This document shows, in pieces, positions 1-63,631 of a DNA stretch of 63,631 bases. Made by a program: the position numbers and the translations under genes. The notes beneath the pieces are model-generated. The model had not been told where the DNA came from. It was given only the letters and a program-made list of their open reading frames with translations, and searched no databases. The stretch lies in the NCBI GenBank assembly GCA_017548275.1, contig JAFZAH010000017.1:1-63631 (forward strand), in the 5' to 3' direction. Each line of letters starts with the position of its first letter. Within the stretch, counting starts at the first letter, position 1. The stretch is from Prevotella sp. Its GTDB lineage: Bacteria; Bacteroidota; Bacteroidia; Bacteroidales; Bacteroidaceae.

Positions 1-122
1 ATTAAACCTCAAACCCCTCTCTTTCCAAATATAACTCTCGCAGATGTACGAAACCCGCTGTTTTGTGTATGAATTAAGAAATGTACGATTTCAGAAAGGT
101 TATAATAAATGCGTGGTAACAA

Positions 123-157
123 TATCCCCCCGCCTTTCTGATAGAAGCGGGGGGATA
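123..157 (-). terminator. Terminator hairpin after fumarase
   Basis: An 11-bp perfect stem (123-133 with 147-157, C-rich on the + strand) encloses a 13-nt loop. It lies just past the fumarase stop codon. No strong T-tract follows on the minus strand, so termination efficiency is uncertain. Confidence 0.6.
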
Positions 158-164
158 AGTGTTA

Positions 165-1790
165 TCACAGCGTCTTGAAGAAGTCGTTTCCTTTGTCATC
201 GACGAGGATGAAGGCGGGGAAGTCTTCGACGCGGATTTTCCAGATGGCTTCCATGCCCAGTTCGGGATATTCCACGCACTCAATCGACTTGATGCTCTCC
301 TGCGACAGCACTGCTGCCACACCACCGATGGTGCCGAGGTAGAATCCTCCATGTTTCTTGCAGGCATCGGTCACGGCTTGTGTGCGGTTGCCCTTGGCTA
401 TCATCACCAGCGATGCACCGTGGTCTTGGAACTCGTCCACGTACGGGTCCATGCGGTTGGCTGTGGTGGGTCCCATCGAGCCGCAGGGATAGCCCTCCGG
501 TGTCTTGGCGGGTCCGGCGTAGAGCACGGGATGGTCTTTAAAGTAAGCGGGCATCTCCTCGCCGGCGTCAAGGCGGGCTTTCAGTTTGGCGTGTGCGATG
601 TCGCGTGCCACGATGATGGTACCGTTCAGGCTGACACGGGTCGAGACGGGATATTTGGTCAGTTCCTCGCGCACGGCGTCAATGCCCTTGTCGAGATCGA
701 TGACCACGCCCTTGGCACCCTCGCCGGGACGACGCATCTCTTCGGGGATGAGTTCGGTGGGGTTGCTGTCCATCTTCTCGAGCCACACACCGTCGGCGTT
801 GATCTTAGCCTTGATGTTACGGTCGGCGCTGCACGATACGCCCATGCCGATGGGGCAGGATGCGCCGTGACGCGGCAGGCGGATGACGCGGATGTCATGA
901 GCCAGTGCCTTACCGCCGAACTGTGCGCCCAAACCGATCTTCTCAGCCTCGCGCAGCAGTTTCTCCTCCAGGTCGATGTCGCGGAATGCGCGGCCTGTCT
1001 CGTCGCCAGTGGTAGGCAGACTGTCGTAGTATTTGATGGAGGCGAGTTTCACGGTCAGCAGGTTCTTCTCTGCTGATGTGCCGCCGATGACGAAGGCGAT
1101 GTGGTAGGGAGGGCAGGCTGCCGTACCTAACGACTTCATCTTCTCCACGAGGAAGGGCAGCAAAGTGCCTTCATTCTGGATGGTGGCCTTGGTCATCGGG
1201 TAGAAGTAGGTTTTGTTGGCCGAACCGCCGCCTTTGGCTACCATCACGAAGCGGTATTCGCAACCTTCCACAGCCTCGATGTCAATCTGTGCGGGCAAGT
1301 TGCAACGGGTGTTCACCTCGTCGTACATATTGAGCGGCGCGTTTTGAGAGTAGCGCAGGTTCTCGTTCACAAACGTGTTATACACGCCGAGGCTCAGTGC
1401 CTCCTCGTCCTCGAAACCGGTCCAAACCTGCTGGCCTTTTTCGCCGTGGATGATGGCGGTGCCGGTGTCCTGGCAGAAGGGCAGCACGCCCTTGCAAGCG
1501 GTCTCGGCATTGCGCAGGAACTGCAGTGCCACGTATTTGTCGTTCTCGCTGGCCTCGGGGTCGCTCAGAATGGCGGCCACTTGCTCGTTGTGACTGCGGC
1601 GAAGCATGAATTCCACATCGTGGAAAGCCTCTTGTGCCAGAAGCGTCAGGGCCTCTTTGCTCACTTTGAGGATGGGGTGGCCCTCAAATTCGCTTAAGCT
1701 GACGCCTTCTTTGGTCAGTAAGCGGTACTCGGTGTCGTCTTTGCCCAATTGAAACATGGGCGCATACTTAAATTCAGGTGTTTTTGCCAT
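165..1790 (-). CDS. Class I fumarate hydratase (iron-sulfur fumarase)
   Basis: This 541-residue enzyme catalyses the reversible hydration of fumarate to malate in the cytoplasm; in Bacteroidales this serves the reductive branch that makes succinate. The sequence matches the two-domain class I (4Fe-4S) type over its full length. Likely cluster cysteines are C106 (in FCQDTG), C226 (in ACPPYH) and C320 (in GMGVSC), whose spacing fits known class I enzymes. Other hallmarks are KGGGSANK near residue 187, the GGTSAEKN loop, and the C-terminal [13 protein letters not shown] and GNRTQAV segments. The ATG at 1790 gives the normal family length. It is transcribed alone, away from the M16 peptidase gene whose start is beyond 4.8 kb. 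The substrate could only be confused with that of a tartrate dehydratase-like paralogue, which is less likely at this length. Confidence 0.95.
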
Positions 1791-1800
1791 AGTGTTATGA

Positions 1801-1906
1801 TTGTTGAATTACGAATGTTGAATGGTCGCTTCGCGATGAAGAATTATGAATTGTGAATTGTCAATTGTGAATTATGAATTGTCAATTGTGAATTGTGAAT
1901 TGAAAA
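1801..1906. repeat. Low-complexity GAATTGTCAATT-type repeat
   Basis: About 100 nt between the M16 peptidase and fumarase genes consist of imperfect iterations of a word close to GAATTGTCAATTGTGAATT. The same word recurs at 23571-23612 and, inside a gene, at 51907-51942. Confidence 0.75.
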
Positions 1907-4813
1907 TCATTTCTCAAAAATATCCTCTGTGCTCAGGCGCTTGATGGGGCCTATCTTCTGCAGGAAGTCCATGTCGAGTTCTTTCTCATCGCCGAGGATG
2001 ATGTAGCGGTAGGTCTTACCTGTCATGTTCTTCTTCTCGAAGTTGACGATGTCTTGCAGTGTGAGTCCGGGCAGTGCTTCATAGGTAATTTCTCCCTCAG
2101 TGCGGTCCAGTCCCTTTTTCTTTGTCCAATAGTAGGTGGTGAGGACGTTGAACTTCGTGGTGCGCTGACTTTGCAGGTTCTTGATGAGACTCTGCTTAGC
2201 GATGTCGAACGCAGCCTGACTCTGCGGGATGGTGTCGATGATGTTATTGAACACGCGGATGCAGTCGGGCATCTTATCGTTTTGCGAGACGATGTAGGTG
2301 TAGTACATCTCGGGGTGATTGATGCGGTTGGGGCTGACATAACTGGCTCCCGCGCTGTATGCCAGTCCACGGCTCTCACGCAACTCTTGGAACACGATGC
2401 CGTTCATTCCGCTGCCGAAATAGGCGTTGAACAACGACCTCACAGGCAGTTCCTCCTTGTTGTAAGGCTTGTTCTCGTTGTGGTATTGCATCATGTAGAT
2501 GTTTTTCGCGTCGTAAGGGGCGATGATGACCTCATTTTGAGGCGTGGGTTGCATGGTGTATTCCTTGCCTGCGGGAGGTGCGGCAAGTTTCTTCGCAGTC
2601 TTATGAGTCTTGGCCAGCACGTCGTTCAGTTCTTTCTCGGTCATCGGACCATAATACATCACAGTATGCTCCCATTCACCAAGACGCTTCAACTGGTCAA
2701 GCATGGCTTGCGGGTCAGCGGCGCGCAACTCTTTCTCTGACAGGGTGTTCAGATAATTGTTATAGGGACCCTCTATCCCGTATTGATTCAGTCGTGAGAA
2801 ATTCTCGTTCTGGTCTTTCTTCGCGTCCTCACGTTCTTTTATCACGAGATTGACGTATTTGTCGTAAGAGTCGCGGTCACCCTTGGCGTTCTTCAGCAGG
2901 TCTTCGAGCAATGCCAGTGCTTGAGGCATGTTCTCGGTCAGTCCGGAAAGGTTCACTGTGGTGTAGTAGTCGTTGACATTGATATTGTACGAGCAGGCCA
3001 GTTTGTAAAACTCTTGTTTGATTTGTGTTACGGTCTTTTTGTCAGTACCTACATATTCCAGATAACTCGGCGCGAAATCGAATCCGCGGACGTCTTCTGT
3101 TCCGAAATCATACATAAAAGAGAGGTCGAACAACCCGTCTTCGGTGTTCTGCTTGTAGAGCAGGGGCAGTTTGTTCGAGGTTTTTGTTACCGTCAGGTCT
3201 TTGTCGAAATCCACAAAACGCAGTTCGATGGGTTTCACGTAGGCGTTTTTCACATCGTTGAGGAAGTTGCTGCTCAGGTCGCGGTTCGAGGGGATGGCGG
3301 TGATTTCGGGCTTTTCAATCTTTTTCTGGCTGGTGTCTTCTCCGATGCGTTTATACACGCAGATGAAGTTGTCATCGCGCAGGTGGCGGCGGGCGAAGTC
3401 GGTGAGTTGCTCTTTCGTCATCTTCGACTGTCGGTCCAGTCGTCCGGCCACATCAGCCCAGTCGGCTCCGTTGATGAAGGCATCGACCATTTCCGACACG
3501 CGGCTGCGGTTGTTTTGCATTGAGCGGAAGTAATTCAGCCGCTTGTTGTTGATGACAGATTGCAGCAGGTCGTCGTCGAACTCGCCGCGCTTGAATTTCT
3601 CCAATTCCTCGAGTATCAGCGTGCGCAGTTCTTCCAGACTTTGGTTGTCCTTCGGATTGCCGCCGATAATGAATGCGGAATAGTCCATCATGGTCTGTGT
3701 GCCGGCAAATACGCTGCGTGTCTTCATCGTCTGCTCCAGATCCACCTCGAAAAGTCCGGCCTTGCCGTTGGCGAGCATGTCGCCAATCACATCGAGTGTG
3801 TCATTCTCGGCTGAGCGGCCCTCGCCGAATCGCCATGCCATCATCAGGTTCTCAGCCTCCAGTCCCACAACAGTGGTGTCGCGGACGGCAGTGATGGGTG
3901 CCTGTGCGGGGAAAGTGGGCAGGGTGAGCGTCTCGCTCTTCTTCCATGAACCGAAGTAGCGGTCGATGATGCTGATGACCTCATCGGGGTCGAAGTCGCC
4001 TGCCATGCAGATGGCGATGTTGTTGGGCACATAGTAGCGGTGGAAATAGTTCTTGATGTTGGTGATGGAGGGGTTCTTCAGGTGCTCCTGCGTACCGATT
4101 GTGGTCTGGGTACCATAGGGGTGGGTGGGGCAGAGCAGGGCGGTGAGCGACTCCCACACCTTGCGCGAGTCTTGCGCCATGCCGATGTTCTTCTCCTCAT
4201 ACACGGCTTCCAACTCGGTGTGGAATCCGCGTATCACCATGTTCTGGAAACGGTCGGCCTGTACGCGCGCCCAGTTCTCCACCTCATTCGAAGGGATGTT
4301 CTCCACATAGCAGGTCACGTCGAACGAGGTGTAGGCGTTGGTGCCTTGTGAACCGATGGCCGACATCAGTTTGTCGTACTCGTTGGGGATGAAATACTTC
4401 GCCGCCAACTGCGACACGCTGTCTATCTCGTGATAGGCGCGGCGGCGCTCCTCAGGGTCGGTCAGTGTGCGATACACCTCGTAGCGAGCCTCAATGTCGT
4501 CGAGCAATGGTGCCTCGGCTACAGGGTCTGTGGTGCCGAACTGCTTGGTGCCCTTGAACATCAGATGCTCCAGATAGTGGGCCAATCCCGTGGTCTCGGC
4601 GGGGTCGTTGCGGCTTCCGGTGCGCACGGCGATGTGCGCGTCGATGCGCGGTTTCTCCTTGTTGACCGAGAGATACACTTTCAGCCCGTTGTCGAGCGTG
4701 TAGATGCGTGTCTGCATGATGTCGCCAGGCACGGTTTCGTACTTGTAGTTTTGTGCCTGCATGCCCATTCCGATGAGTGCCAGGCAGATAGTTAGAAATG
4801 CTTTTTTCAACAT
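1907..4813 (-). CDS. M16 family zinc peptidase (pitrilysin-like), secreted
   Basis: This 968-residue protein has a signal peptide (residues 1-20, ending MGMQAQ) and the inverted zinc motif HxxEH (H79, E82, H83 in GLAHYLEHLMFKGT), with the distal glutamate expected in the EAVYEEKN helix. Its length fits the duplicated M16 fold: an active N-terminal half and an inactive C-terminal half. Bacteroidetes homologues of this size are periplasmic or envelope peptidases that degrade oligopeptides. The gene lies 52 nt downstream of the orphan methyltransferase gene and may be co-transcribed with it. The physiological substrate cannot be inferred. No truncation or missing catalytic residue is seen. Confidence 0.93.
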   Translation of the reverse strand: MLKKAFLTICLALIGMGMQAQNYKYETVPGDIMQTRIYTLDNGLKVYLSVNKEKPRIDAHIAVRTGSRNDPAETTGLAHYLEHLMFKGTKQFGTTDPVAEAPLLDDIEARYEVYRTLTDPEERRRAYHEIDSVSQLAAKYFIPNEYDKLMSAIGSQGTNAYTSFDVTCYVENIPSNEVENWARVQADRFQNMVIRGFHTELEAVYEEKNIGMAQDSRKVWESLTALLCPTHPYGTQTTIGTQEHLKNPSITNIKNYFHRYYVPNNIAICMAGDFDPDEVISIIDRYFGSWKKSETLTLPTFPAQAPITAVRDTTVVGLEAENLMMAWRFGEGRSAENDTLDVIGDMLANGKAGLFEVDLEQTMKTRSVFAGTQTMMDYSAFIIGGNPKDNQSLEELRTLILEELEKFKRGEFDDDLLQSVINNKRLNYFRSMQNNRSRVSEMVDAFINGADWADVAGRLDRQSKMTKEQLTDFARRHLRDDNFICVYKRIGEDTSQKKIEKPEITAIPSNRDLSSNFLNDVKNAYVKPIELRFVDFDKDLTVTKTSNKLPLLYKQNTEDGLFDLSFMYDFGTEDVRGFDFAPSYLEYVGTDKKTVTQIKQEFYKLACSYNINVNDYYTTVNLSGLTENMPQALALLEDLLKNAKGDRDSYDKYVNLVIKEREDAKKDQNENFSRLNQYGIEGPYNNYLNTLSEKELRAADPQAMLDQLKRLGEWEHTVMYYGPMTEKELNDVLAKTHKTAKKLAAPPAGKEYTMQPTPQNEVIIAPYDAKNIYMMQYHNENKPYNKEELPVRSLFNAYFGSGMNGIVFQELRESRGLAYSAGASYVSPNRINHPEMYYTYIVSQNDKMPDCIRVFNNIIDTIPQSQAAFDIAKQSLIKNLQSQRTTKFNVLTTYYWTKKKGLDRTEGEITYEALPGLTLQDIVNFEKKNMTGKTYRYIILGDEKELDMDFLQKIGPIKRLSTEDIFEK

Positions 4814-4865
4814 ATTGTCAAACTTTTTGATTGACGGTTATTGATGTTATTTTGTTAGATAATAA

Positions 4866-5825
4866 TCAGTTCGCTTTTTGTTCTCCGAATGTATGGCGTT
4901 CCCAGAACACCCCGTCGGCATATCCTTGAATAGAATTGTCACCCCTTGAGTTGATGAGCCGCTTGGCTGCCCACAGGCAATACTCCCGGTTGATTTCTAT
5001 ACCGCAAAAATGTCTTCCGAGTTTTTGAGCCACAACCGCCGTCGTTCCGCTGCCTAAAAAGGGGTCAAATATCTTATCGCCGGGCTTGGAGGAGGCGAGA
5101 ATCAACTTGGCAATCAGCTTCTCTGGTTTTTGGGTGGGATGGTCGGTATTTTCCGGCATAGACCAAAACGGGATGCTGATGTCATCCCAAAAGTTCGAGG
5201 GGTAGGTGATGCGGAAATTCCCCGATTCGGTCTCTTCCCAGTCCTTGGGTTTGCCGTCAACCTTGTACGGGGCCATCACCCTGCGTTTCATCTTGACGGA
5301 CTCTACGTCGAAGTGGTAATCGTTGGGATTCTTCACCGCAAACCAGATGTCCTCCATGGCATTTTTCCAATTCGACTTCGCGCCCCTTCCCTTTTCACGT
5401 TGCCATGTAATCCTGTTCATCAACGTCAGACGCTCCTCGATGACCCTTTGCATGGATGACGTGCATTTCCAGTCTCCACACATATACAGCGAGCCGTCTG
5501 GAGCCAACTTGTCGCAAACCCTAAAAAACCAACTCCGCAAATAATCCTCATAATCTGTCGCTTTCATCGACGAGAACCGTTTGCCGTGAAAATCCTTGTC
5601 AAGATTGTAGGGCGGGTCAATGATGATCAGGTCAAAATATCCGTCAGGAATCGCGTCGATACAGTCTATGAGGTCTGCGTTGACGATACAGTCATCTCTA
5701 AACGACGCCTTGATATCATCCGCAGAAAGAATAAACCTCTCTAAATCTGGTACTTCATCCTCAGAGACTGTCAATGTGCGGTTACGTCCTGCACGGGTCT
5801 TGTGGGGCATAGGGTCAATCCTCAA
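4866..5825 (-). CDS. Orphan DNA adenine methyltransferase (beta class)
   Basis: This 319-residue S-adenosylmethionine-dependent DNA methyltransferase has the catalytic DPPY motif (IIIDPPYNLD, about residue 70) before the AdoMet-binding FxGxG-type motif (DPFLGSGTTAVV, about residue 260). That order defines the beta class of N6-adenine/N4-cytosine enzymes; DPPY favours adenine. The central region (about 140-230) should hold the target-recognition part. No restriction gene is adjacent: neighbours are DUF4954 (upstream, overlapping by 11 nt) and the M16 peptidase. An alternative start at 5810 (MPHKTR) would abolish the overlap. It probably acts as a solitary methyltransferase for regulation or protection. 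The target sequence cannot be read from the protein. Confidence 0.88.
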   Translation of the reverse strand: MRIDPMPHKTRAGRNRTLTVSEDEVPDLERFILSADDIKASFRDDCIVNADLIDCIDAIPDGYFDLIIIDPPYNLDKDFHGKRFSSMKATDYEDYLRSWFFRVCDKLAPDGSLYMCGDWKCTSSMQRVIEERLTLMNRITWQREKGRGAKSNWKNAMEDIWFAVKNPNDYHFDVESVKMKRRVMAPYKVDGKPKDWEETESGNFRITYPSNFWDDISIPFWSMPENTDHPTQKPEKLIAKLILASSKPGDKIFDPFLGSGTTAVVAQKLGRHFCGIEINREYCLWAAKRLINSRGDNSIQGYADGVFWERHTFGEQKAN

Positions 5826-7653
5826 AGTCTTTCTCGTGGTCGAGTTTTTCCAGGAAATTCTCGAGCACTTCTTCTTCCACGTCGCCCATTGCGTATTCTT
5901 TCTCGGCGTCTTTGCGGATTTCCGCTATCCACGCGCGGCGGGCTTTCACGTAGTCCTCATGGATGCGGGCGGCGTCTTCTTCGGTCAACGTCTCCAAACC
6001 GTAATAGTCGAGTATCATGCGGTAAGCCCACGTCCAACGGTATTCGGGATAGTTGGCGTTGATGACAATGAACCGGTCGAGCACCTGGTTGATGTCGTCT
6101 ATCACGCCGTTTTTGATGTCTTCGATGAGTTGGGTCTCTTCGCTCTCGGGCATAAGCAGTCCGCAGAGGTCTATCCAGCGGCCGGTGCCCACAGCGCTCT
6201 TTGGCAGTTCCACACGGTGGCGTTTCAGCACGGCTCCCATGAAGATGCGCAGACCGATGTCGTAGTATTTGATGCCTTTTCGCAGCGACGAGGCGTTGAT
6301 GACATATTCGTGGAAATTGTATGTGGTGACATTCTCGCCCGATGCTTCTTGCAACCGTTCGAGTATCTTCTTTCCCTCAATAATCTCACCCACGGAGAAC
6401 GGGCTGAGCCAGTCGAAATTGACGATGCTCTTCTGGCCGCTCTTGGGTCGCATGTCGCGGTTGGGCCATTTGCGGATGTCGCGGTAGAGTCCCACTGTGG
6501 TGAGATTGCGCCCCGGCGAGAGATACATCGTGTCGCCGTAAGCAATCAGGTAGGAGAACGGCAGGTTGCGTGTGTCGGGGTGGTGCATCAGTTTGCCGAA
6601 GCACACCGAAAACGTGCCGATATGTGCGGGCATGAGCAGATATGCTCCTGAGGCTGTTTTCGTGCCGCGCTCCAGGATGCCGTAATGCATGGGTCCCATC
6701 TTATAGGCATGGTTGCTGAAATTGGTGGCGCTGCCGGCATTGTAGAACGAGAACATGCCTCCGATGAGCAGCGAACTCTTGTGGTGACTGGCAGAGAACG
6801 GACCGCAGAAGGCGGCGCAAGCCTCGCCGTTGGCCATGTAACTGTTGGCGAAAAAGACGCTGCTTTCGGCGGTGAACCCGTTAGTTATCTGACAAGCCTC
6901 GCCCACAAAGCAGTTCTCCAGTTTCACACTGTTCAAAATGGATGAGCCGTCGAAGATGATGGAGTTTTCGCAGATGACGCCCGAACCGATATACACGCTG
7001 GCCTCAGGGATGCTCTTGATGGAGCAGTCGCTCAGACGGCAGGCGCCGATAATCTCGCAGTCGTCGCTGATGTGGGTGTTGGTGATTTCCGATGTGTTGA
7101 CAATCTTCACGCCAAAACCTATCGTGCCCCTTTCCGGAACGGTTTTCTCTATCTCTTTGCGGATGAGCACCTTCAGCGCTTTCATCAACTCCTTGTCCTT
7201 GTGGTGGTTCACCATCAGTGCCGCCACCTGACTGGTCAGTCCGTCGAAGAGCATCACGTTGCCGTCGCCCATCTCGTTGAGCACACTGATCATGTTGCCC
7301 TGTCCGAAGGTCGCTCCCTCGGTGGTCTCGATGGTGTTCACGTTCGAGATGTAGCACTCCTCGCCGATGGTGTAGTTGTTGATGAAGTTGCCGATGTTCT
7401 CAATCAGGCAGTTGTCGCCGATGGTCACGTTGCGCAGTGTGGCATGCTTGATACCTGTATGCTTGCGGAATCCTTGACTCACCTCGATAGTCTTCTCAAA
7501 CACGCCGAGGTTGACCTCGCCGTAAAACGACACATGGCGTATGTTGTCGGGCGTGAAGTCATAAGCCACGTTGATAGCCGTCCAGTCCTCGGCTTTACAT
7601 CCCCGTTCTTCGAGGATGTTAATCTCTTCAATTGTCAGCGATCTGTATTCCAT
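5815..7653 (-). CDS. DUF4954 family protein, left-handed beta-helix (hexapeptide-repeat)
   Basis: This 612-residue protein matches the DUF4954 family common in Bacteroidetes. Residues about 45-370 are rich in short isoleucine/valine-spaced turns (such as TIGDNCLIENIG and SDDCEIIGACRLSDCSI) typical of left-handed parallel beta-helix acyl- or nucleotidyl-transferase-like folds. The C-terminal third is alpha-helical and acidic (ending EKLDHEKDFED). No signal peptide is present, so it is probably cytoplasmic. The function is unknown; the fold suggests a sugar-linked transferase or carrier-like role. The downstream methyltransferase gene overlaps its 3' end by 11 nt, suggesting translational coupling. 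Confidence 0.85.
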   Translation of the reverse strand: MEYRSLTIEEINILEERGCKAEDWTAINVAYDFTPDNIRHVSFYGEVNLGVFEKTIEVSQGFRKHTGIKHATLRNVTIGDNCLIENIGNFINNYTIGEECYISNVNTIETTEGATFGQGNMISVLNEMGDGNVMLFDGLTSQVAALMVNHHKDKELMKALKVLIRKEIEKTVPERGTIGFGVKIVNTSEITNTHISDDCEIIGACRLSDCSIKSIPEASVYIGSGVICENSIIFDGSSILNSVKLENCFVGEACQITNGFTAESSVFFANSYMANGEACAAFCGPFSASHHKSSLLIGGMFSFYNAGSATNFSNHAYKMGPMHYGILERGTKTASGAYLLMPAHIGTFSVCFGKLMHHPDTRNLPFSYLIAYGDTMYLSPGRNLTTVGLYRDIRKWPNRDMRPKSGQKSIVNFDWLSPFSVGEIIEGKKILERLQEASGENVTTYNFHEYVINASSLRKGIKYYDIGLRIFMGAVLKRHRVELPKSAVGTGRWIDLCGLLMPESEETQLIEDIKNGVIDDINQVLDRFIVINANYPEYRWTWAYRMILDYYGLETLTEEDAARIHEDYVKARRAWIAEIRKDAEKEYAMGDVEEEVLENFLEKLDHEKDFED

Positions 7654-7676
7654 ATAATTTGGTTGTAGGTTTTAGT

Positions 7677-7778
7677 GTTTAGTGTTCTAATCTCTCACCT
7701 CCAACCTCTCACCTCAATGGTAATCCCTTGCCCCTCAGAAGGTCTCTTGCCCCTTGCTCCCTGCTCCCTGCCCCTCAT
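7677..7778. repeat. Low-complexity CTCTCACCTC / CTTGCTCC repeats
   Basis: The gap between hflX and the DUF4954 gene contains two runs of repeated short words: CTCTCACCTCCAAC-like (7690-7715) and CTTGCCCCTTGCTCC-like (7728-7778). The second word recurs at 44996-45034. Confidence 0.7.
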
Positions 7779-7781
7779 AAG

Positions 7782-9032
7782 TTACTCTTCCACATTGTCG
7801 TACAGGAAATCGTTGTAGGGATATTTCTGTACGTGCAGTTCGCGCACTTTCTTGTAAAGCACCTCGCGGAACTCGTCGATGTTGATTTTCTCGCGGGCGG
7901 AGATGAAGAGGCAGTTTTCTTGCAACTTCGCCATCCACGTGCGTTTCAGTTCGTCGAGCGAGATGTTCTCTTTCGTGGGCGGGGTCAGGTCGTCGGGTTC
8001 TTTCTCCGTCCAGCGGTAGGCGTCTATCTTGTTGAACACAATGATTGACGGTTTGTCGGAGCAGCCCAGTTCTTTGAGCGTCTGCTCCACCACCTGTATC
8101 TGTTCCTCGAAATCGGGATGCGAGATGTCCACCACATGCAGCAGCAGGTCAGCCTCACGTGTCTCGTCAAGGGTCGATTTGAAAGAGTCCACCAGGTCGG
8201 TGGGCAGTTTGCGGATGAATCCCACGGTATCGGCCAAGAGGAACGGCAGATTCTCGACCACCACCTTGCGTACGGTCGTGTCGAGTGTGGCGAAGAGTTT
8301 ATTCTCGGCAAACACCTCGCTTTTTGCCAACATGTTCATGATGGTCGATTTGCCCACATTGGTGTAGCCCACGAGTGCCACGCGTATCAGTCGCCCGCGG
8401 TTCTTCCGTTGTGTGGTCTTCTGCTTGTCTATCTCTACAAGCCGTTGTTTCAGCAGCGTCATCCGTTGCAGGATGATACGCCGGTCCATCTCCAACTGCG
8501 TCTCACCCGGTCCGCGCAGACCCACGCTGCCTTTGCCGCCGCCCGAACCCGAACCGCCGCCCTGACGTTCCAAGTGCGTCCACAGGCGTTGCAATCGGGG
8601 TAACATATAGCGGTATTGCGCCAGTTCCACCTGCGTCTTCGCGTTGGCGGTCTGAGCGCGCATGGCAAAGATATCGAGTATGAGTGATGTGCGGTCCAGA
8701 ATTTTCACCTTCAGTTCCGCCTCGATGTTGCGCAATTGCTTGGCCGACAGTTCATCGTCGAAGATAACCATACCTATCTCGCGTTCAGCATCCTCCTCGG
8801 CCTTGATGTAGTCTTTGATTTCTTGCAGTTTACCCTTGCCCACGTAAGTGGTCATGTTAGGTCCGCCCACACGTTGTATGAACCGCTTCACAGTCACAGC
8901 ACCGGCGGTATCGGCCAGAAACTCCAACTCATCGAGGTATTCTTTGGTTTTTTCTTCGTCTTGTTCCTTGGTAATCAGTCCAACCAGTATGGCGGTCTCC
9001 GCCTTCACCTCGGATATGATAAATTCCTTCAT
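7782..9032 (-). CDS. hflX: GTPase HflX
   Basis: This 416-residue ribosome-associated GTPase belongs to the family that splits or rescues stalled 50S/70S ribosomes under stress. Visible features are the N-terminal HflX domain with its glycine-rich linker (GGGSGSGGGKGSVGLRGPGETQLE), a P-loop GYTNVGKST, the G3 segment DTVGFIRKLPTDLV and the G4 motif NKID. The coiled segment rich in Q, R and K (MTLLKQRLVEIDKQK) precedes the G domain as usual. The length is normal. It forms the last core gene before the accessory island that begins at about 9.1 kb. Confidence 0.96.
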   Translation of the reverse strand: MKEFIISEVKAETAILVGLITKEQDEEKTKEYLDELEFLADTAGAVTVKRFIQRVGGPNMTTYVGKGKLQEIKDYIKAEEDAEREIGMVIFDDELSAKQLRNIEAELKVKILDRTSLILDIFAMRAQTANAKTQVELAQYRYMLPRLQRLWTHLERQGGGSGSGGGKGSVGLRGPGETQLEMDRRIILQRMTLLKQRLVEIDKQKTTQRKNRGRLIRVALVGYTNVGKSTIMNMLAKSEVFAENKLFATLDTTVRKVVVENLPFLLADTVGFIRKLPTDLVDSFKSTLDETREADLLLHVVDISHPDFEEQIQVVEQTLKELGCSDKPSIIVFNKIDAYRWTEKEPDDLTPPTKENISLDELKRTWMAKLQENCLFISAREKINIDEFREVLYKKVRELHVQKYPYNDFLYDNVEE

Positions 9033-9112
9033 TCTTCGTCAGTTTCACTTAGATTTTGCAAAAATAATCAATTATTTCGAAAGTAACGAAGTAATAAAGA
9101 AAAAAGTAAAAC

Positions 9113-9141
9113 AAAAACCTCCGACAACTCGTGGCAGAGGT
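9113..9141 (-). terminator. Repeated-module terminator, copy 1
   Basis: On the minus strand this reads ACCTCTGCCAC-gagtt-GTCGGAGGT followed by TTTTTGTTTT, a Rho-independent terminator placed after the small gene ending at 9187. Near-identical hairpins occur at 10480-10508 and 12835-12863. Confidence 0.7.
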
Positions 9142-9186
9142 CTAAGGAAATCTAAAGTCCCTAAATGATTTGATTTTGATGCTTAT

Positions 9187-9432
9187 TTACGATAGGATTT
9201 CTGTTTTGAGCTGTTTAGCTCGTTCCTCAACAATCTTTTTCCACAAGTCGGAATCCTGAAGTTTTGCCATATGGATGCGTTCTTTGTATTTCTCATAGAA
9301 CGCAATGGCACTCATCGAATTGTCATTGAACAAATAGCTATAACAACGGTCTCCATTTTTTGTTAAACATTTAATTTCACGATGCAAATTTAAATGAGGT
9401 CTACGCCAACTTGTGGCAGCGGTTAAACACAT
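9187..9432 (-). CDS. Small hypothetical protein, start uncertain
   Basis: The open frame is 81 codons, but its first 14 or so residues (TAATSWRRPHLN) are translated from a copy of the island's hairpin repeat and from a TAAATTTG promoter-like box at 9385-9392. Those residues are therefore unlikely to be genuine. A more credible product starts at the internal methionine of MSAIAFYEKY, giving a basic, helical peptide of about 42 residues (KERIHMAKLQDSDLWKKIVEERAKQL). No family is recognised. It follows the metallopeptidase gene by 4 nt and could be the remnant of a larger gene. Confidence 0.35.
   Translation of the reverse strand: MCLTAATSWRRPHLNLHREIKCLTKNGDRCYSYLFNDNSMSAIAFYEKYKERIHMAKLQDSDLWKKIVEERAKQLKTEILS
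9396..9424 (-). repeat. Degenerate copy of the terminator module
   Basis: The core CGCCAACTTGTGGCAG is shared with the three hairpin terminators of this island, but here the outer arm and T-tract are lost. The flanking CACGATGCAAA (9379-9389) is shared with the copy near 12.84 kb. It lies directly after the metallopeptidase stop codon. Confidence 0.6.
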
Positions 9433-9436
9433 GGTT

Positions 9437-10066
9437 TCATTTCATCAGATATTTGATTTGGAGCCAGTATTTGGAAAGCAAGAAATCCATAGCCACTTTT
9501 TGAGTTTGCGCATCCACCCCAAGGAGTTGAGTAAGGAAGTTCCAGAATGACTTTCGATGGTGCTTGTACCTGTAATGTGCCATTTCATGTAAGATCGCAC
9601 TGTCAATCAATGCCTGTGGCATGATAATTAGTTCTGGTGTAAGAATTATATCGTTATAAACACTGCAACATCCTATTGCATTGCCGCGAAGTTTCTTGAT
9701 AAACACTCTGTTGCCAAAAAGGTTGTGTCTTCTTTCCAACTCGTGAACTCTACAGGGAAGCACAATCTGGGCTCTCAGTTTTATTTCATCTCGAATTGTT
9801 TCACGCAGCCACTTTTGAAGACGTAAGTTTTCAAAGTTAGTGTTGTCTGCATAGACGAATTTCAGTGTGGCATGGTCTGGTGAAATCATACAGATGACGC
9901 ATTGGGTGTTCGTTATGTACACCTTCCTGTTTTGTGCATTTATTATGGTTCCTTGCCTAAGCAAGTTGACGTCAGCCTTGAACCATGCAAAACTAAAATG
10001 AAGTGAATGAAGGCGAAAATTAGGGTTAATCCAGAATTTCGGTTTTTTCTTTTTTTGAAGCTCCAT
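9437..10066 (-). CDS. DUF45/YgjP-type zinc metallopeptidase
   Basis: This 209-residue protein has a clear zinc-protease motif HEMAH followed by HYRYKHHRKSFWNFL at about residues 158-178, the pattern of the DUF45 (YgjP/WLM, SprT-like) group. The segment before it (RVFIKKLRGNAIGCCSVYNDIILTPEL) matches the beta-hairpin that precedes the helix in this family. There is no signal peptide, so it is intracellular. Members often sit beside restriction or DNA-processing genes. Here it is the last well-defined member of an apparent operon with the 100-residue acidic protein (29-nt gap), the DUF932-like protein and the RadA-like ATPase. The substrate is unknown. Confidence 0.75.
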   Translation of the reverse strand: MELQKKKKPKFWINPNFRLHSLHFSFAWFKADVNLLRQGTIINAQNRKVYITNTQCVICMISPDHATLKFVYADNTNFENLRLQKWLRETIRDEIKLRAQIVLPCRVHELERRHNLFGNRVFIKKLRGNAIGCCSVYNDIILTPELIIMPQALIDSAILHEMAHYRYKHHRKSFWNFLTQLLGVDAQTQKVAMDFLLSKYWLQIKYLMK

Positions 10067-10095
10067 ATTTTATCCCTTTTGACGTGAAACATTAT

Positions 10096-10398
10096 TCATT
10101 TATTGGGATTTTCCCAATTCTCAGGAGTAGCATACAGCATCATCTCACATAACTCATCGATATAAGAGCAAAGTGAACGGGCATCATTATAGAGAATTAA
10201 ACCTTCGTGGGAAAGGCTTTCTGCATCAATACAGTGCATAAGGAACTTCTTCATCTGATATGATTCTTCATCGACATCCCACAATTTGTCTTCATCTGAA
10301 GAAGAAAATTCGGACTTACCTTCAATCCATTTCTCTTCCTTCACAAAACTATTTCGAAGAATCCACTCTCTGATATATGCCTCTTGTTCTATATTCAT
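10096..10398 (-). CDS. Acidic small protein of unknown function
   Basis: This 100-residue acidic, helical protein (SSSDEDKLWDVDEESYQMKKF in the middle; CSYIDELCEMMLYATPENW near the end) has no signal peptide or membrane segment, and no family is recognised. It sits 29 nt upstream of the DUF45 metallopeptidase gene and about 175 nt downstream of the DUF932-like gene, with a terminator module in between, so it probably starts its own two-gene unit with the peptidase. A role as partner or inhibitor of that peptidase is possible but only by position. Confidence 0.5.
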   Translation of the reverse strand: MNIEQEAYIREWILRNSFVKEEKWIEGKSEFSSSDEDKLWDVDEESYQMKKFLMHCIDAESLSHEGLILYNDARSLCSYIDELCEMMLYATPENWENPNK

Positions 10399-10479
10399 AT
10401 CTGTTTTTTGTATTATTATTCTTGCGATTCAAGTGCACGCTCTTTCCAAGCGTCATATGATTTATTCTGCAAAGAAAGC

Positions 10480-10508
10480 AAAAACCTCCGCCAACCCGTG
10501 GCAGAGGT
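10480..10508 (-). terminator. Repeated-module terminator, copy 3
   Basis: On the minus strand the hairpin ACCTCTGCCAC-gggtt-GGCGGAGGT is followed by TTTTTGCTTTCTTTGCAG. It follows the DUF932-like gene (end 10574). The TTTCTTTG directly after the T-tract resembles a -7 box, so terminator and next promoter may be fused. Confidence 0.7.
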
Positions 10509-10573
10509 CTGATAAATTTGCAAAACATATAGCTTTATTGCTCAATTGCAGACAACTTAACTGCTTCAGACAA

Positions 10574-11635
10574 TCAAAATATGTTATAATACTCCTTGAT
10601 GTCGCGTTCGCGCATGAGCAATGACACGCTACTCTCCATGAGCGATGTCCGCCTGATGTCTTGATTACGCCACAACTGATTATGCGTAGCGAAGTATGTC
10701 AGCATATTAAACAACTCCCACACCGTGCTCTCGCTCTTGGCTTGGGCCATATGCTGCGAGTCGGTGGGGTAACCGGCTCGTGCATATTTGTCTTTTGTCT
10801 GCTCATAAGGAATGATGACGTTGGCTTCTTCTGGCGACATCCCGTGCTTGTTCAGCAGTTGAACTGCTGCGCCGAGTTCGCGCACTGATGCGGTTGTTCT
10901 CATGGCTGTCCTCGCACTCAACAACATTGTTTCCGTGTTGCTTTTCAACAGTGCCGAATCTGATGTTACATTCAACAACCGTTCCATTGTTGCCACGTCG
11001 GGGGAATTCGCACGGGTGATGGAGTGGTATGACATCTGTGTGGCGCCATTCAGGCATACCAGTCGCTCATAGTAATTACCCATGTTGATTTCGCCGGGAT
11101 TCCATTTCATATAAAGCCCGTTTGAAAGAAACTCATCACCGGGCGCATATTCCATGAACTGCTCTTTGACGGGTCTTAACAGTATGGATATGCCGTTGTT
11201 CTCATGGGTTGCATACTCCACTTGTTCGGGCAGGTATTGATTCTTATCCATAAACATTTCAGCGAAGCCGAAAAACACATCTGGTGTTATCATGCTGTCC
11301 TTGATGGGAATAGCCTCAACTATCTGCTTGCTTTGAGTGTTAGCGGCGAGAACGAGGTGTTTGCCCTTCTTCCCTTCTGCCTGACCGAAAAAGTTGCGAA
11401 GGTTGGTCACACCCTGCTCGCCGTAACTGTCATGTGCTATTTGTGTCTGTCCGCGTTTGATTCCGGCAAAACGGTCAATCTCTTTGGCTACGTTACTGGA
11501 AACCTCAAACGTGGCGTTGCCGACACTGTAATGATTCTCGCCCAAGGCTACAATCTCTTTTGCCTCTACCATCCGATAACATATCGGGGTGTCAAGAATC
11601 TCATGCTTAATCTGGTAATAATTTTCTGTGTCCAT
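10574..11635 (-). CDS. DUF932-like (phage/plasmid-like) protein
   Basis: This 353-residue soluble protein is tentatively assigned to the DUF932 group, which is frequent on phages and plasmids. The assignment rests on overall layout: an N-terminal beta-rich part, a central segment ending in NYYERLVCLNGATQM (about residue 190), and a C-terminal helical part with a VWELFNMLTYFATH segment (about 315). No catalytic motif is evident. Its start lies 2 nt after the stop codon of the RadA-like ATPase gene, which implies a shared transcript and probably a shared function, plausibly DNA recombination or replication of a mobile element. The family assignment should be treated as provisional. Confidence 0.55.
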   Translation of the reverse strand: MDTENYYQIKHEILDTPICYRMVEAKEIVALGENHYSVGNATFEVSSNVAKEIDRFAGIKRGQTQIAHDSYGEQGVTNLRNFFGQAEGKKGKHLVLAANTQSKQIVEAIPIKDSMITPDVFFGFAEMFMDKNQYLPEQVEYATHENNGISILLRPVKEQFMEYAPGDEFLSNGLYMKWNPGEINMGNYYERLVCLNGATQMSYHSITRANSPDVATMERLLNVTSDSALLKSNTETMLLSARTAMRTTASVRELGAAVQLLNKHGMSPEEANVIIPYEQTKDKYARAGYPTDSQHMAQAKSESTVWELFNMLTYFATHNQLWRNQDIRRTSLMESSVSLLMRERDIKEYYNIF

Positions 11636-11637
11636 AA

Positions 11638-12624
11638 TTATACTATCTCATTGTTGAATAAACGGTCAAATTGTGTGGCGAAATCACGCAACTGAGTTGT
11701 GACGTTGTTCTGCAGATTGCGTAGTTGTAAGTCTTGTTGATAACGTGCCTCATCAAAAAACACGTCGCCCGCGCCACTCAGGCTATAATACAGTTTCACG
11801 CCCACATCGCCACGACGGTGCTTGGAAAACACGATATAACGGTCGCTGTAGATGTTTTTGGGGTTGTCAAAGCGTAATTCCATCATGGCGGTTATCATGT
11901 GTTTCAAACGGTTAGAACCGATAAAGGCTCCTCTCTTGGTCACTTGCTGAATGGTGAGAAACGTTGTATGGGTGCGCAGGTTGTTATTGGCTTTGTTATG
12001 GCGTTTTATCAGGGCAAGCAACTTGGCCTCTGCCAGGCGCATCGTGATGTTCTCCTCTTCTTTGATGATTCCCTGCAGTTCATAAAAAGAGTCGATGGCC
12101 ACGATATCCCATCCCTGCTGCAACACGTTCTCAATCTTTTCCAGATGATGGCTGTTCCCGTCAAAATCTGATTCGACAAACAAAATGTTCAACTCTCCGA
12201 ATTTAGGATAGCGTTGCACATATATAGCCAGGTCTATCTCGTTCATCTCTGCGCTGATGAATAGAATACGCGCATCGTTTTTATGCTTCTCGATATTGGC
12301 TATCATATCAAGGATAATTGTGGTCTTGCCCACACCGGGGTCGCCGATAATCATATAATTCACGCCCTTCGGCAAACCGATGTAACTGCAGAGCAGATTG
12401 TCGAGAATGGTTCCTGAGCGATAGTTCACAAACAACCCTGATTCAAACGGCACATCACGCATTTTTACTATTTCGTTTGGTTGACTGTTGTCGTCATGGA
12501 GTCCGCCCTTGTGAGAGGTGGTGTCATTGATGTCAGCTTCCATCGTTTTCGATTCTTTTGGTGTTTTCATCGTTCTTTTTTTGTTCATGCTTTCTGGCTG
12601 CAAAAATACATCTGGATTCGTCAT
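11638..12624 (-). CDS. RadA/RecA-like AAA ATPase
   Basis: This 328-residue ATPase of the RecA/RadA/DnaB superfamily has Walker A GDPGVGKTT (about residue 93), Walker B DIVAIDSF (about 170) and a RadA-like ISAEMNEIDLA segment between them. The zinc finger and Lon-like domain of true RadA are absent, so this is a stand-alone core, as in phage or plasmid helicase/recombinase accessory proteins. The first 40 residues are polar and probably disordered. It heads the unit ATPase, DUF932-like protein, with a promoter at 12756-12763 and a 125-nt leader. An alternative reading is a KaiC-like regulatory ATPase. Confidence 0.75.
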   Translation of the reverse strand: MTNPDVFLQPESMNKKRTMKTPKESKTMEADINDTTSHKGGLHDDNSQPNEIVKMRDVPFESGLFVNYRSGTILDNLLCSYIGLPKGVNYMIIGDPGVGKTTIILDMIANIEKHKNDARILFISAEMNEIDLAIYVQRYPKFGELNILFVESDFDGNSHHLEKIENVLQQGWDIVAIDSFYELQGIIKEEENITMRLAEAKLLALIKRHNKANNNLRTHTTFLTIQQVTKRGAFIGSNRLKHMITAMMELRFDNPKNIYSDRYIVFSKHRRGDVGVKLYYSLSGAGDVFFDEARYQQDLQLRNLQNNVTTQLRDFATQFDRLFNNEIV

Positions 12625-12755
12625 TTCCTTTTTTTTATTGTATCATCGGATTGAAATGTCATGTCCGTGTTTTTGACAAGCAGTAGAAACGGATATTTTT
12701 CATCATTGCGTCCTCATCTGGTGCCCCCGATAGCGACATCTATATTTCATCTCCG

Positions 12756-12785
12756 CAAAGATAATACAACCATCCCCCCCCCTCA
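12756..12785 (-). promoter_or_regulatory. Promoter of the ATPase unit
   Basis: A TATCTTTG -7 box (minus strand, 12756-12763) lies about 18-19 nt after a TTG in the reverse complement of the CCCCCTCAATATA stretch. It is the only good Bacteroidetes-type promoter upstream of the RadA-like gene. Confidence 0.55.
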
Positions 12786-12834
12786 ATATATACCTATAAA
12801 TCGTAAAAAGACATGTTCACGATGCAAAGAAAAC

Positions 12835-12863
12835 AAAAACCCCCGCCAACTGGTGGCAGAGGT
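12835..12863 (-). terminator. Repeated-module terminator, copy 4
   Basis: On the minus strand the hairpin ACCTCTGCCAC-cagtt-GGCGGGGGT is followed by TTTTTGTTTTCTTTGCATCG. It lies downstream of the PLD nuclease gene. It shares its tail (TTTGCATCGTGAA) with the degenerate copy near 9.4 kb. Confidence 0.7.
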
Positions 12864-13014
12864 CTTAAAAAATCGTGATTAAAATCTAGGAGATTTTAAC
12901 AAAAATACCCATGAATAATCAATCAATTTTAAAAATTGAACCATTCACGGTCATTCGTGGCAATTCATGTATGTTTCAGGAAAAAATGGTGTCCTTTTTC
13001 TCCCTTTTCGAGAA

Positions 13015-13072
13015 ATATTCCTCCCTTGGGGAGGGTTAGGGTGGGTGTTTCTAAAGGGTCAGGGCGGGTTTA
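13015..13072. repeat. G-rich palindromic intergenic repeat
   Basis: The run CTCCCTTGGGGAGGGTTAGG followed by GTGGGT and AGGGTCAGGGCGGGTT is a copy of a G-rich palindrome also present at 59813-59874 and in shorter forms near 42.54, 48.52 and 51.95 kb. The stop codon and last residues of the PLD gene lie in it. Together with the terminator module and the ATPase promoter it accounts for the gene-free stretch 12625-13058. Confidence 0.65.
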
Positions 13073-13580
13073 TAATCGGGTCTGGGCAGAAGTCTCGGCG
13101 TTTGCAGGTCTTGCAGTGTTTGCCTATCCATACCTCGTCAAACTGATTCATGGCCTGCTCCACGATTTCCGGGTCATCGGTCAGGATGCCGGCCTCGAAG
13201 TTGCGGGTTGTCTCCGCTTTCATGCCTATGCCGGCACCCGTCAGGTTCGCACTGCCAATATACACCTCTTTTCCGTCGAATACCAACATCTTAAAGTGTA
13301 CTCTCGGACAGAGCACACGTTCCAGACGGTCGTACAGCACCGGATAGCGGTCAAAGTCCTCACGGAAGTTCGGGCCGGGCTCCTTCGCGTGTATCAGCCT
13401 CACCTCCACACCCCTCCGGATGAGTTGCGCCAGAATCGCCAACAAGGGTTTCTTCTCCCCATCAACCTCCACATACAGGTCCTTGATGTCAGCGGTCCCC
13501 ACCCAAAGCAAGTGTTTCACGGACAGCACCCGTGAAAGCACTTCTTTGTAATGGGAGGAGTTGGAGATGTAGGTCAACAT
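13059..13580 (-). CDS. Single-HKD phospholipase D-family nuclease
   Basis: This 173-residue protein has one complete HKD motif, HxKx4Dx6GSxN: H95, K97, D102, G109, S110 and N112 (in HFKMLVFDGKEVYIGSANLTG). Small single-HKD PLD proteins usually act as dimeric endonucleases (Nuc, BfiI type) rather than lipases. A C-terminal cysteine group (H155, C156, C159, C165) could bind a metal. The start codon overlaps the end of the second DUF262 gene by 7 nt, which indicates coupled translation, so it is best read as the nuclease component of that operon. The last residues (DPIINPP) are encoded by a G-rich intergenic repeat, so the natural C-terminus may have been replaced. Confidence 0.82.
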   Translation of the reverse strand: MLTYISNSSHYKEVLSRVLSVKHLLWVGTADIKDLYVEVDGEKKPLLAILAQLIRRGVEVRLIHAKEPGPNFREDFDRYPVLYDRLERVLCPRVHFKMLVFDGKEVYIGSANLTGAGIGMKAETTRNFEAGILTDDPEIVEQAMNQFDEVWIGKHCKTCKRRDFCPDPIINPP

Positions 13581-16003
13581 AGCCCTTCTCTTTTATCATC
13601 TATTGCTTGTTTGATGAGATTGTCTAAACTACGGAAAATATAGTTAATAATGTCTTTATTCATAACAAAATAATACCTATTATGCCAACTATCTTCCTCA
13701 TCGTAGTTTTTGAGTACACTTCTTTTCCACCCTTTTGTCATTAAATAAATCTTATTATCGCCTTCCCATCTAAAGAAGTGTCCTAAATATTTGAAATTGA
13801 TATCCCAACAACAGAAACAGTCACAATTATCAATTTTATAATTAGAGTCAATTCGAATAACGTGATATTTAACTAAACTTGAAAACACAGTGTTACGACA
13901 ATGCATTTCGTCTAAAACAATGTTACCGTTAGCCTTCCAAGTACGCCCTTCTGTAGCAAATAGATACGGTTTGTTTTCTTTCAAATACCTTCCCCTGCTG
14001 TTATTTAATATTTGAGTTTCAACAAGTTCTTTAATCCATTGAATCTGAATGTCGGATTTAATAGCGTCTTTCTTGAGATTGCGGAAACATTTAATTAATA
14101 CCTCATCATTTAAACAAGGTTTTAATTTATCCAAGTCCAAACTCTTCCAAGGCTTATCTTTGTTACAAAAAGATAGTAATATTTTTATAAAATGATAATT
14201 GTCTTGATTGTCCAACAATTCCTTGAATAAAACAAATCTTGTGTCGAAATCTTCCTTTTTTTCATAAATAATATACCTTTTTTCTTCATCTAAATTGAAC
14301 AATGCAGAGATTTTACCTTTCATAAATTCATGTGTTTCAACCGTTATAATCAGATTTTCCCAAGAAGCCTCCGTGGTGGCGGTCTGTGCGTTGTCGCTCA
14401 GGGTGGATGTATTATCTTTCAATATTAGTATTGCTTTTGCTATTTCTTCGGCTAACTGTTCTTTTGCGTGGTATTGATTTTCTAACTCGAAAGAATCAAA
14501 ATCATTAGCTAAAGCAATGTAAATGTCATGGCTTCTTTTTGAAAGTTTTTCTATTAGTCTTAATGCAGCTTGATAGGTGTCAGGACTATCAATGGTTGAA
14601 TTTTCGATGATGTTCCATACCACACGCATCCATTGAGACAACAGTTTCGTGTCAATTTGATCAGTTTCAATTCCAACATATTTCATCAAAGCATAAAATG
14701 CAATACGAGACGGGTACGTTTCCCTGTTATTATTATTCTTATCACCACGATATAAACTCCATTGCGGTTCTTTTTCATCGCGATTCCAAACCGCCTGACA
14801 AGCATTTTCAATGTAATAGTTTTGTATACATAATTCATCACAAATATTAAATATTGGAGTGAGGCACATATCTATACTGCACTTATCCATTATATATGAA
14901 TATATATCGAATGAAACGAAATCATCTTTTGTGGGATATAATGGCATTTCTTTTTGGATTCTGTAGTTGAAATAATCCCATTCTATTTGCTTGTTCTTTT
15001 CGTCTTCAGATAATTTTTCGTAATCTTTCTCTGTTTTAGTTTTTTTTGCATACCAACACCGCCAAACATTCATAAAGTGTCGATTGAAGAAACTCATCAT
15101 CAATGAATCAGGTAACTCTTTTTCTTCATTTTCTTCTTTGTTTTTGTTGGCGATGTTCCAAAATAAATCTAACCAACTGCCATCAATGCCTGTATATTTT
15201 TGCAGCGATTCCTCATACTGGCCTTTTAGTCTAATCAAAAGTTTGTTGCATATTTCTTGCTTTTCTGTATCTTTATTTTTCTTCTCATCAAGATATTGTT
15301 CCAAACTAGCCTTGAAATTCTCAAACGGTGTAAGTTGTTTGCCACGAGCATTCATTTTAACGTATGTTTCATCGGACAACTTATGCTCGCCCATATCTAC
15401 AAAATGGAATGTTATCGGGCAGTTGCAACCGCTTGTGAGCCTTTCAGCAATTGTTTTGAAATTCTCTGTCATTTTCATCTGATTATGAATTGCATCCAAC
15501 ATTGTAAGCATACCCATTACGGTTGGATCTTTTTGCCAGTCTGGATAGAACCAAGGCAGATTCTTTATGTTCTCTGACACTTTTTTGTCATCGGAAGGAA
15601 TAACAATCTCTTGCACCAATTTTTCACAGAACTCACGAGAAGATTGGCGAGTGGCGTAAGAGAATCGGCCAAGAATACTTTTACATATGCAATTGTCTTT
15701 ATGACGACAATCGGATCCAGATAGACATTTCTCAAAAACATATTTATGAAACAAGAACAACGTGGTCAAACGTTGTTGCCCATCAAATGGTATGAACTTG
15801 TTGCCATTAACTCGTCCATAAACGAAATCAAAAAATAATGTATCATTTTCGTTTTCAACTACGTTTTTCATTTTCTCAACAAGAGATTTTCTAACATCAG
15901 CAGCTTTCGCATTGTCACGTCCCTGAGCATAATCTCTTTGAATGATTGGTATCTCTATTTGATATTTGCTAATCAACTGATAGAATGAATATATATCGTT
16001 CAT
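13574..16003 (-). CDS. DUF262 protein, second of a pair (no DUF1524 seen)
   Basis: This 809-residue protein carries the N-terminal DUF262 (GmrSD N-domain) signatures IPIIQRDYAQGR (18-29) and FDGQQRLTTLFLFH (73-86). In characterised GmrSD, BrxU and SspE proteins this domain binds nucleotide and controls a nuclease. After the DUF262 motif comes a cysteine group (C93, C99, C105, C107), and another cluster near the C-terminus (NCDCFCCWDINFKYLGHFF). The C-terminal half lacks a recognisable HNH/DUF1524 domain, unlike its upstream partner. Start and stop overlap both neighbours (4 nt with the first DUF262 gene, 7 nt with the PLD gene). It is AT-rich compared with the flanking core genes, consistent with transfer. 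Confidence 0.85.
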   Translation of the reverse strand: MNDIYSFYQLISKYQIEIPIIQRDYAQGRDNAKAADVRKSLVEKMKNVVENENDTLFFDFVYGRVNGNKFIPFDGQQRLTTLFLFHKYVFEKCLSGSDCRHKDNCICKSILGRFSYATRQSSREFCEKLVQEIVIPSDDKKVSENIKNLPWFYPDWQKDPTVMGMLTMLDAIHNQMKMTENFKTIAERLTSGCNCPITFHFVDMGEHKLSDETYVKMNARGKQLTPFENFKASLEQYLDEKKNKDTEKQEICNKLLIRLKGQYEESLQKYTGIDGSWLDLFWNIANKNKEENEEKELPDSLMMSFFNRHFMNVWRCWYAKKTKTEKDYEKLSEDEKNKQIEWDYFNYRIQKEMPLYPTKDDFVSFDIYSYIMDKCSIDMCLTPIFNICDELCIQNYYIENACQAVWNRDEKEPQWSLYRGDKNNNNRETYPSRIAFYALMKYVGIETDQIDTKLLSQWMRVVWNIIENSTIDSPDTYQAALRLIEKLSKRSHDIYIALANDFDSFELENQYHAKEQLAEEIAKAILILKDNTSTLSDNAQTATTEASWENLIITVETHEFMKGKISALFNLDEEKRYIIYEKKEDFDTRFVLFKELLDNQDNYHFIKILLSFCNKDKPWKSLDLDKLKPCLNDEVLIKCFRNLKKDAIKSDIQIQWIKELVETQILNNSRGRYLKENKPYLFATEGRTWKANGNIVLDEMHCRNTVFSSLVKYHVIRIDSNYKIDNCDCFCCWDINFKYLGHFFRWEGDNKIYLMTKGWKRSVLKNYDEEDSWHNRYYFVMNKDIINYIFRSLDNLIKQAIDDKREGLC

Positions 16004-17925
16004 ATTTTACTCTCCTTTACTTTCACACCATACTTAATTTCTTCGTTCTCAATCGGCAAAATTGCTTCAAGTTGCAAGTATGATGCGATTACTTTTGCCA
16101 TTGTAGTAACATACTCAACTTCAGCTTGTTCGTCCCAAATAAACGGATTCATGGAACTCGGCGAATAATGTTTGAAAAACACGTTTCTTGTGCAAATAGG
16201 TACAAACATAGACTCTTTTTCAACATTTTCGTATTCTGCTAACTTTGTTCTTTTTTCAGCATACAGCTTGTTATTAAATGCTGCATTCTTGTCGCCTTGT
16301 AAAAGAGCCATATTGGTCAGGTGATCGTCTTTCACAAAGTCCTCTGTTAAAACAAATGTGCTTTCGTTCCTCTTTACTCTTATACCCATCATAGCACCAA
16401 CTATAACCTTATAGAATGGAAATTGACCATTTTCTTCAGTTGTAATGATAGTTTTATTTATAGAATTAACGAAGTCTGTCATCATTTTATCCACAGTGTC
16501 AGGTTCATTGGCAGTAAATCGAAATGATTTTGCAAATTGCTTGAGTTGAGCGATTTCATCTTCTTGCCATTCTGTTTTTGGTTTAGCATTTTGCGCGTGA
16601 ATGTGTTCCAGCGACCATTTCTTTTCCGCTGCTTCAAAGTGTTTGTCAAACGGATAACGAGAGACTTCGCTTATTTGATTCTGAGTGGTTGCAAGATTGA
16701 ACAACAATAGGACATTATGGATTTCTTTGTTGTTCTTACCATATTCCCAATTTGCAAAATCTACATTTTGCTTTTGTTCGCTTATTCCTAATGATCGCTG
16801 GCAGCGCTCAATCAAAGAAGATAAAAACTTGTTTTTAGTCTTGTCTGCTTCGCATAACAAATCTCGAAGCATTTCCATCTTTTTGTTTCCTTTCAAGTTC
16901 ATCAAATAACCCACATAATGGTATAATTGTCTATCATCATACCACGATTTCATTATACGGAAGCATCTTTGAATTGTGCACCATTGCTTTTCCCAACCGT
17001 CATCATTAATTAGCTTTGAGTATGTTGAAAAAATAAAGTAATCATTTAACCGCAGTTCCTTATCGATGTCATATTTGTATTCGTATTTGTTTTCATTCTT
17101 CTCATCGGTTTCTTCCTTTTCGCTACGCAGAACCATTTCCAAAAGGAAATCAATTCGTGTGCAGTTGAATCTCGCATTTTTTGGTTCTGGATTGATAAAG
17201 AACCAAAAAGAATTGTCGTGCAAGGTTTGCTCCATTCTATCCCATTCACCAGCCATTTCCAGTTGTTTTAGACATAGAGCATCAGCGCTCATTCCTCTGA
17301 AATTGTCATCTTTCAACAAAAGAGCTTTTATCAACTCGGCATTACTCAGTGATATTTTGCCTGAATTAAGTCGTTTAAAAACGTCGTATGCATTATCCTG
17401 GGTTTCATACCATATTACTTTGCAAGAATTCTTAAGTTTCTCTGCAAAGTTGGGTCCCAAATTGTCTTTCTTTTCACCAACGACTTTTTTCGTTGAAAGC
17501 ATAAAATGGAAATCAATGTTTGAATCATCTTCCTCACTTTTACTATTTATTCCATTCAAAAACTCGCCACTTTTAGGGCGTGTTTGATATTGAATAGTAG
17601 GAAACTTACTATTCTCTTCCATTGTTTTCAGAATGATGTAGATTGTAGTCAACCTTTGTTGCCCATCAATCACCTCATACCAATTCTTTTTGTCATTTTC
17701 TGGCAAACGAGAATCTTTTTCCTCCATTTTTTTTATCACCAATGGTTGCAAGCAGTACCATGTTTTTTCTTTTGAGTCGGGTAGTTCTTGCGGTTCGAAG
17801 TCTCTCAGATCATTCAACAAATCTTTCACTTGTTGTTCTGTCCATCTATATCCACGCTGGTAACTAGGTATAAAAAACTTCATGTCAAGAAGTTCACAAA
17901 CAGTTTTTAGTTCTATATTAGCCAT
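16000..17925 (-). CDS. DUF262-DUF1524 protein (GmrSD-type type IV restriction)
   Basis: This 641-residue protein has an N-terminal DUF262 domain with IPSYQRGYRW (19-28) and VIDGQQRLTT (85-94). A C-terminal DUF1524 HNH-type nuclease region begins with SLEHIHAQN (438-446) and continues to LTNMALLQGDKNAAFNNK (about 537-554). This is the domain order of fused GmrS-GmrD enzymes, which cut glucosylated or otherwise modified phage DNA in a nucleotide-dependent way. It begins 2 nt after the small 76-residue gene and overlaps the second DUF262 gene by 4 nt. With the PLD gene it forms one transcription unit. The target modification cannot be predicted. Confidence 0.88.
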   Translation of the reverse strand: MANIELKTVCELLDMKFFIPSYQRGYRWTEQQVKDLLNDLRDFEPQELPDSKEKTWYCLQPLVIKKMEEKDSRLPENDKKNWYEVIDGQQRLTTIYIILKTMEENSKFPTIQYQTRPKSGEFLNGINSKSEEDDSNIDFHFMLSTKKVVGEKKDNLGPNFAEKLKNSCKVIWYETQDNAYDVFKRLNSGKISLSNAELIKALLLKDDNFRGMSADALCLKQLEMAGEWDRMEQTLHDNSFWFFINPEPKNARFNCTRIDFLLEMVLRSEKEETDEKNENKYEYKYDIDKELRLNDYFIFSTYSKLINDDGWEKQWCTIQRCFRIMKSWYDDRQLYHYVGYLMNLKGNKKMEMLRDLLCEADKTKNKFLSSLIERCQRSLGISEQKQNVDFANWEYGKNNKEIHNVLLLFNLATTQNQISEVSRYPFDKHFEAAEKKWSLEHIHAQNAKPKTEWQEDEIAQLKQFAKSFRFTANEPDTVDKMMTDFVNSINKTIITTEENGQFPFYKVIVGAMMGIRVKRNESTFVLTEDFVKDDHLTNMALLQGDKNAAFNNKLYAEKRTKLAEYENVEKESMFVPICTRNVFFKHYSPSSMNPFIWDEQAEVEYVTTMAKVIASYLQLEAILPIENEEIKYGVKVKESKI

Positions 17926-17927
17926 AT

Positions 17928-18158
17928 TTAATTGATTTTGTCCAACTTTTCAAATTCAAAATCATTCACTGAGCAGCATGCTTTTTTGTAATCAAACTGA
18001 TACATACGCATGTATTGCTCTTGTATTTCCTTCGCCCCGTTATAAAATGGAGTGGTGGTGTGCGACCGTGTGGTGACGGTGAGGGTCATGTCTGGTGTCA
18101 GCACCTGACCATTTGCGCGCTTGATACGCTTAGGGGTGATTCTAAAGACTTTGCTCAT
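17928..18158 (-). CDS. Small basic conserved-type protein (DUF6140-like)
   Basis: This 76-residue protein opens MSKVFRITPKRIKRANGQVL and ends FDYKKACCSVNDFEFEKLDK. The KxTPKRxxxxNGxxL opening followed by a beta-rich core and YKKAC resembles small DUF6140-like proteins of Bacteroidales mobile elements; that family name is a recollection of pattern, not a search result. It has no membrane segment. It lies 2 nt before the first DUF262 gene, so it is probably translated from the same message and may be a regulator or cofactor of the system. Confidence 0.6.
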   Translation of the reverse strand: MSKVFRITPKRIKRANGQVLTPDMTLTVTTRSHTTTPFYNGAKEIQEQYMRMYQFDYKKACCSVNDFEFEKLDKIN

Positions 18159-18162
18159 AGGC

Positions 18163-18417
18163 TCATAGTTTAAAGATTTTTTGATTTAAATATAAAAAGA
18201 GCGGGAACCATCTTCCAGTCAATCTGGTTGTGTAGACTTCTCGCATAGCCCAAATGTCCAAATCAACAGAAGCGGCCCACGCCCTATGCAGGAACGTGAA
18301 CATTCGCTTAGCTGTTATTTGACACATTTGTTTCATTTTGCGAGAATTACACAAATCAAATGACCAGCTTGTGATGTTCATATCACTTTTTGCCCTCAAT
18401 GTCTTTTGGTCAATCAT
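18163..18417 (-). CDS. Possible 84-residue leader ORF before the DUF262 operon
   Basis: An open frame starting MIDQKTLRAKSD runs to 4 nt before the 76-residue gene. It is basic and aromatic (RKMKQMCQITAKRMFTFLHR, then WFPLFLYLNQKIF) and matches no family I recognise. Its ATG lies only about 10 nt from the predicted transcription start, leaving no room for a ribosome-binding site, so the region may simply be a 265-nt untranslated leader. If this frame is not real, 18163-18526 holds only the promoter at 18436-18467. Confidence 0.25.
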   Translation of the reverse strand: MIDQKTLRAKSDMNITSWSFDLCNSRKMKQMCQITAKRMFTFLHRAWAASVDLDIWAMREVYTTRLTGRWFPLFLYLNQKIFKL

Positions 18418-18435
18418 AGATTGTTTTACCGTCTG

Positions 18436-18467
18436 CAAATTTAAATGAAATTGTTTGGATTTGCAAA
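18436..18467 (-). promoter_or_regulatory. Promoter of the DUF262/PLD operon
   Basis: An exact Bacteroidetes-type promoter on the minus strand: TTTG (18464-18467), 20 nt, then TAAATTTG (18436-18443). It separates the exonuclease gene from the DUF262 operon and indicates that the operon can be transcribed on its own. Confidence 0.75.
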
Positions 18468-18526
18468 CAATCAGGCTGAAAAGTAATCGTGAGCCGCTTT
18501 TTTTGATATCATAGCCGTTCATCATT

Positions 18527-19018
18527 TTACAATATCTCCCTCGCAATCCATGCGCACGCCTCGGCGTCGGCAAGTGCATGGTGATGATTCTCCAGACTGT
18601 AGCCACAGGCGGCAGCCACGGTCTGCAACTGGTGGTTTTCCAGATATGGGAGCACTCGTCGTGAGGCGCGGAGCGTGTCGTAAAACTCATAGTCGGGGTA
18701 GTCCATCCCATAAACGCGGAACACGGCGCGGAGACACCCCTCGTCGAATGGCTGGTTGTGTGCTACCAGCGGCAATCCCTCTATCAACGGCTCTATTTGC
18801 GCCCACACTTTGGGAAAGACCGGCGCTTCCTCCGTGTCCTCGCGGCAGAGCCCGTGTACCTGGCTGCACCAGTAGTTATAGTAGTTCGGCTCAGGCTGGA
18901 TGAGCGAGTAGAACGTATCCGTTATCTCCCCGTCCCTAACAATGACGATGCCCACCGAACACACCGAACTTCTCACGTTGTTGGCCGTCTCAAAATCTAT
19001 CGCTGCAAAATCTCGCAT
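18527..19018 (-). CDS. DnaQ-like 3'-5' exonuclease (DEDD family)
   Basis: This 163-residue exonuclease domain has all three Exo motifs: AIDFETAN (Exo I, D8 and E10), VAHNQPFDEGCL (Exo II, about residues 84-95) and HHALADAEACA (Exo III, about 146-156, DEDDh type). It is a stand-alone domain, as in proofreading-like or RNA/DNA-trimming exonucleases. It follows the PD-(D/E)XK gene by 16 nt on the same strand, and that gene follows the YopX-like gene by 15 nt, which suggests a three-gene unit. It could be a housekeeping exonuclease trapped in the island, but the spacing argues for a joint role. Confidence 0.88.
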   Translation of the reverse strand: MRDFAAIDFETANNVRSSVCSVGIVIVRDGEITDTFYSLIQPEPNYYNYWCSQVHGLCREDTEEAPVFPKVWAQIEPLIEGLPLVAHNQPFDEGCLRAVFRVYGMDYPDYEFYDTLRASRRVLPYLENHQLQTVAAACGYSLENHHHALADAEACAWIAREIL

Positions 19019-19034
19019 ACATTATGATTTCCTA

Positions 19035-19601
19035 TTATCTCAGTAAATCTTCTATCTTGTCCCACCTGTCCTCGGCAATTTTCTGCCCATTCAGAGAATG
19101 AGAACCCAAAGGGTTTTGATATTCAGGATACGTATATTTCTGAGTACTCTTTCCTGGTTGATTATTTCCTTCCAACCATTCCACGTTAACACCAACTATT
19201 GGTTTGCTTTTCAGTTCGCGGTTCCATTCTGTCACATACCAATGATTACTCGAAGTGATTAATTCTTTGACCTCATCTTTTGATAAAATATAGAATTTCA
19301 TTTCTGAATAGTTTTCTTTAGGTATATACACAAATACCCATGGGCCAATAAATGAAGTGTCGATGTTTGGTATTGTGCCATCTAGTTCAGAAGTGAAGCC
19401 TGTCAATATGTTGTGCGTCGTGCCTGTTTTGACTTGTATCATAACACTTTTTCCTGTTTCAGGGTTCATACAAACTAAATCGGCATTCTTATAATTTTGA
19501 AATGAGTAGTTGATATTGATTACATCATAACCTTTCTTCAGCAACTCCAAGGCTACAGCAGTTTCGCCTATAGCTCCCAATTTATTCAAATTTTTTATCA
19601 T
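19035..19601 (-). CDS. PD-(D/E)XK-type putative endonuclease
   Basis: This 188-residue protein begins with a restriction-endonuclease-like fold: an N-terminal helix with GAIGETAVALELLKKGYDV (conserved E at about 13), then ADLVCMNPETGKSVMIQVKTG, giving the D...QxK version of the catalytic core (D at about 41, QVK at about 57-59). This arrangement is typical of small PD-(D/E)XK nucleases. The second half (after about 75) is beta-rich and unassigned. It is flanked at 15-16 nt by the YopX-like and DnaQ-like genes. The protein is AT-rich in coding composition. The function is inferred from motifs only. Confidence 0.65.
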   Translation of the reverse strand: MIKNLNKLGAIGETAVALELLKKGYDVININYSFQNYKNADLVCMNPETGKSVMIQVKTGTTHNILTGFTSELDGTIPNIDTSFIGPWVFVYIPKENYSEMKFYILSKDEVKELITSSNHWYVTEWNRELKSKPIVGVNVEWLEGNNQPGKSTQKYTYPEYQNPLGSHSLNGQKIAEDRWDKIEDLLR

Positions 19602-19616
19602 TTTTTGAATTCATTT

Positions 19617-20312
19617 TTATCTCCAATCATACTCTACTCCCAATATCTCCAGTGCACTATATTTCCAAAACTCCTGATCGAAGTTTGGTGTATATTGTGC
19701 CATGATGACTTTTTCTTTTCTTTCCTCTTCCGTATCTCGCCAGCCATTGAATTCCATAGTGCGTTGATTGACTCCAACGTAGTCGCTTGGATTCAACCGA
19801 TAAAATACGGTGCCGACACGTGTCAACCGATAATGCAGCCGGATACAATCTTCTAAATCCCAGTTATGATTGTCGAGGATGAAACAATACTGTCCCTCCC
19901 CATCCTCATGGCTCCAAGCCCCAACAGCCAGATGTTCCGTTCGTTCTTGATCCTTTTCTATCTGGATGACATCGCCGGTATAAATATTCTCGCCGTTGCT
20001 GTCCTTGAAAGGTGTCTTAACACCGGCAAAGAGTACCCTTCGGGCATAGCCTTGCCTTTTGCATTCATTACCGAACACATCCTCCACGACTTCCGGATTA
20101 TGGTCTTCTTCATACTTTTCGTCCTGCTCCCATACATAGAAGTCATCTTCATAGAAAAAGAAATTGCCGAAATAGGCATACCCGAATTCTTTGGCTTCTG
20201 CCACATAGCGGACTTTTATGTCTGGCAGGGATTTGTTCTTGCCTGCACCAATCTCATGCCGGTACTTCTGGCAGAGATACTTTAGCGTAATGTCACTGAT
20301 TGTCATACCCAT
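19617..20312 (-). CDS. YopX-like phage-type protein
   Basis: This 231-residue protein contains FKDSNGENIYTGDVIQIEKD (about 102-121), the hallmark of YopX-domain proteins found in phages and mobile elements. The surrounding sequence is acidic and aromatic (YEEDHNPEVVEDVFGNE), with no signal peptide. The N-terminal 60 residues and the C-terminal end (DQEFWKYSALEILGVEYDW) are extra to the YopX core. Its function is unknown. It starts a tight run with the PD-(D/E)XK and DnaQ-like genes and lies 154 nt after the WYL regulator, from which it is separated by a long inverted repeat. Confidence 0.65.
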   Translation of the reverse strand: MGMTISDITLKYLCQKYRHEIGAGKNKSLPDIKVRYVAEAKEFGYAYFGNFFFYEDDFYVWEQDEKYEEDHNPEVVEDVFGNECKRQGYARRVLFAGVKTPFKDSNGENIYTGDVIQIEKDQERTEHLAVGAWSHEDGEGQYCFILDNHNWDLEDCIRLHYRLTRVGTVFYRLNPSDYVGVNQRTMEFNGWRDTEEERKEKVIMAQYTPNFDQEFWKYSALEILGVEYDWR

Positions 20313-20353
20313 ATGTTTTTATTATACTCAGGTTTTGCATGTTAAGAAGATAT

Positions 20354-20466
20354 AGGAAGATAAAAGGAGATAGCCGCCTTTTTCAGCGGCGGAAGATAGA
20401 AGACAATACTTAGTATGCGGCATTTCTGTAGCAAAACTAATGTCTTTTATCTCCTTCTATCTTCCT
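20354..20466. repeat. 19-bp inverted repeat enclosing a structured spacer
   Basis: AGGAAGATAAAAGGAGATA (20354-20372) faces its near-exact complement at 20448-20466 (one mismatch), with an internal GC hairpin (GCCGC / GCGGC around 20373-20391). The element fills the whole gap between the WYL regulator and the YopX-like gene. It could be a terminator-antiterminator, a structured RNA or a small miniature element. Confidence 0.6.
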
Positions 20467-21438
20467 CTAACTCCTGCTGTCAGTTGAATCGTTATATTTC
20501 TCCCACATTCTCTTAATCTTTTCCGCAACCTCTTCCCGAAGCCAGAGCGGTTCAAGCACTTCTACATCCTCGCCGTTCCAGAGTATTTCCTGTTGGAAAT
20601 CAAAAGAGGGACGGAGATGGTAGGTGAAGACGCTGTACTCCTCGTTGCTTTCTGTTTCTTCTTGCGACCAGTGCAGTTTCAGGTCGCGGAAATAGTTCGC
20701 TTGTCCTGCCGACACTTTCAACTTCACGGGCTGGATATCCACGCTCTGGTCGGCGATGATGCCAAAGCAACCGTCAAAGAACTCCTCTGCAGTCCAGTCT
20801 TTCGGCATGTCAAAGGTCTCGTCTGTCATGCTCAATTGATGAATGCGGTCGAGCGCGTAAATGCGCGGTCCTTTTTCGTAATAATAGGGGTAAGTGCTCC
20901 GTGCCACCATGTACCATCGCTGGCGGAACAATTTCACACAGTAGGGCTGCACGTCGAAGTTGTTCTCCTCGTCCTTCCAATAACTGTGATAAGTGATGTT
21001 AATCACACGGTTTTCCTTCATTGCCCCGATGATGGGGTGCAGATACTCCTGGCCCGACGGCACATACTCCAGCAGGATACGGTCTTTGATGCCCTGACTG
21101 TTGACCAACGCATTGCTCACGCTGAATGTGTTGTAAAGCCATGAGCGAAGTCCGTTGCCGTTGATGTCTTCCATGTTGTCTATATAGTAGCGGTATTCGC
21201 CACGGTTTTCGTTGACGATATCGATGCCGAACATGTCCCAGATGACACTTTTCCAGTTGTCAAAGGTGCGCTTCGACAGATCCACACCTCTGCTGATGTC
21301 GGTGTCGCGGAGCCACAACTCGTTCAGGTCTTTGAATGAGATTTTCTTTCGGCGGTAGATCGTCTCTATCACCCACACGTATTTGCTGATCAGACTCATC
21401 CCTCGGCTGTTGTCAATAAAGGTCTTTTTTTTTGCCAT
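20467..21438 (-). CDS. WYL-domain transcriptional regulator
   Basis: This 323-residue protein has an N-terminal winged-helix region (LSKRTFDNWKSVIWDMFGIDI, about 55-75) and a WYL domain (about 140-215) with INITYHSYWKDEENNFDVQPY and LFRQRWYMVARS, followed by the usual C-terminal WCX-like extension (about 235-310). WYL regulators sense nucleic-acid ligands and often control defence islands (for example BrxR and CapW). It is transcribed toward the YopX/PD-(D/E)XK/DnaQ and DUF262 operons, so it is the best candidate regulator for them. The operator was not identified. Confidence 0.9.
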   Translation of the reverse strand: MAKKKTFIDNSRGMSLISKYVWVIETIYRRKKISFKDLNELWLRDTDISRGVDLSKRTFDNWKSVIWDMFGIDIVNENRGEYRYYIDNMEDINGNGLRSWLYNTFSVSNALVNSQGIKDRILLEYVPSGQEYLHPIIGAMKENRVINITYHSYWKDEENNFDVQPYCVKLFRQRWYMVARSTYPYYYEKGPRIYALDRIHQLSMTDETFDMPKDWTAEEFFDGCFGIIADQSVDIQPVKLKVSAGQANYFRDLKLHWSQEETESNEEYSVFTYHLRPSFDFQQEILWNGEDVEVLEPLWLREEVAEKIKRMWEKYNDSTDSRS

Positions 21439-21585
21439 ATCATCTGTGATTATTTACTTCTGAATGTTATCAATAGATTGCTATATCTGTGTTTTCAGTG
21501 CAAAAATAGGGTAAAGGTACGAAAAATTGTAGCAGAGGTTTGAAAAAAAGCGATTTTTCTGCGAAGAATACAAAAAAGATTGTTT

Positions 21586-22164
21586 TCAGCGTATTTCGGT
21601 CAAAGGTGACGCCACTGTATAAACATACCGGTTGTCGGGCGATACAATGGTGTGGAAACGCACGTCGGTATGCTCGGCGAGCAGGTTTTTCAGGTCATTG
21701 CGGATGCCCTCACCGGTCATTTTCAGCAGGGCTTCCTTCATGGTCCATAAGCGGATGAAGGCAATGTCGGGACGCTCGCTGCTGAGTATCTGCTCCATCT
21801 CGTGCTCATTCATGGTATATCGGGCCAAATCCTCCTTGAATTGCCTCACACTTTCCACATCGATGCCGACAGGGTGGGGCGCAATGACACATACCGCCGC
21901 CTCACGGCAATGGCTCAGGTTGAAATGGATGTCGGGTCGCCCCTCGATGAAAGGTTTTCCCCCGTCATGATAGCCAAAGACAGGCGGTTCCGTGATGCCA
22001 TATTCCTCGCGAAGCCCTTCGCATAGCAGCAGATAGGCAGCCGCCGACTGCCGCCGGCCCAGTTCATGCTTATAGCGCAGTGCTTGTTCGCGCCGCTGGG
22101 AGGATAGCCGCTTCAAGGTTTCCTCGATGTCAAAATCTTCGATATGGTCGTTGAGGTAAATCAT
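21586..22164 (-). CDS. 4'-phosphopantetheinyl transferase (Sfp-type)
   Basis: This 192-residue enzyme transfers the phosphopantetheine arm of CoA to a serine of acyl or peptidyl carrier proteins. The two metal/CoA motifs are seen: VGIDVESV (about 109-116) and FIRLWTMKEALLKMTGEG (about 142-159, the WxxKEA signature). The length fits the short Sfp/HetI-like group. No carrier or synthase genes are nearby, so the target is encoded elsewhere. It probably marks the return to core chromosome after the island. Confidence 0.9.
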   Translation of the reverse strand: MIYLNDHIEDFDIEETLKRLSSQRREQALRYKHELGRRQSAAAYLLLCEGLREEYGITEPPVFGYHDGGKPFIEGRPDIHFNLSHCREAAVCVIAPHPVGIDVESVRQFKEDLARYTMNEHEMEQILSSERPDIAFIRLWTMKEALLKMTGEGIRNDLKNLLAEHTDVRFHTIVSPDNRYVYTVASPLTEIR

Positions 22165-22415
22165 TTACGTTGCAAAAGTAATGATTATCTCTCAAATAAA
22201 TACAAGTCTGTCGAGAAAGTTGTCATTTGTTGTGTAAGTTGTTTCATCTTTTTTGTCAACGTGACCACCCGCAGACATTCTGATAATTGAGCATATATGG
22301 ATGTTAGACAGATACTTTCTTTCCTCCTAAAAGTAATTGATGATTCGTGAAATGGTTATTGAAGTAATGCCCCTCTGACACCCTTCTTCCTCCCCTCCGA
22401 TTTCCCTCTCTCCTT
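22165..22415. other. Intergenic region without recognised gene
   Basis: This is the first part of the 619-nt gap between the phosphopantetheinyl transferase gene and nagB. It is AT-rich with pyrimidine-rich stretches (22370-22412). The open frames on the minus strand here show no coding character (low complexity, no ribosome-binding site). I see no gene. Confidence 0.5.
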
Positions 22416-22429
22416 CGTAAACGTTTACG
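22416..22429. promoter_or_regulatory. LacI-type operator-like palindrome
   Basis: CGTAAACGTTTACG is a perfect 14-bp palindrome with the central CG and AAACGTTT core typical of LacI/GalR-family operators. It lies 30 nt upstream of the -33 element of the small-RNA-like unit. The binding protein is not in this window. Confidence 0.5.
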
Positions 22430-22459
22430 TAGTTTTTGGGGCAAAAAAATATCATATTC

Positions 22460-22490
22460 TTGATTTGAGTCAATTTTCTCGTTACCTTTG
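22460..22490 (+). promoter_or_regulatory. Promoter of short transcript
   Basis: TTG (22460-22462), 20 nt, TACCTTTG (22483-22490): a full Bacteroidetes-type promoter on the plus strand, with predicted start near 22497. Confidence 0.7.
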
Positions 22491-22496
22491 CACACA

Positions 22497-22606
22497 GAAA
22501 ACAGAAACATAAAATAAACTGATTTTCAAAAGATATACTACATAAACAAAACTGCTGAAACATTCAAAACGGAATCGCCTCGACGTGATGTCGGGGCGTT
22601 TTTTTA
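22497..22606 (+). ncRNA. Candidate small RNA upstream of nagB
   Basis: The roughly 110 nt between the promoter at 22460-22490 and a strong terminator at 22576-22606 contain no start codon with a credible frame. The body is A-rich and weakly structured, and ends in a stable hairpin with a T7 tract, the usual form of a trans-acting small RNA. nagB has its own promoter box at 22659-22666, so the unit is not needed as the nagB leader. Expression is inferred only. Confidence 0.45.
22576..22606 (+). terminator. Rho-independent terminator of the short transcript
   Basis: CGCCTCGAC (22576-22584) pairs with GTCGGGGCG (22590-22598) around a 5-nt loop and is followed by a T-tract (22599-22605). Confidence 0.85.
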
Positions 22607-22658
22607 TTGTCCACAAGAAAAAAATAGCACGAAAAGCGGATTTTTCAGCGAAAAAAAT

Positions 22659-22666
22659 TACTTTTG
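22659..22666 (+). promoter_or_regulatory. nagB -7 box
   Basis: TACTTTTG fits the TAnnTTTG -7 element; the -33 element is weak. It gives a leader of about 110 nt before the nagB start codon. Confidence 0.55.
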
Positions 22667-22783
22667 CAGTGATTTTTCATCAGCACTGCCTCAGTCGCTT
22701 TTTTCAGCATGGCAACGGGCGCAAGCGATGATTTTTACCACTTATTTCCGAATTCTATTTATAAATCATAAAAACAAATCATT

Positions 22784-23569
22784 ATGAGACTGATTATTGA
22801 AAAAGACTATCAAAACATGTCGAAATGGGCCGCTGAGCATGTCATTGAGCGCATCAATGCAGCTAAACCCACAGCAGAGAAACCGTTTGTCCTGGGATTG
22901 CCCACAGGTTCTTCTCCCGAAGGAATGTATGCCGAACTGGTGAAAGCCAACAAAGAGGGACGCGTGTCGTTCAAAAACGTCATCACTTTTAATATGGACG
23001 AGTATGTCAATCTCGCAGAAGACCATCCCGAGAGTTACCACTCATTCATGGCGCGCAATCTCTTCGACCACATCGACATCCCGAAAGAGAATATCCATAT
23101 CCTCAACGGTAATGCGGAGGACTTGCAAGCCGAGTGCCGTCATTATGAGGAGATGATTGCCGAGGCGGGAGGCATCGACCTCTTCATCGGCGGTATTGGT
23201 CCCGACGGTCACATTGCATTCAACGAGCCGGGTTCGTCGCTTCGTTCCCGTACACGTGTCAAGACGCTCACCACAGACACCATCATTGCCAACAGCCGTT
23301 TCTTCGACAACGATGTCAACAAGGTGCCTAAACACGCGTTGACCGTGGGCGTGGGCACCGTGATGGATGCCCGCGAGGTGATGATTCTCGTCAATGGTCA
23401 CCACAAAGCACGCGCCTTGCAGGCTGCCGTCGAGGGCGGTGTGTGCCAGATGTGGACCATCAGCGCACTTCAGATGCACGAACATGGCATCATCGTCTGC
23501 GACGAGGCTGCCACTGACGAACTCAAAGTCGGCACCTACAAATATTTCAAAGATATTGAGAAGAAGTGA
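22784..23569 (+). CDS. nagB: Glucosamine-6-phosphate deaminase
   Basis: This 261-residue enzyme converts glucosamine 6-phosphate to fructose 6-phosphate and ammonia, the step that brings amino sugars into glycolysis. Family motifs are [12 protein letters not shown] (about 39-50), FNMDEYV (catalytic Asp, about 69-75), [17 protein letters not shown] (catalytic His, about 136-152) and SRFFD. The length is normal for the short bacterial form. It is followed after 126 nt by the GH97 glycosidase gene, on the same strand but separated by low-complexity repeats. The LacI-type palindrome upstream may reflect sugar-responsive control. Confidence 0.96.
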
Positions 23570-23570
23570 G

Positions 23571-23676
23571 AATTGGCAATTCACAATTGACAATTCACAA
23601 TTCATAATTCATAATTATCTGGAGGTTCCTAGATTTTTCTAGATTTCCTAGTTTTTTCTAGAATTCTCCAGGTATT
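23571..23676. repeat. Two low-complexity word repeats
   Basis: The nagB-GH97 gap has a run of CAATTCACAATTGACAATT-type words (23571-23612) and then TTCCTAGATTTTTCTAGATT-type words (23624-23676). Confidence 0.7.
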
Positions 23677-23695
23677 CCTACGATTGTCAGGGTTT

Positions 23696-25660
23696 ATGAA
23701 ACAACTATTTTTGTTCTTTTTCGGTTGCCTGACAGCCAGCGTTGCGGCTCAGGCGCAGGATATTGACGTGAAATCGCCTGACGGGAGATTGGTGATGACC
23801 CTTCACACCGATGATGGACAGGCGGCTTATTCCGTGACGCTCGACGGACGGCAGATGCTTACCCGTTCGCGTTTAGGATTGACCACCGACATGGGCGATT
23901 TCACGCAGGGACTGTCGATGAAAAGTGTGAAGAACACCGACCCAGACTGGTCTGTCAACCTTACACGGGTGAAATGCTCCCATTCGTCGGGTACCGCAGC
24001 GGGCATCGTGGCGCAGTTTGCCAATGCTGACGGAAAACTCTTTGAGATAGAGTTCTTCGTCGGCAATAACGATGTGGCATACCGTTACAAGATACCCAGA
24101 CCGAAAGAGGACAACCCCAAGTGCGCCGTCATCTTCAGCGAGGCGTCATCTTTCAATTTCCCCTCGCAAACCACCACGTTCCTCTGTCCGCAGATTACAC
24201 CGATGGCGGGCTGGGAGCGTACCAAGCCTTCCTATGAAGAGGAATATACCGCGGATGCCCCGATGACAGCCAAGTCGCGCTTTGGTGTGGGTTATACCTT
24301 TCCCTGCCTCTTCCGAATCGGCGACGACGGATGGGCCCTGGTGGGCGAGACGGGCGTCTCGAGTGCCTATTGCGCCTCGCATCTGAGCGATTACGACCCC
24401 GCCTCAGGTTATACCATCGCCTTCCCCATGAAAGGTGAGGCCAACGGCTTCGGCAGTGAGTTCGCCGCCGTGCCGCTACCTTGTGAGACGCCCTGGCGCA
24501 CCATTACCGTGGGCACTGATTTGAAGCCCATTGTCGAAACAACCATCCCTTACGACCTCGTGCAACCCCTCTACGAACCGTCGCGCAACTACCAGCCGGG
24601 ACGCTATACATGGAGTTGGTTGATATGGCAGGATGAGTCCATCAATTACGACGACCAAGTGCAGTTCATCGACTTGGCATCGGCCATGGGATTCGAATAT
24701 TGTCTTGTCGATAACTGGTGGGATGACCGTATCGGGCGTGACCGCATTGAAACGCTCTCGAAATATGCGCAGTCGAAAGGCGTGAACCTGATGTTGTGGT
24801 ACAATTCCAACGGTTTCTACAACGATGCCCCGCAGACCCCGCGCGACTGCATGAACACCGCCATCGCCCGTGAGCGCGAGATGCGCTGGTTGCAGAAAAT
24901 CGGCGTGAAAGGCATCAAAGTCGATTTCTTCGGTTCCGACAAACAAGAGACCATGCGTCTCTATGAGGATATCCTCAGCGATGCCAACCGTTACGGTCTG
25001 CAGGTTATCTTCCACGGATGCACCATTCCGCGCGGATGGGAGCGGATGTATCCCAATTACGTGGCCAGCGAGGCGGCATTGGCTTCAGAGAATGTCTTCT
25101 TCAGCGAGTATCACGCCCAAAAAGAGGGTTTTGAACTCACCATGCACCCCTTCTCGCGCAATGCGCTCGGCACGTTCGACTGGGGCGGCGTCATCATGAA
25201 TAAATATTTGAGCCGTGACAACAAGAGCCGTCACCGTCGTTATACCACCGACACGTTTGAGATGGCCACAGGCATCGTGTTGCAGACCAGTATCAACTGC
25301 GTGGCGATGCAGCCCAACAACCTGAACGAACTGCCGCAGCATGAACTCGATTTCCTGCGTGAACTGCCCACTACATGGGATGAGGTGCGGTTCATCGACG
25401 GCTATCCCACTCGTTTCGTAGTGCTCGCACGCCGACATGGTGACACATGGTATGTGGCAGGACTCAACGGCACCGACCAACCCATGACGCTCACCCTCGA
25501 CCTGCCCATGTTTGCCGGACAGACGGTGAAATATTACACCGACCGCCCGTTGGCGAAAGGTGCCACTTTCTGCGACTCCGAACTCACCACCCTGAAAGTG
25601 GATAAAAAGGGTAAGGCCAAAGTGACCATCCAACCCCTTGGAGGAATCATATTACGTTGA
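23696..25660 (+). CDS. Glycoside hydrolase family 97, retaining type
   Basis: The likely start is the ATG at 23696 (MKQLFLFFFGC), because the frame upstream opens only with TTG; this gives about 654 residues with a signal peptide ending near AAQAQ. The three GH97 parts are visible: an N-terminal beta-sandwich (about 25-285), a central (beta/alpha)8 barrel (about 290-570) and a C-terminal sandwich. The segment KGIKVDFFGSD carries an aspartate (about D410) at the position of the nucleophile in retaining GH97 alpha-galactosidases, while inverting SusB-type enzymes lack it; ASEAAL (E at about 459) fits the acid/base. The probable activity is periplasmic or surface alpha-galactosidase. No Sus-type partner genes are adjacent. 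Confidence 0.9.
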   Translation: MKQLFLFFFGCLTASVAAQAQDIDVKSPDGRLVMTLHTDDGQAAYSVTLDGRQMLTRSRLGLTTDMGDFTQGLSMKSVKNTDPDWSVNLTRVKCSHSSGTAAGIVAQFANADGKLFEIEFFVGNNDVAYRYKIPRPKEDNPKCAVIFSEASSFNFPSQTTTFLCPQITPMAGWERTKPSYEEEYTADAPMTAKSRFGVGYTFPCLFRIGDDGWALVGETGVSSAYCASHLSDYDPASGYTIAFPMKGEANGFGSEFAAVPLPCETPWRTITVGTDLKPIVETTIPYDLVQPLYEPSRNYQPGRYTWSWLIWQDESINYDDQVQFIDLASAMGFEYCLVDNWWDDRIGRDRIETLSKYAQSKGVNLMLWYNSNGFYNDAPQTPRDCMNTAIAREREMRWLQKIGVKGIKVDFFGSDKQETMRLYEDILSDANRYGLQVIFHGCTIPRGWERMYPNYVASEAALASENVFFSEYHAQKEGFELTMHPFSRNALGTFDWGGVIMNKYLSRDNKSRHRRYTTDTFEMATGIVLQTSINCVAMQPNNLNELPQHELDFLRELPTTWDEVRFIDGYPTRFVVLARRHGDTWYVAGLNGTDQPMTLTLDLPMFAGQTVKYYTDRPLAKGATFCDSELTTLKVDKKGKAKVTIQPLGGIILR

Positions 25661-25690
25661 ACATTAAACGTTGAATGTTGAACTTTGAAC

Positions 25691-25888
25691 ATTGGTATAA
25701 TTCGTCTAATTCGTAGTCTTGAGTCAGTTTAATCTGTTGTCCTTACAATCCGAATCTCGTATTCGTAGTAGTGAAAGACTCGTCATGTTGAACGTTGAAA
25801 ATTGGTATAATTCATCTAATTCGTAGTCTTGAATCAGTTTAATCTGTTTGTCCTTGCAATCCGAATCTCGCATTCGTAGTAGTGAAAG
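25691..25888. repeat. Tandem duplication, two copies of 87-88 bp
   Basis: ATTGGTATAATTCGTCTAAT... to ...GTAGTGAAAG occurs at 25691-25777 and again at 25801-25888 with a few substitutions, a 110-nt period. The flanks and the spacer are built of GTTGAACATTGAACGTT-type words. Confidence 0.85.
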
Positions 25889-25906
25889 CATAAAGGTGCA
25901 ATCGTC

Positions 25907-26878
25907 ATGTTCAATGTTCAACGTTCAATGTTCAACGTAATCAAGGATTGGGCGCTCCCCGTCGCCATGCTGTTCGGTGCTGTGGCGTATCTGGTCTTCG
26001 CTTTTGTGCCTGTGCTCGATGCACCGGGCGATGCGATGGCTCCTTTTTTCGATGCCATCTTGCCGCTCTTTATGTTTCTCATCCTTTTTGTCACCTTCTG
26101 TAAGGTCGATTTCCATCGCCTCCTGCCTGTGGCGTGGCATTGGTGGGTGGCGGCCTTTCAAGTGTTGTTCATCTTTGCCATCGTCGGCGCCATCATCGCT
26201 TTCGATATCATAGGCGACAATCTCATCCTTTTGGAGGCCATCCTCACCTGCATCATCGGACCTACAGCGGCTGCGGCAGCCGTGGTGACCACCAAACTGG
26301 GGGGCAATCTCGAGGAGATGACCACTTACACCTTCATCACTAATTTCATCACGGCGGCACTGGTGCCCGTCTGCTTTCCCCTCATCGACAAAAGCATACA
26401 TTTGGGTTTTTGGCCATCGTTCTGGATGATTTTGTATAAGGTCTGTATGGTGTTGGTCTTGCCCATGGGGTTGGCGTATGTGGTCAAACACCATCTCCAT
26501 CGTTTCCACCGGTGGGTTATCAGCATCAAGGACCTCTCGTTTTATATGTGGGCAGTGTCGCTGACAATTGTCACGGGCACCACCGTGAAGAATATCGTCC
26601 ATGCCGACACCTCTGCCGCGTTCATTCTGCTCATTGCCTTCCTAGCCATGATTCTTTGCATTATCCAGTTTGCTGTGGGTCGCTACGTGGGGCATTTCTT
26701 CGGGCGCACGGTCGAGGCGGGACAGGCCTTAGGGCAGAAGAACACCGCCTTCGCTATTTGGATAGCCTACACCTATCTCAACCCGCTTTCATCCGTCGGT
26801 CCCGGCTGTTATATCCTCTGGCAAAACTGTGTCAACAGCGTCGAGTTGTGGCAGAAACGGAAAGAGAAAATGAAATAA
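25907..26878 (+). CDS. BASS-type (bile acid:sodium symporter-like) transporter
   Basis: This is a 323-residue integral membrane protein with about ten hydrophobic segments. GPTAAAAAVVTTKLGG (about 118-133) and GQKNTAFAIWIAYTYLNPLSSVGPG (about 275-299) match the crossover regions of the BASS/NhaP-like fold. The substrate is unknown. The first residues (MFNVQRSMFNV) are translated from the repeat word that fills the upstream gap, so the original start has probably been replaced; the second ATG at 25928 is also possible. A truncated paralogue of its 3' end lies at 32077-32226, beyond the two secreted-protein genes. Confidence 0.75.
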   Translation: MFNVQRSMFNVIKDWALPVAMLFGAVAYLVFAFVPVLDAPGDAMAPFFDAILPLFMFLILFVTFCKVDFHRLLPVAWHWWVAAFQVLFIFAIVGAIIAFDIIGDNLILLEAILTCIIGPTAAAAAVVTTKLGGNLEEMTTYTFITNFITAALVPVCFPLIDKSIHLGFWPSFWMILYKVCMVLVLPMGLAYVVKHHLHRFHRWVISIKDLSFYMWAVSLTIVTGTTVKNIVHADTSAAFILLIAFLAMILCIIQFAVGRYVGHFFGRTVEAGQALGQKNTAFAIWIAYTYLNPLSSVGPGCYILWQNCVNSVELWQKRKEKMK

Positions 26879-26946
26879 GGATAATGTTCGCTTATGTAAG
26901 GATAAGATAAGAGGACTAATCTTGGAATCTAATCGTCACAATCTTA

Positions 26947-28560
26947 TTATTCTACCACCTTATGCCCGTTTTTTATATACACCCCTCGTTGTGTTGGCTT
27001 GCGGTCAAGTAGTTTTCCGTCCAACGTATAATAAGAATCCGTTTTTTTATCCTCCTTATAAATTATCTCAATACCTGTCGGATCGGCTCCTTCATATTCC
27101 TTTGCATCTCCCCCGTTATTGTCACACACCACCCAGCCTCTATTTTGAGCCTTGGCCACATGTGTTTTTGTACAGACATTGCCTTCTTTCTCATCTTTAG
27201 TATCAACCACATATATACAAGGTCCCCAACCGCATTTCCACAAACTATTGATAAGAGCATCCATAGAAGAGCCTTTAATTTGATTACTATAACAGGACAA
27301 CATGGCCAAAAAACCGTCTGATAAACCATTAAGTGAGGTCAATTTATTGTTAAAGCAGGTCAATATTCTTAAATGCCAACAACTTGAAACATTAAGTGAT
27401 GTCAATAAATTGTTGGAACAATATAGGTAATCCAAATTTCTATTTCTTGAAATGTCAAGCATTGTCAGTTGATTGGTAGAGCAATCCAAAAGACTCAAAT
27501 AAACGCTATTAGATACATCAAGTGAGGTCAGGCGATTGTTTGAACAATTCAAACTCGTAATATTTATATTCTTCGATGTGTTAAAAGTGTTTAGTTGATT
27601 GTTAGAACAATTCAAATCTAACAATATAGGATTCTCTGAGAGATTTAGCGAGGACAATTGATTATTATCGCAATACAATCGCGTCAATTCTTTAAAATAC
27701 CCTATGCCTGCGAGATTAGCAATTGATTGATTAGAGATGTTCAATATACCTGTCGCAGCAATCTTTTCTGCTGTTATTATACCATTTCCATCATTGCTGA
27801 CATCGTATTTTTTTGCCAAGACTTTGCGGAAATTCGTGTCAGGAAAATTATCAACAGTGAGAAGAACGTTTGGTGTACGTGGAACTAAAGCAACAGCGCG
27901 AACAGGATAGCCTCTCCAACGCTCATAACAACATGTCATCAACCCTCCATTATCTGTAAAATTAAACTTAATAGCATAAGGTGGACGAGAACTATTCTTA
28001 TCGTAAAAATCCAAAGTCCGGGTCCAATAACTACGACCTTCTTGAAAAGCACATTCGTATGTAACAGCCCCGGCATCTGGTATAAATATAGAATTCCCGT
28101 TTTTCCCCCTTAAGATAAATCCGTCCACTCCATTGAGAGTTGCTTTTTGATGAGTAGTACCATTAACAAGATAATTGACTTGGTCAATGCTTGGCATGTG
28201 CCAATCTGGCCACCAGTTCATATAAGCGGCATCGTTCTCAAGTTCAAGTTCAAGTCTATTGTCAACCGCACCATAATTGGCATCGAAATTGTATTTTGTC
28301 AGATTGTTTTGTGAACCTTCACACCATTTATATGTATTCCAATAATAAAAATCCTTAGGGCTTGTTTCTCCCCATGCAAAATAATCGCCATAATCTTCAG
28401 GGACCGTGGCGCCTACATTGCAACATGCCCATAAAGTTCCGTCGTCCAAACCAAGATCTATCATGTGAGGGTGATTGTTGTCTGGACAGGAAGTAAAACT
28501 CTGCGCCTGCGCGATGAAAGAAAATGATATCAAGAATGCAATAAAGTAAACTCGCTTCAT
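26947..28560 (-). CDS. Secreted leucine-rich-repeat protein with T9SS-like tail
   Basis: The likely start is the ATG at 28560 (MKRVYFIAFLISFSFIAQAQ, signal peptide), giving 537 residues. The N-terminal part (about 30-230) matches the fibrobacter-type 'DLGLDDGTLWACCNVGA...YFAWGETSP' module seen in Bacteroidetes surface proteins. A block of about 21-residue leucine-rich repeats (LxxLxCSxNxLxxLxxS, about 270-425) follows. The tail (YYTLDGKLLDRKPTQRGVYI, then KNGHKVVE) resembles Por/type IX secretion C-terminal signals of Prevotella. It is probably exported and surface-anchored, with a binding or adhesion role. It lies 70-95 nt after the larger secreted protein gene on the same strand. Confidence 0.82.
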   Translation of the reverse strand: MKRVYFIAFLISFSFIAQAQSFTSCPDNNHPHMIDLGLDDGTLWACCNVGATVPEDYGDYFAWGETSPKDFYYWNTYKWCEGSQNNLTKYNFDANYGAVDNRLELELENDAAYMNWWPDWHMPSIDQVNYLVNGTTHQKATLNGVDGFILRGKNGNSIFIPDAGAVTYECAFQEGRSYWTRTLDFYDKNSSRPPYAIKFNFTDNGGLMTCCYERWRGYPVRAVALVPRTPNVLLTVDNFPDTNFRKVLAKKYDVSNDGNGIITAEKIAATGILNISNQSIANLAGIGYFKELTRLYCDNNQLSSLNLSENPILLDLNCSNNQLNTFNTSKNINITSLNCSNNRLTSLDVSNSVYLSLLDCSTNQLTMLDISRNRNLDYLYCSNNLLTSLNVSSCWHLRILTCFNNKLTSLNGLSDGFLAMLSCYSNQIKGSSMDALINSLWKCGWGPCIYVVDTKDEKEGNVCTKTHVAKAQNRGWVVCDNNGGDAKEYEGADPTGIEIIYKEDKKTDSYYTLDGKLLDRKPTQRGVYIKNGHKVVE

Positions 28561-28654
28561 AAGGCTTATTATATACTTGTTCATTACTTTAGTTGGTTTT
28601 AGATGTTGATGAATTGTTGATTGTTTCTTCTTGGGTCTAAAGATACTAATTTGC

Positions 28655-31519
28655 TTACTTCACCACGATTTTACGTCCCTCGATAATATATATTCCCTTT
28701 GGTAAACTACCGATGGGTGTATCTGTTGAAGGAGCCACTTGATACCCGTTAATGCTAAAGACAGCAGATGAACGGGGTTTCTCTGTATGGATTTCTCTTA
28801 TGGCTGACGGGTCGAAGTTGTTGATGCCCGTCTTGGCCGCATTGACAATCTTTCCTGTTTTCCTATCAAACAGTATTGCCACGAGAGAGAGTTTTGATTT
28901 GTCTTGAATCAGTACGTTGGAAGATATGTCGCATAGATAGACATTCTTTTGCGGCTCATATAAATGTAAGGTTTCAAAACAATCATCCACACCGTTGTTG
29001 ATACCCCATGCATCTACAGCCACATGGTTGTATTCTATGTCTGTTATCATATATGGAAGGGCCGTCATTGACTGCAGATTTGGGTCATCGATACTTTGTC
29101 CTGCATAAAAATTTTTTTGCGTCCAATTGCTTTCCGTCCCTGTCATGCCATCTTCCAATAAAACATAACCTATGCCATATTGTGTAACATCTGTCTCTAA
29201 TACGAAAATGGTCTCCGTCTCGGTTTTGATAGCGGTCTGATTTTCGTCTGCCCATGCCGCTGAAACAGAAATGCCTGCGGGCGCATTGATATCCAGTTCG
29301 CTGGCAATATCATCCTTTATTCCATATTCGGTTTCAGAACTCCCGTAATAGGGGTCTATGAAACTACCACGGTTGACTTTCGCTTTCGGGAATTGTGACG
29401 AGCCTATAGTATAAGATTCTGCCACCATTGGATCTCCATCATGAACGGCTATGGTGATGACACGGTCGCCAAACTCTTGGTTCAAAAGGTCGAGCGCGAC
29501 AATGCCACGGGGACACCAACCACACCAAGTTCCTGTAAACTCCTCTATGACAGCCCGCTTTTCCAAAGACTGACTAATCGTGACGAGGACACCTTTGGCT
29601 GTTTTCCGGTCAGATGTGTTTTCATGACCGTTTACCTTTGTCACCGTAACCAGGACTTCCACACTTCCTGCCGTCTCTGTTGCTGGGAAAGACACGGGTA
29701 CAGACACATTCCTGCCAGTTTCAGTATAAGGCTCATCGCATATAACTGTCTGTTCAGGCAGGACGTTTCCATCAATTGTCAATACATAGGATACCTCCCT
29801 GACAGGTTCCTCTCCGTCGTTTTTCATGCTGACATCCATAGTTTTAGTAGTTCCTTTTTCAACAATAATGGTTCCGAAATCCCACGGGCTGACTCTATTG
29901 TTGAAATCACCTTCCACAGGTTGGATCTCAAAATGTAAGACATATGATCCATTACCATGTTTCAGCATAGAACCCCTCCCCCATTTATTCCACTCATTTG
30001 GGTCGAAATACACATCGTCTGGCGAGACAAAAGCACATTGGAGAAGTGTCAGTGATGCCATACGGAAAATTGATGTCCCTTTGAAAGTGGAGTTTCTCAC
30101 TATTATATTGTCCATTGGCCACATATTGTTACCAATGGATACATCCCCTTCGCACGTCAACGTTGTATTGTCAATTATTATATCACAATCGTATGAATAA
30201 ATGTCTATCCAATCCGACTTTGTTGTCAGGGAGCCGTCACCTGTTAATGTAAGCGTACCAACATACATCGCAATTATTGTAGATCTTTTGGTTGAGATTC
30301 TGTTCTCTCCTTTCAAGTTAACAACACAATTGTTATACGACGATTCAAGGAAACCGCTTATTTGTTCTGATTCATCATTGATATAAAGATTATCAAATGT
30401 CATTGAGGTTCCGTCATCAGAAACAGTAAGACTTCCCGACTGTATATCTCTCAAGTCTTCAGACGTATAGGTATGCCCGCACACTAAAGATTCGCCTTTG
30501 TATGTGATTTTACTGGGTTCACCGCTTACTGATGTGATAAGGATACCATGGGCTGTTTTTCTGTCAGATGCGTTTTCATGACCGTTCACCTTTGTCACTG
30601 TTATCGTTGCCTCTTCTTTTCCTACCCACTCGGATGCAGGGAATGACACGGGCACAGAAAAAAACTTACCAGCTTCATAGAATCCGTCTAAAGCGTAAGT
30701 CTGTTCAGGTAAGGAATATCCATCAATTGTCAGCACATACGAAATTTCCCCGACAGGCTGCTCACCGGCGTTGGTCATCGTGACATCCACATTTTTAGTC
30801 GTTCCCACGGAAACAATAACATTACCGAAATCTTTAGGGTTAACGTTATAATCTCCTGACACGGGTTGTATTTCAAAATAACTAACACCATTTCCATCAG
30901 CATCTTTTAACTGGTTTCCATTCAATTCATTCTGATCAAAGAACACTACAGAAGAAGAGACAAAAGCACACCGGATTAACTGTAATGATGCCATACGGAA
31001 TATTTCCTTGCCTTTGAATGTGGAGTTTTTCACTATGACATTCCCATTTGGGTTGGTATTGCTACCTATAGATGTAGGGCCTTCACATATCAGTGTAGTG
31101 TTGTCAATCACAATATCCCAATCAAAACACGACCAAAAATCAAACCACATGGACTTAGTTGTCAGAGAACCGTCACCTGTCAATGTGAATGCGCCATTCA
31201 AATCCATTACATAATATCCACTAGTAATAATTCTGTTATCTCCTTTCAGAATAACTGTAATGTTTTCCGGTAAACCAAATACACCTGAAGATGAATTGAT
31301 ATTTAGGTTTTCAAAAGTCATTGTTTTTCCGTCGTCAGAAACAGTAAGACTACCCGACTGTATTTCGCTCAAGTCTTCAGACGTGTAGATATGCCCGCAT
31401 ACTAAAGATTCGCCTTTGTATTTGATTTTACTGGGTTCACCACTTTCTGCCAATGCTGATGATGGCAAGAGGGAAAATAGAAACAAGGCAAGATAATAAA
31501 ATGTTTTAAATGCTTTCAT
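28655..31519 (-). CDS. Large secreted protein: duplicated N-terminal module plus Omp28-like domain
   Basis: This is a 954-residue exported protein (signal peptide MKAFKTFYYLALFLFSLLPSSALA). Two homologous modules of about 300 residues each (about 27-330 and 332-640) begin SKIKYKGESLVCGHIYTSEDL and SKITYKGESLVCGHTYTSEDL; each holds a beta-helix-like part and a CARDB/Ig-like part. The last third (about 645-905) is Omp28-like, with a thioredoxin-type GTWCGWCPRG site. The tail (LPKGIYIIEGRKIVVK) resembles a T9SS sorting signal. The function is unknown; the CxxC site suggests a redox or structural role. A 340-nt leader precedes it. Confidence 0.8.
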   Translation of the reverse strand: MKAFKTFYYLALFLFSLLPSSALAESGEPSKIKYKGESLVCGHIYTSEDLSEIQSGSLTVSDDGKTMTFENLNINSSSGVFGLPENITVILKGDNRIITSGYYVMDLNGAFTLTGDGSLTTKSMWFDFWSCFDWDIVIDNTTLICEGPTSIGSNTNPNGNVIVKNSTFKGKEIFRMASLQLIRCAFVSSSVVFFDQNELNGNQLKDADGNGVSYFEIQPVSGDYNVNPKDFGNVIVSVGTTKNVDVTMTNAGEQPVGEISYVLTIDGYSLPEQTYALDGFYEAGKFFSVPVSFPASEWVGKEEATITVTKVNGHENASDRKTAHGILITSVSGEPSKITYKGESLVCGHTYTSEDLRDIQSGSLTVSDDGTSMTFDNLYINDESEQISGFLESSYNNCVVNLKGENRISTKRSTIIAMYVGTLTLTGDGSLTTKSDWIDIYSYDCDIIIDNTTLTCEGDVSIGNNMWPMDNIIVRNSTFKGTSIFRMASLTLLQCAFVSPDDVYFDPNEWNKWGRGSMLKHGNGSYVLHFEIQPVEGDFNNRVSPWDFGTIIVEKGTTKTMDVSMKNDGEEPVREVSYVLTIDGNVLPEQTVICDEPYTETGRNVSVPVSFPATETAGSVEVLVTVTKVNGHENTSDRKTAKGVLVTISQSLEKRAVIEEFTGTWCGWCPRGIVALDLLNQEFGDRVITIAVHDGDPMVAESYTIGSSQFPKAKVNRGSFIDPYYGSSETEYGIKDDIASELDINAPAGISVSAAWADENQTAIKTETETIFVLETDVTQYGIGYVLLEDGMTGTESNWTQKNFYAGQSIDDPNLQSMTALPYMITDIEYNHVAVDAWGINNGVDDCFETLHLYEPQKNVYLCDISSNVLIQDKSKLSLVAILFDRKTGKIVNAAKTGINNFDPSAIREIHTEKPRSSAVFSINGYQVAPSTDTPIGSLPKGIYIIEGRKIVVK

Positions 31520-31621
31520 AGGTCAATAGTTAGTTTGTAATCAAGTTACCATACGAATCGTATAGTGACCTAACGTTATATTGTTCAGTCCCCTAAAACA
31601 GGTCGGGGAATAGACAGAAAA

Positions 31622-31657
31622 AGAAAACGTGGACTGAATACTTCGTCTACGCTTTCT
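31622..31657 (-). promoter_or_regulatory. Leader hairpin of the 954-residue protein gene
   Basis: AGAAAACGTGGAC (31622-31634) can pair with GTCTACGCTTTCT (31645-31657) across a 10-nt loop with two non-Watson-Crick positions. In the minus-strand transcript a U-rich stretch follows. It could act as an attenuator. Confidence 0.3.
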
Positions 31658-31868
31658 GTGGTATCTGCAAACATCTATGCAACATATACGAGTAAAAGCC
31701 CTCGCCTTGCGACGTGAGCATTAACTTTTACTCTTGGTGCTTCTTTAAAATTGCAGATTTTCAGAAAGCAAGAATAATAAGCTAACGCTTCAATTTCCTA
31801 TGTGTCTGATGTGTGGTATTATGTCATACGCGATTTAGGATTTAGATGTTCAACATGATTGACGTTTG

Positions 31869-31876
31869 CAAATATA
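31869..31876 (-). promoter_or_regulatory. -7 box of the secreted-protein operon
   Basis: TATATTTG on the minus strand fits TAnnTTTG and would give a leader of about 340 nt before the start codon at 31519. The rest of 31520-32076 shows no gene. Confidence 0.5.
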
Positions 31877-32076
31877 GGGCGAAAAAGTTAATAATGCAAC
31901 TTTTTTACGATAAAAAGGTCATTTTATATTTGGGATTCATAAATCTCTGACTAAAAAAACAGCGAAAAGGAAGATTATAATATTTCGCTGATTTTTGAGG
32001 AAATTAAATACCAGTAATAAAGCAAGCCCCATCATCACCCTATTGCTTATATAAACTCGCTATCGCTCGTGCGGGC

Positions 32077-32226
32077 GGGCACGGGGACACCGCCTTCGTC
32101 ATCTGGATAGCCTACACCTATTTCAACCCGCTTTCATCTGTCGGCCCCGGCTGCTATATCCTCTGGCAAAACTGTGTCAACAGCGTCGAATTGTGGCAGA
32201 AACGAAAAGAGAATTTGGTGCAGTGA
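32077..32226 (+). pseudogene. 3' remnant of a second BASS-type transporter gene
   Basis: In frame this encodes GHGDTAFVIWIAYTYFNPLS and onward to a stop at 32224-32226, matching the C-terminal 45 or so residues of the transporter at 25907-26878. Most differences between the copies are at third codon positions, so the second copy evolved as a working gene before its 5' part was lost. No start codon or upstream homologous sequence remains. Confidence 0.85.
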
Positions 32227-32305
32227 CTCTCATAAAAAAAGAAAAAAGAGTGTTATCTTATTGTAAAATAACACCCGAAAAACACCATTATCGAGAGATA
32301 ATACC

Positions 32306-32313
32306 TAATTTTG
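32306..32313 (+). promoter_or_regulatory. -7 box of the SGNH hydrolase gene
   Basis: TAATTTTG fits TAnnTTTG and predicts a start near 32320. This places the first usable codon at the ATG at 32357 rather than at the TTG at 32324. Confidence 0.5.
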
Positions 32314-32356
32314 CACCCGAAATTTGAATTGCAGCGAAATAACAAAACTCGACAGG

Positions 32357-33241
32357 ATGACAAAAACGATCATAACGATTGTCACTTTTTGCCTCGCCAT
32401 GACGGTGCAGGCACAACTTTCGCAGACTGATACGAAGGAGTTCCAAGATGAGATCGACAGCATCATCAGCGCGTTGGTTGATGGTGACGAGTCTGGACCC
32501 GTCGTGCGTCATACTCAGCAGGATGAGGAGAGCGATGACTATGGCTATGATGTGGATTATGATAATGCTTTCCGTGCCAGCGGGGCATTGGAGATGCCGG
32601 AACCGGCAGAAACGAAATCGATGGTGAAGGTTGATGAGCGCCCGCAACGCATCCTTCTTTTCGGCGACTCCATGCTCGACGGGGTGGGGCGGCGCTTTCA
32701 GGATTATGCCGACCAAAACGGACATACACTCTTCACTTCTATCTGGTATGGTTCGACCACTCACCAGTGGGCAAGAACAACCGAACTCGACCGTTTGATG
32801 GACAAAGTGAAACCTACCTTTGTTATCATCAGTCTGGGTACCAATGACTTAGGGTATCACGATTTGCAGGCGCGCAGCGAGAGCGTCAAAGAGATTCTCC
32901 GCGTCGTGGGCGATATTCCTTATGTGTGGATAGGTCCCGCCAAACTGCCGAAACTCAACAAGGATTTCGGCGTGGTCGATATGCTCCGCAACACCATCGG
33001 CGAGTCGCGTTTCTACGATAGTTATTACGAGCGCTTGGCACGCCTCTCCGACAATATTCATCCCACCTTCCCTGCCAGTGCCGTGTGGGTGGATAAAGTG
33101 GTCGATTGGATGAATCGCCCTGATGCGCCTCACATTATCAAGATGAGCCGCCCTGAACAAAAATCGAAGTTCCGTAATTACGAAACCCACAAACCCAGTT
33201 ACAAGGGAAGGTCAAAAAACGGTCTCGCATTGATACGATAA
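32357..33241 (+). CDS. Secreted SGNH/GDSL-family hydrolase
   Basis: The likely start is 32357 (MTKTIITIVTFCLAMTVQAQ, signal peptide), giving 294 residues. SGNH blocks are seen: LLFGDSMLDGVG (block I, Ser, about 100-111), SLGTNDLG (block III, about 161-168) and SDNIHPT (block V, Asp-x-x-His, about 235-241). Such proteins are esterases or lipases, or O-acetyl transfer enzymes acting on polysaccharide or peptidoglycan; the DHHW/AlgX-like DUF459 group is the nearest guess. The N-terminal 70 residues are acidic and probably unstructured. It converges with the OPT gene across a shared terminator. Confidence 0.85.
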   Translation: MTKTIITIVTFCLAMTVQAQLSQTDTKEFQDEIDSIISALVDGDESGPVVRHTQQDEESDDYGYDVDYDNAFRASGALEMPEPAETKSMVKVDERPQRILLFGDSMLDGVGRRFQDYADQNGHTLFTSIWYGSTTHQWARTTELDRLMDKVKPTFVIISLGTNDLGYHDLQARSESVKEILRVVGDIPYVWIGPAKLPKLNKDFGVVDMLRNTIGESRFYDSYYERLARLSDNIHPTFPASAVWVDKVVDWMNRPDAPHIIKMSRPEQKSKFRNYETHKPSYKGRSKNGLALIR

Positions 33242-33282
33242 TCATTCCTCAGGCTTTTCCAAGTCTTACGGATATAATCATC

Positions 33283-33314
33283 ACCCCTCCAAATGTCATC
33301 GCATTTGGAGGGGT
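33283..33314. terminator. Bidirectional terminator between SGNH and OPT genes
   Basis: ACCCCTCCAAATG (33283-33295) pairs perfectly with CATTTGGAGGGGT (33302-33314) around a 6-nt loop, between two convergent genes. Confidence 0.8.
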
Positions 33315-33340
33315 AATGATATGTTAGGATTCAAGTTGCT

Positions 33341-35332
33341 TTATGCCTTTTTCTTTGTCCGTGTGGCCCAGATGAAGTAGGCTATCAGGCAAGCGTAGGC
33401 AATAAGACTGCAAGCCTCTGACATCGGGTCAGCGAGCCATTGCTTGCTCACGAAGTCGAAACCGCCGAACTTGAGCAATGCGCTCACCACGCCCATCAAC
33501 GCACCGCCTGCGATGAAACCGCTGGCGATGAGCGTGCCCTTCTCGCCGCGTTCCTTGTTTATCTCTTCAGCTTTCGAACGAGTGGTCACAAACCAGTTGA
33601 CCGCACCGCCCACCAGCAACGGAATGTTCAGTTCCAACGGGATAAACATACCGAGCGCGAAAGGCAATGCCGGCACCTTGCACAAGGTCAGCAGGATAGC
33701 AATGCCTGCACCGATGCCGTAAAGCAGCCACGGAGCGCCCACACCGTTCATCAGCGGGTCGATGACGGCTGCCATGGCGTTGGCCTGAGGTGCGGCAATT
33801 TCACCGCCGGCGAAATCATAGGTGGCGTTGAGCAATATCATCACACCGCCTACAGTGGCTGCTGACACCAGTGTGCCGAGGAATTTGTATTTCTCCTGCA
33901 CCTTAGGTGTCGTACCCAACCAATAACCGATTTTCAGGTCGGTGATAAACGAACCCGCCACCGACAGTGCTGTACAGACCACACCGCCCATGATGAGGGC
34001 TGCCACCATGCCGGCGGTACCTTTCAGACCGACAGCCACCATCACGACCGAAGCCAGAATCAGTGTCATCAGTGTCATGCCCGATACGGGGTTGCTACCT
34101 ACAATGGCAATGGCATTGGCGGCCACGGTGGTGAAGAGGAAGGCGATGATGGTAACCAACAGGATACCCACTACGGCAAATAGCAGATTGCCGTCCATCA
34201 CGCCCAACCAGAAAAAGAGGAAGGTGACGAGGATGGTCACGATTGCACCGATGGCGATAATCTTAAACGACAGGTCGCGCTGTGTGCGTTTCACCTCTTC
34301 GATGCTACCGCCCTTGCCTTTCATCTCTTTCGATGCCAGCGAAACGGCCCCCTTGATGATGCCCCACGACTTGATGATGCCGATGATACCCGACATGGCG
34401 ATACCGCCGATACCGATACTCTTGCCATACGACTTGAAGATTGCCTCAGGACTCATGGACCCGATGGTGTCAGTGATATTGGGGTCCCACATGTTAAGCA
34501 CTTGGTCATGGAAGAACAGGCCCATCAGAGGAACAATCACCCACCATACTGCCAGTGAACCGAGGCAGATGATGAACGCATATTTCAAACCGATGATATA
34601 GCCCAGACCCAGCACCGCCGCGCCCGTGTTCACCTTGAACACCAATTTGGCTTTCTCTGCGATGGTCTCGCCAAAGCCGACCATGCGGGTCGTCACCGTT
34701 TCGTTCCACCATCCGAAGGTGGCCACGATGAAGTCATACAGACCGCCTATCAGACCGGCCATCAACAACGGCTTGGCTTGGTTGCCGCCCTTTGCGCCTG
34801 AGATAAGCACCTGGGTGGTGGCTGTAGCCTCCGGGAACGGGTATTTGCCGTGCATGTCCTTCACGAAATACTTTCTGAAGGGAATCAGGAACAGGATGCC
34901 GATGATACCGCCCAACAGCGACGAGAAGAACACCTTCTCGAATGAGGCGGTCATCTCGGGATATTTCGCCTGTAAGATGTAAATGGCGGGCAGCGTAAAG
35001 ATGGCACCTGCCACCACAGCGCCCGAACAGGCACCGATACTCTGGATTATCACGTTTTCACCCAACGGGTTATGCTGCTTGCGCAGTGTCGATACGCCCA
35101 CCGCGATGATGGCGATAGGTATGGCGGCCTCGAACACCTGACCCACCTTCAACCCCAAATAAGCGGCTGCGGCGGAAAACAGGATGGCCATCAATATGCC
35201 CCAGGTGATAGACCACCCGTTGGCCTCGGCATAAGTCTTGTCGGGCGACATTACCGGCTGGTATTCTTCACCCTCGTTCAACTCCCGGAATGCGTTCTCG
35301 GGCAGTTGCATCATGTCTTTTTCGTTCGTCAT
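33341..35332 (-). CDS. OPT family oligopeptide transporter
   Basis: The start at 35332 (MTNEKDMMQLPEN) gives 663 residues and a 4-nt ATGA overlap with the upstream gene, which supports this start over 35398. The protein has about 16 hydrophobic segments and the OPT features NGWSITWGILMAILFSAAAAYLGLKVGQ and GENVIIQSIGACSG near the N-terminus, and GSNPVSGMTLMTLI in the middle. Bacterial OPT proteins of this group import small peptides or metal-peptide complexes, driven by protons. The tail ends in RTKKKA on the cytoplasmic side. Coupling to the small metalloprotease-like gene suggests a linked role in peptide use. Confidence 0.93.
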   Translation of the reverse strand: MTNEKDMMQLPENAFRELNEGEEYQPVMSPDKTYAEANGWSITWGILMAILFSAAAAYLGLKVGQVFEAAIPIAIIAVGVSTLRKQHNPLGENVIIQSIGACSGAVVAGAIFTLPAIYILQAKYPEMTASFEKVFFSSLLGGIIGILFLIPFRKYFVKDMHGKYPFPEATATTQVLISGAKGGNQAKPLLMAGLIGGLYDFIVATFGWWNETVTTRMVGFGETIAEKAKLVFKVNTGAAVLGLGYIIGLKYAFIICLGSLAVWWVIVPLMGLFFHDQVLNMWDPNITDTIGSMSPEAIFKSYGKSIGIGGIAMSGIIGIIKSWGIIKGAVSLASKEMKGKGGSIEEVKRTQRDLSFKIIAIGAIVTILVTFLFFWLGVMDGNLLFAVVGILLVTIIAFLFTTVAANAIAIVGSNPVSGMTLMTLILASVVMVAVGLKGTAGMVAALIMGGVVCTALSVAGSFITDLKIGYWLGTTPKVQEKYKFLGTLVSAATVGGVMILLNATYDFAGGEIAAPQANAMAAVIDPLMNGVGAPWLLYGIGAGIAILLTLCKVPALPFALGMFIPLELNIPLLVGGAVNWFVTTRSKAEEINKERGEKGTLIASGFIAGGALMGVVSALLKFGGFDFVSKQWLADPMSEACSLIAYACLIAYFIWATRTKKKA

Positions 35333-35769
35333 TGATGTATGGATTGTTGATTGTTTTTCTGGGCTAACCAATTCTTGCGTTTCCGCAGAGGCCACCATGC
35401 AAATGGCGGCCGGTGTTTCAGGTATTCGAAGTCTTTCTCATAGAGATAGGCCTCGCGCTCGAACGACAGGTTCATATACGCGTTGCCTTTCAGAAACAGT
35501 CTCACCACCCATTCCGTCACATACCACAGATAGAAGAAGATGATGCACATCTCCAGCATCTGGCGTGTGTGGATTCGCTCGTGGTTCACCATCTCATTTG
35601 TCACCACTGTATTGTGGTGGCAAAACAAGACGCCGAACAGGTTGATGGCGGCGAAATTTTTAGAGGGTATGAATCGGTTTCTGACTATTCTCACGGTGTA
35701 TGATACGATTGTTTCAACAAGTAAGAGTTTGCGTGCAAAGATATAAATAATGTTTGAAAAATGCTTCAT
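35329..35769 (-). CDS. Small membrane-associated putative metalloprotease
   Basis: This 146-residue protein has an HExxH motif (NHERIHTRQ, about residues 63-71) followed by a hydrophobic segment (MCIIFFYLWYVTEWVVRLFL) and a glutamate in FEREAYLYEKD about 40 residues on. That is the gluzincin layout (HExxH...E) seen in DUF-type zinc peptidases. It also carries an N-terminal basic/hydrophobic stretch. It overlaps the OPT transporter start by 4 nt, so the two are translationally coupled. Proteolytic activity is inferred from the motif only. Confidence 0.6.
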   Translation of the reverse strand: MKHFSNIIYIFARKLLLVETIVSYTVRIVRNRFIPSKNFAAINLFGVLFCHHNTVVTNEMVNHERIHTRQMLEMCIIFFYLWYVTEWVVRLFLKGNAYMNLSFEREAYLYEKDFEYLKHRPPFAWWPLRKRKNWLAQKNNQQSIHQ

Positions 35770-35837
35770 TTGGTACTTGATTTTTCATCTTCACCTTATT
35801 TAATATTCTAAATCGCCAATCTTTGAAGAATTATTAG

Positions 35838-35845
35838 TAATTTTG
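35838..35845 (+). promoter_or_regulatory. -7 box upstream of the restriction-modification genes
   Basis: TAATTTTG fits TAnnTTTG; no good -33 element is seen. It implies a leader of about 160 nt before the restriction gene. Confidence 0.4.
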
Positions 35846-36015
35846 CGCACACAAAGTAAGTGCACGAAAGACAGAATATCTTTTCGCTCAACTCGGTTAA
35901 GACCATTATCGCCTTATGTAAAAGAAATAATAGAACTCCCTCGCAGTGTTTTCAAAAGGTTTGGTCACCTGCCGAGACATTGTTTGGAGTTTCTTCGTTG
36001 AGATTTTAGATAACA

Positions 36016-37236
36016 ATGAACAAACCAAGTGAACAGTTGACAGCAGATAAAAGTCTGCATACAGCAAAGGATCAGCCTTTGACATCCAAAGAAATATTCA
36101 ATTATCTTGAAAAAGTTTTGGGTGCTAATAATTGTGTACGAGAAAGAATAGATGGAAAGACTGTCATAAAATATACCTTCGGCAAAAAAACTTTTATTCT
36201 GTTGGCAAAAGCAGTCACTTATTTGGGCAACCCGCATCCCATTTTTAAGAAAAGGATACAATTGCCTGATTGGTATCAAGATTTTGCATTGCAACATACC
36301 AATTTTGATATTAGATTCTTGGGTGTGTATCATTATGAGGGGAATGTCGTTTTTGTCGATTTTCAGAAGGAAACGTATTTGCAGCATGGCCTACACAACT
36401 CATCGGCACATGTTTATGTCAATGACTTGTACCAAGGAATGACGTTTGGCAAGTTTGAGAAGCAAGACAAATTGGGTAATAATCTGGTTATAATCCGCTA
36501 TGACAAGTTCAAAGATTATTTGGACAAAAAGATTGTTATTTCCGATAATTTGTTTGAATTATTCAAAAGGTTTAATTGTGGCTATCCGTTTGGGAAATGG
36601 CTGCGTGCCTTTGATGTTATCAAAGAAATGCATGAAAACAATTGGAAACAATGGCGGCAAACTGAATGGGCGGGATGGTTTCTTGAATACAAGTTCAATC
36701 GGTTTGCTGTTGAGAACCATACAGAAAGGCAAATGCGTTACATCGGTAGCGAAAACAAGGGAAAAACCGCTTTTGATTTCGACATAAGATTTGAGGAGGA
36801 CGATTTTTATGGCGATCTAAAAGCGAGTGACATATCAAAGAGAGAAACACCGGGGAATGACCAGCAGACTTTGATAGACTGTATTTATCGATATGATAAG
36901 TTTTGGTATGTGATTTACGAACATAAGACCATAAAAGATAGTAAATCTACCGATTATGAAGCCACAAAATCAAGAAACAGATACATCAAAGAAATGGATC
37001 CCTCCTATCAAAAGGATGAGATGTCATATCACGAAAGGATGAAACATAGTGTCAATTTCGTAAAAATGTCTATCGTTGAACTGAATAGAATTAACTATGG
37101 TAGTATTTTAACCACTTTTAATCAAGGACATCGGCCTGATGGCTCAAAGAGAAATCCCAAATTCAATATAAACAAAAAGGTTTTAGACAACGATAACTTT
37201 GTCGTATTTAGGTATGAGTATAATGAAGAAGTTTAA
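36016..37236 (+). CDS. Probable type II restriction endonuclease
   Basis: This 406-residue protein is encoded directly before, and overlapping, a cytosine-5 DNA methyltransferase gene, the usual layout of a type II system. FDFDIRFEEDDFYGDLKASDIS (about 252-273) contains a D...DxK arrangement compatible with a PD-(D/E)XK active site. Otherwise no named endonuclease family is recognised. The coding sequence is AT-rich relative to the core genes on both sides, which suggests acquisition. If it is the endonuclease, it shares the recognition site of the methyltransferase. A rarer possibility is a nicking or accessory protein. Confidence 0.7.
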   Translation: MNKPSEQLTADKSLHTAKDQPLTSKEIFNYLEKVLGANNCVRERIDGKTVIKYTFGKKTFILLAKAVTYLGNPHPIFKKRIQLPDWYQDFALQHTNFDIRFLGVYHYEGNVVFVDFQKETYLQHGLHNSSAHVYVNDLYQGMTFGKFEKQDKLGNNLVIIRYDKFKDYLDKKIVISDNLFELFKRFNCGYPFGKWLRAFDVIKEMHENNWKQWRQTEWAGWFLEYKFNRFAVENHTERQMRYIGSENKGKTAFDFDIRFEEDDFYGDLKASDISKRETPGNDQQTLIDCIYRYDKFWYVIYEHKTIKDSKSTDYEATKSRNRYIKEMDPSYQKDEMSYHERMKHSVNFVKMSIVELNRINYGSILTTFNQGHRPDGSKRNPKFNINKKVLDNDNFVVFRYEYNEEV

Positions 37237-38875
37237 ATTCATAGACTTGTTTTGCGGCATAGGGGGATTTCATCAAGCAATGTCACAACTTGGGGGACAG
37301 TGTGTCTATGCATGTGATATTGACGATGATTGTCGTAAAACGTATGAAGCCAACTACGGTATTCGTCCCGAACGCGACATTACAAAAGTGGATGCTACGA
37401 CAATTCCCGAATATGATGTTCTCTGTGCAGGTTTCCCTTGTCAGGCATTCTCAAAAGCAGGAAAAAGATTGGGATTTCAAGACGAGACCAAAGGAACACT
37501 TTTCTTTGACGTTGAGAGAATCATGCTACAGACACGTCCCAAATATGCATTGCTTGAAAATGTAAGAAATCTCGCAACACATGATAATTGTAAAACTTGG
37601 CACGTAATTCATCAGCACCTTGTCGCCATAGGTTACAATGTGCTTTGCGACCCAGTCATTTTTAGTCCACATTACATAGGCATACCGCAACATCGGGAGC
37701 GTGTGTATATTATGTGTATTCGTAAGGATATAGGCGAGTTACCTGAATTCTTTTTCGACAGAGAAAAACTCCCAAAATGCGATATTGACGACATTTTGCA
37801 AGATGACAACAAAATAAAAGATATTGAAAAATACAGACTTGATGCAAACATTGTGTCATTGGTTGATTTGTGGAATGAATTTGTAAAGAACTTAAAAGGT
37901 GACAAACTGCCAAGTTTCCCAGTATGGAGCGAGTATTTGAAACCACTCGACCCGACAGAAGACAAGACTAATTATCCTAAATGGAAAGTCAATTTCATAT
38001 TGAAAAACAATCAGTTGTATCTTGAAAACAAGGAGTTTATTGATGAATGGTTGCCACGAGCAAAGAAACATCCACTTTTTTTCGGTGCCAAAGCCAAATT
38101 AGAATGGCAGGCGGGACAATATAAGAACCCTGACATTTGGGACAATATATTTCAGTTCCGTCCGTCAGGAATCAGAATAAAACCTGGAACATATTTCCCT
38201 GCACTGGTAGCCATAACGCAGACATCGATTGTTGGCAGACGAAAACGGTTCATCACATTGCGTGAATGTGCTAGGCTGCAAAGTTTTCCTGACACATTTA
38301 ATCCTGATGTAATAGAGGCTCAGGCATATAAACAATTTGGCAATGCTGTCAATGTTGAAACTGTGAAATTATTTGCTAAATATATGTTTGGTGATAAAAA
38401 TACATTAAAGAAATATTCGTTGCAAAGTGACATAGAACCAGTTGATTTTTTAAAAATTGCGAAGGAGTTCCCCGAAGATATTGTGCATAATTCAACTTTA
38501 GACATGGCAGAGGGTTTAGATAAAAACAGGAACCTTCTTGTGTCTCTGGTTAAAAATGATACAATTCAAATGCTACTTGATGGTTCAATCAACATTTATT
38601 ATACAGGGAAGAAATTTCCTTCTACCATCGAACTGAACCATCTGTATTACTTTATGCCTTATCGCAAGGGCAAAGGAATCAGAGATTTGTACTACATTAA
38701 AGTTGCTCGCATCGGTTCTAAGCACGAAGTACATCCCGATGCAGACCCTAACGATATTCGTTTGGTTTTTGAAATAGAGTTTGTCAAGCAACTTTTTGCA
38801 GACTACAAGCCTATTCGTTTGGCGATTTGGGAGACATTTACAGATACAAAGTTGGAAAAGGTAATCAACGTATAG
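37223..38875 (+). CDS. DNA cytosine-5 methyltransferase with C-terminal extension
   Basis: The ATG at 37223 (MKKFKFIDLFCGIGG) gives 550 residues; 37214 is an alternative. Motifs appear in order: DLFCGIGGFHQA (I), GFPCQAFSKAG (IV, catalytic Cys), LLENVRNL (VI), IPQHRERVY (VIII), RECARLQSFPDTF (IX) and QFGNAVNVETV (X). The target-recognition region lies between VIII and IX (about 180-340). A further 150 or so residues after motif X (about 400-550) form an extra domain not needed for methylation; it could aid specificity or control. The gene overlaps the endonuclease gene by 14 nt. The enzyme protects host DNA by 5-methylcytosine; the target sequence is not deducible. Confidence 0.93.
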   Translation: MKKFKFIDLFCGIGGFHQAMSQLGGQCVYACDIDDDCRKTYEANYGIRPERDITKVDATTIPEYDVLCAGFPCQAFSKAGKRLGFQDETKGTLFFDVERIMLQTRPKYALLENVRNLATHDNCKTWHVIHQHLVAIGYNVLCDPVIFSPHYIGIPQHRERVYIMCIRKDIGELPEFFFDREKLPKCDIDDILQDDNKIKDIEKYRLDANIVSLVDLWNEFVKNLKGDKLPSFPVWSEYLKPLDPTEDKTNYPKWKVNFILKNNQLYLENKEFIDEWLPRAKKHPLFFGAKAKLEWQAGQYKNPDIWDNIFQFRPSGIRIKPGTYFPALVAITQTSIVGRRKRFITLRECARLQSFPDTFNPDVIEAQAYKQFGNAVNVETVKLFAKYMFGDKNTLKKYSLQSDIEPVDFLKIAKEFPEDIVHNSTLDMAEGLDKNRNLLVSLVKNDTIQMLLDGSINIYYTGKKFPSTIELNHLYYFMPYRKGKGIRDLYYIKVARIGSKHEVHPDADPNDIRLVFEIEFVKQLFADYKPIRLAIWETFTDTKLEKVINV

Positions 38876-39048
38876 TAAATCTACAAGCAATCAAAGAACT
38901 TTAAGTATTTCATAGAAAATCATGGCGGACAACGCAATCGATAAACCCTCTGTTTTTTAGCAGTTAAACTCAACTACTCGACAATTCAGCACTTACGATA
39001 CGCCGGAAATATAATTTCTTGGTCAGGTGGTTTATAATTCAGAAATTT

Positions 39049-39056
39049 TAACTAAC
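39049..39056 (+). promoter_or_regulatory. typA -7 box
   Basis: TAACTTTG in the stretch ATTTTAACTAACTTTGCACC (box at about 39049-39060) fits TAnnTTTG and lies about 25-30 nt before the original typA start codon at 39084. Confidence 0.5.
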
Positions 39057-39083
39057 TTTGCACCCGATTTTAAGGTAAGTAAG

Positions 39084-40885
39084 ATGCAAGACATTGAAAC
39101 ATAGCAATTATAGCACATGTTGACCACGGAAAAACGACCTTGGTCGATAAAATGATGCTGGCCGGGAACTTGTTCCGTGAGGGACAGAATCTCAGCAGTC
39201 AGGTTTTGGATAACAACGATTTGGAGCGTGAGCGCGGTATTACTATCCTCTCGAAAAACGTCTCCATCAACTATAAAGGTACGAAAATCAATATCATCGA
39301 CACTCCGGGACACTCTGACTTCGGCGGAGAGGTTGAGCGCGTGCTCAACATGGCAGACGGTTGTCTGCTGCTCGTAGATGCCTTCGAGGGACCGATGCCG
39401 CAGACCCGCTTCGTCCTCCAAAAAGCCCTGCAGATAGGTCTGAAGCCCATCGTGGTGGTCAATAAGGTGGATAAGCCCAACTGCCGTCCCGAAGAGGTCT
39501 ATGAGATGGTGTTCGACCTGATGTTCTCGCTCAATGCCACTGAAGACCAGTTGGACTTCCCCGTCGTCTATGGTTCCGCCAAAAACGGATGGATGGGCGA
39601 GGATTATAACACCCCGACAGATAACATCACTTATCTGTTGGACAAAATCATCGAGGTGATTCCCGCCCCCGAAGTGATGGAGGGCACCCCGCAGATGCTC
39701 ATCACATCGCTCGACTATTCTTCCTACACTGGCCGTATCGCTGTGGGACGTGTGCATCGAGGCACTCTCACTGAGGGAATGAACGTCACCGTGGCTCACC
39801 GCGACGGCTCGATGGAGAAGACAAAAATCAAGGAGTTGCATACCTTCGAGGGTATGGGTCATGTGAAGACCCATGAGGTGCAGAGCGGTGATATCTGCGC
39901 CATTATCGGACTCGAAAGGTTCGAAATCGGCGACACCATCTGCGATTTTGAGAATCCCGATCCCCTGCCTCCAATCGCTATCGACGAGCCTACCATGTCG
40001 ATGCTCTTTACCATCAATGATTCACCGTTCTTCGGCAAGGAGGGAAAATATTGTACCTCCCGCCATATCAATGATCGCCTGCAAAAGGAGTTGGAGAAGA
40101 ACCTTGCCCTTCAAGTGGCGCCTTTCGGCGACGCTACCGACAAATGGATTGTCAGCGGGCGCGGTGTGCTACATCTTTCTGTGCTCATCGAGACCATGCG
40201 CCGTGAGGGCTATGAACTGCAGGTAGGACAGCCTCAGGTCATCTACAAAGAGATTGACGGTGTGCGTTGCGAACCGATTGAGGAACTGACCATCAATGTG
40301 CCCGACGAATATGCCTCGAAGATGATTGATTTGGTCACACGTCGTAAGGGCGAGATGACCTCGATGGAGTCGCAGGGCGAACGCACCAATATCGAGTTCG
40401 ATATGCCTTCGCGCGGCATCATCGGCCTGCGTACCAATGTGCTCACCGCGTCGCAGGGCGAGGCCATCATGGCGCATCGTTTCAAGGAGTATCAGCCTTA
40501 TAAAGGCGACGTCGAGCGCCGCGTCAACGGTTCGATGATTGCCATGGAGACAGGCACGGCCTTCGCTTACAGTATCGACAAACTGCAAGACCGTGGAAAG
40601 TTCTTCATCGACCCGGGCGAGGATGTCTATGCCGGAGAGGTGGTGGGCGAACATGTCCATGACAACGACCTCGTCATCAACGTGACCAAGGCCAAGCAGT
40701 TGACCAACGTCCGTGCATCAGGCAGTGACGAGAAAGCGCACATCATCCCGAAGGTGGTGCTCTCACTCGAGGAGTCGCTCGAATATATCAAGGGCGATGA
40801 ATATGTAGAGTGCACTCCCAAGGCCATCCGTATGCGCAAAATCATCCTCGACCACCTTGAGCGTAAACGCGCAAACAAGGAATAA
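39084..40885 (+). CDS. typA: Translational GTPase TypA/BipA, frameshifted at codon 5
   Basis: TypA/BipA is a ribosome-binding GTPase related to EF-G that helps ribosome assembly and stress growth. The G1 loop [12 protein letters not shown]2/G3 ([20 protein letters not shown]), G4 (NKVDKPN) and the C-terminal domains are intact over about 595 residues. The expected start, ATG at 39084 followed by Q-D-I, reaches a TAG after six codons; adding one base near 39096 restores I-x-N-I-A-I-I-A-H and a 600-residue protein of family length. Without it, the only in-frame starts are non-standard codons or the TTG at 39140, which is beyond the P-loop. It is either a sequencing/assembly error in an AAA run or a real lesion. 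Confidence 0.85.
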
Positions 40886-40893
40886 GAAAATAT

Positions 40894-40922
40894 GAGGCGT
40901 CACCGTGTGGCGCCTCTTTTTT
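40894..40922 (+). terminator. typA terminator
   Basis: GAGGCG-TCAC-CGTG-TGG-CGCCTC forms a stem (40894-40916) followed by a T6 tract. Confidence 0.85.
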
Positions 40923-40991
40923 ATGATGAAAATCACGCAATAATCCGCTAAAATCCTCGTTTATCAATCAAACAACAATATAGTTCATCAC

Positions 40992-41699
40992 ATGAAACGC
41001 ATATTACTTCTTGCGGCATTCGTCATAGGGTTGTCATCAGCAATGGCGCAATCGAATCCCGGCACGTTCTCCATCATTCCCAAGGTGGGTATGACATGGG
41101 CCAAACTGACTGATTTTGATTGGGCGGCGAAACTGACCAAAGGCACACCACATTACTCTTCTTCGCTGGAAAGTGCGCGCCTGAAAGCCGGAATCTTGGC
41201 TGGTGCCGAGGTGGAATATCAGATTACTGACATGGTGAGTGCTTCAGTCGGTGCTTTCTATGCCTTGCAGGGCTTTTATGTGCCCGATTATATTGTGGCC
41301 GACCCGGTTGGTGCAACCGGTGTCGAGGACATGCACCTTGACCTCCATTATCTTAATGTGCCGCTGATGTTGCAATGCTATGTCTTTCAAGGCTTTGCCG
41401 TGAAGGCAGGTGTGCAGGCCGGATTCCTCCTCAGCAACAAGATGAAGAGCGAGAACACCCGTTTTGAGAAGAACGAAGCCGATGTCATGACCGCCGTGAG
41501 TTCGCAGAAAGTGGACGAGGAATGGGAAAACCTCCGTTCGTTCGACCTCTCCATCCCGGTGGGTGTCTCTTACGAATATGAGCATGTGGTGATTGAGGCG
41601 CGATATAACATCGGGTTAAGCAAAGTGTTCAAAGACGGCAGTTATCCGTCGCGCAATTCCGTTATCGATTTATCCGTAGGGTATAAGTTTGATTTATGA
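40992..41699 (+). CDS. Porin-family outer-membrane beta-barrel protein
   Basis: This 235-residue protein has a signal peptide (MKRILLLAAFVIGLSSAMAQ) and alternating amphipathic strands of the PorT/OMP_b-brl_2 type. It opens with GTFSIIPKVGMTWAKL and ends with a strand terminating in an aromatic and leucine (SVGYKFDL), the usual BAM signal. The segment LHYLNVPLMLQCYVFQGFAVKAGVQAGFLLS is shared with the next gene. It is a small eight-stranded-type barrel of unknown function, in a tandem pair formed by duplication. Confidence 0.85.
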   Translation: MKRILLLAAFVIGLSSAMAQSNPGTFSIIPKVGMTWAKLTDFDWAAKLTKGTPHYSSSLESARLKAGILAGAEVEYQITDMVSASVGAFYALQGFYVPDYIVADPVGATGVEDMHLDLHYLNVPLMLQCYVFQGFAVKAGVQAGFLLSNKMKSENTRFEKNEADVMTAVSSQKVDEEWENLRSFDLSIPVGVSYEYEHVVIEARYNIGLSKVFKDGSYPSRNSVIDLSVGYKFDL

Positions 41700-41832
41700 G
41701 TTATGATAAGTAGTAAATAGTACCATTACCCCTCTATCGGTAAACATTTGGCCCCTTTTAACTCCCCCTCATAACTTCTCTTCTTAACTCCCTTTCATAA
41801 CTCCTATCTTTAACACAAATAAAATTGAAATA

Positions 41833-42432
41833 ATGAAGAAATTAGCAGTTTGTTTTTTGTTGGGACTCTTCGCTCTGACGGTCAGGGCACAGATACCCGC
41901 TCCCGGTTCGTTCTCGCTCATACCCAAAGTGGGTGTGGTGTTTTCAAAATTCTCAGACCATCAGATTTATCATGTCTATGACACTTTTCTTCCTGGTTCT
42001 GACCGGGAATATAAGGCGGAGTTTGGTCCGGGTTTTTCTATAGGGCTGGAGGCTGAATACATCGCCCATCCCAACATCGGCGTAAGCCTTGGGCTGATGT
42101 ATGCCCATGAAGGCACCGACCATGAGTTGAAAGAGGCTGAGGTCGGGCTCGACTATCTCAACGTGCCGCTCATGGCCAATTTCTATATCACACCCCAGTT
42201 CGCCTTCCGTCTCGGGGCGCAGGTGGGTTTCATGGTCGATAGTGATTACGATGATAGCAGCATATGCAACAAAGTCGATTTCTCTATCCCCGTTGGCATA
42301 CAATATGAGTATCAGAACTTCATGCTCGGGTTACGCTACAATTGGGGACTGACCAAAGTATATAAGGAATCCCACTTCAACGAGAAAAACCAAGTCATCC
42401 AAATTGATTTGGGCTATCGCATCAATCTATAA
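41833..42432 (+). CDS. Porin-family outer-membrane beta-barrel protein, paralogue
   Basis: This 199-residue paralogue of the preceding protein has a signal peptide (MKKLAVCFLLGLFALTVRAQ), then GSFSLIPKVGVVFSKF, the shared LDYLNVPLMANFYITPQFAFRLGAQVGFM segment and a final strand DLGYRINL. It is shorter by about 36 residues, mainly in a loop corresponding to the acidic region of its neighbour. The gap between the two genes (133 nt) contains AACTCCC/CATAACTTC-type word repeats. Function unknown. Confidence 0.85.
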   Translation: MKKLAVCFLLGLFALTVRAQIPAPGSFSLIPKVGVVFSKFSDHQIYHVYDTFLPGSDREYKAEFGPGFSIGLEAEYIAHPNIGVSLGLMYAHEGTDHELKEAEVGLDYLNVPLMANFYITPQFAFRLGAQVGFMVDSDYDDSSICNKVDFSIPVGIQYEYQNFMLGLRYNWGLTKVYKESHFNEKNQVIQIDLGYRINL

Positions 42433-42455
42433 ATACCAGTTTTTCAATACAACAA

Positions 42456-42492
42456 AACAGCACAGCCGCTATTCTATGGAGGCTGTGCTGTT
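42456..42492 (+). terminator. Terminator after the porin pair
   Basis: AACAGCACAGCC (42456-42467) pairs perfectly with GGCTGTGCTGTT (42481-42492), followed by TTTT. Confidence 0.85.
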
Positions 42493-42569
42493 TTTTATGT
42501 AAACGAGATACCGTCGATAGTACTGTCATTCCCTCTCAGGGGGCGGGGTGGGTAACTCATCCGTTTCTG

Positions 42570-44399
42570 TTAACGAAACACCTTGGTGGCGGTGTGTGAA
42601 CCGTCGGAGTAACGCGTAACCACGATGTTCACGCCTTGGAACGGTTTGTCGCTGGCCATGCCTGCAATGTTATAATAGGTGTGAGACACCGCTTGTTTGG
42701 TCGCAGAGGATGTGCTGATGCCATCCAATACACTATATTTGAGCACAGGTGCTATTGTCAATGACAAGGGGTCGTCAACATTCTTGTACCATTTGCCGGT
42801 ATCAAGATAGTTGTAGTTTCCGTCTTCGTCATAGACAAAATGATAGGCGGTGCATTTCTCGCCCTCTTCGCGGCGGCACAGCAGGATGGCGATGTCATCA
42901 CCGTCTTTATTGGGGAACGGGCCAACCATGGCAAAGAACTCGGTGCCCGCCTTCACCTCAACGGGGGTGTCAAAGATAAACTCAGTGGCGTTGACCGTAT
43001 TCGGGTCATAAGCCAGTTCGCTTGCTTTGAGACTGGTGCTTCCCAAGATTTCACCAGGCATGCCGTCCTCTCCTGCGGCGACAATCTTCACGGGTATGTC
43101 GGCATCGGCCGATTCGGCTGTAACCTTGCCAAAATAGATGTTTACCTTGCTGATGGTAGCATCGACGAGTGGCGCATCGAAATGCTCGGCAAACTCGCCC
43201 ATACCGAGCCAGTTAGTGCCGGCATAGTTGCCGTACCAACCCATTTCAATCATCGTCAAATCGGTGGTCTCCTCGGGTGAGATATTCCAAATTTCCTGTT
43301 CGCCGCCTGCCTGAATAGCATTACCGACAGTCTCGAAGACGTTGCTGCCTATGTCATTGGCCACCTCAAGCCTGATGCCATAAGAACCTTCGGTTGTGTA
43401 GGTGACAGTCGGGTTCTGCTCGTCGCTGGTATTTGGCGTGGCACCGGCAATGGTCCAAGACCACTGTGACGGGTTGCCTGTGGATGCGTCTTTGAAGGTC
43501 AGAGGTACATTCGTCGGCACAAACATCATCACCCAGGGTGACAGATAGGCTCCTTCGGGCATGCCGACAGCAGCGATTGGAGCCTCACCGCTCACGGTAA
43601 CATAAGCCTCGCGAGTAATGGTGGCAGCCTCGCTGCCGTCGCCCACTGTCAAGGTCACCCCATATCTGCCAGCCTTGTCGTAGGTGACCACTGGATTCTG
43701 CTCGGTGCTGGAAGATGGGGTGCCTCCCTCAAAGGTCCAGTTCCATAATGTCACATTGCCGCTGCTCTTGTCGAGGAAGTGAACGCTCTCACCTTCCTTG
43801 ATGTTGATGGTCGCGTCTTCACTGTTATTGGCTTGCTTGATTTTGAAACCGTCAATGGCCTCGTCCTCGCCATAATCGCCTTGATAGACGAACGAGAACT
43901 GCACCTGTTTACCGGCAAAGTCGGCGAGGTCGACTGTGAATTTCTCCCAACTTGGTCCGTCGTATCCTTTTTCTTGTGCCCATGTAAACTGGTCGATGAG
44001 CAGTGTGGAATTACCGTCTACTATCGCATATAATTTCCAGGCGCCCCATACCAAATAAACGCCAGAGGCATAGCAGTAGAACTCGAGTTGACTGTCGGGG
44101 CGTATTTTGATAGCGGGTGAAGTGGCAACCTCATATTGTCCATTGCCATAGAACAAAACCATTGAAGACTGGCTGTTGGGGTCGATGGTGGAAAACGGCT
44201 TGCTGGCGTTACCCCTATGCCAGGTCGATGAACTGCTGCTGGTATAAGTCCATGTGTTGAACTCATCCACGCTGTCCCAACCTTGCTCATAATAAGGCAT
44301 CATCGCCTCGCTGGCGCTAAAATCAGCCTTCAGCCCTTGGGTACTTGCGCTCAAACACATGAAAGTAGCGCATAAAAGTAATAGAGTATTTTTTTTCAT
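42570..44399 (-). CDS. Secreted PKD-domain surface protein
   Basis: The start at 44399 (MKKNTLLLLCATFMCLSAS, signal peptide) gives 609 residues. An N-terminal jelly-roll domain (about 20-190, choice-of-anchor J-like: SWEKFTVDLADFAGKQVQFSF) is followed by two PKD domains (about 200-270 and 285-360), each with the W-T-x-x-G-x-x-P-S/N-S/T-S...QNPxVTY signature. A further beta-domain and a C-terminal tail (NIVVTRYSDGSHTATKVFR) like T9SS sorting signals complete it. It is probably surface-exposed, with a ligand- or glycan-binding role. It stands 63 nt downstream of luxS. Confidence 0.82.
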   Translation of the reverse strand: MKKNTLLLLCATFMCLSASTQGLKADFSASEAMMPYYEQGWDSVDEFNTWTYTSSSSSTWHRGNASKPFSTIDPNSQSSMVLFYGNGQYEVATSPAIKIRPDSQLEFYCYASGVYLVWGAWKLYAIVDGNSTLLIDQFTWAQEKGYDGPSWEKFTVDLADFAGKQVQFSFVYQGDYGEDEAIDGFKIKQANNSEDATINIKEGESVHFLDKSSGNVTLWNWTFEGGTPSSSTEQNPVVTYDKAGRYGVTLTVGDGSEAATITREAYVTVSGEAPIAAVGMPEGAYLSPWVMMFVPTNVPLTFKDASTGNPSQWSWTIAGATPNTSDEQNPTVTYTTEGSYGIRLEVANDIGSNVFETVGNAIQAGGEQEIWNISPEETTDLTMIEMGWYGNYAGTNWLGMGEFAEHFDAPLVDATISKVNIYFGKVTAESADADIPVKIVAAGEDGMPGEILGSTSLKASELAYDPNTVNATEFIFDTPVEVKAGTEFFAMVGPFPNKDGDDIAILLCRREEGEKCTAYHFVYDEDGNYNYLDTGKWYKNVDDPLSLTIAPVLKYSVLDGISTSSATKQAVSHTYYNIAGMASDKPFQGVNIVVTRYSDGSHTATKVFR

Positions 44400-44461
44400 A
44401 CGCAAAAACATGAATAAATAGTTAGAAATTTTAGATTTTTCAATCGGCCGGATAGTCATTT

Positions 44462-44941
44462 TTATTGAGGATATACCAGATTCTCCTCTTTGATGACATC
44501 AAGCACTTCTTCAAGGAACTTGCGTGACTCCCAACGTGCCATGGGCAGGTCGTGGAGCAGGTAGTTGCCGCAGTCGCGCGGGGCTGTGCCCGGCACCTCG
44601 CCGTCAAACTCTGCCACGAAACGGAATGTGCGCCGCATCAGTTCCACGATGTCATGTGACTCCAAATCACCGCGTATCAACAGGTAGTTGCCTGTCTGGC
44701 AACCCATAGGACCCCAATAGATGATGCGGTCTTTCCATTCAGGGTCATTGCGCAGGTAAGTGGCTGCCAGATGCTCAATGGTGTGGATAGCGCCCTGATG
44801 GAGCACGGGCTCACGGTTGGGCTCTTTCATGCGGATGTCGAAGGTGGTCACCACCTCGCTGCCTACTTTGTCTTTTCGGGAAACATATATGCCACGGAGC
44901 AACCGCTCATGGTCAATCGTAAAACTAGGTATTTTTTCCAT
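44462..44941 (-). CDS. luxS: S-ribosylhomocysteine lyase LuxS
   Basis: This 159-residue metalloenzyme cleaves S-ribosylhomocysteine to homocysteine and DPD, the precursor of autoinducer-2. The metal-binding HTIEH (about 53-57) and the GPMGCQTGNYL segment with the metal/catalytic cysteine (about 78-88) are present. The length is normal. MTA/SAH nucleosidase, which makes its substrate, is encoded 94 nt upstream on the same strand, so the two steps of the activated methyl cycle are linked here. The start MEKIPSFTIDHERL is typical. Confidence 0.97.
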   Translation of the reverse strand: MEKIPSFTIDHERLLRGIYVSRKDKVGSEVVTTFDIRMKEPNREPVLHQGAIHTIEHLAATYLRNDPEWKDRIIYWGPMGCQTGNYLLIRGDLESHDIVELMRRTFRFVAEFDGEVPGTAPRDCGNYLLHDLPMARWESRKFLEEVLDVIKEENLVYPQ

Positions 44942-44995
44942 AATGGTTTGATGCTGAGGCTTAGGATTTAGGACTTGGTGTTCTACGCGTTTCTC

Positions 44996-45034
44996 ATGCT
45001 CCTTGCTCCTTGCTCCTTGCTCCCTGCCCCTCTT
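44996..45034. repeat. CTTGCTCC word repeat
   Basis: CTCCTTGCTCCTTGCTCCTTGC-type iterations fill the luxS-mtnN gap, the same word as at 7728-7778. Confidence 0.75.
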
Positions 45035-45035
45035 A

Positions 45036-45716
45036 TTATAACTTCTTCAAAAATTCTTTTGTCACATTGAACGAACCCTCTGCCATCCTGTTCCAGAAAT
45101 CGAAATACTGCGAAGCGTCGGTGTCTTTCAACGGGATGTCGCTGATGATACGGAAAGAGATGAACGGCACATGATAAATATGGCAGGTTTGCGCTATCGA
45201 GCAACTCTCCATATCCACAGCCATAGCCTCGGGAAAGTTGGCGAGGATGGACCGCATCTTCTCTTGGGAATCAACAAACCAGTCGCCGCTGACAATAAGA
45301 CCGGCGTGAATGGGTGTGCATGTTATTTCCAATGCCTTGCCAATCAATGCTTCCGGCGACTTAAACCGTGGTGGCATGCCCACCAGTTGACCGTATTGTA
45401 CTTCCTTGCCGCAGTAAGTGTCATGATAGACATATTGGGTGCCAGCTACCACTTCGGTGATGTTGAGTGACACGTCAGCACCGCCGGCCACGCCCGTGGA
45501 GATGACCAAGTCGGGTCCGTAGGAATGTATCATTTCCACGCAACCTACCGCTGAGTTGACTTTTCCAATACCGCATTGTTGCATGATGATCTCATTCTCG
45601 CCGATCATGCCACGCACAAAATCTTTTCCGTGATGCCGTTCCGTGGTACTTTCGTCCAACAATGTGCGCAGTTGGACAAACTCTTTCTCCATCGCAACGA
45701 TAATGCCGATTTTCAT
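45036..45716 (-). CDS. mtnN: 5'-methylthioadenosine/S-adenosylhomocysteine nucleosidase
   Basis: This 226-residue nucleosidase removes adenine from methylthioadenosine and S-adenosylhomocysteine. Catalytic residues of the family are seen: the first Glu in AMEKEF (about 10-13), VDMESCSIAQ (Glu, about 170) and ISDIPLKD (Asp, about 193). The STGVAGG loop is present. It is upstream of luxS, which consumes its product. A TATTTTTG -7 box on the minus strand (45750-45757) lies in the divergent region shared with the YfhO gene. Confidence 0.95.
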   Translation of the reverse strand: MKIGIIVAMEKEFVQLRTLLDESTTERHHGKDFVRGMIGENEIIMQQCGIGKVNSAVGCVEMIHSYGPDLVISTGVAGGADVSLNITEVVAGTQYVYHDTYCGKEVQYGQLVGMPPRFKSPEALIGKALEITCTPIHAGLIVSGDWFVDSQEKMRSILANFPEAMAVDMESCSIAQTCHIYHVPFISFRIISDIPLKDTDASQYFDFWNRMAEGSFNVTKEFLKKL

Positions 45717-45749
45717 TGTAGAGGGTTTTGGGGTGATGGTTTAGTGTTG

Positions 45750-45806
45750 CAAAAATACAACTTTTTTGAGAAATCTCGGCATATCCCGATAAAAAACATT
45801 AACTTT
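45750..45806. promoter_or_regulatory. Divergent -7 boxes for mtnN and the YfhO gene
   Basis: TATTTTTG (minus, 45750-45757) faces mtnN and TAACTTTG (plus, 45799-45806) faces the YfhO gene. Both fit TAnnTTTG; the -33 elements are weak. Confidence 0.5.
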
Positions 45807-45835
45807 GCGGCTAAATAAACATAATCATTGTAATC

Positions 45836-48451
45836 ATGGCTTTGAACAAGACAAAGACAGAACAAAACACACCGTCGAATATCGAGACGGTGGCTACCAA
45901 GAAATTCAGTTTCTCATGGCTTTATGATGTGGCTATTATCGCACTTTTCGCGGTGATTGCGTTCGCTTATTTCTATCCTGCTGACACCGAGGGGCGAATC
46001 CTTTATCGCGAGGATGCGTCGGCCGGTCGGGGCGCCGGGCAGGAGGCGTCGGAATACCTGAAGCAGACGGATGAACGCACACGTTGGACCAATGCCACAT
46101 TCAGCGGTATGCCTACCTATCAAACGGCTCCCTCGTACAAGAGCACCGACAAGTTGCAAACTGCCGTCAAAGCCTATCACCTCTGGATGCCTGAGTATGT
46201 GTGGTATGTCTTTGTCTATCTCTTGGGCTTCTACATCTTGCTGCGCGCCTTCGATTTCCGTCGTGCGTTGGCGGCCTTAGGCTCCATTATATGGGCTTTC
46301 TCATCCTATTTCTTCATCATCATCGCCGCCGGACACATCTGGAAGGTCATGGCGCTGGCATATCTGCCGCCGATGATTGCGGGTGTCGTGCTCGCATACC
46401 GTGGCAAATATTGGTGGGGACTGGCATTGACAGCACTCTTTACCGCCTTTGAAATCAATGCCAACCATGTGCAGATGACCTATTATTATCTGTTCATCAT
46501 CGTGGCGATGGTTATCGCGTTCTTCATCATGGCTGTCCGTCAGAAGAAAATCGCACAATTCATTAAAGCCACAATGGTGTGCATTGTTGGCGCACTGATT
46601 GGTGTGTGCGTCAACCTCTCCAATCTCTATCACACATGGGAATATGCCAAGGAGTCGATGCGCGGAAAGAGCGAATTGGTGAAACCTGCCACCGAAAACC
46701 AGACCTCTTCCGGATTGGAGCGCGACTATATCACCCAATGGAGTTATGGTATCGGTGAGACATGGACATTGCTCATCCCGAACACCAAGGGTGGCGCTTC
46801 CGTGCCCCTCGCCATGAATGAGAAGGCAATGGAGAAAGCGGGCGAATTCCGCGATATCTATGAGCAAAACGCTCAATACTTCCCCCAGTATTGGGGCACA
46901 CAGCCAGGCACTTCCGGACCCGTATATGTGGGTGCCTTTGTCGTCTTCCTCTTTATTCTCGGCCTGTTCATTGTCAAGGGACCGATGAAATGGGCTTTGT
47001 TGGCGGTCACAGTCCTCACCATCCTCTTGTCATGGGGTAAGAACTTCATGGGACTGACCGATTTCTTTATCGACCACTTCCCCATGTATGCCAAGTTCCG
47101 CACGGTGGCGTCAATATTGGTCGTCGCTGAGTTCACCATGCCGCTTTTGGCGATGATGGCGTTAAAGAAGATTGTGGACGAGCCCGATGTGCTGAAGCGC
47201 AAATGGCGTCAGGCATTGGTGGCGTTTGTCCTGACAGGCGGCGCGGCACTGATCTTTGCCGTCGCTCCGGGAATGTTCTTCGATTTCATTTCCAATGAGG
47301 AGGCGACGTTCTATTCGCAGCAAATACCTGGTTTGGCAGAGAATTTGGTCAGCATCCGTCAATCCATCTTCACCGCTGATTGTTGGCGTACACTCGCTAT
47401 CATCCTCATCGGATGTGCCTTCCTCTGGCTCTATATGAAAGGAAAAATCAAGACGTTGTTGATGGTCATCGCACTCGCAGCCCTCTGCTTGATTGACATG
47501 TGGACGGTGAATAAGCGCTATCTTAACGATGAGATGTTCGACCATAAGAGCGAAGTGCGCGATTTGCCGCTTGCCAAATCCGAAGCAGATGAGAACATCC
47601 TGAAAGACAAGTCGCTCGATTATCGTGTGCTCAACTTCTGTGTCAGCACCTTCAATGACAATACCACATCGTTCTACCATAAGAGCATAGGCGGTTATCA
47701 TGCCGCTAAGTTGCAGCGTTACCAAGATCTTATCGACCGTTATATCGCTCCCGAGATGAACTATATCATGCAAGGTTTCGGTCAGGGACAGGTCGAAATA
47801 ACCTCACAAAATGAGAGCGGTGTCCCTGTGGTCCAGTTGGCCAATACAGATAGCATGAAGGTGCTCAATATGCTCAATGCCAAATACTTCATCATGCCGA
47901 TGCAGTATGGCCCCATGGCATTCCAAAACGCTACGGTCATGGGCAACGCATGGTTTGTTGATAAACTTTCGTATGTGAACAATGCCAATGAGGAATTGGA
48001 TGCGTTGGGCAAACTCGACTTGCACAAAGAGGCTGTCGCTGACGTGAAATTCAAAGAAATACTTGGCGAGGCCATACCGCAAGACAGCACTGCCACCGTC
48101 ATGCTCAAGTCTTACGAGCCCAATCGTTTGACGTATCAAACGCAGTCGGAAAAGGGTGGTGTCATCGTCTTGTCGGAAATCTATTATCCGGAGTGGGAGG
48201 CACAGGTTGACGGACAACCTGTAGAGGTAGGACGTGTCAACTACACCCTCCGCGCCCTCCGTGTGCCGGCAGGACAACACGAGATTGTCCTCTCCTTCTT
48301 CCCGAAGTCCGTGGACAAGACCGAGACAGTCGCCCATATCGCTCTCGTCCTGCTCGTCCTGAGTCTTATAGGCGCCATCGTGATGTCGATTCTCAATCGA
48401 AGAAAAACAATCGCATCTGGTTCCTCTACAGAGGGAGAAAGGTGTGAATAG
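45836..48451 (+). CDS. YfhO family large membrane protein
   Basis: This 871-residue protein has an N-terminal membrane helix (about 29-48), a lumenal-type loop with TRWTNATFSGMPTYQ (about 81-95), then about eleven further helices to residue 575, a large extracytoplasmic domain (about 580-830) and a last helix (about 833-855). The layout matches the YfhO group of GT-C-like proteins, which in Gram-positives transfer sugars to lipoteichoic acid. In Bacteroidetes the acceptor is unknown. It precedes fkp on the same strand, so a role in surface glycan glycosylation is plausible. Confidence 0.88.
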   Translation: MALNKTKTEQNTPSNIETVATKKFSFSWLYDVAIIALFAVIAFAYFYPADTEGRILYREDASAGRGAGQEASEYLKQTDERTRWTNATFSGMPTYQTAPSYKSTDKLQTAVKAYHLWMPEYVWYVFVYLLGFYILLRAFDFRRALAALGSIIWAFSSYFFIIIAAGHIWKVMALAYLPPMIAGVVLAYRGKYWWGLALTALFTAFEINANHVQMTYYYLFIIVAMVIAFFIMAVRQKKIAQFIKATMVCIVGALIGVCVNLSNLYHTWEYAKESMRGKSELVKPATENQTSSGLERDYITQWSYGIGETWTLLIPNTKGGASVPLAMNEKAMEKAGEFRDIYEQNAQYFPQYWGTQPGTSGPVYVGAFVVFLFILGLFIVKGPMKWALLAVTVLTILLSWGKNFMGLTDFFIDHFPMYAKFRTVASILVVAEFTMPLLAMMALKKIVDEPDVLKRKWRQALVAFVLTGGAALIFAVAPGMFFDFISNEEATFYSQQIPGLAENLVSIRQSIFTADCWRTLAIILIGCAFLWLYMKGKIKTLLMVIALAALCLIDMWTVNKRYLNDEMFDHKSEVRDLPLAKSEADENILKDKSLDYRVLNFCVSTFNDNTTSFYHKSIGGYHAAKLQRYQDLIDRYIAPEMNYIMQGFGQGQVEITSQNESGVPVVQLANTDSMKVLNMLNAKYFIMPMQYGPMAFQNATVMGNAWFVDKLSYVNNANEELDALGKLDLHKEAVADVKFKEILGEAIPQDSTATVMLKSYEPNRLTYQTQSEKGGVIVLSEIYYPEWEAQVDGQPVEVGRVNYTLRALRVPAGQHEIVLSFFPKSVDKTETVAHIALVLLVLSLIGAIVMSILNRRKTIASGSSTEGERCE

Positions 48452-48562
48452 TATTGTTAAACAATTCCCATTCGTCATTCCACATTAAACATAATCTCTC
48501 CCCTTTTTCTATGAGTGTCCCCCTCCTTGAGAGGGGGCATGGGGGAGACTCCTTCCTTGCCT

Positions 48563-51406
48563 ATGTTCCATCTCCTATCTTTGCCCCCCAATCTTGTGGG
48601 CTGTTTTCACGAGATTACAGGATTAGACCCGCAACATTGGTTCTGCTCCAACGACCCCATAGGCCGCAAACTCGGCAGTGGGGGAGGAACCATCCATCTG
48701 CTTAACGCGTTTGAACAGTCGAAATCTCAGAATTCAAATCTCAAACCTCAAACCTCTAAGAGAATCATCATCCACGCTGGCGGACAATCACGACGTTTGC
48801 CCGCATATGCCCCTTCGGGCAAGATTCTCACACCCATTCCCGTGTTCCGCTGGGAACGGGGACAGCGTTTGTCACAGACTTTGCTCGACATCCCAATGCC
48901 TCTCTATGAGCAAATCATGCAGGCCGCTCCAGACAGTCTGAGGACGATGATTGTCAGTGGCGACGTGTTTATCCGTTCCACAGAGTCCTTGCAACCCGTC
49001 CCTGAGGTTGATGTGGTGTGCTATGGGTTGTGGTTAGGTCCTGAGATTGCCAAAGACCATGGCATCTTCGTCTCCGACCGCCGTTATCCCTACCGCCTGA
49101 AACGCATGATGCAGAAACCTTCGGTTGAGACGTTGGGCGAGTTGCTAAAAGACCATTTCTACCTGACAGATATCGGCATCTGGCTGCTTTCTGACCGCGC
49201 ATTGGCGTTGTTGAGGCAAAAATCTACACGGGCGGGCGAGGTGGTCAATTATGACCTCTATTCCGATTTCGGACGTGCGCTGGGCGATGACCCGGAGATT
49301 TCCGACCCCGACCTGGCTTCGCTCAAGGTGGCGATACTGCCGTTGCCCGGTGGCGAGTTCTATCATTTCGGTACCACACACGAGATTATCTCATCGATAC
49401 TGGCGGTGCAGAATCTGGTCAACGACCAGCGCCGCATCATCCATCGTTCACGCAAACCTCATCCCTCGATGTTCATACAAAATTCGGAGATGTGGCTTAA
49501 ACCTACGGGCGACAACCAATATCTCTGGATAGAGAATTGTTGCATCAGCGAACAATGGTCTTTGGCCGACCATCATGTTATTACGGGAGTTCCTGAGAAT
49601 GCGTGGAAGATAGAGTTGCGTTCAGGTCAGTGCATTGATATCGTGCCCATCGGCGAGTCGCAGTATGTGGTGCGTCCCTATGGTTATGATGACCGTTTCC
49701 GCGGTGCTGTCAACGACCCGCAGACATTGTTCATCGGCCAGTCTTTCGTGAAATGGGTGGAAGAACGTCGCATCAGCCTTGACGAGGTCGAGGGCGGTGA
49801 TGATTTGCAGTCGGCGCGCATCTTTCCCGTGGTCGATAATGTCCACGATGCGGGATTGGTGCTTCGGTGGATGCTCAACGAACCCGAACAGGACGGCGGA
49901 CGGATGCTTTGGCGTATGTCGCGCCGCATGAGTGCCGACGAGATTTCGGCTGAGGCCAACCTGATGAGGCTCGAGGCGCAACGATGCGAGAACCGTGCCA
50001 AAGCATGGCCGTTCATCGCAAAGAACTATCGTCACAGTGTATTCTACCAACTTGATTTGGAGAATGCCGCACAAGAATTTGCTGCTAATAACATTGCTGT
50101 GCCTTCTCCGCTGAGCGAAGACGACCCGTTGCTCACACGGATACACGATGCCATGTTCCGCTCGGAATTGCTAAGGGCGAAAGAGAAAAACGAACTGGCT
50201 GCCGAAGAGTCGGGTAGGGCCTTCGAACTGTTGCGGAAGGGATTGACCACTGTGGCGTTGGCTGACAAGCAATCGCCCCGTATGTCGGTCTATGATGACC
50301 AGATAGTGTGGGGACGCAGTCCTGTGCGCATCGATATCGCCGGAGGGTGGACAGACACCCCGCCTTATTGCCTGATGGAGGGTGGAACGGTCATTAATTT
50401 GGCCATTGAAATCAATGGACAACAGCCCATTCAGGCGTATGTGAAACCTTGCCGTGAATATCATATCATTCTCCGCAGCATCGATCTGGGGGCTGTTGAA
50501 ACCATTACTACATATGCGCAACTGGCTGATTTCCACCATGTGGGCAGTCCTTTCTCCATACCCAAGGCAGCGCTCGTGTTGGCGGGATTCCAACCTGACT
50601 TTTCCGTGGAGCGCTATGACTCGCTCGAAGACCAATTGCGCGCTTTTGGATGTGGCATTGAGGTGACACTCCTCTCTGCCATACCCGCTGGCAGCGGATT
50701 GGGCACGAGCAGCATCCTGGCTGCCACTGTGTTGGGTGCGCTGAATGATTTTTGCGGACTGATGTGGGATAAAAACGAGATAGGTCACCGAACGCTTGTG
50801 CTTGAGCAGTTGCTCACCACGGGCGGAGGATGGCAAGACCAATTCGGTGGTTCGTTGCAGGGTGTCAAACTGTTGCAGACACAGAGGGGTTTTGACCAAA
50901 ATCCCGTGGTTCGTTGGTTGCCCGATGAATTGTTCACACAGCCAGATTATCGTGCTTGCCATCTGCTCTATTATACCGGCATCACGCGCACGGCCAAGAC
51001 CATCCTCGCTGAGATTGTCAGAAGGATGTTCCTCAACCAGCATGATGAACTGGCTCTGCTGCGTGAGATGAAGTCGCACACGATGGAGATGTATGAGGCC
51101 ATCCAACGTAACGATTTCAATGCCATGGGACGGCTTGTGCGTCGCACATGGACACAAAACCAAGCACTGGACAGCGGTACCAACCCGACAGAGGTGGAGC
51201 GGCTTACCACACTCATCGATGACCTATGCCTCGGTTATAAGTTGCCCGGTGCAGGCGGCGGCGGATACCTCTATATGATAGCCAAAGACTCGCAAGCGGC
51301 GGCTCGCGTACGCCAGATTCTCTCCGCTGACCCGCATCGGAATCCCAATGCTCGGTTTGTAGATATGGCGCTGTCTGTCAGTGGATTACAAATAAGCAGA
51401 AGTTGA
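48563..51406 (+). CDS. fkp: Bifunctional fucokinase / GDP-fucose pyrophosphorylase
   Basis: Fkp converts L-fucose to fucose-1-phosphate and then GDP-fucose, for fucosylating capsule and surface glycoproteins. The start at 48563 (MFHLLSLPPNLVGCFHEI) aligns with the B. fragilis protein; the frame upstream (from a GTG at 48515) is a G-rich repeat. The N-terminal pyrophosphorylase has HAGGQSRRLPAYAPSGK; the C-terminal GHMP kinase has GRSPVRIDIAGGWTDTPPY, PAGSGLGTSSILAATV and LPGAGGGGYLYM. Between residues about 55 and 70 the sequence EQSKSQNSNLKPQTSKR is encoded by an AATCTCAAACC-type word repeat, replacing the usual linker. The expected length is kept. Confidence 0.96.
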   Translation: MFHLLSLPPNLVGCFHEITGLDPQHWFCSNDPIGRKLGSGGGTIHLLNAFEQSKSQNSNLKPQTSKRIIIHAGGQSRRLPAYAPSGKILTPIPVFRWERGQRLSQTLLDIPMPLYEQIMQAAPDSLRTMIVSGDVFIRSTESLQPVPEVDVVCYGLWLGPEIAKDHGIFVSDRRYPYRLKRMMQKPSVETLGELLKDHFYLTDIGIWLLSDRALALLRQKSTRAGEVVNYDLYSDFGRALGDDPEISDPDLASLKVAILPLPGGEFYHFGTTHEIISSILAVQNLVNDQRRIIHRSRKPHPSMFIQNSEMWLKPTGDNQYLWIENCCISEQWSLADHHVITGVPENAWKIELRSGQCIDIVPIGESQYVVRPYGYDDRFRGAVNDPQTLFIGQSFVKWVEERRISLDEVEGGDDLQSARIFPVVDNVHDAGLVLRWMLNEPEQDGGRMLWRMSRRMSADEISAEANLMRLEAQRCENRAKAWPFIAKNYRHSVFYQLDLENAAQEFAANNIAVPSPLSEDDPLLTRIHDAMFRSELLRAKEKNELAAEESGRAFELLRKGLTTVALADKQSPRMSVYDDQIVWGRSPVRIDIAGGWTDTPPYCLMEGGTVINLAIEINGQQPIQAYVKPCREYHIILRSIDLGAVETITTYAQLADFHHVGSPFSIPKAALVLAGFQPDFSVERYDSLEDQLRAFGCGIEVTLLSAIPAGSGLGTSSILAATVLGALNDFCGLMWDKNEIGHRTLVLEQLLTTGGGWQDQFGGSLQGVKLLQTQRGFDQNPVVRWLPDELFTQPDYRACHLLYYTGITRTAKTILAEIVRRMFLNQHDELALLREMKSHTMEMYEAIQRNDFNAMGRLVRRTWTQNQALDSGTNPTEVERLTTLIDDLCLGYKLPGAGGGGYLYMIAKDSQAAARVRQILSADPHRNPNARFVDMALSVSGLQISRS
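48727..48762. repeat. CTCAAACC word repeat inside fkp
   Basis: AATTCAAATCTCAAACCTCAAACCTC-type words, the same family as at 61356-61445, lie in frame within fkp and encode its interdomain linker. Confidence 0.75.
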
Positions 51407-51410
51407 TGAT

Positions 51411-52268
51411 ATGATGCATTGGAATACCCCTGTCAATATAGAAAAGCCCGGTTTCTTTATCCAACCATGCGAGGAAATCCTGTTTGTCGGCTCATGCTTT
51501 GCCGACAATATGGCGCGGTGCATGGGCGAAGACAAGTTCCGTGTCACGGTCAATCCTTTTGGCACGATGTACAACCCCGCCAGTGTGCTGCACACCATCG
51601 AGCGTTTGCAGACAGTGTCACGGGTAGCGTTTATCACGCTCGGCACCAACCGTGTATATGTGCTGAAAGAGACGGGCGAGATTGTCGATAATTGCCAAAA
51701 ACGTCCCGCACGGCTCTTCGACGAACGTGAGTTGACGGTCGATGGGTGCGTTGACTATTTGCGGCGGTGTGTAGAGGCGTTACGACTGCGACGCCCCGAA
51801 GTGCATGTCGTCTTCACTGTCAGCCCCATCCGATATGCCAAATACGGTTTCCATGGCAGCCAACTCTCCAAAGCCACCTTGTTGCTCGCCATTCAGAAAG
51901 TTTTATCAATTCACAATTCACAATTAGGCAATTCACAATTAAAATCCCCCTCTTTTGGAGAGTGTACGGGAACTGTTTCTTATTTCCCCGCCTACGAAAT
52001 AGTTCTTGACGAGTTGCGCGACTACCGTTTCTATGCCCCTGATATGATTCATCCTTCCGAACAGGCGGTGGACTATATCTACCAACGCCTTGCCGATACC
52101 TTTTTCAGCGATGATACAAAACAGTTTCTTTCAGAGTGGCAACCTCTGAAAGAAGCCCTTAATCACCATCCTTTCCATCCGGAATCAGCGGAATATCAAT
52201 CATTTATGAAAAAGAGGCAAGAACGCTTGGAGTCCTTAAAAGAAAAATATCCTGGTTTGGAGACTTAA
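51411..52268 (+). CDS. GSCFA domain-containing protein
   Basis: This 285-residue protein carries the family signature FVGSCFADNM (about 26-35, the probable nucleophile region), VNPFGTMYNPASV and the C-terminal DELRDYRFYAPDMIHPSEQAVDY (Asp-x-x-His), giving an SGNH-hydrolase-like fold. It is common in Bacteroidetes, often near fkp and cell-wall genes; its substrate is unknown. It lies 4 nt after fkp. Residues about 166-185 (SIHNSQLGNSQLKSPSFGEC) interrupt the conserved core; they derive from an AATTCACAATT-type word repeat and a CCCCTCTTTTGGAG repeat, apparently inserted in frame. Confidence 0.9.
   Translation: MMHWNTPVNIEKPGFFIQPCEEILFVGSCFADNMARCMGEDKFRVTVNPFGTMYNPASVLHTIERLQTVSRVAFITLGTNRVYVLKETGEIVDNCQKRPARLFDERELTVDGCVDYLRRCVEALRLRRPEVHVVFTVSPIRYAKYGFHGSQLSKATLLLAIQKVLSIHNSQLGNSQLKSPSFGECTGTVSYFPAYEIVLDELRDYRFYAPDMIHPSEQAVDYIYQRLADTFFSDDTKQFLSEWQPLKEALNHHPFHPESAEYQSFMKKRQERLESLKEKYPGLET
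51907..51975. repeat. Composite repeat inserted in the GSCFA gene
   Basis: CAATTCACAATTCACAATT-type words (51907-51942) are followed by a degraded CCCCTC...GGAG palindrome (51946-51972). Both are otherwise intergenic families in this window. Confidence 0.7.
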
Positions 52269-52283
52269 ATTTCTCGGTGATTG

Positions 52284-52314
52284 TTGGTTATAACAACGAA
52301 AAAATGTAATTTTG
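52284..52314 (+). promoter_or_regulatory. Promoter of murF-alr
   Basis: TTG (52284-52286), 20 nt, TAATTTTG (52307-52314): a full Bacteroidetes-type promoter with a short leader before the start codon at 52337. Confidence 0.7.
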
Positions 52315-52336
52315 CACCTAATAAACTTTCATTGTT

Positions 52337-54811
52337 ATGACCTACTCAATTGAGAAAATCACAACGCTCATCGGAGCGCATAGATATGGTTGCCGCGAGG
52401 CGCAGATAGGGTGGATTCTGACCGACAGCCGGTCGCTTTGTTTTCCCGAGGAGACCCTCTTTTTCGCACTGAAAACAGAGCGCAACGACGGTGCGCGTTA
52501 CATCGATGATTTATATCATAGAGGGGTGCGCAGTTTTGTTGTCACCGCATTGCCTGAGAATTACGATACACGTTATCCAGACGCCAATTTCCTCAAAACG
52601 GCCGACACGCTCATCGCCCTGCAACGGCTGGCTGAGCGTCATCGCGACAGTTTCGACATCCCCGTGGTAGGTATCACCGGCAGTAACGGAAAAACCATTG
52701 TCAAAGAGTGGCTCTATCAGTTGTTGTCCAATGATATGGTGGTCACACGTTCACCGAAGAGTTACAACTCTCAGGTAGGCGTGCCCTTGTCCGTCTGGCT
52801 GTTGCATGAGCAGAGTCAGGTCGGGCTGTTCGAGGCAGGCATCAGTATGCCGGGCGAGATGGACCGTTTGCGCAGCATTATCCAACCCACCATTGGTGTG
52901 CTTACATCGTTGGGCATGGCTCATCAAGAGAATTTTGGGTCGATGGAACAGAAATGCCGTGAGAAACTGCGCCTCTTCCACGATACACGCACCATCATCT
53001 ATTGTGCCGACGACGAACTGGTCAGCGGTGTCATCAACAGTTATGACTATAAGGGCAAAAAACTGTCATGGTCAACGAAAGACTCCTCTGCGTCGCTTTA
53101 TTTCAACCGGGTGGAGAAGTATGATGTGTTTACCCTCGTGGAATGGACTACCAAAGACGAATGCGGGTCATATCGCTTGCCCTTCATCGACGATGCCTCG
53201 GTCATGAACTCTATGACATGCACAGCCGTGGCGTTGGAGTTGGGATTGTCGGCTGAGACATTGGAACAGCGTATGCCCATGCTCGAACCGGTTGCCATGC
53301 GGTTGGAGGTGAAAGAAGGCCAAAACGGTTGTACGCTTATTAATGACTCTTACAACTCTGACATCAACTCGCTCGACATCGCACTCGATTTCATGAACCG
53401 GCGTCCCGACCATCAGGGGCGTCGTCGCACGCTCATCCTCAGCGATATTTACCAGAGCGGCATATCACATGACCTGCTCTACCGCGAAGTATCGAAGTTG
53501 GCGGTGAACCGTGGCGTGGAGAAATTGATTGGCATCGGACCAGACATCTCCGCACAGGCTGATGCGATGGAGGTGAAAGAGAAGTATTTCTTCCCCTCAT
53601 GCGAGGCGTTCATCTTGTCCGACGTGTTTGCCAGTCTGCGCCATGAAGTGATTCTGCTCAAAGGGGCACGACATTTTAACTTTGACCGCCTCACAGAACT
53701 GCTGGTGGAGAAAGTGCATGAGACAATTCTCGAAGTGAATCTCAATGCCATGGTGGCAAATCTCAACTATTTCCGCTCATACCTGAAACCCGACACAAAA
53801 CTTGTGTGCATGATCAAGGCCGAGGGATATGGTGCCGGTGCGGTGGAGATAGCCAAGACGTTGCAAGACCATCAGGTGGATTACATGGCTGTGGCGGTGG
53901 CCGACGAGGGCGTCACGCTGCGGCAGAATGGCATCACGGGCAACATCATGGTGATGAATCCCGAACTGACCTCGTTTAAGATGCTGTTCGATTATGACCT
54001 GGAGCCGGAGGTGTATAACTTCCGTTTGCTCGACGCATTGGTTCGCGCTGCCCAAAAAGAGGGTATCACCGACTATCCGGTTCATATCAAACTCGACACG
54101 GGCATGCACCGCCTCGGGTTTGACCCGGTGAAGGACATCGACGAACTCATTGCCCGCTTAAAAGCCCAGAATGCAATCATTCCCCGTTCGGTGTTCTCTC
54201 ATTTCGTCGGTTCCGACAGCGATGATTTCGACCGTTTCTCACAGCATCAGTTCGACCTGTTCTGTACCGCTTCGGAGCGCTTGCAGGCAGCCTTCCCCCA
54301 TAAGATTCTGCGACATATCGACAACAGCGCGGGCATCGTTCACTTCCCTGAGCGTCAATTGGATATGTGTCGGTTGGGCCTCGGACTTTATGGCATTGAC
54401 AGCCGTGATAATCATATCATCAATAATGTGTCAACGCTCAAAACCACCATCCTGCAGTTGCGCCGTGTGCCGAAAGAGGATACCGTGGGATACAGCCGCA
54501 AAGGCGTCCTCACACGCGACAGTGTTATTGCCGCTATTCCCATAGGTTATGCCGACGGACTTGACCGCCATTTAGGACGAGGCAACGGTTATTGTCTGGT
54601 CAACGGTCAGAAGGCGCCTTATGTGGGTAATATATGCATGGATGTGGCGATGATTGACGTCACAGACATTTCTTGTCAGGAGGGCGATACCGTCGAAATC
54701 TTCGGCGATAATCTCCCCGTCACAGTTCTCTCCGATATTCTCGAAACCATCCCCTACGAAATCCTCACCTCCGTGAGCAGCCGCGTGAAAAGGGTGTACT
54801 ACCAAGATTGA
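52337..54811 (+). CDS. Bifunctional MurF ligase / alanine racemase
   Basis: This 824-residue fusion combines UDP-MurNAc-tripeptide:D-Ala-D-Ala ligase with PLP-dependent alanine racemase, so D-Ala supply and use in peptidoglycan synthesis are coupled. MurF part (1-455): GITGSNGKTIVKEWLYQLL (ATP loop, about 113-131), YNSQVGVPLSVW and NDSYNSDINSLD. Racemase part (about 460-824): VNLNAMVANLNYFR, CMIKAEGYGAGA (PLP lysine), and SRKGVLTRDSVIAAIPIGYADG with YVGNICMDVAMIDV. The fused form is usual in Bacteroidetes. Length and motifs are intact. Confidence 0.95.
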   Translation: MTYSIEKITTLIGAHRYGCREAQIGWILTDSRSLCFPEETLFFALKTERNDGARYIDDLYHRGVRSFVVTALPENYDTRYPDANFLKTADTLIALQRLAERHRDSFDIPVVGITGSNGKTIVKEWLYQLLSNDMVVTRSPKSYNSQVGVPLSVWLLHEQSQVGLFEAGISMPGEMDRLRSIIQPTIGVLTSLGMAHQENFGSMEQKCREKLRLFHDTRTIIYCADDELVSGVINSYDYKGKKLSWSTKDSSASLYFNRVEKYDVFTLVEWTTKDECGSYRLPFIDDASVMNSMTCTAVALELGLSAETLEQRMPMLEPVAMRLEVKEGQNGCTLINDSYNSDINSLDIALDFMNRRPDHQGRRRTLILSDIYQSGISHDLLYREVSKLAVNRGVEKLIGIGPDISAQADAMEVKEKYFFPSCEAFILSDVFASLRHEVILLKGARHFNFDRLTELLVEKVHETILEVNLNAMVANLNYFRSYLKPDTKLVCMIKAEGYGAGAVEIAKTLQDHQVDYMAVAVADEGVTLRQNGITGNIMVMNPELTSFKMLFDYDLEPEVYNFRLLDALVRAAQKEGITDYPVHIKLDTGMHRLGFDPVKDIDELIARLKAQNAIIPRSVFSHFVGSDSDDFDRFSQHQFDLFCTASERLQAAFPHKILRHIDNSAGIVHFPERQLDMCRLGLGLYGIDSRDNHIINNVSTLKTTILQLRRVPKEDTVGYSRKGVLTRDSVIAAIPIGYADGLDRHLGRGNGYCLVNGQKAPYVGNICMDVAMIDVTDISCQEGDTVEIFGDNLPVTVLSDILETIPYEILTSVSSRVKRVYYQD

Positions 54812-54862
54812 AGATTCGTAATGTGGGCTCTTTTCAAACCATTTTTGACATTTTTCGTTTCT

Positions 54863-54897
54863 TTTGTGGGTATTTACCTCAAAAAGCATTACTTTTG
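54863..54897 (+). promoter_or_regulatory. Promoter of the MFS transporter gene
   Basis: TACTTTTG (54890-54897) fits the -7 box; a TTTG at 54863-54866 lies 23 nt upstream, slightly long for the class. Confidence 0.5.
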
Positions 54898-54936
54898 CAG
54901 AATATAAACTAATACATCAAAAAAATATTATTTAAA

Positions 54937-56844
54937 ATGAGTCCTGTACAAACTACTAAAATGACCAACTACCGTTGGATTATCTGTGCTATGTTGTTCT
55001 TTGCGACAACGGTCAACTACATGGACCGTCAGGTACTGTCGCTTACATGGAAAGATTTTATCGCGCCTGAGTTTTCATGGAATGATAAAGATTATGGTAC
55101 CATTACGGCTTTCTTTTCCATTTTCTATGCGGTGTTTATGCTTTTTGCAGGAAAATTCATCGATTGGATGGGGACAAGAAAAGGATATTTATGGGCTATT
55201 TTTATTTGGAGCACAGGTGCCGTCTTACATGCTTTTTGTGGAGTGGCAACAAGTGGCATCTTACAAGGTGAGTGGTTTGTAGGATTTGAAGGTGCTAAGG
55301 AACATATTCAGACTGCTGCTAATTTGGGATTAGCAGTGAGCACTGTAAGTGTATGGCTCTTTTTGGTTTGCCGTGTTGTTTTAGCAATGGGTGAGGCGGG
55401 CAACTTCCCTGCTGCTATTAAGGTGACGGCTGAATATTTCCCCAAGAAAGACCGCGCATATGCAACGGCGATTTTCAATAATGGCGCTTCTGTCGGTGCT
55501 TTGGTAGCACCTCTCACAATTCCAATTTTGGCAAAGGTGTTCGGTTGGGAAATGGCATTCATTACAATTGGTGCACTAGGCTATATTTGGATGTTTTTCT
55601 GGATTTGGCTATATAAGAAGCCTAATAAAAATCCTAAAGTGAATGCTGCAGAGTTGTCATACATCAATCAAGATTCTGATACTAATACGGATCCAAAGAA
55701 CGCCGATGATGAAGGCCCTGCTATTGGATTCTTGAAATGTTTTACGTTCAAACAGACATGGGCGTTTATCGTTGGTAAATTTATGACTGATGGTGTGTGG
55801 TGGTTCTTCCTTTTCTGGACACCGGCATATATATCTGATGTCTATGGCTATTCTTCTGCTTCTGGTACGGGAATGATTCTCATTTTTGTGCTCTATCTGA
55901 TAACAATGCTTTCTATCTTTGGTGGAAAACTACCAACCTATTTCATCAATAAGGGTATGAATCCTTACGCAGGGCGTATGCGTGCTATGTTAATTTTTGC
56001 TTTCTTCCCTCTTGGTGGATTGTTGGCCCAGCCACTTGGTACCATTTCCCCTTGGTTCCCCATCATTCTTATTGGTATTCTTGGTGCTGCTCATCAAAGT
56101 TGGTCGGCAAATATCTTCTCCACTGTGGGAGATATGTTCCCCAAATCAACGATTGCTACAGTTACGGGTATTGGTGGCATGGCCGGAGGTTTGGCTTCTT
56201 TCTTGATTAATCTTGGGTCTGGTGTGCTTTTTACATTTGCGGCTGGTACTTATGTGATTGCCGGTCAAGGTAATGGTGAACCCCAAGAGATGAATTTGAA
56301 GAATTATAAGCATATTTTGAAAACAGAACTCTTGGCTAAAGGATCCGATGTTGTTGATGCTGAGTTTGAGGCATTACAGTTAGATGATAAAACCGCAAAG
56401 TTTGAAAAAATGAAAGAAAAAGGCGGTGCCACTTTTAATGAGATAGATGTAAAAAAGCAAATTATCAAGGCTCAGACTGGTAAGGAATTTAGCCAAGATG
56501 CTGATAGAAGTGAGATTATTAAGGCTTTTGTGGATCTGTCTGACAAGGAAACCGCAAACAAAGCCTTGACAGATGCTAGGGCTTTAGATGCTAAAGCCGA
56601 AATTGTTATTAACAATAATAATAAAGAAAATTTCACCGAGTTGGCTTTGGATGGAGATTTGTTAAAGGCCAAAATGGAAGAGCATGGAGCCGAGATAAAA
56701 CAAGCACCCCTTCACGCTTTAGGTTTTAATGGCAAACCAGCAGGTTATATGATTGTCTTCTGCATCTGCGCAGTCGCTTATCTCATCGGGTGGATTATAA
56801 TGAAGACTCTCGTGCCGAAGTATAAACCTGTTGTGGTGGAATAA
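54937..56844 (+). CDS. MFS transporter (hexuronate/ACS-like) with large insert
   Basis: This 635-residue transporter of the anion:cation symporter type has NYMDRQVLSLTW (about 27-38), AGKFIDWMGTRKGY (motif A, about 71-84), and GMGEAGNFPAAIK (about 149-162, typical of ExuT-like uptake of sugar acids). Eleven helices are followed, instead of the usual short loop before helix 12, by about 155 hydrophilic residues (about 444-600) rich in K, E, D and A (ELLAKGSDVVDAEFEALQLDD, then DARALDAKAEIVINNNNKEN). The last helix follows (about 601-625). The codon usage is more AT-rich than the neighbours. The substrate is probably a hexuronate, at moderate confidence. Confidence 0.85.
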   Translation: MSPVQTTKMTNYRWIICAMLFFATTVNYMDRQVLSLTWKDFIAPEFSWNDKDYGTITAFFSIFYAVFMLFAGKFIDWMGTRKGYLWAIFIWSTGAVLHAFCGVATSGILQGEWFVGFEGAKEHIQTAANLGLAVSTVSVWLFLVCRVVLAMGEAGNFPAAIKVTAEYFPKKDRAYATAIFNNGASVGALVAPLTIPILAKVFGWEMAFITIGALGYIWMFFWIWLYKKPNKNPKVNAAELSYINQDSDTNTDPKNADDEGPAIGFLKCFTFKQTWAFIVGKFMTDGVWWFFLFWTPAYISDVYGYSSASGTGMILIFVLYLITMLSIFGGKLPTYFINKGMNPYAGRMRAMLIFAFFPLGGLLAQPLGTISPWFPIILIGILGAAHQSWSANIFSTVGDMFPKSTIATVTGIGGMAGGLASFLINLGSGVLFTFAAGTYVIAGQGNGEPQEMNLKNYKHILKTELLAKGSDVVDAEFEALQLDDKTAKFEKMKEKGGATFNEIDVKKQIIKAQTGKEFSQDADRSEIIKAFVDLSDKETANKALTDARALDAKAEIVINNNNKENFTELALDGDLLKAKMEEHGAEIKQAPLHALGFNGKPAGYMIVFCICAVAYLIGWIIMKTLVPKYKPVVVE

Positions 56845-56870
56845 CTTCTGCTCCATAATATCTTGTCAAA

Positions 56871-57755
56871 ATGAAATACGTCAACCATCAAGGAGAATAC
56901 GACCACTATGTGGTAGAGCAAGAGGCACCGCTGTTGGAGTGGCTGCTGGCCAATGTGAAGGGCAGCAAGTCGAAAATCAAGGCGACGCTTCAGGGGCGGG
57001 GCATACGTGTCAATGGCAAGACCGTGACACAGTTCGACTACCCTCTCAGACCAGGTATGAAAATAGGCGTGAGCAAAACGAAACGCAATGACACCTTCAA
57101 GAGCCGTTACGTGAAAATCGTCTATGAAGACCGCTACCTCGTGGTTATTGAAAAAAATATCGGCATTCTCTCGATGGCGGCAGGACATAAGTCGCTCAAC
57201 GTGAAGTCCGTGCTTGATGACTATTTCCGTAAGTCGAAGCAGCGGTGCACGGCTCATGTGGTGCACCGACTCGACCGCGACACATCAGGGTTGATGGTCT
57301 ATGCCAAGGACATGGAGACCGAACAGGTGTTGGAGCAAAACTGGCATGACATCGTTTATGACCGTCGCTATGTGGCTGTCGTCTCCGGCGAGATGGAGGA
57401 AGATGGCGGCACCATCGCTAACTGGCTCAAAGACAATGCCGCTTACATCACTTTCTCTTCGCCGGTGGATAATGGTGGCAAATATGCTGTCACCCATTTC
57501 CATACGCTCGAGCGAACCACCGACCACTCGCTTGTGGAGTTCAGCCTGGAAACCGGCCGCAAAAACCAGATACGTGTGCATTGCGCCGACATGGGGCATC
57601 CCGTCTGCGGCGACATCAAATACGGCAATGGCGATGACCCGCTCCATCGCCTCTGTCTGCATGCTTACATGCTCTGTTTCTATCATCCCTTTACCAACGA
57701 AAGGATGGAGTTTCAGACGCTCATACCCGCACAGTTCCGCTCGTTGTTCAAATGA
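56871..57755 (+). CDS. RluA-family pseudouridine synthase
   Basis: This 294-residue enzyme isomerises uridine to pseudouridine in rRNA or tRNA. An N-terminal S4-like RNA-binding part (about 20-75: LLEWLLANVKGSKSKIKATL) precedes the catalytic domain with VVHRLDRDTSGLMVYAKD (catalytic Asp in HRLDRDTSG, about 130) and KNQIRVHCADMGHPVCGD. The length is normal. It follows the MFS gene by 26 nt, on the same strand. The exact target uridine is not deducible. Confidence 0.93.
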   Translation: MKYVNHQGEYDHYVVEQEAPLLEWLLANVKGSKSKIKATLQGRGIRVNGKTVTQFDYPLRPGMKIGVSKTKRNDTFKSRYVKIVYEDRYLVVIEKNIGILSMAAGHKSLNVKSVLDDYFRKSKQRCTAHVVHRLDRDTSGLMVYAKDMETEQVLEQNWHDIVYDRRYVAVVSGEMEEDGGTIANWLKDNAAYITFSSPVDNGGKYAVTHFHTLERTTDHSLVEFSLETGRKNQIRVHCADMGHPVCGDIKYGNGDDPLHRLCLHAYMLCFYHPFTNERMEFQTLIPAQFRSLFK

Positions 57756-57785
57756 AGTGTCATTTTTTCTAAATATATTTAACCC

Positions 57786-58046
57786 ATGGAATCAGAAAAT
57801 CTTACTTATATTCTTTGTTCTGTTGCAGTACTCGTCATCGCGTTCTTCTTGCTTCGCAAAGTGGCCAGTTGCCTCATCAAATCAGTAGTGATGGTGATTC
57901 TCGCCGCTATACTCGCTTTTGTCTATTTCAATTATATCAAGGAGTATAAAGACGGTGAGCAGAAGCCCGAAGTCATCCAGAAAATGGATCAGACAGTCAA
58001 GAAACAATTAGATAAGGTAGACCAGAAAATCCACAAAAATAAATGA
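57786..58046 (+). CDS. Small two-helix membrane protein
   Basis: This 86-residue protein has two hydrophobic helices (about 6-25 and 30-51: LIKSVVMVILAAILAFVYF) and a charged C-terminal tail (KMDQTVKKQLDKVDQKIHKNK) predicted to be an amphipathic, cytoplasmic helix. No family is recognised. It begins 30 nt after the pseudouridine synthase gene and probably shares its transcript. Confidence 0.6.
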   Translation: MESENLTYILCSVAVLVIAFFLLRKVASCLIKSVVMVILAAILAFVYFNYIKEYKDGEQKPEVIQKMDQTVKKQLDKVDQKIHKNK

Positions 58047-58181
58047 TTCTTGCCTTTCTGGTATGTAACCGTCCTGGCTGCGGATTGTCGTAGGGGGGGA
58101 TACCTGTGCTCTTATTGTTATCTACTGTTATCGGAGTAATCTATTGTCTCTTGCTTCTCGCCCCTTGCCCTTCAACAAACA

Positions 58182-58220
58182 AATTCGCCCCCGACTCTTC
58201 ATAAGAGCCGGGGGCGAATT
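58182..58220. terminator. Bidirectional terminator
   Basis: AATTCGCCCCCGACTCTT (58182-58199) pairs with AAGAGCCGGGGGCGAATT (58203-58220) with one mismatch and a 3-nt loop, between convergent genes. Confidence 0.9.
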
Positions 58221-58241
58221 GCTTATACCATTCAGTTGTTT

Positions 58242-58754
58242 TTATTGCACATAGTTATAAACGGCATCAGGTACTATAGGATTGATGCTTTCCACAGTAC
58301 AAGCCTCCATGCCGTAAGTCACCCCGTTGATGGTCAGGTTGATACCGCCTGAGACAATCTCATAGGGGAATGTGCCGTTAGTCGATGATACCAGTTGACC
58401 TTTGGTGCCGCCATTGCCATAGTGAGTGAAATTAAAGGTGTATCTTGACAGCAGGTAGTATTGACTAACGTCTGCGCCAGAAGCGGCGGCTGTAGCAGAT
58501 GTCAGACCAACGATGAAACGCATCGTGTTGCCAGAGGTCATGTCGATAATCACCTCATCCACGCCGGTCAGGGGGAATTGATTGTTGGTAGAGGTCACCA
58601 CATCCCATGTGTGACGAAGTGCGCTGGGGGTAGCGGTTGCTTCCCAACCTGAAGAGTCGTCGTCATCGCCGCAAGATGTCAGGCTAAGGGTGAAAAAACC
58701 GGCCATGAGCGTCAGCATCAGGCCCATCCATTTGAAATTTCTTTTCATATTCAT
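58242..58754 (-). CDS. Lipoprotein of unknown function
   Basis: This 170-residue protein has a lipoprotein signal (MKRNFKWMGLMLTLMAGFFTLSLTSC, lipobox LTSC) followed by an acidic run (GDDDDSS), which in Bacteroidetes is associated with surface export of lipoproteins. The mature part is beta-rich (VDEVIIDMTSGNTMRFIVGL; YRYTFNFTHYGNGG-like strands). The likely start is the second methionine codon, 6 nt further in. No domain is recognised. Confidence 0.75.
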   Translation of the reverse strand: MNMKRNFKWMGLMLTLMAGFFTLSLTSCGDDDDSSGWEATATPSALRHTWDVVTSTNNQFPLTGVDEVIIDMTSGNTMRFIVGLTSATAAASGADVSQYYLLSRYTFNFTHYGNGGTKGQLVSSTNGTFPYEIVSGGINLTINGVTYGMEACTVESINPIVPDAVYNYVQ

Positions 58755-58837
58755 ATAGGTTAAAAAAGTTTGTAATTATCTATGTTGGTGCAAAGATATA
58801 TATAATATTGAGAAAAGCAAACAAAAATGAAATATTT

Positions 58838-59686
58838 TTAAACTACCCTTAAAAAATCTTTCACCGCTTGTAATGTTTCCTCTCCTTTTTTGCGACCGAT
58901 GTCGTATATTTTCTGCATCTTGGTGGCATCATGCTCGATATGTCCTATTTCTAACGCGCTGTCCGGGCGAATCACGAATGTATTGCCTTCCTTCTCGCGT
59001 TGGCGCACGTATTCTAACTGTTGGTTATACATCAAATGACGGTCGCGCGAGGCTTTCACCACATTCGGATATTTGCGTAAAGACAAGCGGATGAGTGGCA
59101 TCAGACGGTTAGGACCTTTTACATAACCCTCAGGTTGGGTCAGTATCACCACGTTACGCTCATAACCTAATTCCTCCATTTTGGCCAAGGGGATGGAGTC
59201 GGTAATACCGCCGTCGAGCAGTTTATGGCCTTCCAGTTCCACCACTTTCGACACGATGGGCATCGACGCTGATGCACGAATCCACTCATAACAGTCGTAG
59301 TCGGTCTTGGTCAACTGCTTATACACGGGCTGACCGCTCTCCACATCCGTACATACCACATAAAAGACCAGGGGATTGCTGTCGAACGCCTCGTTGTCGA
59401 AGATGTCATATTTGGCGGGCACCTCATGGTAAGCAAACTTCGCATTGAAGATGTCGCCGCTCTTTAATAGCGAGCGCCAACCGCTATAACGCGGGTCGCG
59501 GGCAAAATGCTTATTGTAGCGGATGGCACGTCCCGGCTGTCGCGACTTGATGTTGCAGCCGAACGCCGCACCAGCCGACACGCCTATCAGACAGTCGAAC
59601 TCGATGCCCGCTTCCATCCACACATCGGTGATGCCTGCCGAGAAGAGGCCGCGCATCGCACCGCCTTCCAATACCAGTCCAGTCAT
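58838..59686 (-). CDS. Patatin-like phospholipase
   Basis: This 282-residue protein has a catalytic Ser-Asp dyad: oxyanion loop GLVLEGGAMRG (2-12), nucleophile elbow GVSAGAAFG (about 35-43) and LLDGGITDSIP (catalytic Asp in DGG, about 157). It belongs to the bacterial YjjU/RssA-like group of lipid acyl hydrolases, without a signal peptide. The start MTGLVLEGG is as usual for the family. It is transcribed separately; the gap upstream holds AAGTTGGGAGGTTTGAG-type words. Confidence 0.9.
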   Translation of the reverse strand: MTGLVLEGGAMRGLFSAGITDVWMEAGIEFDCLIGVSAGAAFGCNIKSRQPGRAIRYNKHFARDPRYSGWRSLLKSGDIFNAKFAYHEVPAKYDIFDNEAFDSNPLVFYVVCTDVESGQPVYKQLTKTDYDCYEWIRASASMPIVSKVVELEGHKLLDGGITDSIPLAKMEELGYERNVVILTQPEGYVKGPNRLMPLIRLSLRKYPNVVKASRDRHLMYNQQLEYVRQREKEGNTFVIRPDSALEIGHIEHDATKMQKIYDIGRKKGEETLQAVKDFLRVV

Positions 59687-59699
59687 TATAGGGGGAAGT

Positions 59700-59762
59700 T
59701 AAAGAAGTTGGGAGGTTTGAGAAGTTTGAGAAGTTGGGAAGTTAAAAGAAGTCAAGAAAGTT
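59700..59762. repeat. AAGTTGGGAGGTTTGAG word repeat
   Basis: AAGAAGTTGGGAGGTTTGAG is repeated imperfectly three to four times between the patatin and MgtC genes. Confidence 0.7.
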
Positions 59763-59812
59763 ATCGCTTACTGCGTTCGTTAAGAAGTTTAAGACAGTAG
59801 TGCGCTAACCAT

Positions 59813-59874
59813 TCCCTCCCCTCGGGGAGGGTTGGGGTGGGGGCTATTCTCCTTTGGGAGGGTCAGGGTGGGTA
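59813..59874. repeat. G-rich palindromic repeat at the MgtC 3' end
   Basis: CCCTCCCCTCGGGGAGGGTT followed by GGGGTGGG and GGGAGGGTCAGGGTGGGT. The MgtC stop codon (59844) and last residues lie in it, as for the PLD gene near 13.06 kb. Confidence 0.75.
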
Positions 59875-60329
59875 TTACTTCTGGAGTTATGCTCTTTCCT
59901 TTTGCTTTCTATCCGTCGCAACCAATAGTTGAAGGCCTCCAGACACACAAGTACCATGATTGTGGCTGCGATAGAGAGCACATACATGCCGCCGCCACAT
60001 GCCAAACCGATGGCGGCTGTCACCCAGATGCCCGCAGCGGTGGTTAGACCGTGAATGGTGTTTTTCTGGAAGATGATGGTTCCCGCACCGATGAAACCGA
60101 TACCTGTTACTACCTGAGCGGCGATACGCGACACATCCAGACGATGTTCGGGTGAAGCAAGGGCATTTTCAAAACCGTATGCCGAGACAATCATCAACAG
60201 CGCGCTGCCTAATGCCACGAGAAAATGTGTGCGGAATCCTGCCGCCTTCTCACGGTATTCTCGCTCCAGTCCGATGGCACCGCCTAAGACTGCCGCTACA
60301 AATATTCTAAGTATAAACTCTAAAGTCAT
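59844..60329 (-). CDS. MgtC/SapB family membrane protein
   Basis: This 161-residue protein has about five hydrophobic segments. LGGAIGLEREYREKAAGFRTHFLVALGSALLM (about 16-47) and GIGFIGAGTIIFQ (about 81-93) are the MgtC/SapB signatures. MgtC-type proteins act in magnesium stress and inhibit the F-type ATPase. The tail (THPDPPKGE) is encoded by a G-rich intergenic repeat and is not part of the family core. The soluble C-terminal domain of pathogen MgtC is absent. Confidence 0.9.
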   Translation of the reverse strand: MTLEFILRIFVAAVLGGAIGLEREYREKAAGFRTHFLVALGSALLMIVSAYGFENALASPEHRLDVSRIAAQVVTGIGFIGAGTIIFQKNTIHGLTTAAGIWVTAAIGLACGGGMYVLSIAATIMVLVCLEAFNYWLRRIESKRKEHNSRSNTHPDPPKGE

Positions 60330-60371
60330 ATAGTGTCTCCCTGATAAATCTTCGCTAATAGAGAACTATTG

Positions 60372-60412
60372 TCTTCACTCCTGTACTCCTACACTCCTTT
60401 TAAACTCCTGAG
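60372..60412. repeat. ACTCCTGTACTCCT word repeat
   Basis: TTCACTCCTGTACTCCTACACTCC-type words lie between the trxB end and the mgtC start. Confidence 0.6.
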
Positions 60413-61347
60413 TTTCTGAGATACCTGTCCGCCTCAATCGCGGCTTTGCAACCGCTGGCGGCTGCAGTGACAGCCTGACGGTAATGGGGGTCGGCCACAT
60501 CGCCGGCGGCATACACTCCCGGCAATGCGGTGCGTGGTGTTCCGTCGATGGTCTTGATGTAACCCGTCTCATCGGTTTCCAGCCACTCCTTAAAAATGTC
60601 ACTGTTGGGCTTGTGACCGATGGCGAGGAAGAATCCGTCGATGGGCAGGTCATAGCGCTCCTCGTCGGGCTCACCTTTCCGTTTCACCAGATGCGCGCCC
60701 TCCACACCATATTGGCCGTACAGACCCAGAGTGTTGTGCTCAAACAGTATCTCGATGTTCTCCGTCTCTTTTACCCGCTGTTGCATCACATCAGATGCGC
60801 GCAGGAACGGTTTCCGGACAATCATATATACTTTCTTCGCCAGTCCGGCCAGATACAAAGCCTCTTCACAGGCGGTGTCGCCGCCGCCGACTACAGCCAC
60901 CGTACGTTTGCGGTAGAAGAACCCGTCGCAGGTGGCACAGGCCGATACGCCCTGACCGTTGTATTTCTTCTCATCCTCCAATCCGAGGTATTTGGCTGAG
61001 GCCCCCGTGGCGATAATCACCGTGTCGGCCTCAATCTCTATGCCGCGGTCGGTGGTCAGCACGTAGGGCCGTTTCGACAGGTCGGCTTTCACTATCTCAC
61101 CGTCGCGGATGTCGGTGCCGAAACGCTCTGCCTGACTGCGCAACTGCATCATCATCTCGTTCCCGTCGATACCCTCAGGATAACCGGGGAAGTTCTCTAC
61201 GGTAGTGGTCTGTGTCAACTGTCCGCCAGCCTGCATGCCGCAGTATTCCACCGGGTTGAGATTGGCGCGTGCCGCATAGATGGCGGCGGTATATCCTGCA
61301 GGTCCGCTGCCGATAATCAGACAACGGACATGTTCTCTTTGTTCCAT
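60400..61347 (-). CDS. trxB: Thioredoxin-disulfide reductase
   Basis: The start at 61347 (MEQREHVRCLIIGSGPAGYT) gives 315 residues; the longer open frame is made of a word repeat. This FAD/NADPH flavoenzyme keeps thioredoxin reduced in the cytoplasm. It shows the FAD-binding GSGPAGYTAAIYAARA (about 13-28), the redox CATC site (GVSACATCDGFFYR, about 136-149), the NADPH-binding VVGGGDTACEEALYL (about 155-169) and the C-terminal GVYAAGDVAD FAD motif. The length is normal. Confidence 0.96.
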   Translation of the reverse strand: MEQREHVRCLIIGSGPAGYTAAIYAARANLNPVEYCGMQAGGQLTQTTTVENFPGYPEGIDGNEMMMQLRSQAERFGTDIRDGEIVKADLSKRPYVLTTDRGIEIEADTVIIATGASAKYLGLEDEKKYNGQGVSACATCDGFFYRKRTVAVVGGGDTACEEALYLAGLAKKVYMIVRKPFLRASDVMQQRVKETENIEILFEHNTLGLYGQYGVEGAHLVKRKGEPDEERYDLPIDGFFLAIGHKPNSDIFKEWLETDETGYIKTIDGTPRTALPGVYAAGDVADPHYRQAVTAAASGCKAAIEADRYLRNSGV

Positions 61348-61355
61348 GTTTTTTT

Positions 61356-61445
61356 GATTTGAGTTTCGAGATTTGAGGTTTGAGGTGTGATGGTTGGGTG
61401 ATTTATAATAAATCTCAAACCTCAAATCTCAAACCTTAAACCTTG
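61356..61445. repeat. Inverted CTCAAACC word repeats
   Basis: GATTTGAGGTTTGAGG (61371-61387 region) faces CTCAAACCTCAAATCTCAAACC (61413-61434 region), so the trxB-GPx gap can fold into a long hairpin. The word matches the one inside fkp. Confidence 0.7.
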
Positions 61446-61447
61446 TT

Positions 61448-62002
61448 TTATTCGTGCAGCAGACGGATAATCTCTGCTTCAATATCTTCTATTTTCGCTG
61501 TCGGCTCATAACGGGCTATCACCTGTCCTTTTTTGTTGATGAGGAATTTGGTGAAATTCCATTTGATGTCGCTTTTTTCTTTGTAGTCGGGGTCGGCTTT
61601 CGACAGCATCTCGTCCAGAATGTGGGCGATGGGGTGCTCCATGTCCCAACCTGCAAAACCTTTCTGCTCTTTAAGGAATTGGAACAACGGGTCGGCATCG
61701 TCGCCGTTGACTTTCACTTTCTTGAATCTTGGAAACTCTGTGCCGTAGGTCAGTTTGCAGAAACTGTGAATTGAATCGTCAGTGCCCGGGGCTTGCTGGC
61801 CAAACTGGTTACAGGGGAAGTCGAGTACTTCAAACCCTTCGCTGTGGTGCTTCTCATAAAGTCGCTCCAACTCCTCGTATTGGGGGGTGAAACCACATTT
61901 CGTAGCGGTGTTGACAATCAATAACACTTCGTTGGCGTAGGATTTCAGCGATACGCTGCCGCCTTTTCTGTCTTTCACAGAATAATCGTAAACGGTTTTC
62001 AT
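61448..62002 (-). CDS. Glutathione peroxidase-family peroxidase (Cys type)
   Basis: This 184-residue peroxidase reduces hydrogen and lipid peroxides; cysteine-type bacterial members normally use thioredoxin, which fits the trxB gene just downstream (101 nt). The peroxidatic cysteine is C36 in NTATKCGFTPQY. The second motif, FPCNQFGQQ, holds the resolving cysteine and catalytic Gln, and KWNFTKFL holds the Trp/Asn of the active site. No signal peptide is present. Confidence 0.93.
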   Translation of the reverse strand: MKTVYDYSVKDRKGGSVSLKSYANEVLLIVNTATKCGFTPQYEELERLYEKHHSEGFEVLDFPCNQFGQQAPGTDDSIHSFCKLTYGTEFPRFKKVKVNGDDADPLFQFLKEQKGFAGWDMEHPIAHILDEMLSKADPDYKEKSDIKWNFTKFLINKKGQVIARYEPTAKIEDIEAEIIRLLHE

Positions 62003-62104
62003 TTTTCAGTTAATAGGGTAAATAGTCGCTGTTGTTGAATATTTTTGCAAAAATAGGAAAAAAATAGCATATAACAAACCTATCATCATAAAAATATCCC
62101 TTTT

Positions 62105-62137
62105 TTGATGGTCTTTTCTTTTTTAATAGTATATTTG
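62105..62137 (+). promoter_or_regulatory. Promoter of first C-terminal lipoprotein gene
   Basis: TATATTTG (62130-62137) with a TTG at 62105-62107, 22 nt upstream. Confidence 0.55.
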
Positions 62138-62161
62138 CAACGAAAACTAAATTTTTAATCT

Positions 62162-62713
62162 ATGAAACATTTTTCTACAATCATGATGGTGGCAATGGCC
62201 GCCTTGATGACGTTTTCCTTCACGTCGTGCGAAGAGGATGAGATGATTGCAATGGATATGGAAGGCATCTGGGAGGGTGAGTCCGTATATGGGTATTCAT
62301 ACGGCGGTAGATTCTACGAGTCTTACGATACGAAGGTGGAGTTTGTCATCACCGACCGCGAATTGGCTATGGGGCGGGGATATTGGGTAGATTACTACAG
62401 AACGCACCCCTGGTCCAGCCGCTATGACTATGTGGCCAACCATATCAAATGGACTGTGACGTGGGGCACTATTTATGTCGATTTGCTCGAAGAGGGGCGC
62501 CGATTGGAGATTGACGATTACCATATCAGCGACAGGTATTTCGAGGGGTATATCTTCGACCGCACATACCCCGATACCCGTATGCACTTCCGTCTGGTCC
62601 GCGTAGCATCGCCTTATTGGTACGACAATTGGGATTACTACGGAACGGGCTATTGGGGCAACGAGGCCGCCTTCAACCCGGAAGAAAACGGAAAAGCCAC
62701 AGAATCCGAATAA
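62162..62713 (+). CDS. Lipoprotein, lipocalin-like size, unknown function
   Basis: This 183-residue lipoprotein (MKHFSTIMMVAMAALMTFSFTSC, lipobox FTSC, then an acidic EEDE surface-export-like run) has a mature part rich in tyrosine and tryptophan (GYSYGGRFYESYDTKVEFVI; SPYWYDNWDYYGTGYW). The opening MEGIWEG and the beta-strand spacing resemble small Bacteroidetes beta-barrel 'DUF'-type lipoproteins. The next gene is a paralogue (shared MTFSFTSC, then G-x-WEG and a similar length). Confidence 0.78.
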   Translation: MKHFSTIMMVAMAALMTFSFTSCEEDEMIAMDMEGIWEGESVYGYSYGGRFYESYDTKVEFVITDRELAMGRGYWVDYYRTHPWSSRYDYVANHIKWTVTWGTIYVDLLEEGRRLEIDDYHISDRYFEGYIFDRTYPDTRMHFRLVRVASPYWYDNWDYYGTGYWGNEAAFNPEENGKATESE

Positions 62714-62865
62714 AGCCAATACTTCTCATGGCATTTTGCGCTCGCAATAAGTGAAGAAATGTCCTTTTATCTCCCTTTCACGAGAATAACTGACAAATGG
62801 GGTTTTCCCCCTGTTCGAAGATGACGAAATAGGGTTTTCCCTACATAGGAATAGAGTTTTTATGC

Positions 62866-62896
62866 TTGTTTGATGTTTCTAAACGCATTATCTTTG
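62866..62896 (+). promoter_or_regulatory. Promoter of second C-terminal lipoprotein gene
   Basis: TTG (62866-62868), 20 nt, TATCTTTG (62889-62896): a full Bacteroidetes-type promoter with a leader of about 45 nt. Confidence 0.7.
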
Positions 62897-62944
62897 CACC
62901 AGAGATATCAAACAAGCATATTAACAATTTAAAAACATACAACT

Positions 62945-63583
62945 ATGAAAAAGTTTACTGATACCACCAAGATGATGCTTCTGATGGCCATGATGACCCT
63001 GACAGCATTCTCGTTCACCAGTTGTGACGATTACTACTACGATGACTATTGGGATGAGCCCTGGTATGGCGACTATTATCGTGATCCTTACGATCGTGGT
63101 TCTGACTATCTCATCCAGTTGGCTCAGAAAGTGCGCGGAAAGTGGGAGGGAACTCTCTACACCAGTTATTATGACGATTACGGCGTGAAGGTCGAAGGCG
63201 ACTATGAGACTGTTTTCGAGTTCGATCAGTACAGCAACAAGACCACAAATGGACGCGGTGTGGAAATTGACTACCTGGATGGTGAGCAAGTTTATTACGA
63301 CACCTTCTCATGGTATATCGATGAAAAGACCGAGGACATCTACTTGAAGTTTGACACCAACGGACGTATCATGGTGATGTATAGTTTCCATGTTGACAAC
63401 GACAGGTTCTACGGCGAGATGGAAAGCAAAAAGACGGGTGAATACAATAGTTTCGACCTCTACCGCTATACCTACGCCAACGATTCCGGCAACATGTTCG
63501 AGACTGAGGGCGACGCTCCTGCAGTGAAGAAGGCCTCTCCCGAAAAGACCGTCGGAAACGGCAAGGGCGGACACAAAGAGTAA
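62945..63583 (+). CDS. Tyr/Asp-rich lipoprotein, paralogue of the preceding gene
   Basis: This 212-residue lipoprotein (MKKFTDTTKMMLLMAMMTLTAFSFTSC, lipobox FTSC) has, directly after the lipid cysteine, a striking run of Tyr, Asp, Trp and Pro (DDYYYDDYWDEPWYGDYY and on, about residues 28-52). A beta-rich domain follows (VRGKWEGTLYTSYYDD; VFEFDQYSNKTTNGRGVEIDY), with a charged, Gly/Lys-rich end (KTVGNGKGGHKE). The YD-rich segment may be a surface-export or metal/ligand-binding linker. It is controlled by its own promoter. Confidence 0.78.
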   Translation: MKKFTDTTKMMLLMAMMTLTAFSFTSCDDYYYDDYWDEPWYGDYYRDPYDRGSDYLIQLAQKVRGKWEGTLYTSYYDDYGVKVEGDYETVFEFDQYSNKTTNGRGVEIDYLDGEQVYYDTFSWYIDEKTEDIYLKFDTNGRIMVMYSFHVDNDRFYGEMESKKTGEYNSFDLYRYTYANDSGNMFETEGDAPAVKKASPEKTVGNGKGGHKE

Positions 63584-63631
63584 AGAATAAGAAGGTTAAA
63601 TAGTAAATAACATAATGAAGCGAGGGGTGGC

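Follow-up and report, generated by a model that had tools for sequence, protein, structure and literature searches.

The window, the whole 63,631-nt stretch of Prevotella sp. DNA analysed here (contig JAFZAH010000017.1), carries on its minus strand four genes that, judged by sequence, probably encode a known kind of two-protein enzyme whose target would be chemically modified virus DNA. Our overall reading, to which we assign a probability of roughly 0.72, is that the window holds a modular cassette, ordered WYL-[optional genes]-EXO-[core]-PLD, whose present core is a GrwAB-like, two-protein restriction system of the GmrSD family (type IV, modification-dependent). We read the unit as larger than the operon described in an earlier note on this DNA: in our view it is a defence cassette whose ends are fixed and whose core can be exchanged.

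The operon and its two unlike DUF262 proteins

The four genes, their junctions and the promoter position given in the earlier note were all reproduced on the minus strand. They encode a 76-aa DUF6140 protein, a recurrent accessory (17928-18158; Pfam DUF6140, 4.8e-8); D1, a GrwA/TgvB-like protein of 641 aa with a DUF262 domain and a DUF1524 His-Me (HNH) nuclease domain (16000-17925; GmrSD_N, 6.1e-34); D2, an 809-aa protein of GrwB-like build in which DUF262 is followed by a long C-terminal part (13574-16003; GmrSD_N, 3.4e-19); and PLD, a 173-aa single-HKD PLD-family nuclease that forms the right arm of the cassette (13059-13580; PLDc_2, 2.7e-15). The two adjacent genes with N-terminal DUF262 overlap by 4 nt, D2 and PLD overlap by 7 nt and the first gene is separated from D1 by 2 nt, which bears out the proposal of one compact operon. 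A Bacteroidetes-type promoter, TTTG-N20-TAAATTTG, precedes the core genes (18436-18467, minus strand, reading from 18467 to 18436); the call matches what we take to be the promoter motif of this group, and it is the sole such motif on the minus strand between 12 and 23 kb (mean of 0.09 in single-base shuffles), as expected for the single promoter proposed before. A hairpin resembling an intrinsic terminator, with a 13-pair stem and a T-rich tail (12836-12866, minus strand), could mark the transcript end, and similar DNA lies about 20 nt past PLD in L236, L238 and L243.

The left boundary set at this promoter does not hold, since EXO and WYL lie upstream on the same strand and belong to one unit with the core in related loci. 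EXO is a small DnaQ-like DEDDh exonuclease (18527-19018, minus strand; RNase_T, 1.1e-19) in which D8/E10, D92 and the HxxxxD end of the DEDDh motif are visible, and the WYL/WCX-domain transcriptional regulator (20467-21438, minus strand; WYL, 1.1e-13; WCX, 3.8e-12) completes the left arm. Between them, on the same strand, are two optional genes, for a YopX-like protein (19617-20312; YopX, 4.1e-5) and for a 188-aa protein with weak UPF0102 resemblance (19035-19601; Pfam E 0.0033, under the cut-off). Other loci with a YopX-like gene after WYL are L067, L084, L238, L242, L243 (the same contig as L084), L248, L269 and L288; relatives of the 188-aa protein hold the equivalent position in L269, L288 and L215; and DUF6140 relatives precede other cores in L123, L129, L130, L236, L239, L244 and L248.

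Within D1, the motifs QR (Q23R24), DGQQR (D87-R91), FxxxN (F183-N187), EHI (440-442), N538 and N547 are invariant in alignment A3 (19 sequences, that of the window among them), although GmrSD_C itself remains under its Pfam cut-off (E 0.0064). The His-Me residues, H441, N538 and N547 in the window, occur in this member of the pair only, and their conservation is consistent with the view that the HNH protein is the likely cutter. D2 has Q22R23 and D74-R78, with Y214xxxN218 in place of FxxxN, and it matched neither an HNH family nor GmrSD_C in Pfam, as the earlier note had perceived by eye. The profile of alignment A2 matched 20yv/20yw, a DUF262 protein, and SspE (E 4.8e-8 to 8.9e-5) and no other structure below 0.05. 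The two cysteine clusters that had been singled out in D2 are not a conserved feature, their cysteines being common to just 1-4 of 19 sequences, window included, and a conserved zinc site was rejected on that ground; another cysteine, C126, is present in 12 of 19. L269 (both proteins), the partial D1 of L299 and the second D1 of L240 were omitted from the alignments. The GmrSD-family restriction role proposed earlier is supported as a prediction from sequence.

The single HKD motif of PLD (H95, K97, D102) belongs to a complete HxKx4D...GSxN motif with G109, S110 and N112, and these residues are invariant in 16/16 sequences of alignment A1, window included; the description as a single-HKD PLD nuclease stands. 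Defence PLD proteins such as DISARM DrmC are of the same family, with weak matches to the window protein. Membership of DISARM was rejected because PLD scored 45.1 of the 133 bits of the NCBIfam DrmC cut-off and none of the eight PADLOC-scanned proteins matched another drm protein.

Relation to described two-gene systems

By its architecture and residues, the DUF262 pair adds one more member to the two-gene GmrSD family, which was described only recently. The earlier note named no described system that combines two distinct DUF262 proteins with a PLD nuclease; GrwAB and TgvAB do pair two distinct DUF262 proteins. GrwAB, from the Vibrio cholerae WASA lineage, likewise consists of two adjacent DUF262 genes with the HNH gene first, and GrwA combines DUF262 and DUF1524 with equal spacing of catalytic residues (350 from R91 to H441 and 9 from N538 to N547 in D1; 350 and 9 for R81, H431, N521 and N530 in GrwA), whereas GrwB agrees with D2, by DUF262 and a long C-terminal part, in length and build only (PMC12137116). 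In the accessible part of that paper, GrwB and TgvA are distinct outside DUF262 and a Shedu gene follows GrwAB, but WYL, EXO and PLD are not described with it. TgvAB, from V. cholerae VPI-2, also comprises two DUF262 proteins, one with DUF1524 and both needed, and relatives have been reported in Bacteroides fragilis (PMC11411939). Its DUF262-only gene appears to come first, to go by the locus numbers VC1767 and VC1766, whereas the HNH gene comes first in the window, and we rejected TgvAB as a name for the window pair because of this difference in gene order. TgvAB also sits inside a type I RM locus, whereas a scan of 10 proteins near the window operon recognised no hsd gene; type I RM-like embedding of the pair was seen only elsewhere (L019 and L024-L026, named by eye).

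GmrSD, BrxU, SspE and DndI share with D1 the union of a DUF262 NTPase/sensor and a DUF1524 His-Me nuclease, but they are described as single proteins (or GmrS plus GmrD) without a DUF262-only partner. Against solved structures, the A3 profile matched 9jfl (DndI) at 3.3e-20, SspE at 1e-15 and 7p9k, which we take to be BrxU, at 0.0028. That DndI is the best solved relative by sequence, followed by SspE, would suit a phosphorothioate-sensing self/non-self system in place of restriction of modified bases; we consider this very unlikely because the two-protein build is GrwAB-like and dnd/ssp modification genes were absent among the proteins near the operon (10 scanned by Pfam, 8 by PADLOC). By analogy with GrwAB, TgvAB, SspE and DndI, D1 and D2 would work as one complex in which the DUF262 domains of both bind and hydrolyse NTP and sense whether incoming DNA carries a modification or a particular backbone state, and the His-Me site of D1, whose residues are present, would do the cutting.

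Constant arms around a proposed exchangeable core

WYL and EXO before a core with PLD at its end were found in 31 loci, window included. Selecting these cassettes by similarity to PLD and by matches to WYL and EXO raises the similarity of their arms. Among 465 locus pairs, blastn coverage reached at least 50% in 413 for WYL-EXO, in 464 for PLD and in 8 for the core, and 80 pairs had some core similarity, mostly short. A motif of the window promoter class lies within 200 nt past EXO in 10/31 cassettes (single-base-shuffled mean 0.07). Where a named PLD locus extends 8 kb or more upstream (56 loci), a same-strand WYL gene lies upstream of PLD in 34 and EXO in 30. The cores are mostly of restriction type (the window pair, a second DUF262 kind, McrBC and PDDEXK_4), and those annotated comprise GmrSD pairs, McrB-like/McrC, Mrr_cat and PDDEXK_4. 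No Pfam family exceeded its cut-off for the core-position 425-aa protein of L130 or the tested ones of L247 and L293. Across the 79 PLD loci, 13 are without a same-strand core and 20 have other genes, some contigs being short. L254 and L261 (2/79 named PLD loci) were assigned to Firmicutes families, possibly through binning errors.

Class labels are approximate. The label 'pair b' was given when one or both of its proteins were found (named set, n = 9: both in L237, L265 and L304; one in L244, L246, L248, L255, L259 and L312); L248, which also holds McrBC, was tallied as pair b, and L239 and L267, despite Pfam PDDEXK_4, and L270, McrB-like with no McrC label, were tallied as 'other'. Choosing ORFs by length masked genes at some loci, L071, L123 and L128 among them (those of the last two were recovered). 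Judged by contigs of equal length, six loci occur in both the named and the family set (L237 = L153, L238 = L124, L243 = L084, L253 = L126, L302 = L133 and L303 = L134).

Core type does not track PLD ancestry: core class changed 23 times on the PLD tree (shuffled mean 21.7) and 22 times on the DNA tree of PLD (21.4), counts that skip rows without a core label (34/80). These trees are weakly resolved, with good support for 8 and 18 of their 77 inner branches. All trees were quick searches. One PLD group (n = 13, 99% support) spans all four labelled core classes. In Mantel tests, the arms correlated with one another (WYL-EXO 0.62, EXO-PLD 0.44, WYL-PLD 0.33; 0/2000 permutations as high) but not with core class (-0.07 to 0.00). 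L279 and L304 differ in their cores and have downstream DNA that is 87% identical, and the core start in L235, L286 and L290 holds scraps of the EXO 3' end (53-105 nt). The arms being homologous and the cores not, the core would have been swapped over evolution while the arms stayed, and homologous recombination within the arm genes is the probable route. The window has no tRNA, and a tRNA integration site was dropped for that reason; phage carriage was considered and rejected, with 4 PLD relatives in viral contigs.

What the arms may do

D1 lies directly upstream of D2 in 39/47 fetched D2 loci, and in 4 of these 39 the gene after D2 is PLD (L058 and L066 end at or near D2), so that the pair usually stands without it. 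In the family genomes, PLD is near D2 in 5/39 that carry D2, and one of the five is broken. Looked at from PLD, the gene order does recur in other genomes, the check that the earlier note had suggested: a D1/D2-type pair lies within the same-strand run before PLD in 21/79 named loci, including L247, where the pair precedes a second, upstream PLD, and L286, where three genes intervene. Contrary to the earlier supposition, PLD is not specific to the pair, because it also ends McrBC, PDDEXK_4 and other-core operons. Its presence changed 12 times on the D2 tree (17.3 when shuffled; 3/500 shuffles as low, hence partly clustered), at least 9 of the changes by well-supported branches; this tree, a quick search with no mixture model, leaves out L243 as a copy of L084. 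On the strength of these 12 changes and the 4/39 loci, we rejected the idea that the pair needs PLD as a third subunit.

Both results favour the possible explanation, to which we give clearly less than even odds, that the arms mark a mere hot spot in which PLD, EXO and WYL hitchhike without a joint job, while the two DUF262 proteins form a complete GrwAB-like system on their own. The V. cholerae systems GrwAB and TgvAB are indeed reported to protect as two-gene systems (PMC12137116, accessible part; PMC11411939), and EXO commonly stands alone. Its relatives at E 1e-25 occur in 188/301 family genomes, and among the ORFs shown around 40 further EXO loci, hand-picked from matches not fetched earlier and so giving no rate, WYL was found in one (downstream) and PLD in none; EXO was rejected as a defence-specific marker on these grounds. 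Since the nearest relative of the window EXO is also a stand-alone copy, the role of EXO may be incidental. However, mere hitchhiking sits poorly with the co-variation of the arms among themselves and not with the core, with the fact that none of the 31 cassettes has a full promoter motif within the 200 nt that precede PLD and with the placement of PLD, which starts within 50 nt of labelled restriction-type cores in 38/46 cases, 11 of them overlapping (the nearest same-strand gene of any kind ends at most 50 nt before PLD in 54/74 loci). It is unlikely that PLD is instead an independent defence effector or toxin with the cores as its sensors or triggers. PLD is common to loci with very different cores, follows EXO directly without a core in L125, L127 and L147, and has a DrmC-like PADLOC match (3.6e-10), but the labelled cores match nuclease families themselves, the His-Me site of D1 is intact and GrwAB, in the accessible part of its description, gives protection as a two-gene system that lacks PLD (PMC12137116).

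For the modular cassette, our preferred reading, we suggest that WYL controls expression, as BrxR-type WYL regulators adjoining type IV restriction genes do in other defence loci; fixed EXO and PLD arms round an exchangeable core are not described in the accessible part of that work (PMC9122601). EXO and PLD, encoded with any core, may be general-purpose nucleases that break down or process DNA once it has been cut and so prevent its repair. More tentatively, and with less than even confidence, we propose that gut Bacteroidales keep this cassette as one built for exchange, the arms (WYL and a 3'-5' exonuclease on the left, a single-HKD nuclease on the right) providing shared regulation and DNA degradation as well as homology by which strains could swap the inserted restriction enzymes. 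New cores, mostly of restriction type, could then be plugged into a ready-made unit of expression and degradation. If the arms serve every core, one gene set would unite many different restriction enzymes in a common type of defence unit. An assignable role would then fall to a widespread single-HKD PLD protein, WYL-EXO upstream with PLD downstream would be a marker for new restriction cores, and the exchange of restriction enzymes in rumen and gut would become readable from sequence.

The window's operon and its DUF262 pair

The window's operon runs on the minus strand through four genes, encoding a 76-aa DUF6140 protein (17928-18158), D1 (641 aa, DUF262 plus a His-Me nuclease domain), D2 (809 aa, DUF262 with no HNH) and, last, the nuclease PLD (173 aa), with junctions of a 2-nt gap, a 4-nt overlap and a 7-nt overlap in gene order; genes and junctions agree with the earlier note. 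Its promoter also holds: TTTG-N20-TAAATTTG, which we take to be a promoter motif, lies at 18467-18436 and is the sole minus-strand instance in 12-23 kb, where single-base shuffles give 0.09. A terminator-like hairpin lies at 12866-12836, and a terminator-like DNA element of ~50 nt occurs at 12872-12823, 10525-10461 and 9150-9109 and just past PLD in some other cassettes. Also on the minus strand, EXO, a DnaQ-like DEDDh exonuclease (18527-19018), lies upstream of the operon; beyond it come a protein of 188 aa, one that is YopX-like and then a WYL/WCX regulator (WYL; 20467-21438), of which a second close relative (61%) lies on a short contig of the same genome (G000:C41:3-848).

The earlier note knew of no system pairing two distinct DUF262 proteins with a PLD nuclease, but DUF262 pairs have been described, namely TgvAB (available part of PMC11411939) and GrwAB (available parts of PMC12137116 and of the review PMC12409362). 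As far as the available text of PMC12137116 goes, GrwA, the first gene product, carries DUF262 and DUF1524, GrwB carries DUF262 and a long unknown part, and protection is abolished by alanine in either protein's NTP motif or at GrwA H431, N521 or N530. D1 resembles GrwA in that R91, H441, N538 and N547 keep the same 350- and 9-residue spacings. By sequence search, the solved structures nearest to D1 are 9jfl (DndI, according to the part of PMC11662687 available) and then SspE, and D2 weakly matches SspE and 20yv/20yw. D2 relatives have in common QR, DGQQR, N218, K523, E556 and G563, but not the two cysteine clusters pointed out previously. The window's pair belongs to an already described kind, to which it adds a member.

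D2 matches occur in 11 of 395 genomes drawn from the class (own genome counted) and in 39 of 301 genomes of the family. A D1 relative lies immediately upstream in 39 of 47 fetched loci, a count in which D1 is broken in L058 and L060; in the other eight (L027, L028, L068, L071, L087-L090) the gene was in some cases missed by the ORF picking, divergent or truncated. Seventeen plasmid records also match D2, and of three inspected, those of Aliarcobacter and of Bartonella, where a WYL gene lies upstream, have two adjoining annotated DUF262 genes; the Paraburkholderia record has just a short fragment as its upstream DUF262 gene. An earlier survey, in its available part, found that DUF262 genes tend to adjoin GmrSD homologues and type I RM genes (PMC4619093).

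PLD and the DUF262 pair

PLD is not tied to the D1/D2 pair. It matches in 44 of the same 301 family genomes, 11 of which also hold D2; in five of these PLD closely follows D2 (the window's, G610, G413, G426 with one gene between, and G476 with PLD broken), and in the other six it is on a different contig. The gene order recurs beyond the window, but a role of PLD as a specific part of the pair is not supported: on the D2 tree (54 rows, 22 with PLD) its presence requires 12 changes, nine forced by well-supported branches (shuffled 17.3; 3/500 shuffles as low), so that PLD next to D2 was gained or lost many times, partly clustered on the tree.

Constant arms around unrelated cores

A PLD-alignment scan of named genomes, from which the best 80 of at least 500 relatives were taken, gave 79 loci (69-92% identical), 77 of which carry Bacteroidales or Bacteroidia in the title, with rumen and gut as frequent sources. 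Among these best matches, the same-strand run upstream of PLD holds the D1/D2 kind of pair in 21, PDDEXK_4 in 10, a second DUF262 kind (GmrSD_N+DUF7834, then GmrSD_N+GmrSD_C; both proteins found in 3) in 9, McrBC in 6, other genes in 20 and none in 13. Upstream sequence reaches 8 kb or more in 56 of them; 30 of these 56 hold EXO, 34 hold WYL and 28 have the two together, and in 38 the core belongs to one of the four labelled restriction-type classes. Core identities come from Pfam scans of 30 proteins (matches include McrC 3.8e-52, GmrSD_C 4e-13, Mrr_cat 3.6e-13 and PDDEXK_4 9.9e-22) and a PADLOC scan of 10, in which PDDEXK_4 core proteins match the candidate PDC-S26; the remaining loci were labelled by similarity.

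All-pairs blastn of 31 loci, the window's among them, in which WYL, EXO and PLD follow one another in that order (465 pairs) gave at least 50% coverage of WYL-EXO in 413 pairs, of PLD in 464 and of the core in 8, with any core match at all in 80; the 2-kb flanks reached it in 2/406 (upstream of WYL) and 13/435 (downstream) measurable pairs. Across L279 (PDDEXK_4), L289 (DUF262 pair), L304 (second DUF262 kind) and L283 (McrBC), common DNA begins ~70-160 nt ahead of WYL, breaks off close to the end of EXO and resumes around the start of PLD; downstream DNA is also common to L279 and L304 (87% identical), which therefore occupy the same site.

PLD ancestry does not predict core class, which requires 23 changes on the PLD protein tree (shuffled mean 21.7; 188/200 shuffles as low) and 22 on the DNA tree (21.4; 152/200), both weakly resolved and with core labels on 46 of 80 rows, but a single group of 13 PLDs with 99% support contains all four classes. 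The arm proteins vary together (Mantel 0.62, 0.44 and 0.33; 0/2000 permutations as high), part of which may be due to host relatedness, and core class co-varies with none of them. Against a tight unit, cassette EXOs (29/69 rows) cluster (10 changes; shuffled 22.3-22.5) without forming a single clade, and the EXO closest to that of the window is a stand-alone copy. Among 44 PLD loci with no upstream EXO gene, L235, L286 and L290 retain 53-105 nt of the EXO 3' end at the core start, which looks like a scar of recombination or decay; in another 13, EXO matches at a contig edge or at some other place within the locus.

EXO is followed by PLD with no gene between in family loci L125, L127 and L147, and WYL directly by PLD in L296, L298 and L300; these are possible empty cassettes. 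Two PLD copies separated by at least one gene (L247, L265, L267, L281, L313) suggest tandem cassettes. RhuM-family genes are frequent companions before the core (L124 (=L238), with a Fic-domain match, L153 (=L237), L248 and L265; by eye L130 and L152), and relatives of the DUF6140 protein precede several unrelated cores. After the window's PLD, minus strand 10574-12624 encodes a 328-aa RecA/KaiC-like ATPase and a second protein of 353 aa (weak DUF932 match), relatives of both of which directly precede a PLD gene in L295, with similar-looking pairs (~355-aa second protein) before PLD by eye in L148, L150 and L151; this pair may be another core. In L142, L143 and L144, the genes ahead of the PLD relatives (about 60% identical) carry no label, and the available stretch shows neither EXO nor WYL; of these three contigs or stretches, two are short.

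That WYL regulators can neighbour type IV enzymes is already known. A cassette with fixed arms was not met in our literature search, weak evidence because most subscription papers lay beyond its reach, and the available parts of two nearby papers (PMC9122601, PMC11090510) hold no such arms.

Expression and a proposed mechanism

The closest same-strand upstream gene ends within 50 nt of PLD in 54 of 74 loci (window counted), and in 38 of the 46 whose core is labelled as restriction-type, including 11 with an overlap. In 10/31 cassettes the 200 nt following EXO contain the full promoter motif (shuffled 0.07); it stands before WYL in 3/29 (the TAnnTTTG half in 22/29; shuffled 2.8) and before PLD in 0/31 (half in 4; shuffled 3.0). 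Given the short gap and no full motif before PLD, PLD is probably made from the core's transcript, whichever core is present.

By analogy with the named families, the DUF262 domains would provide NTP-dependent sensing, the D1 His-Me site would cut, and WYL may control expression as BrxR does (PMC9122601, available part). We further speculate that EXO and PLD would degrade the cut DNA for every core, and that cores may be exchanged by homologous recombination in the arms.
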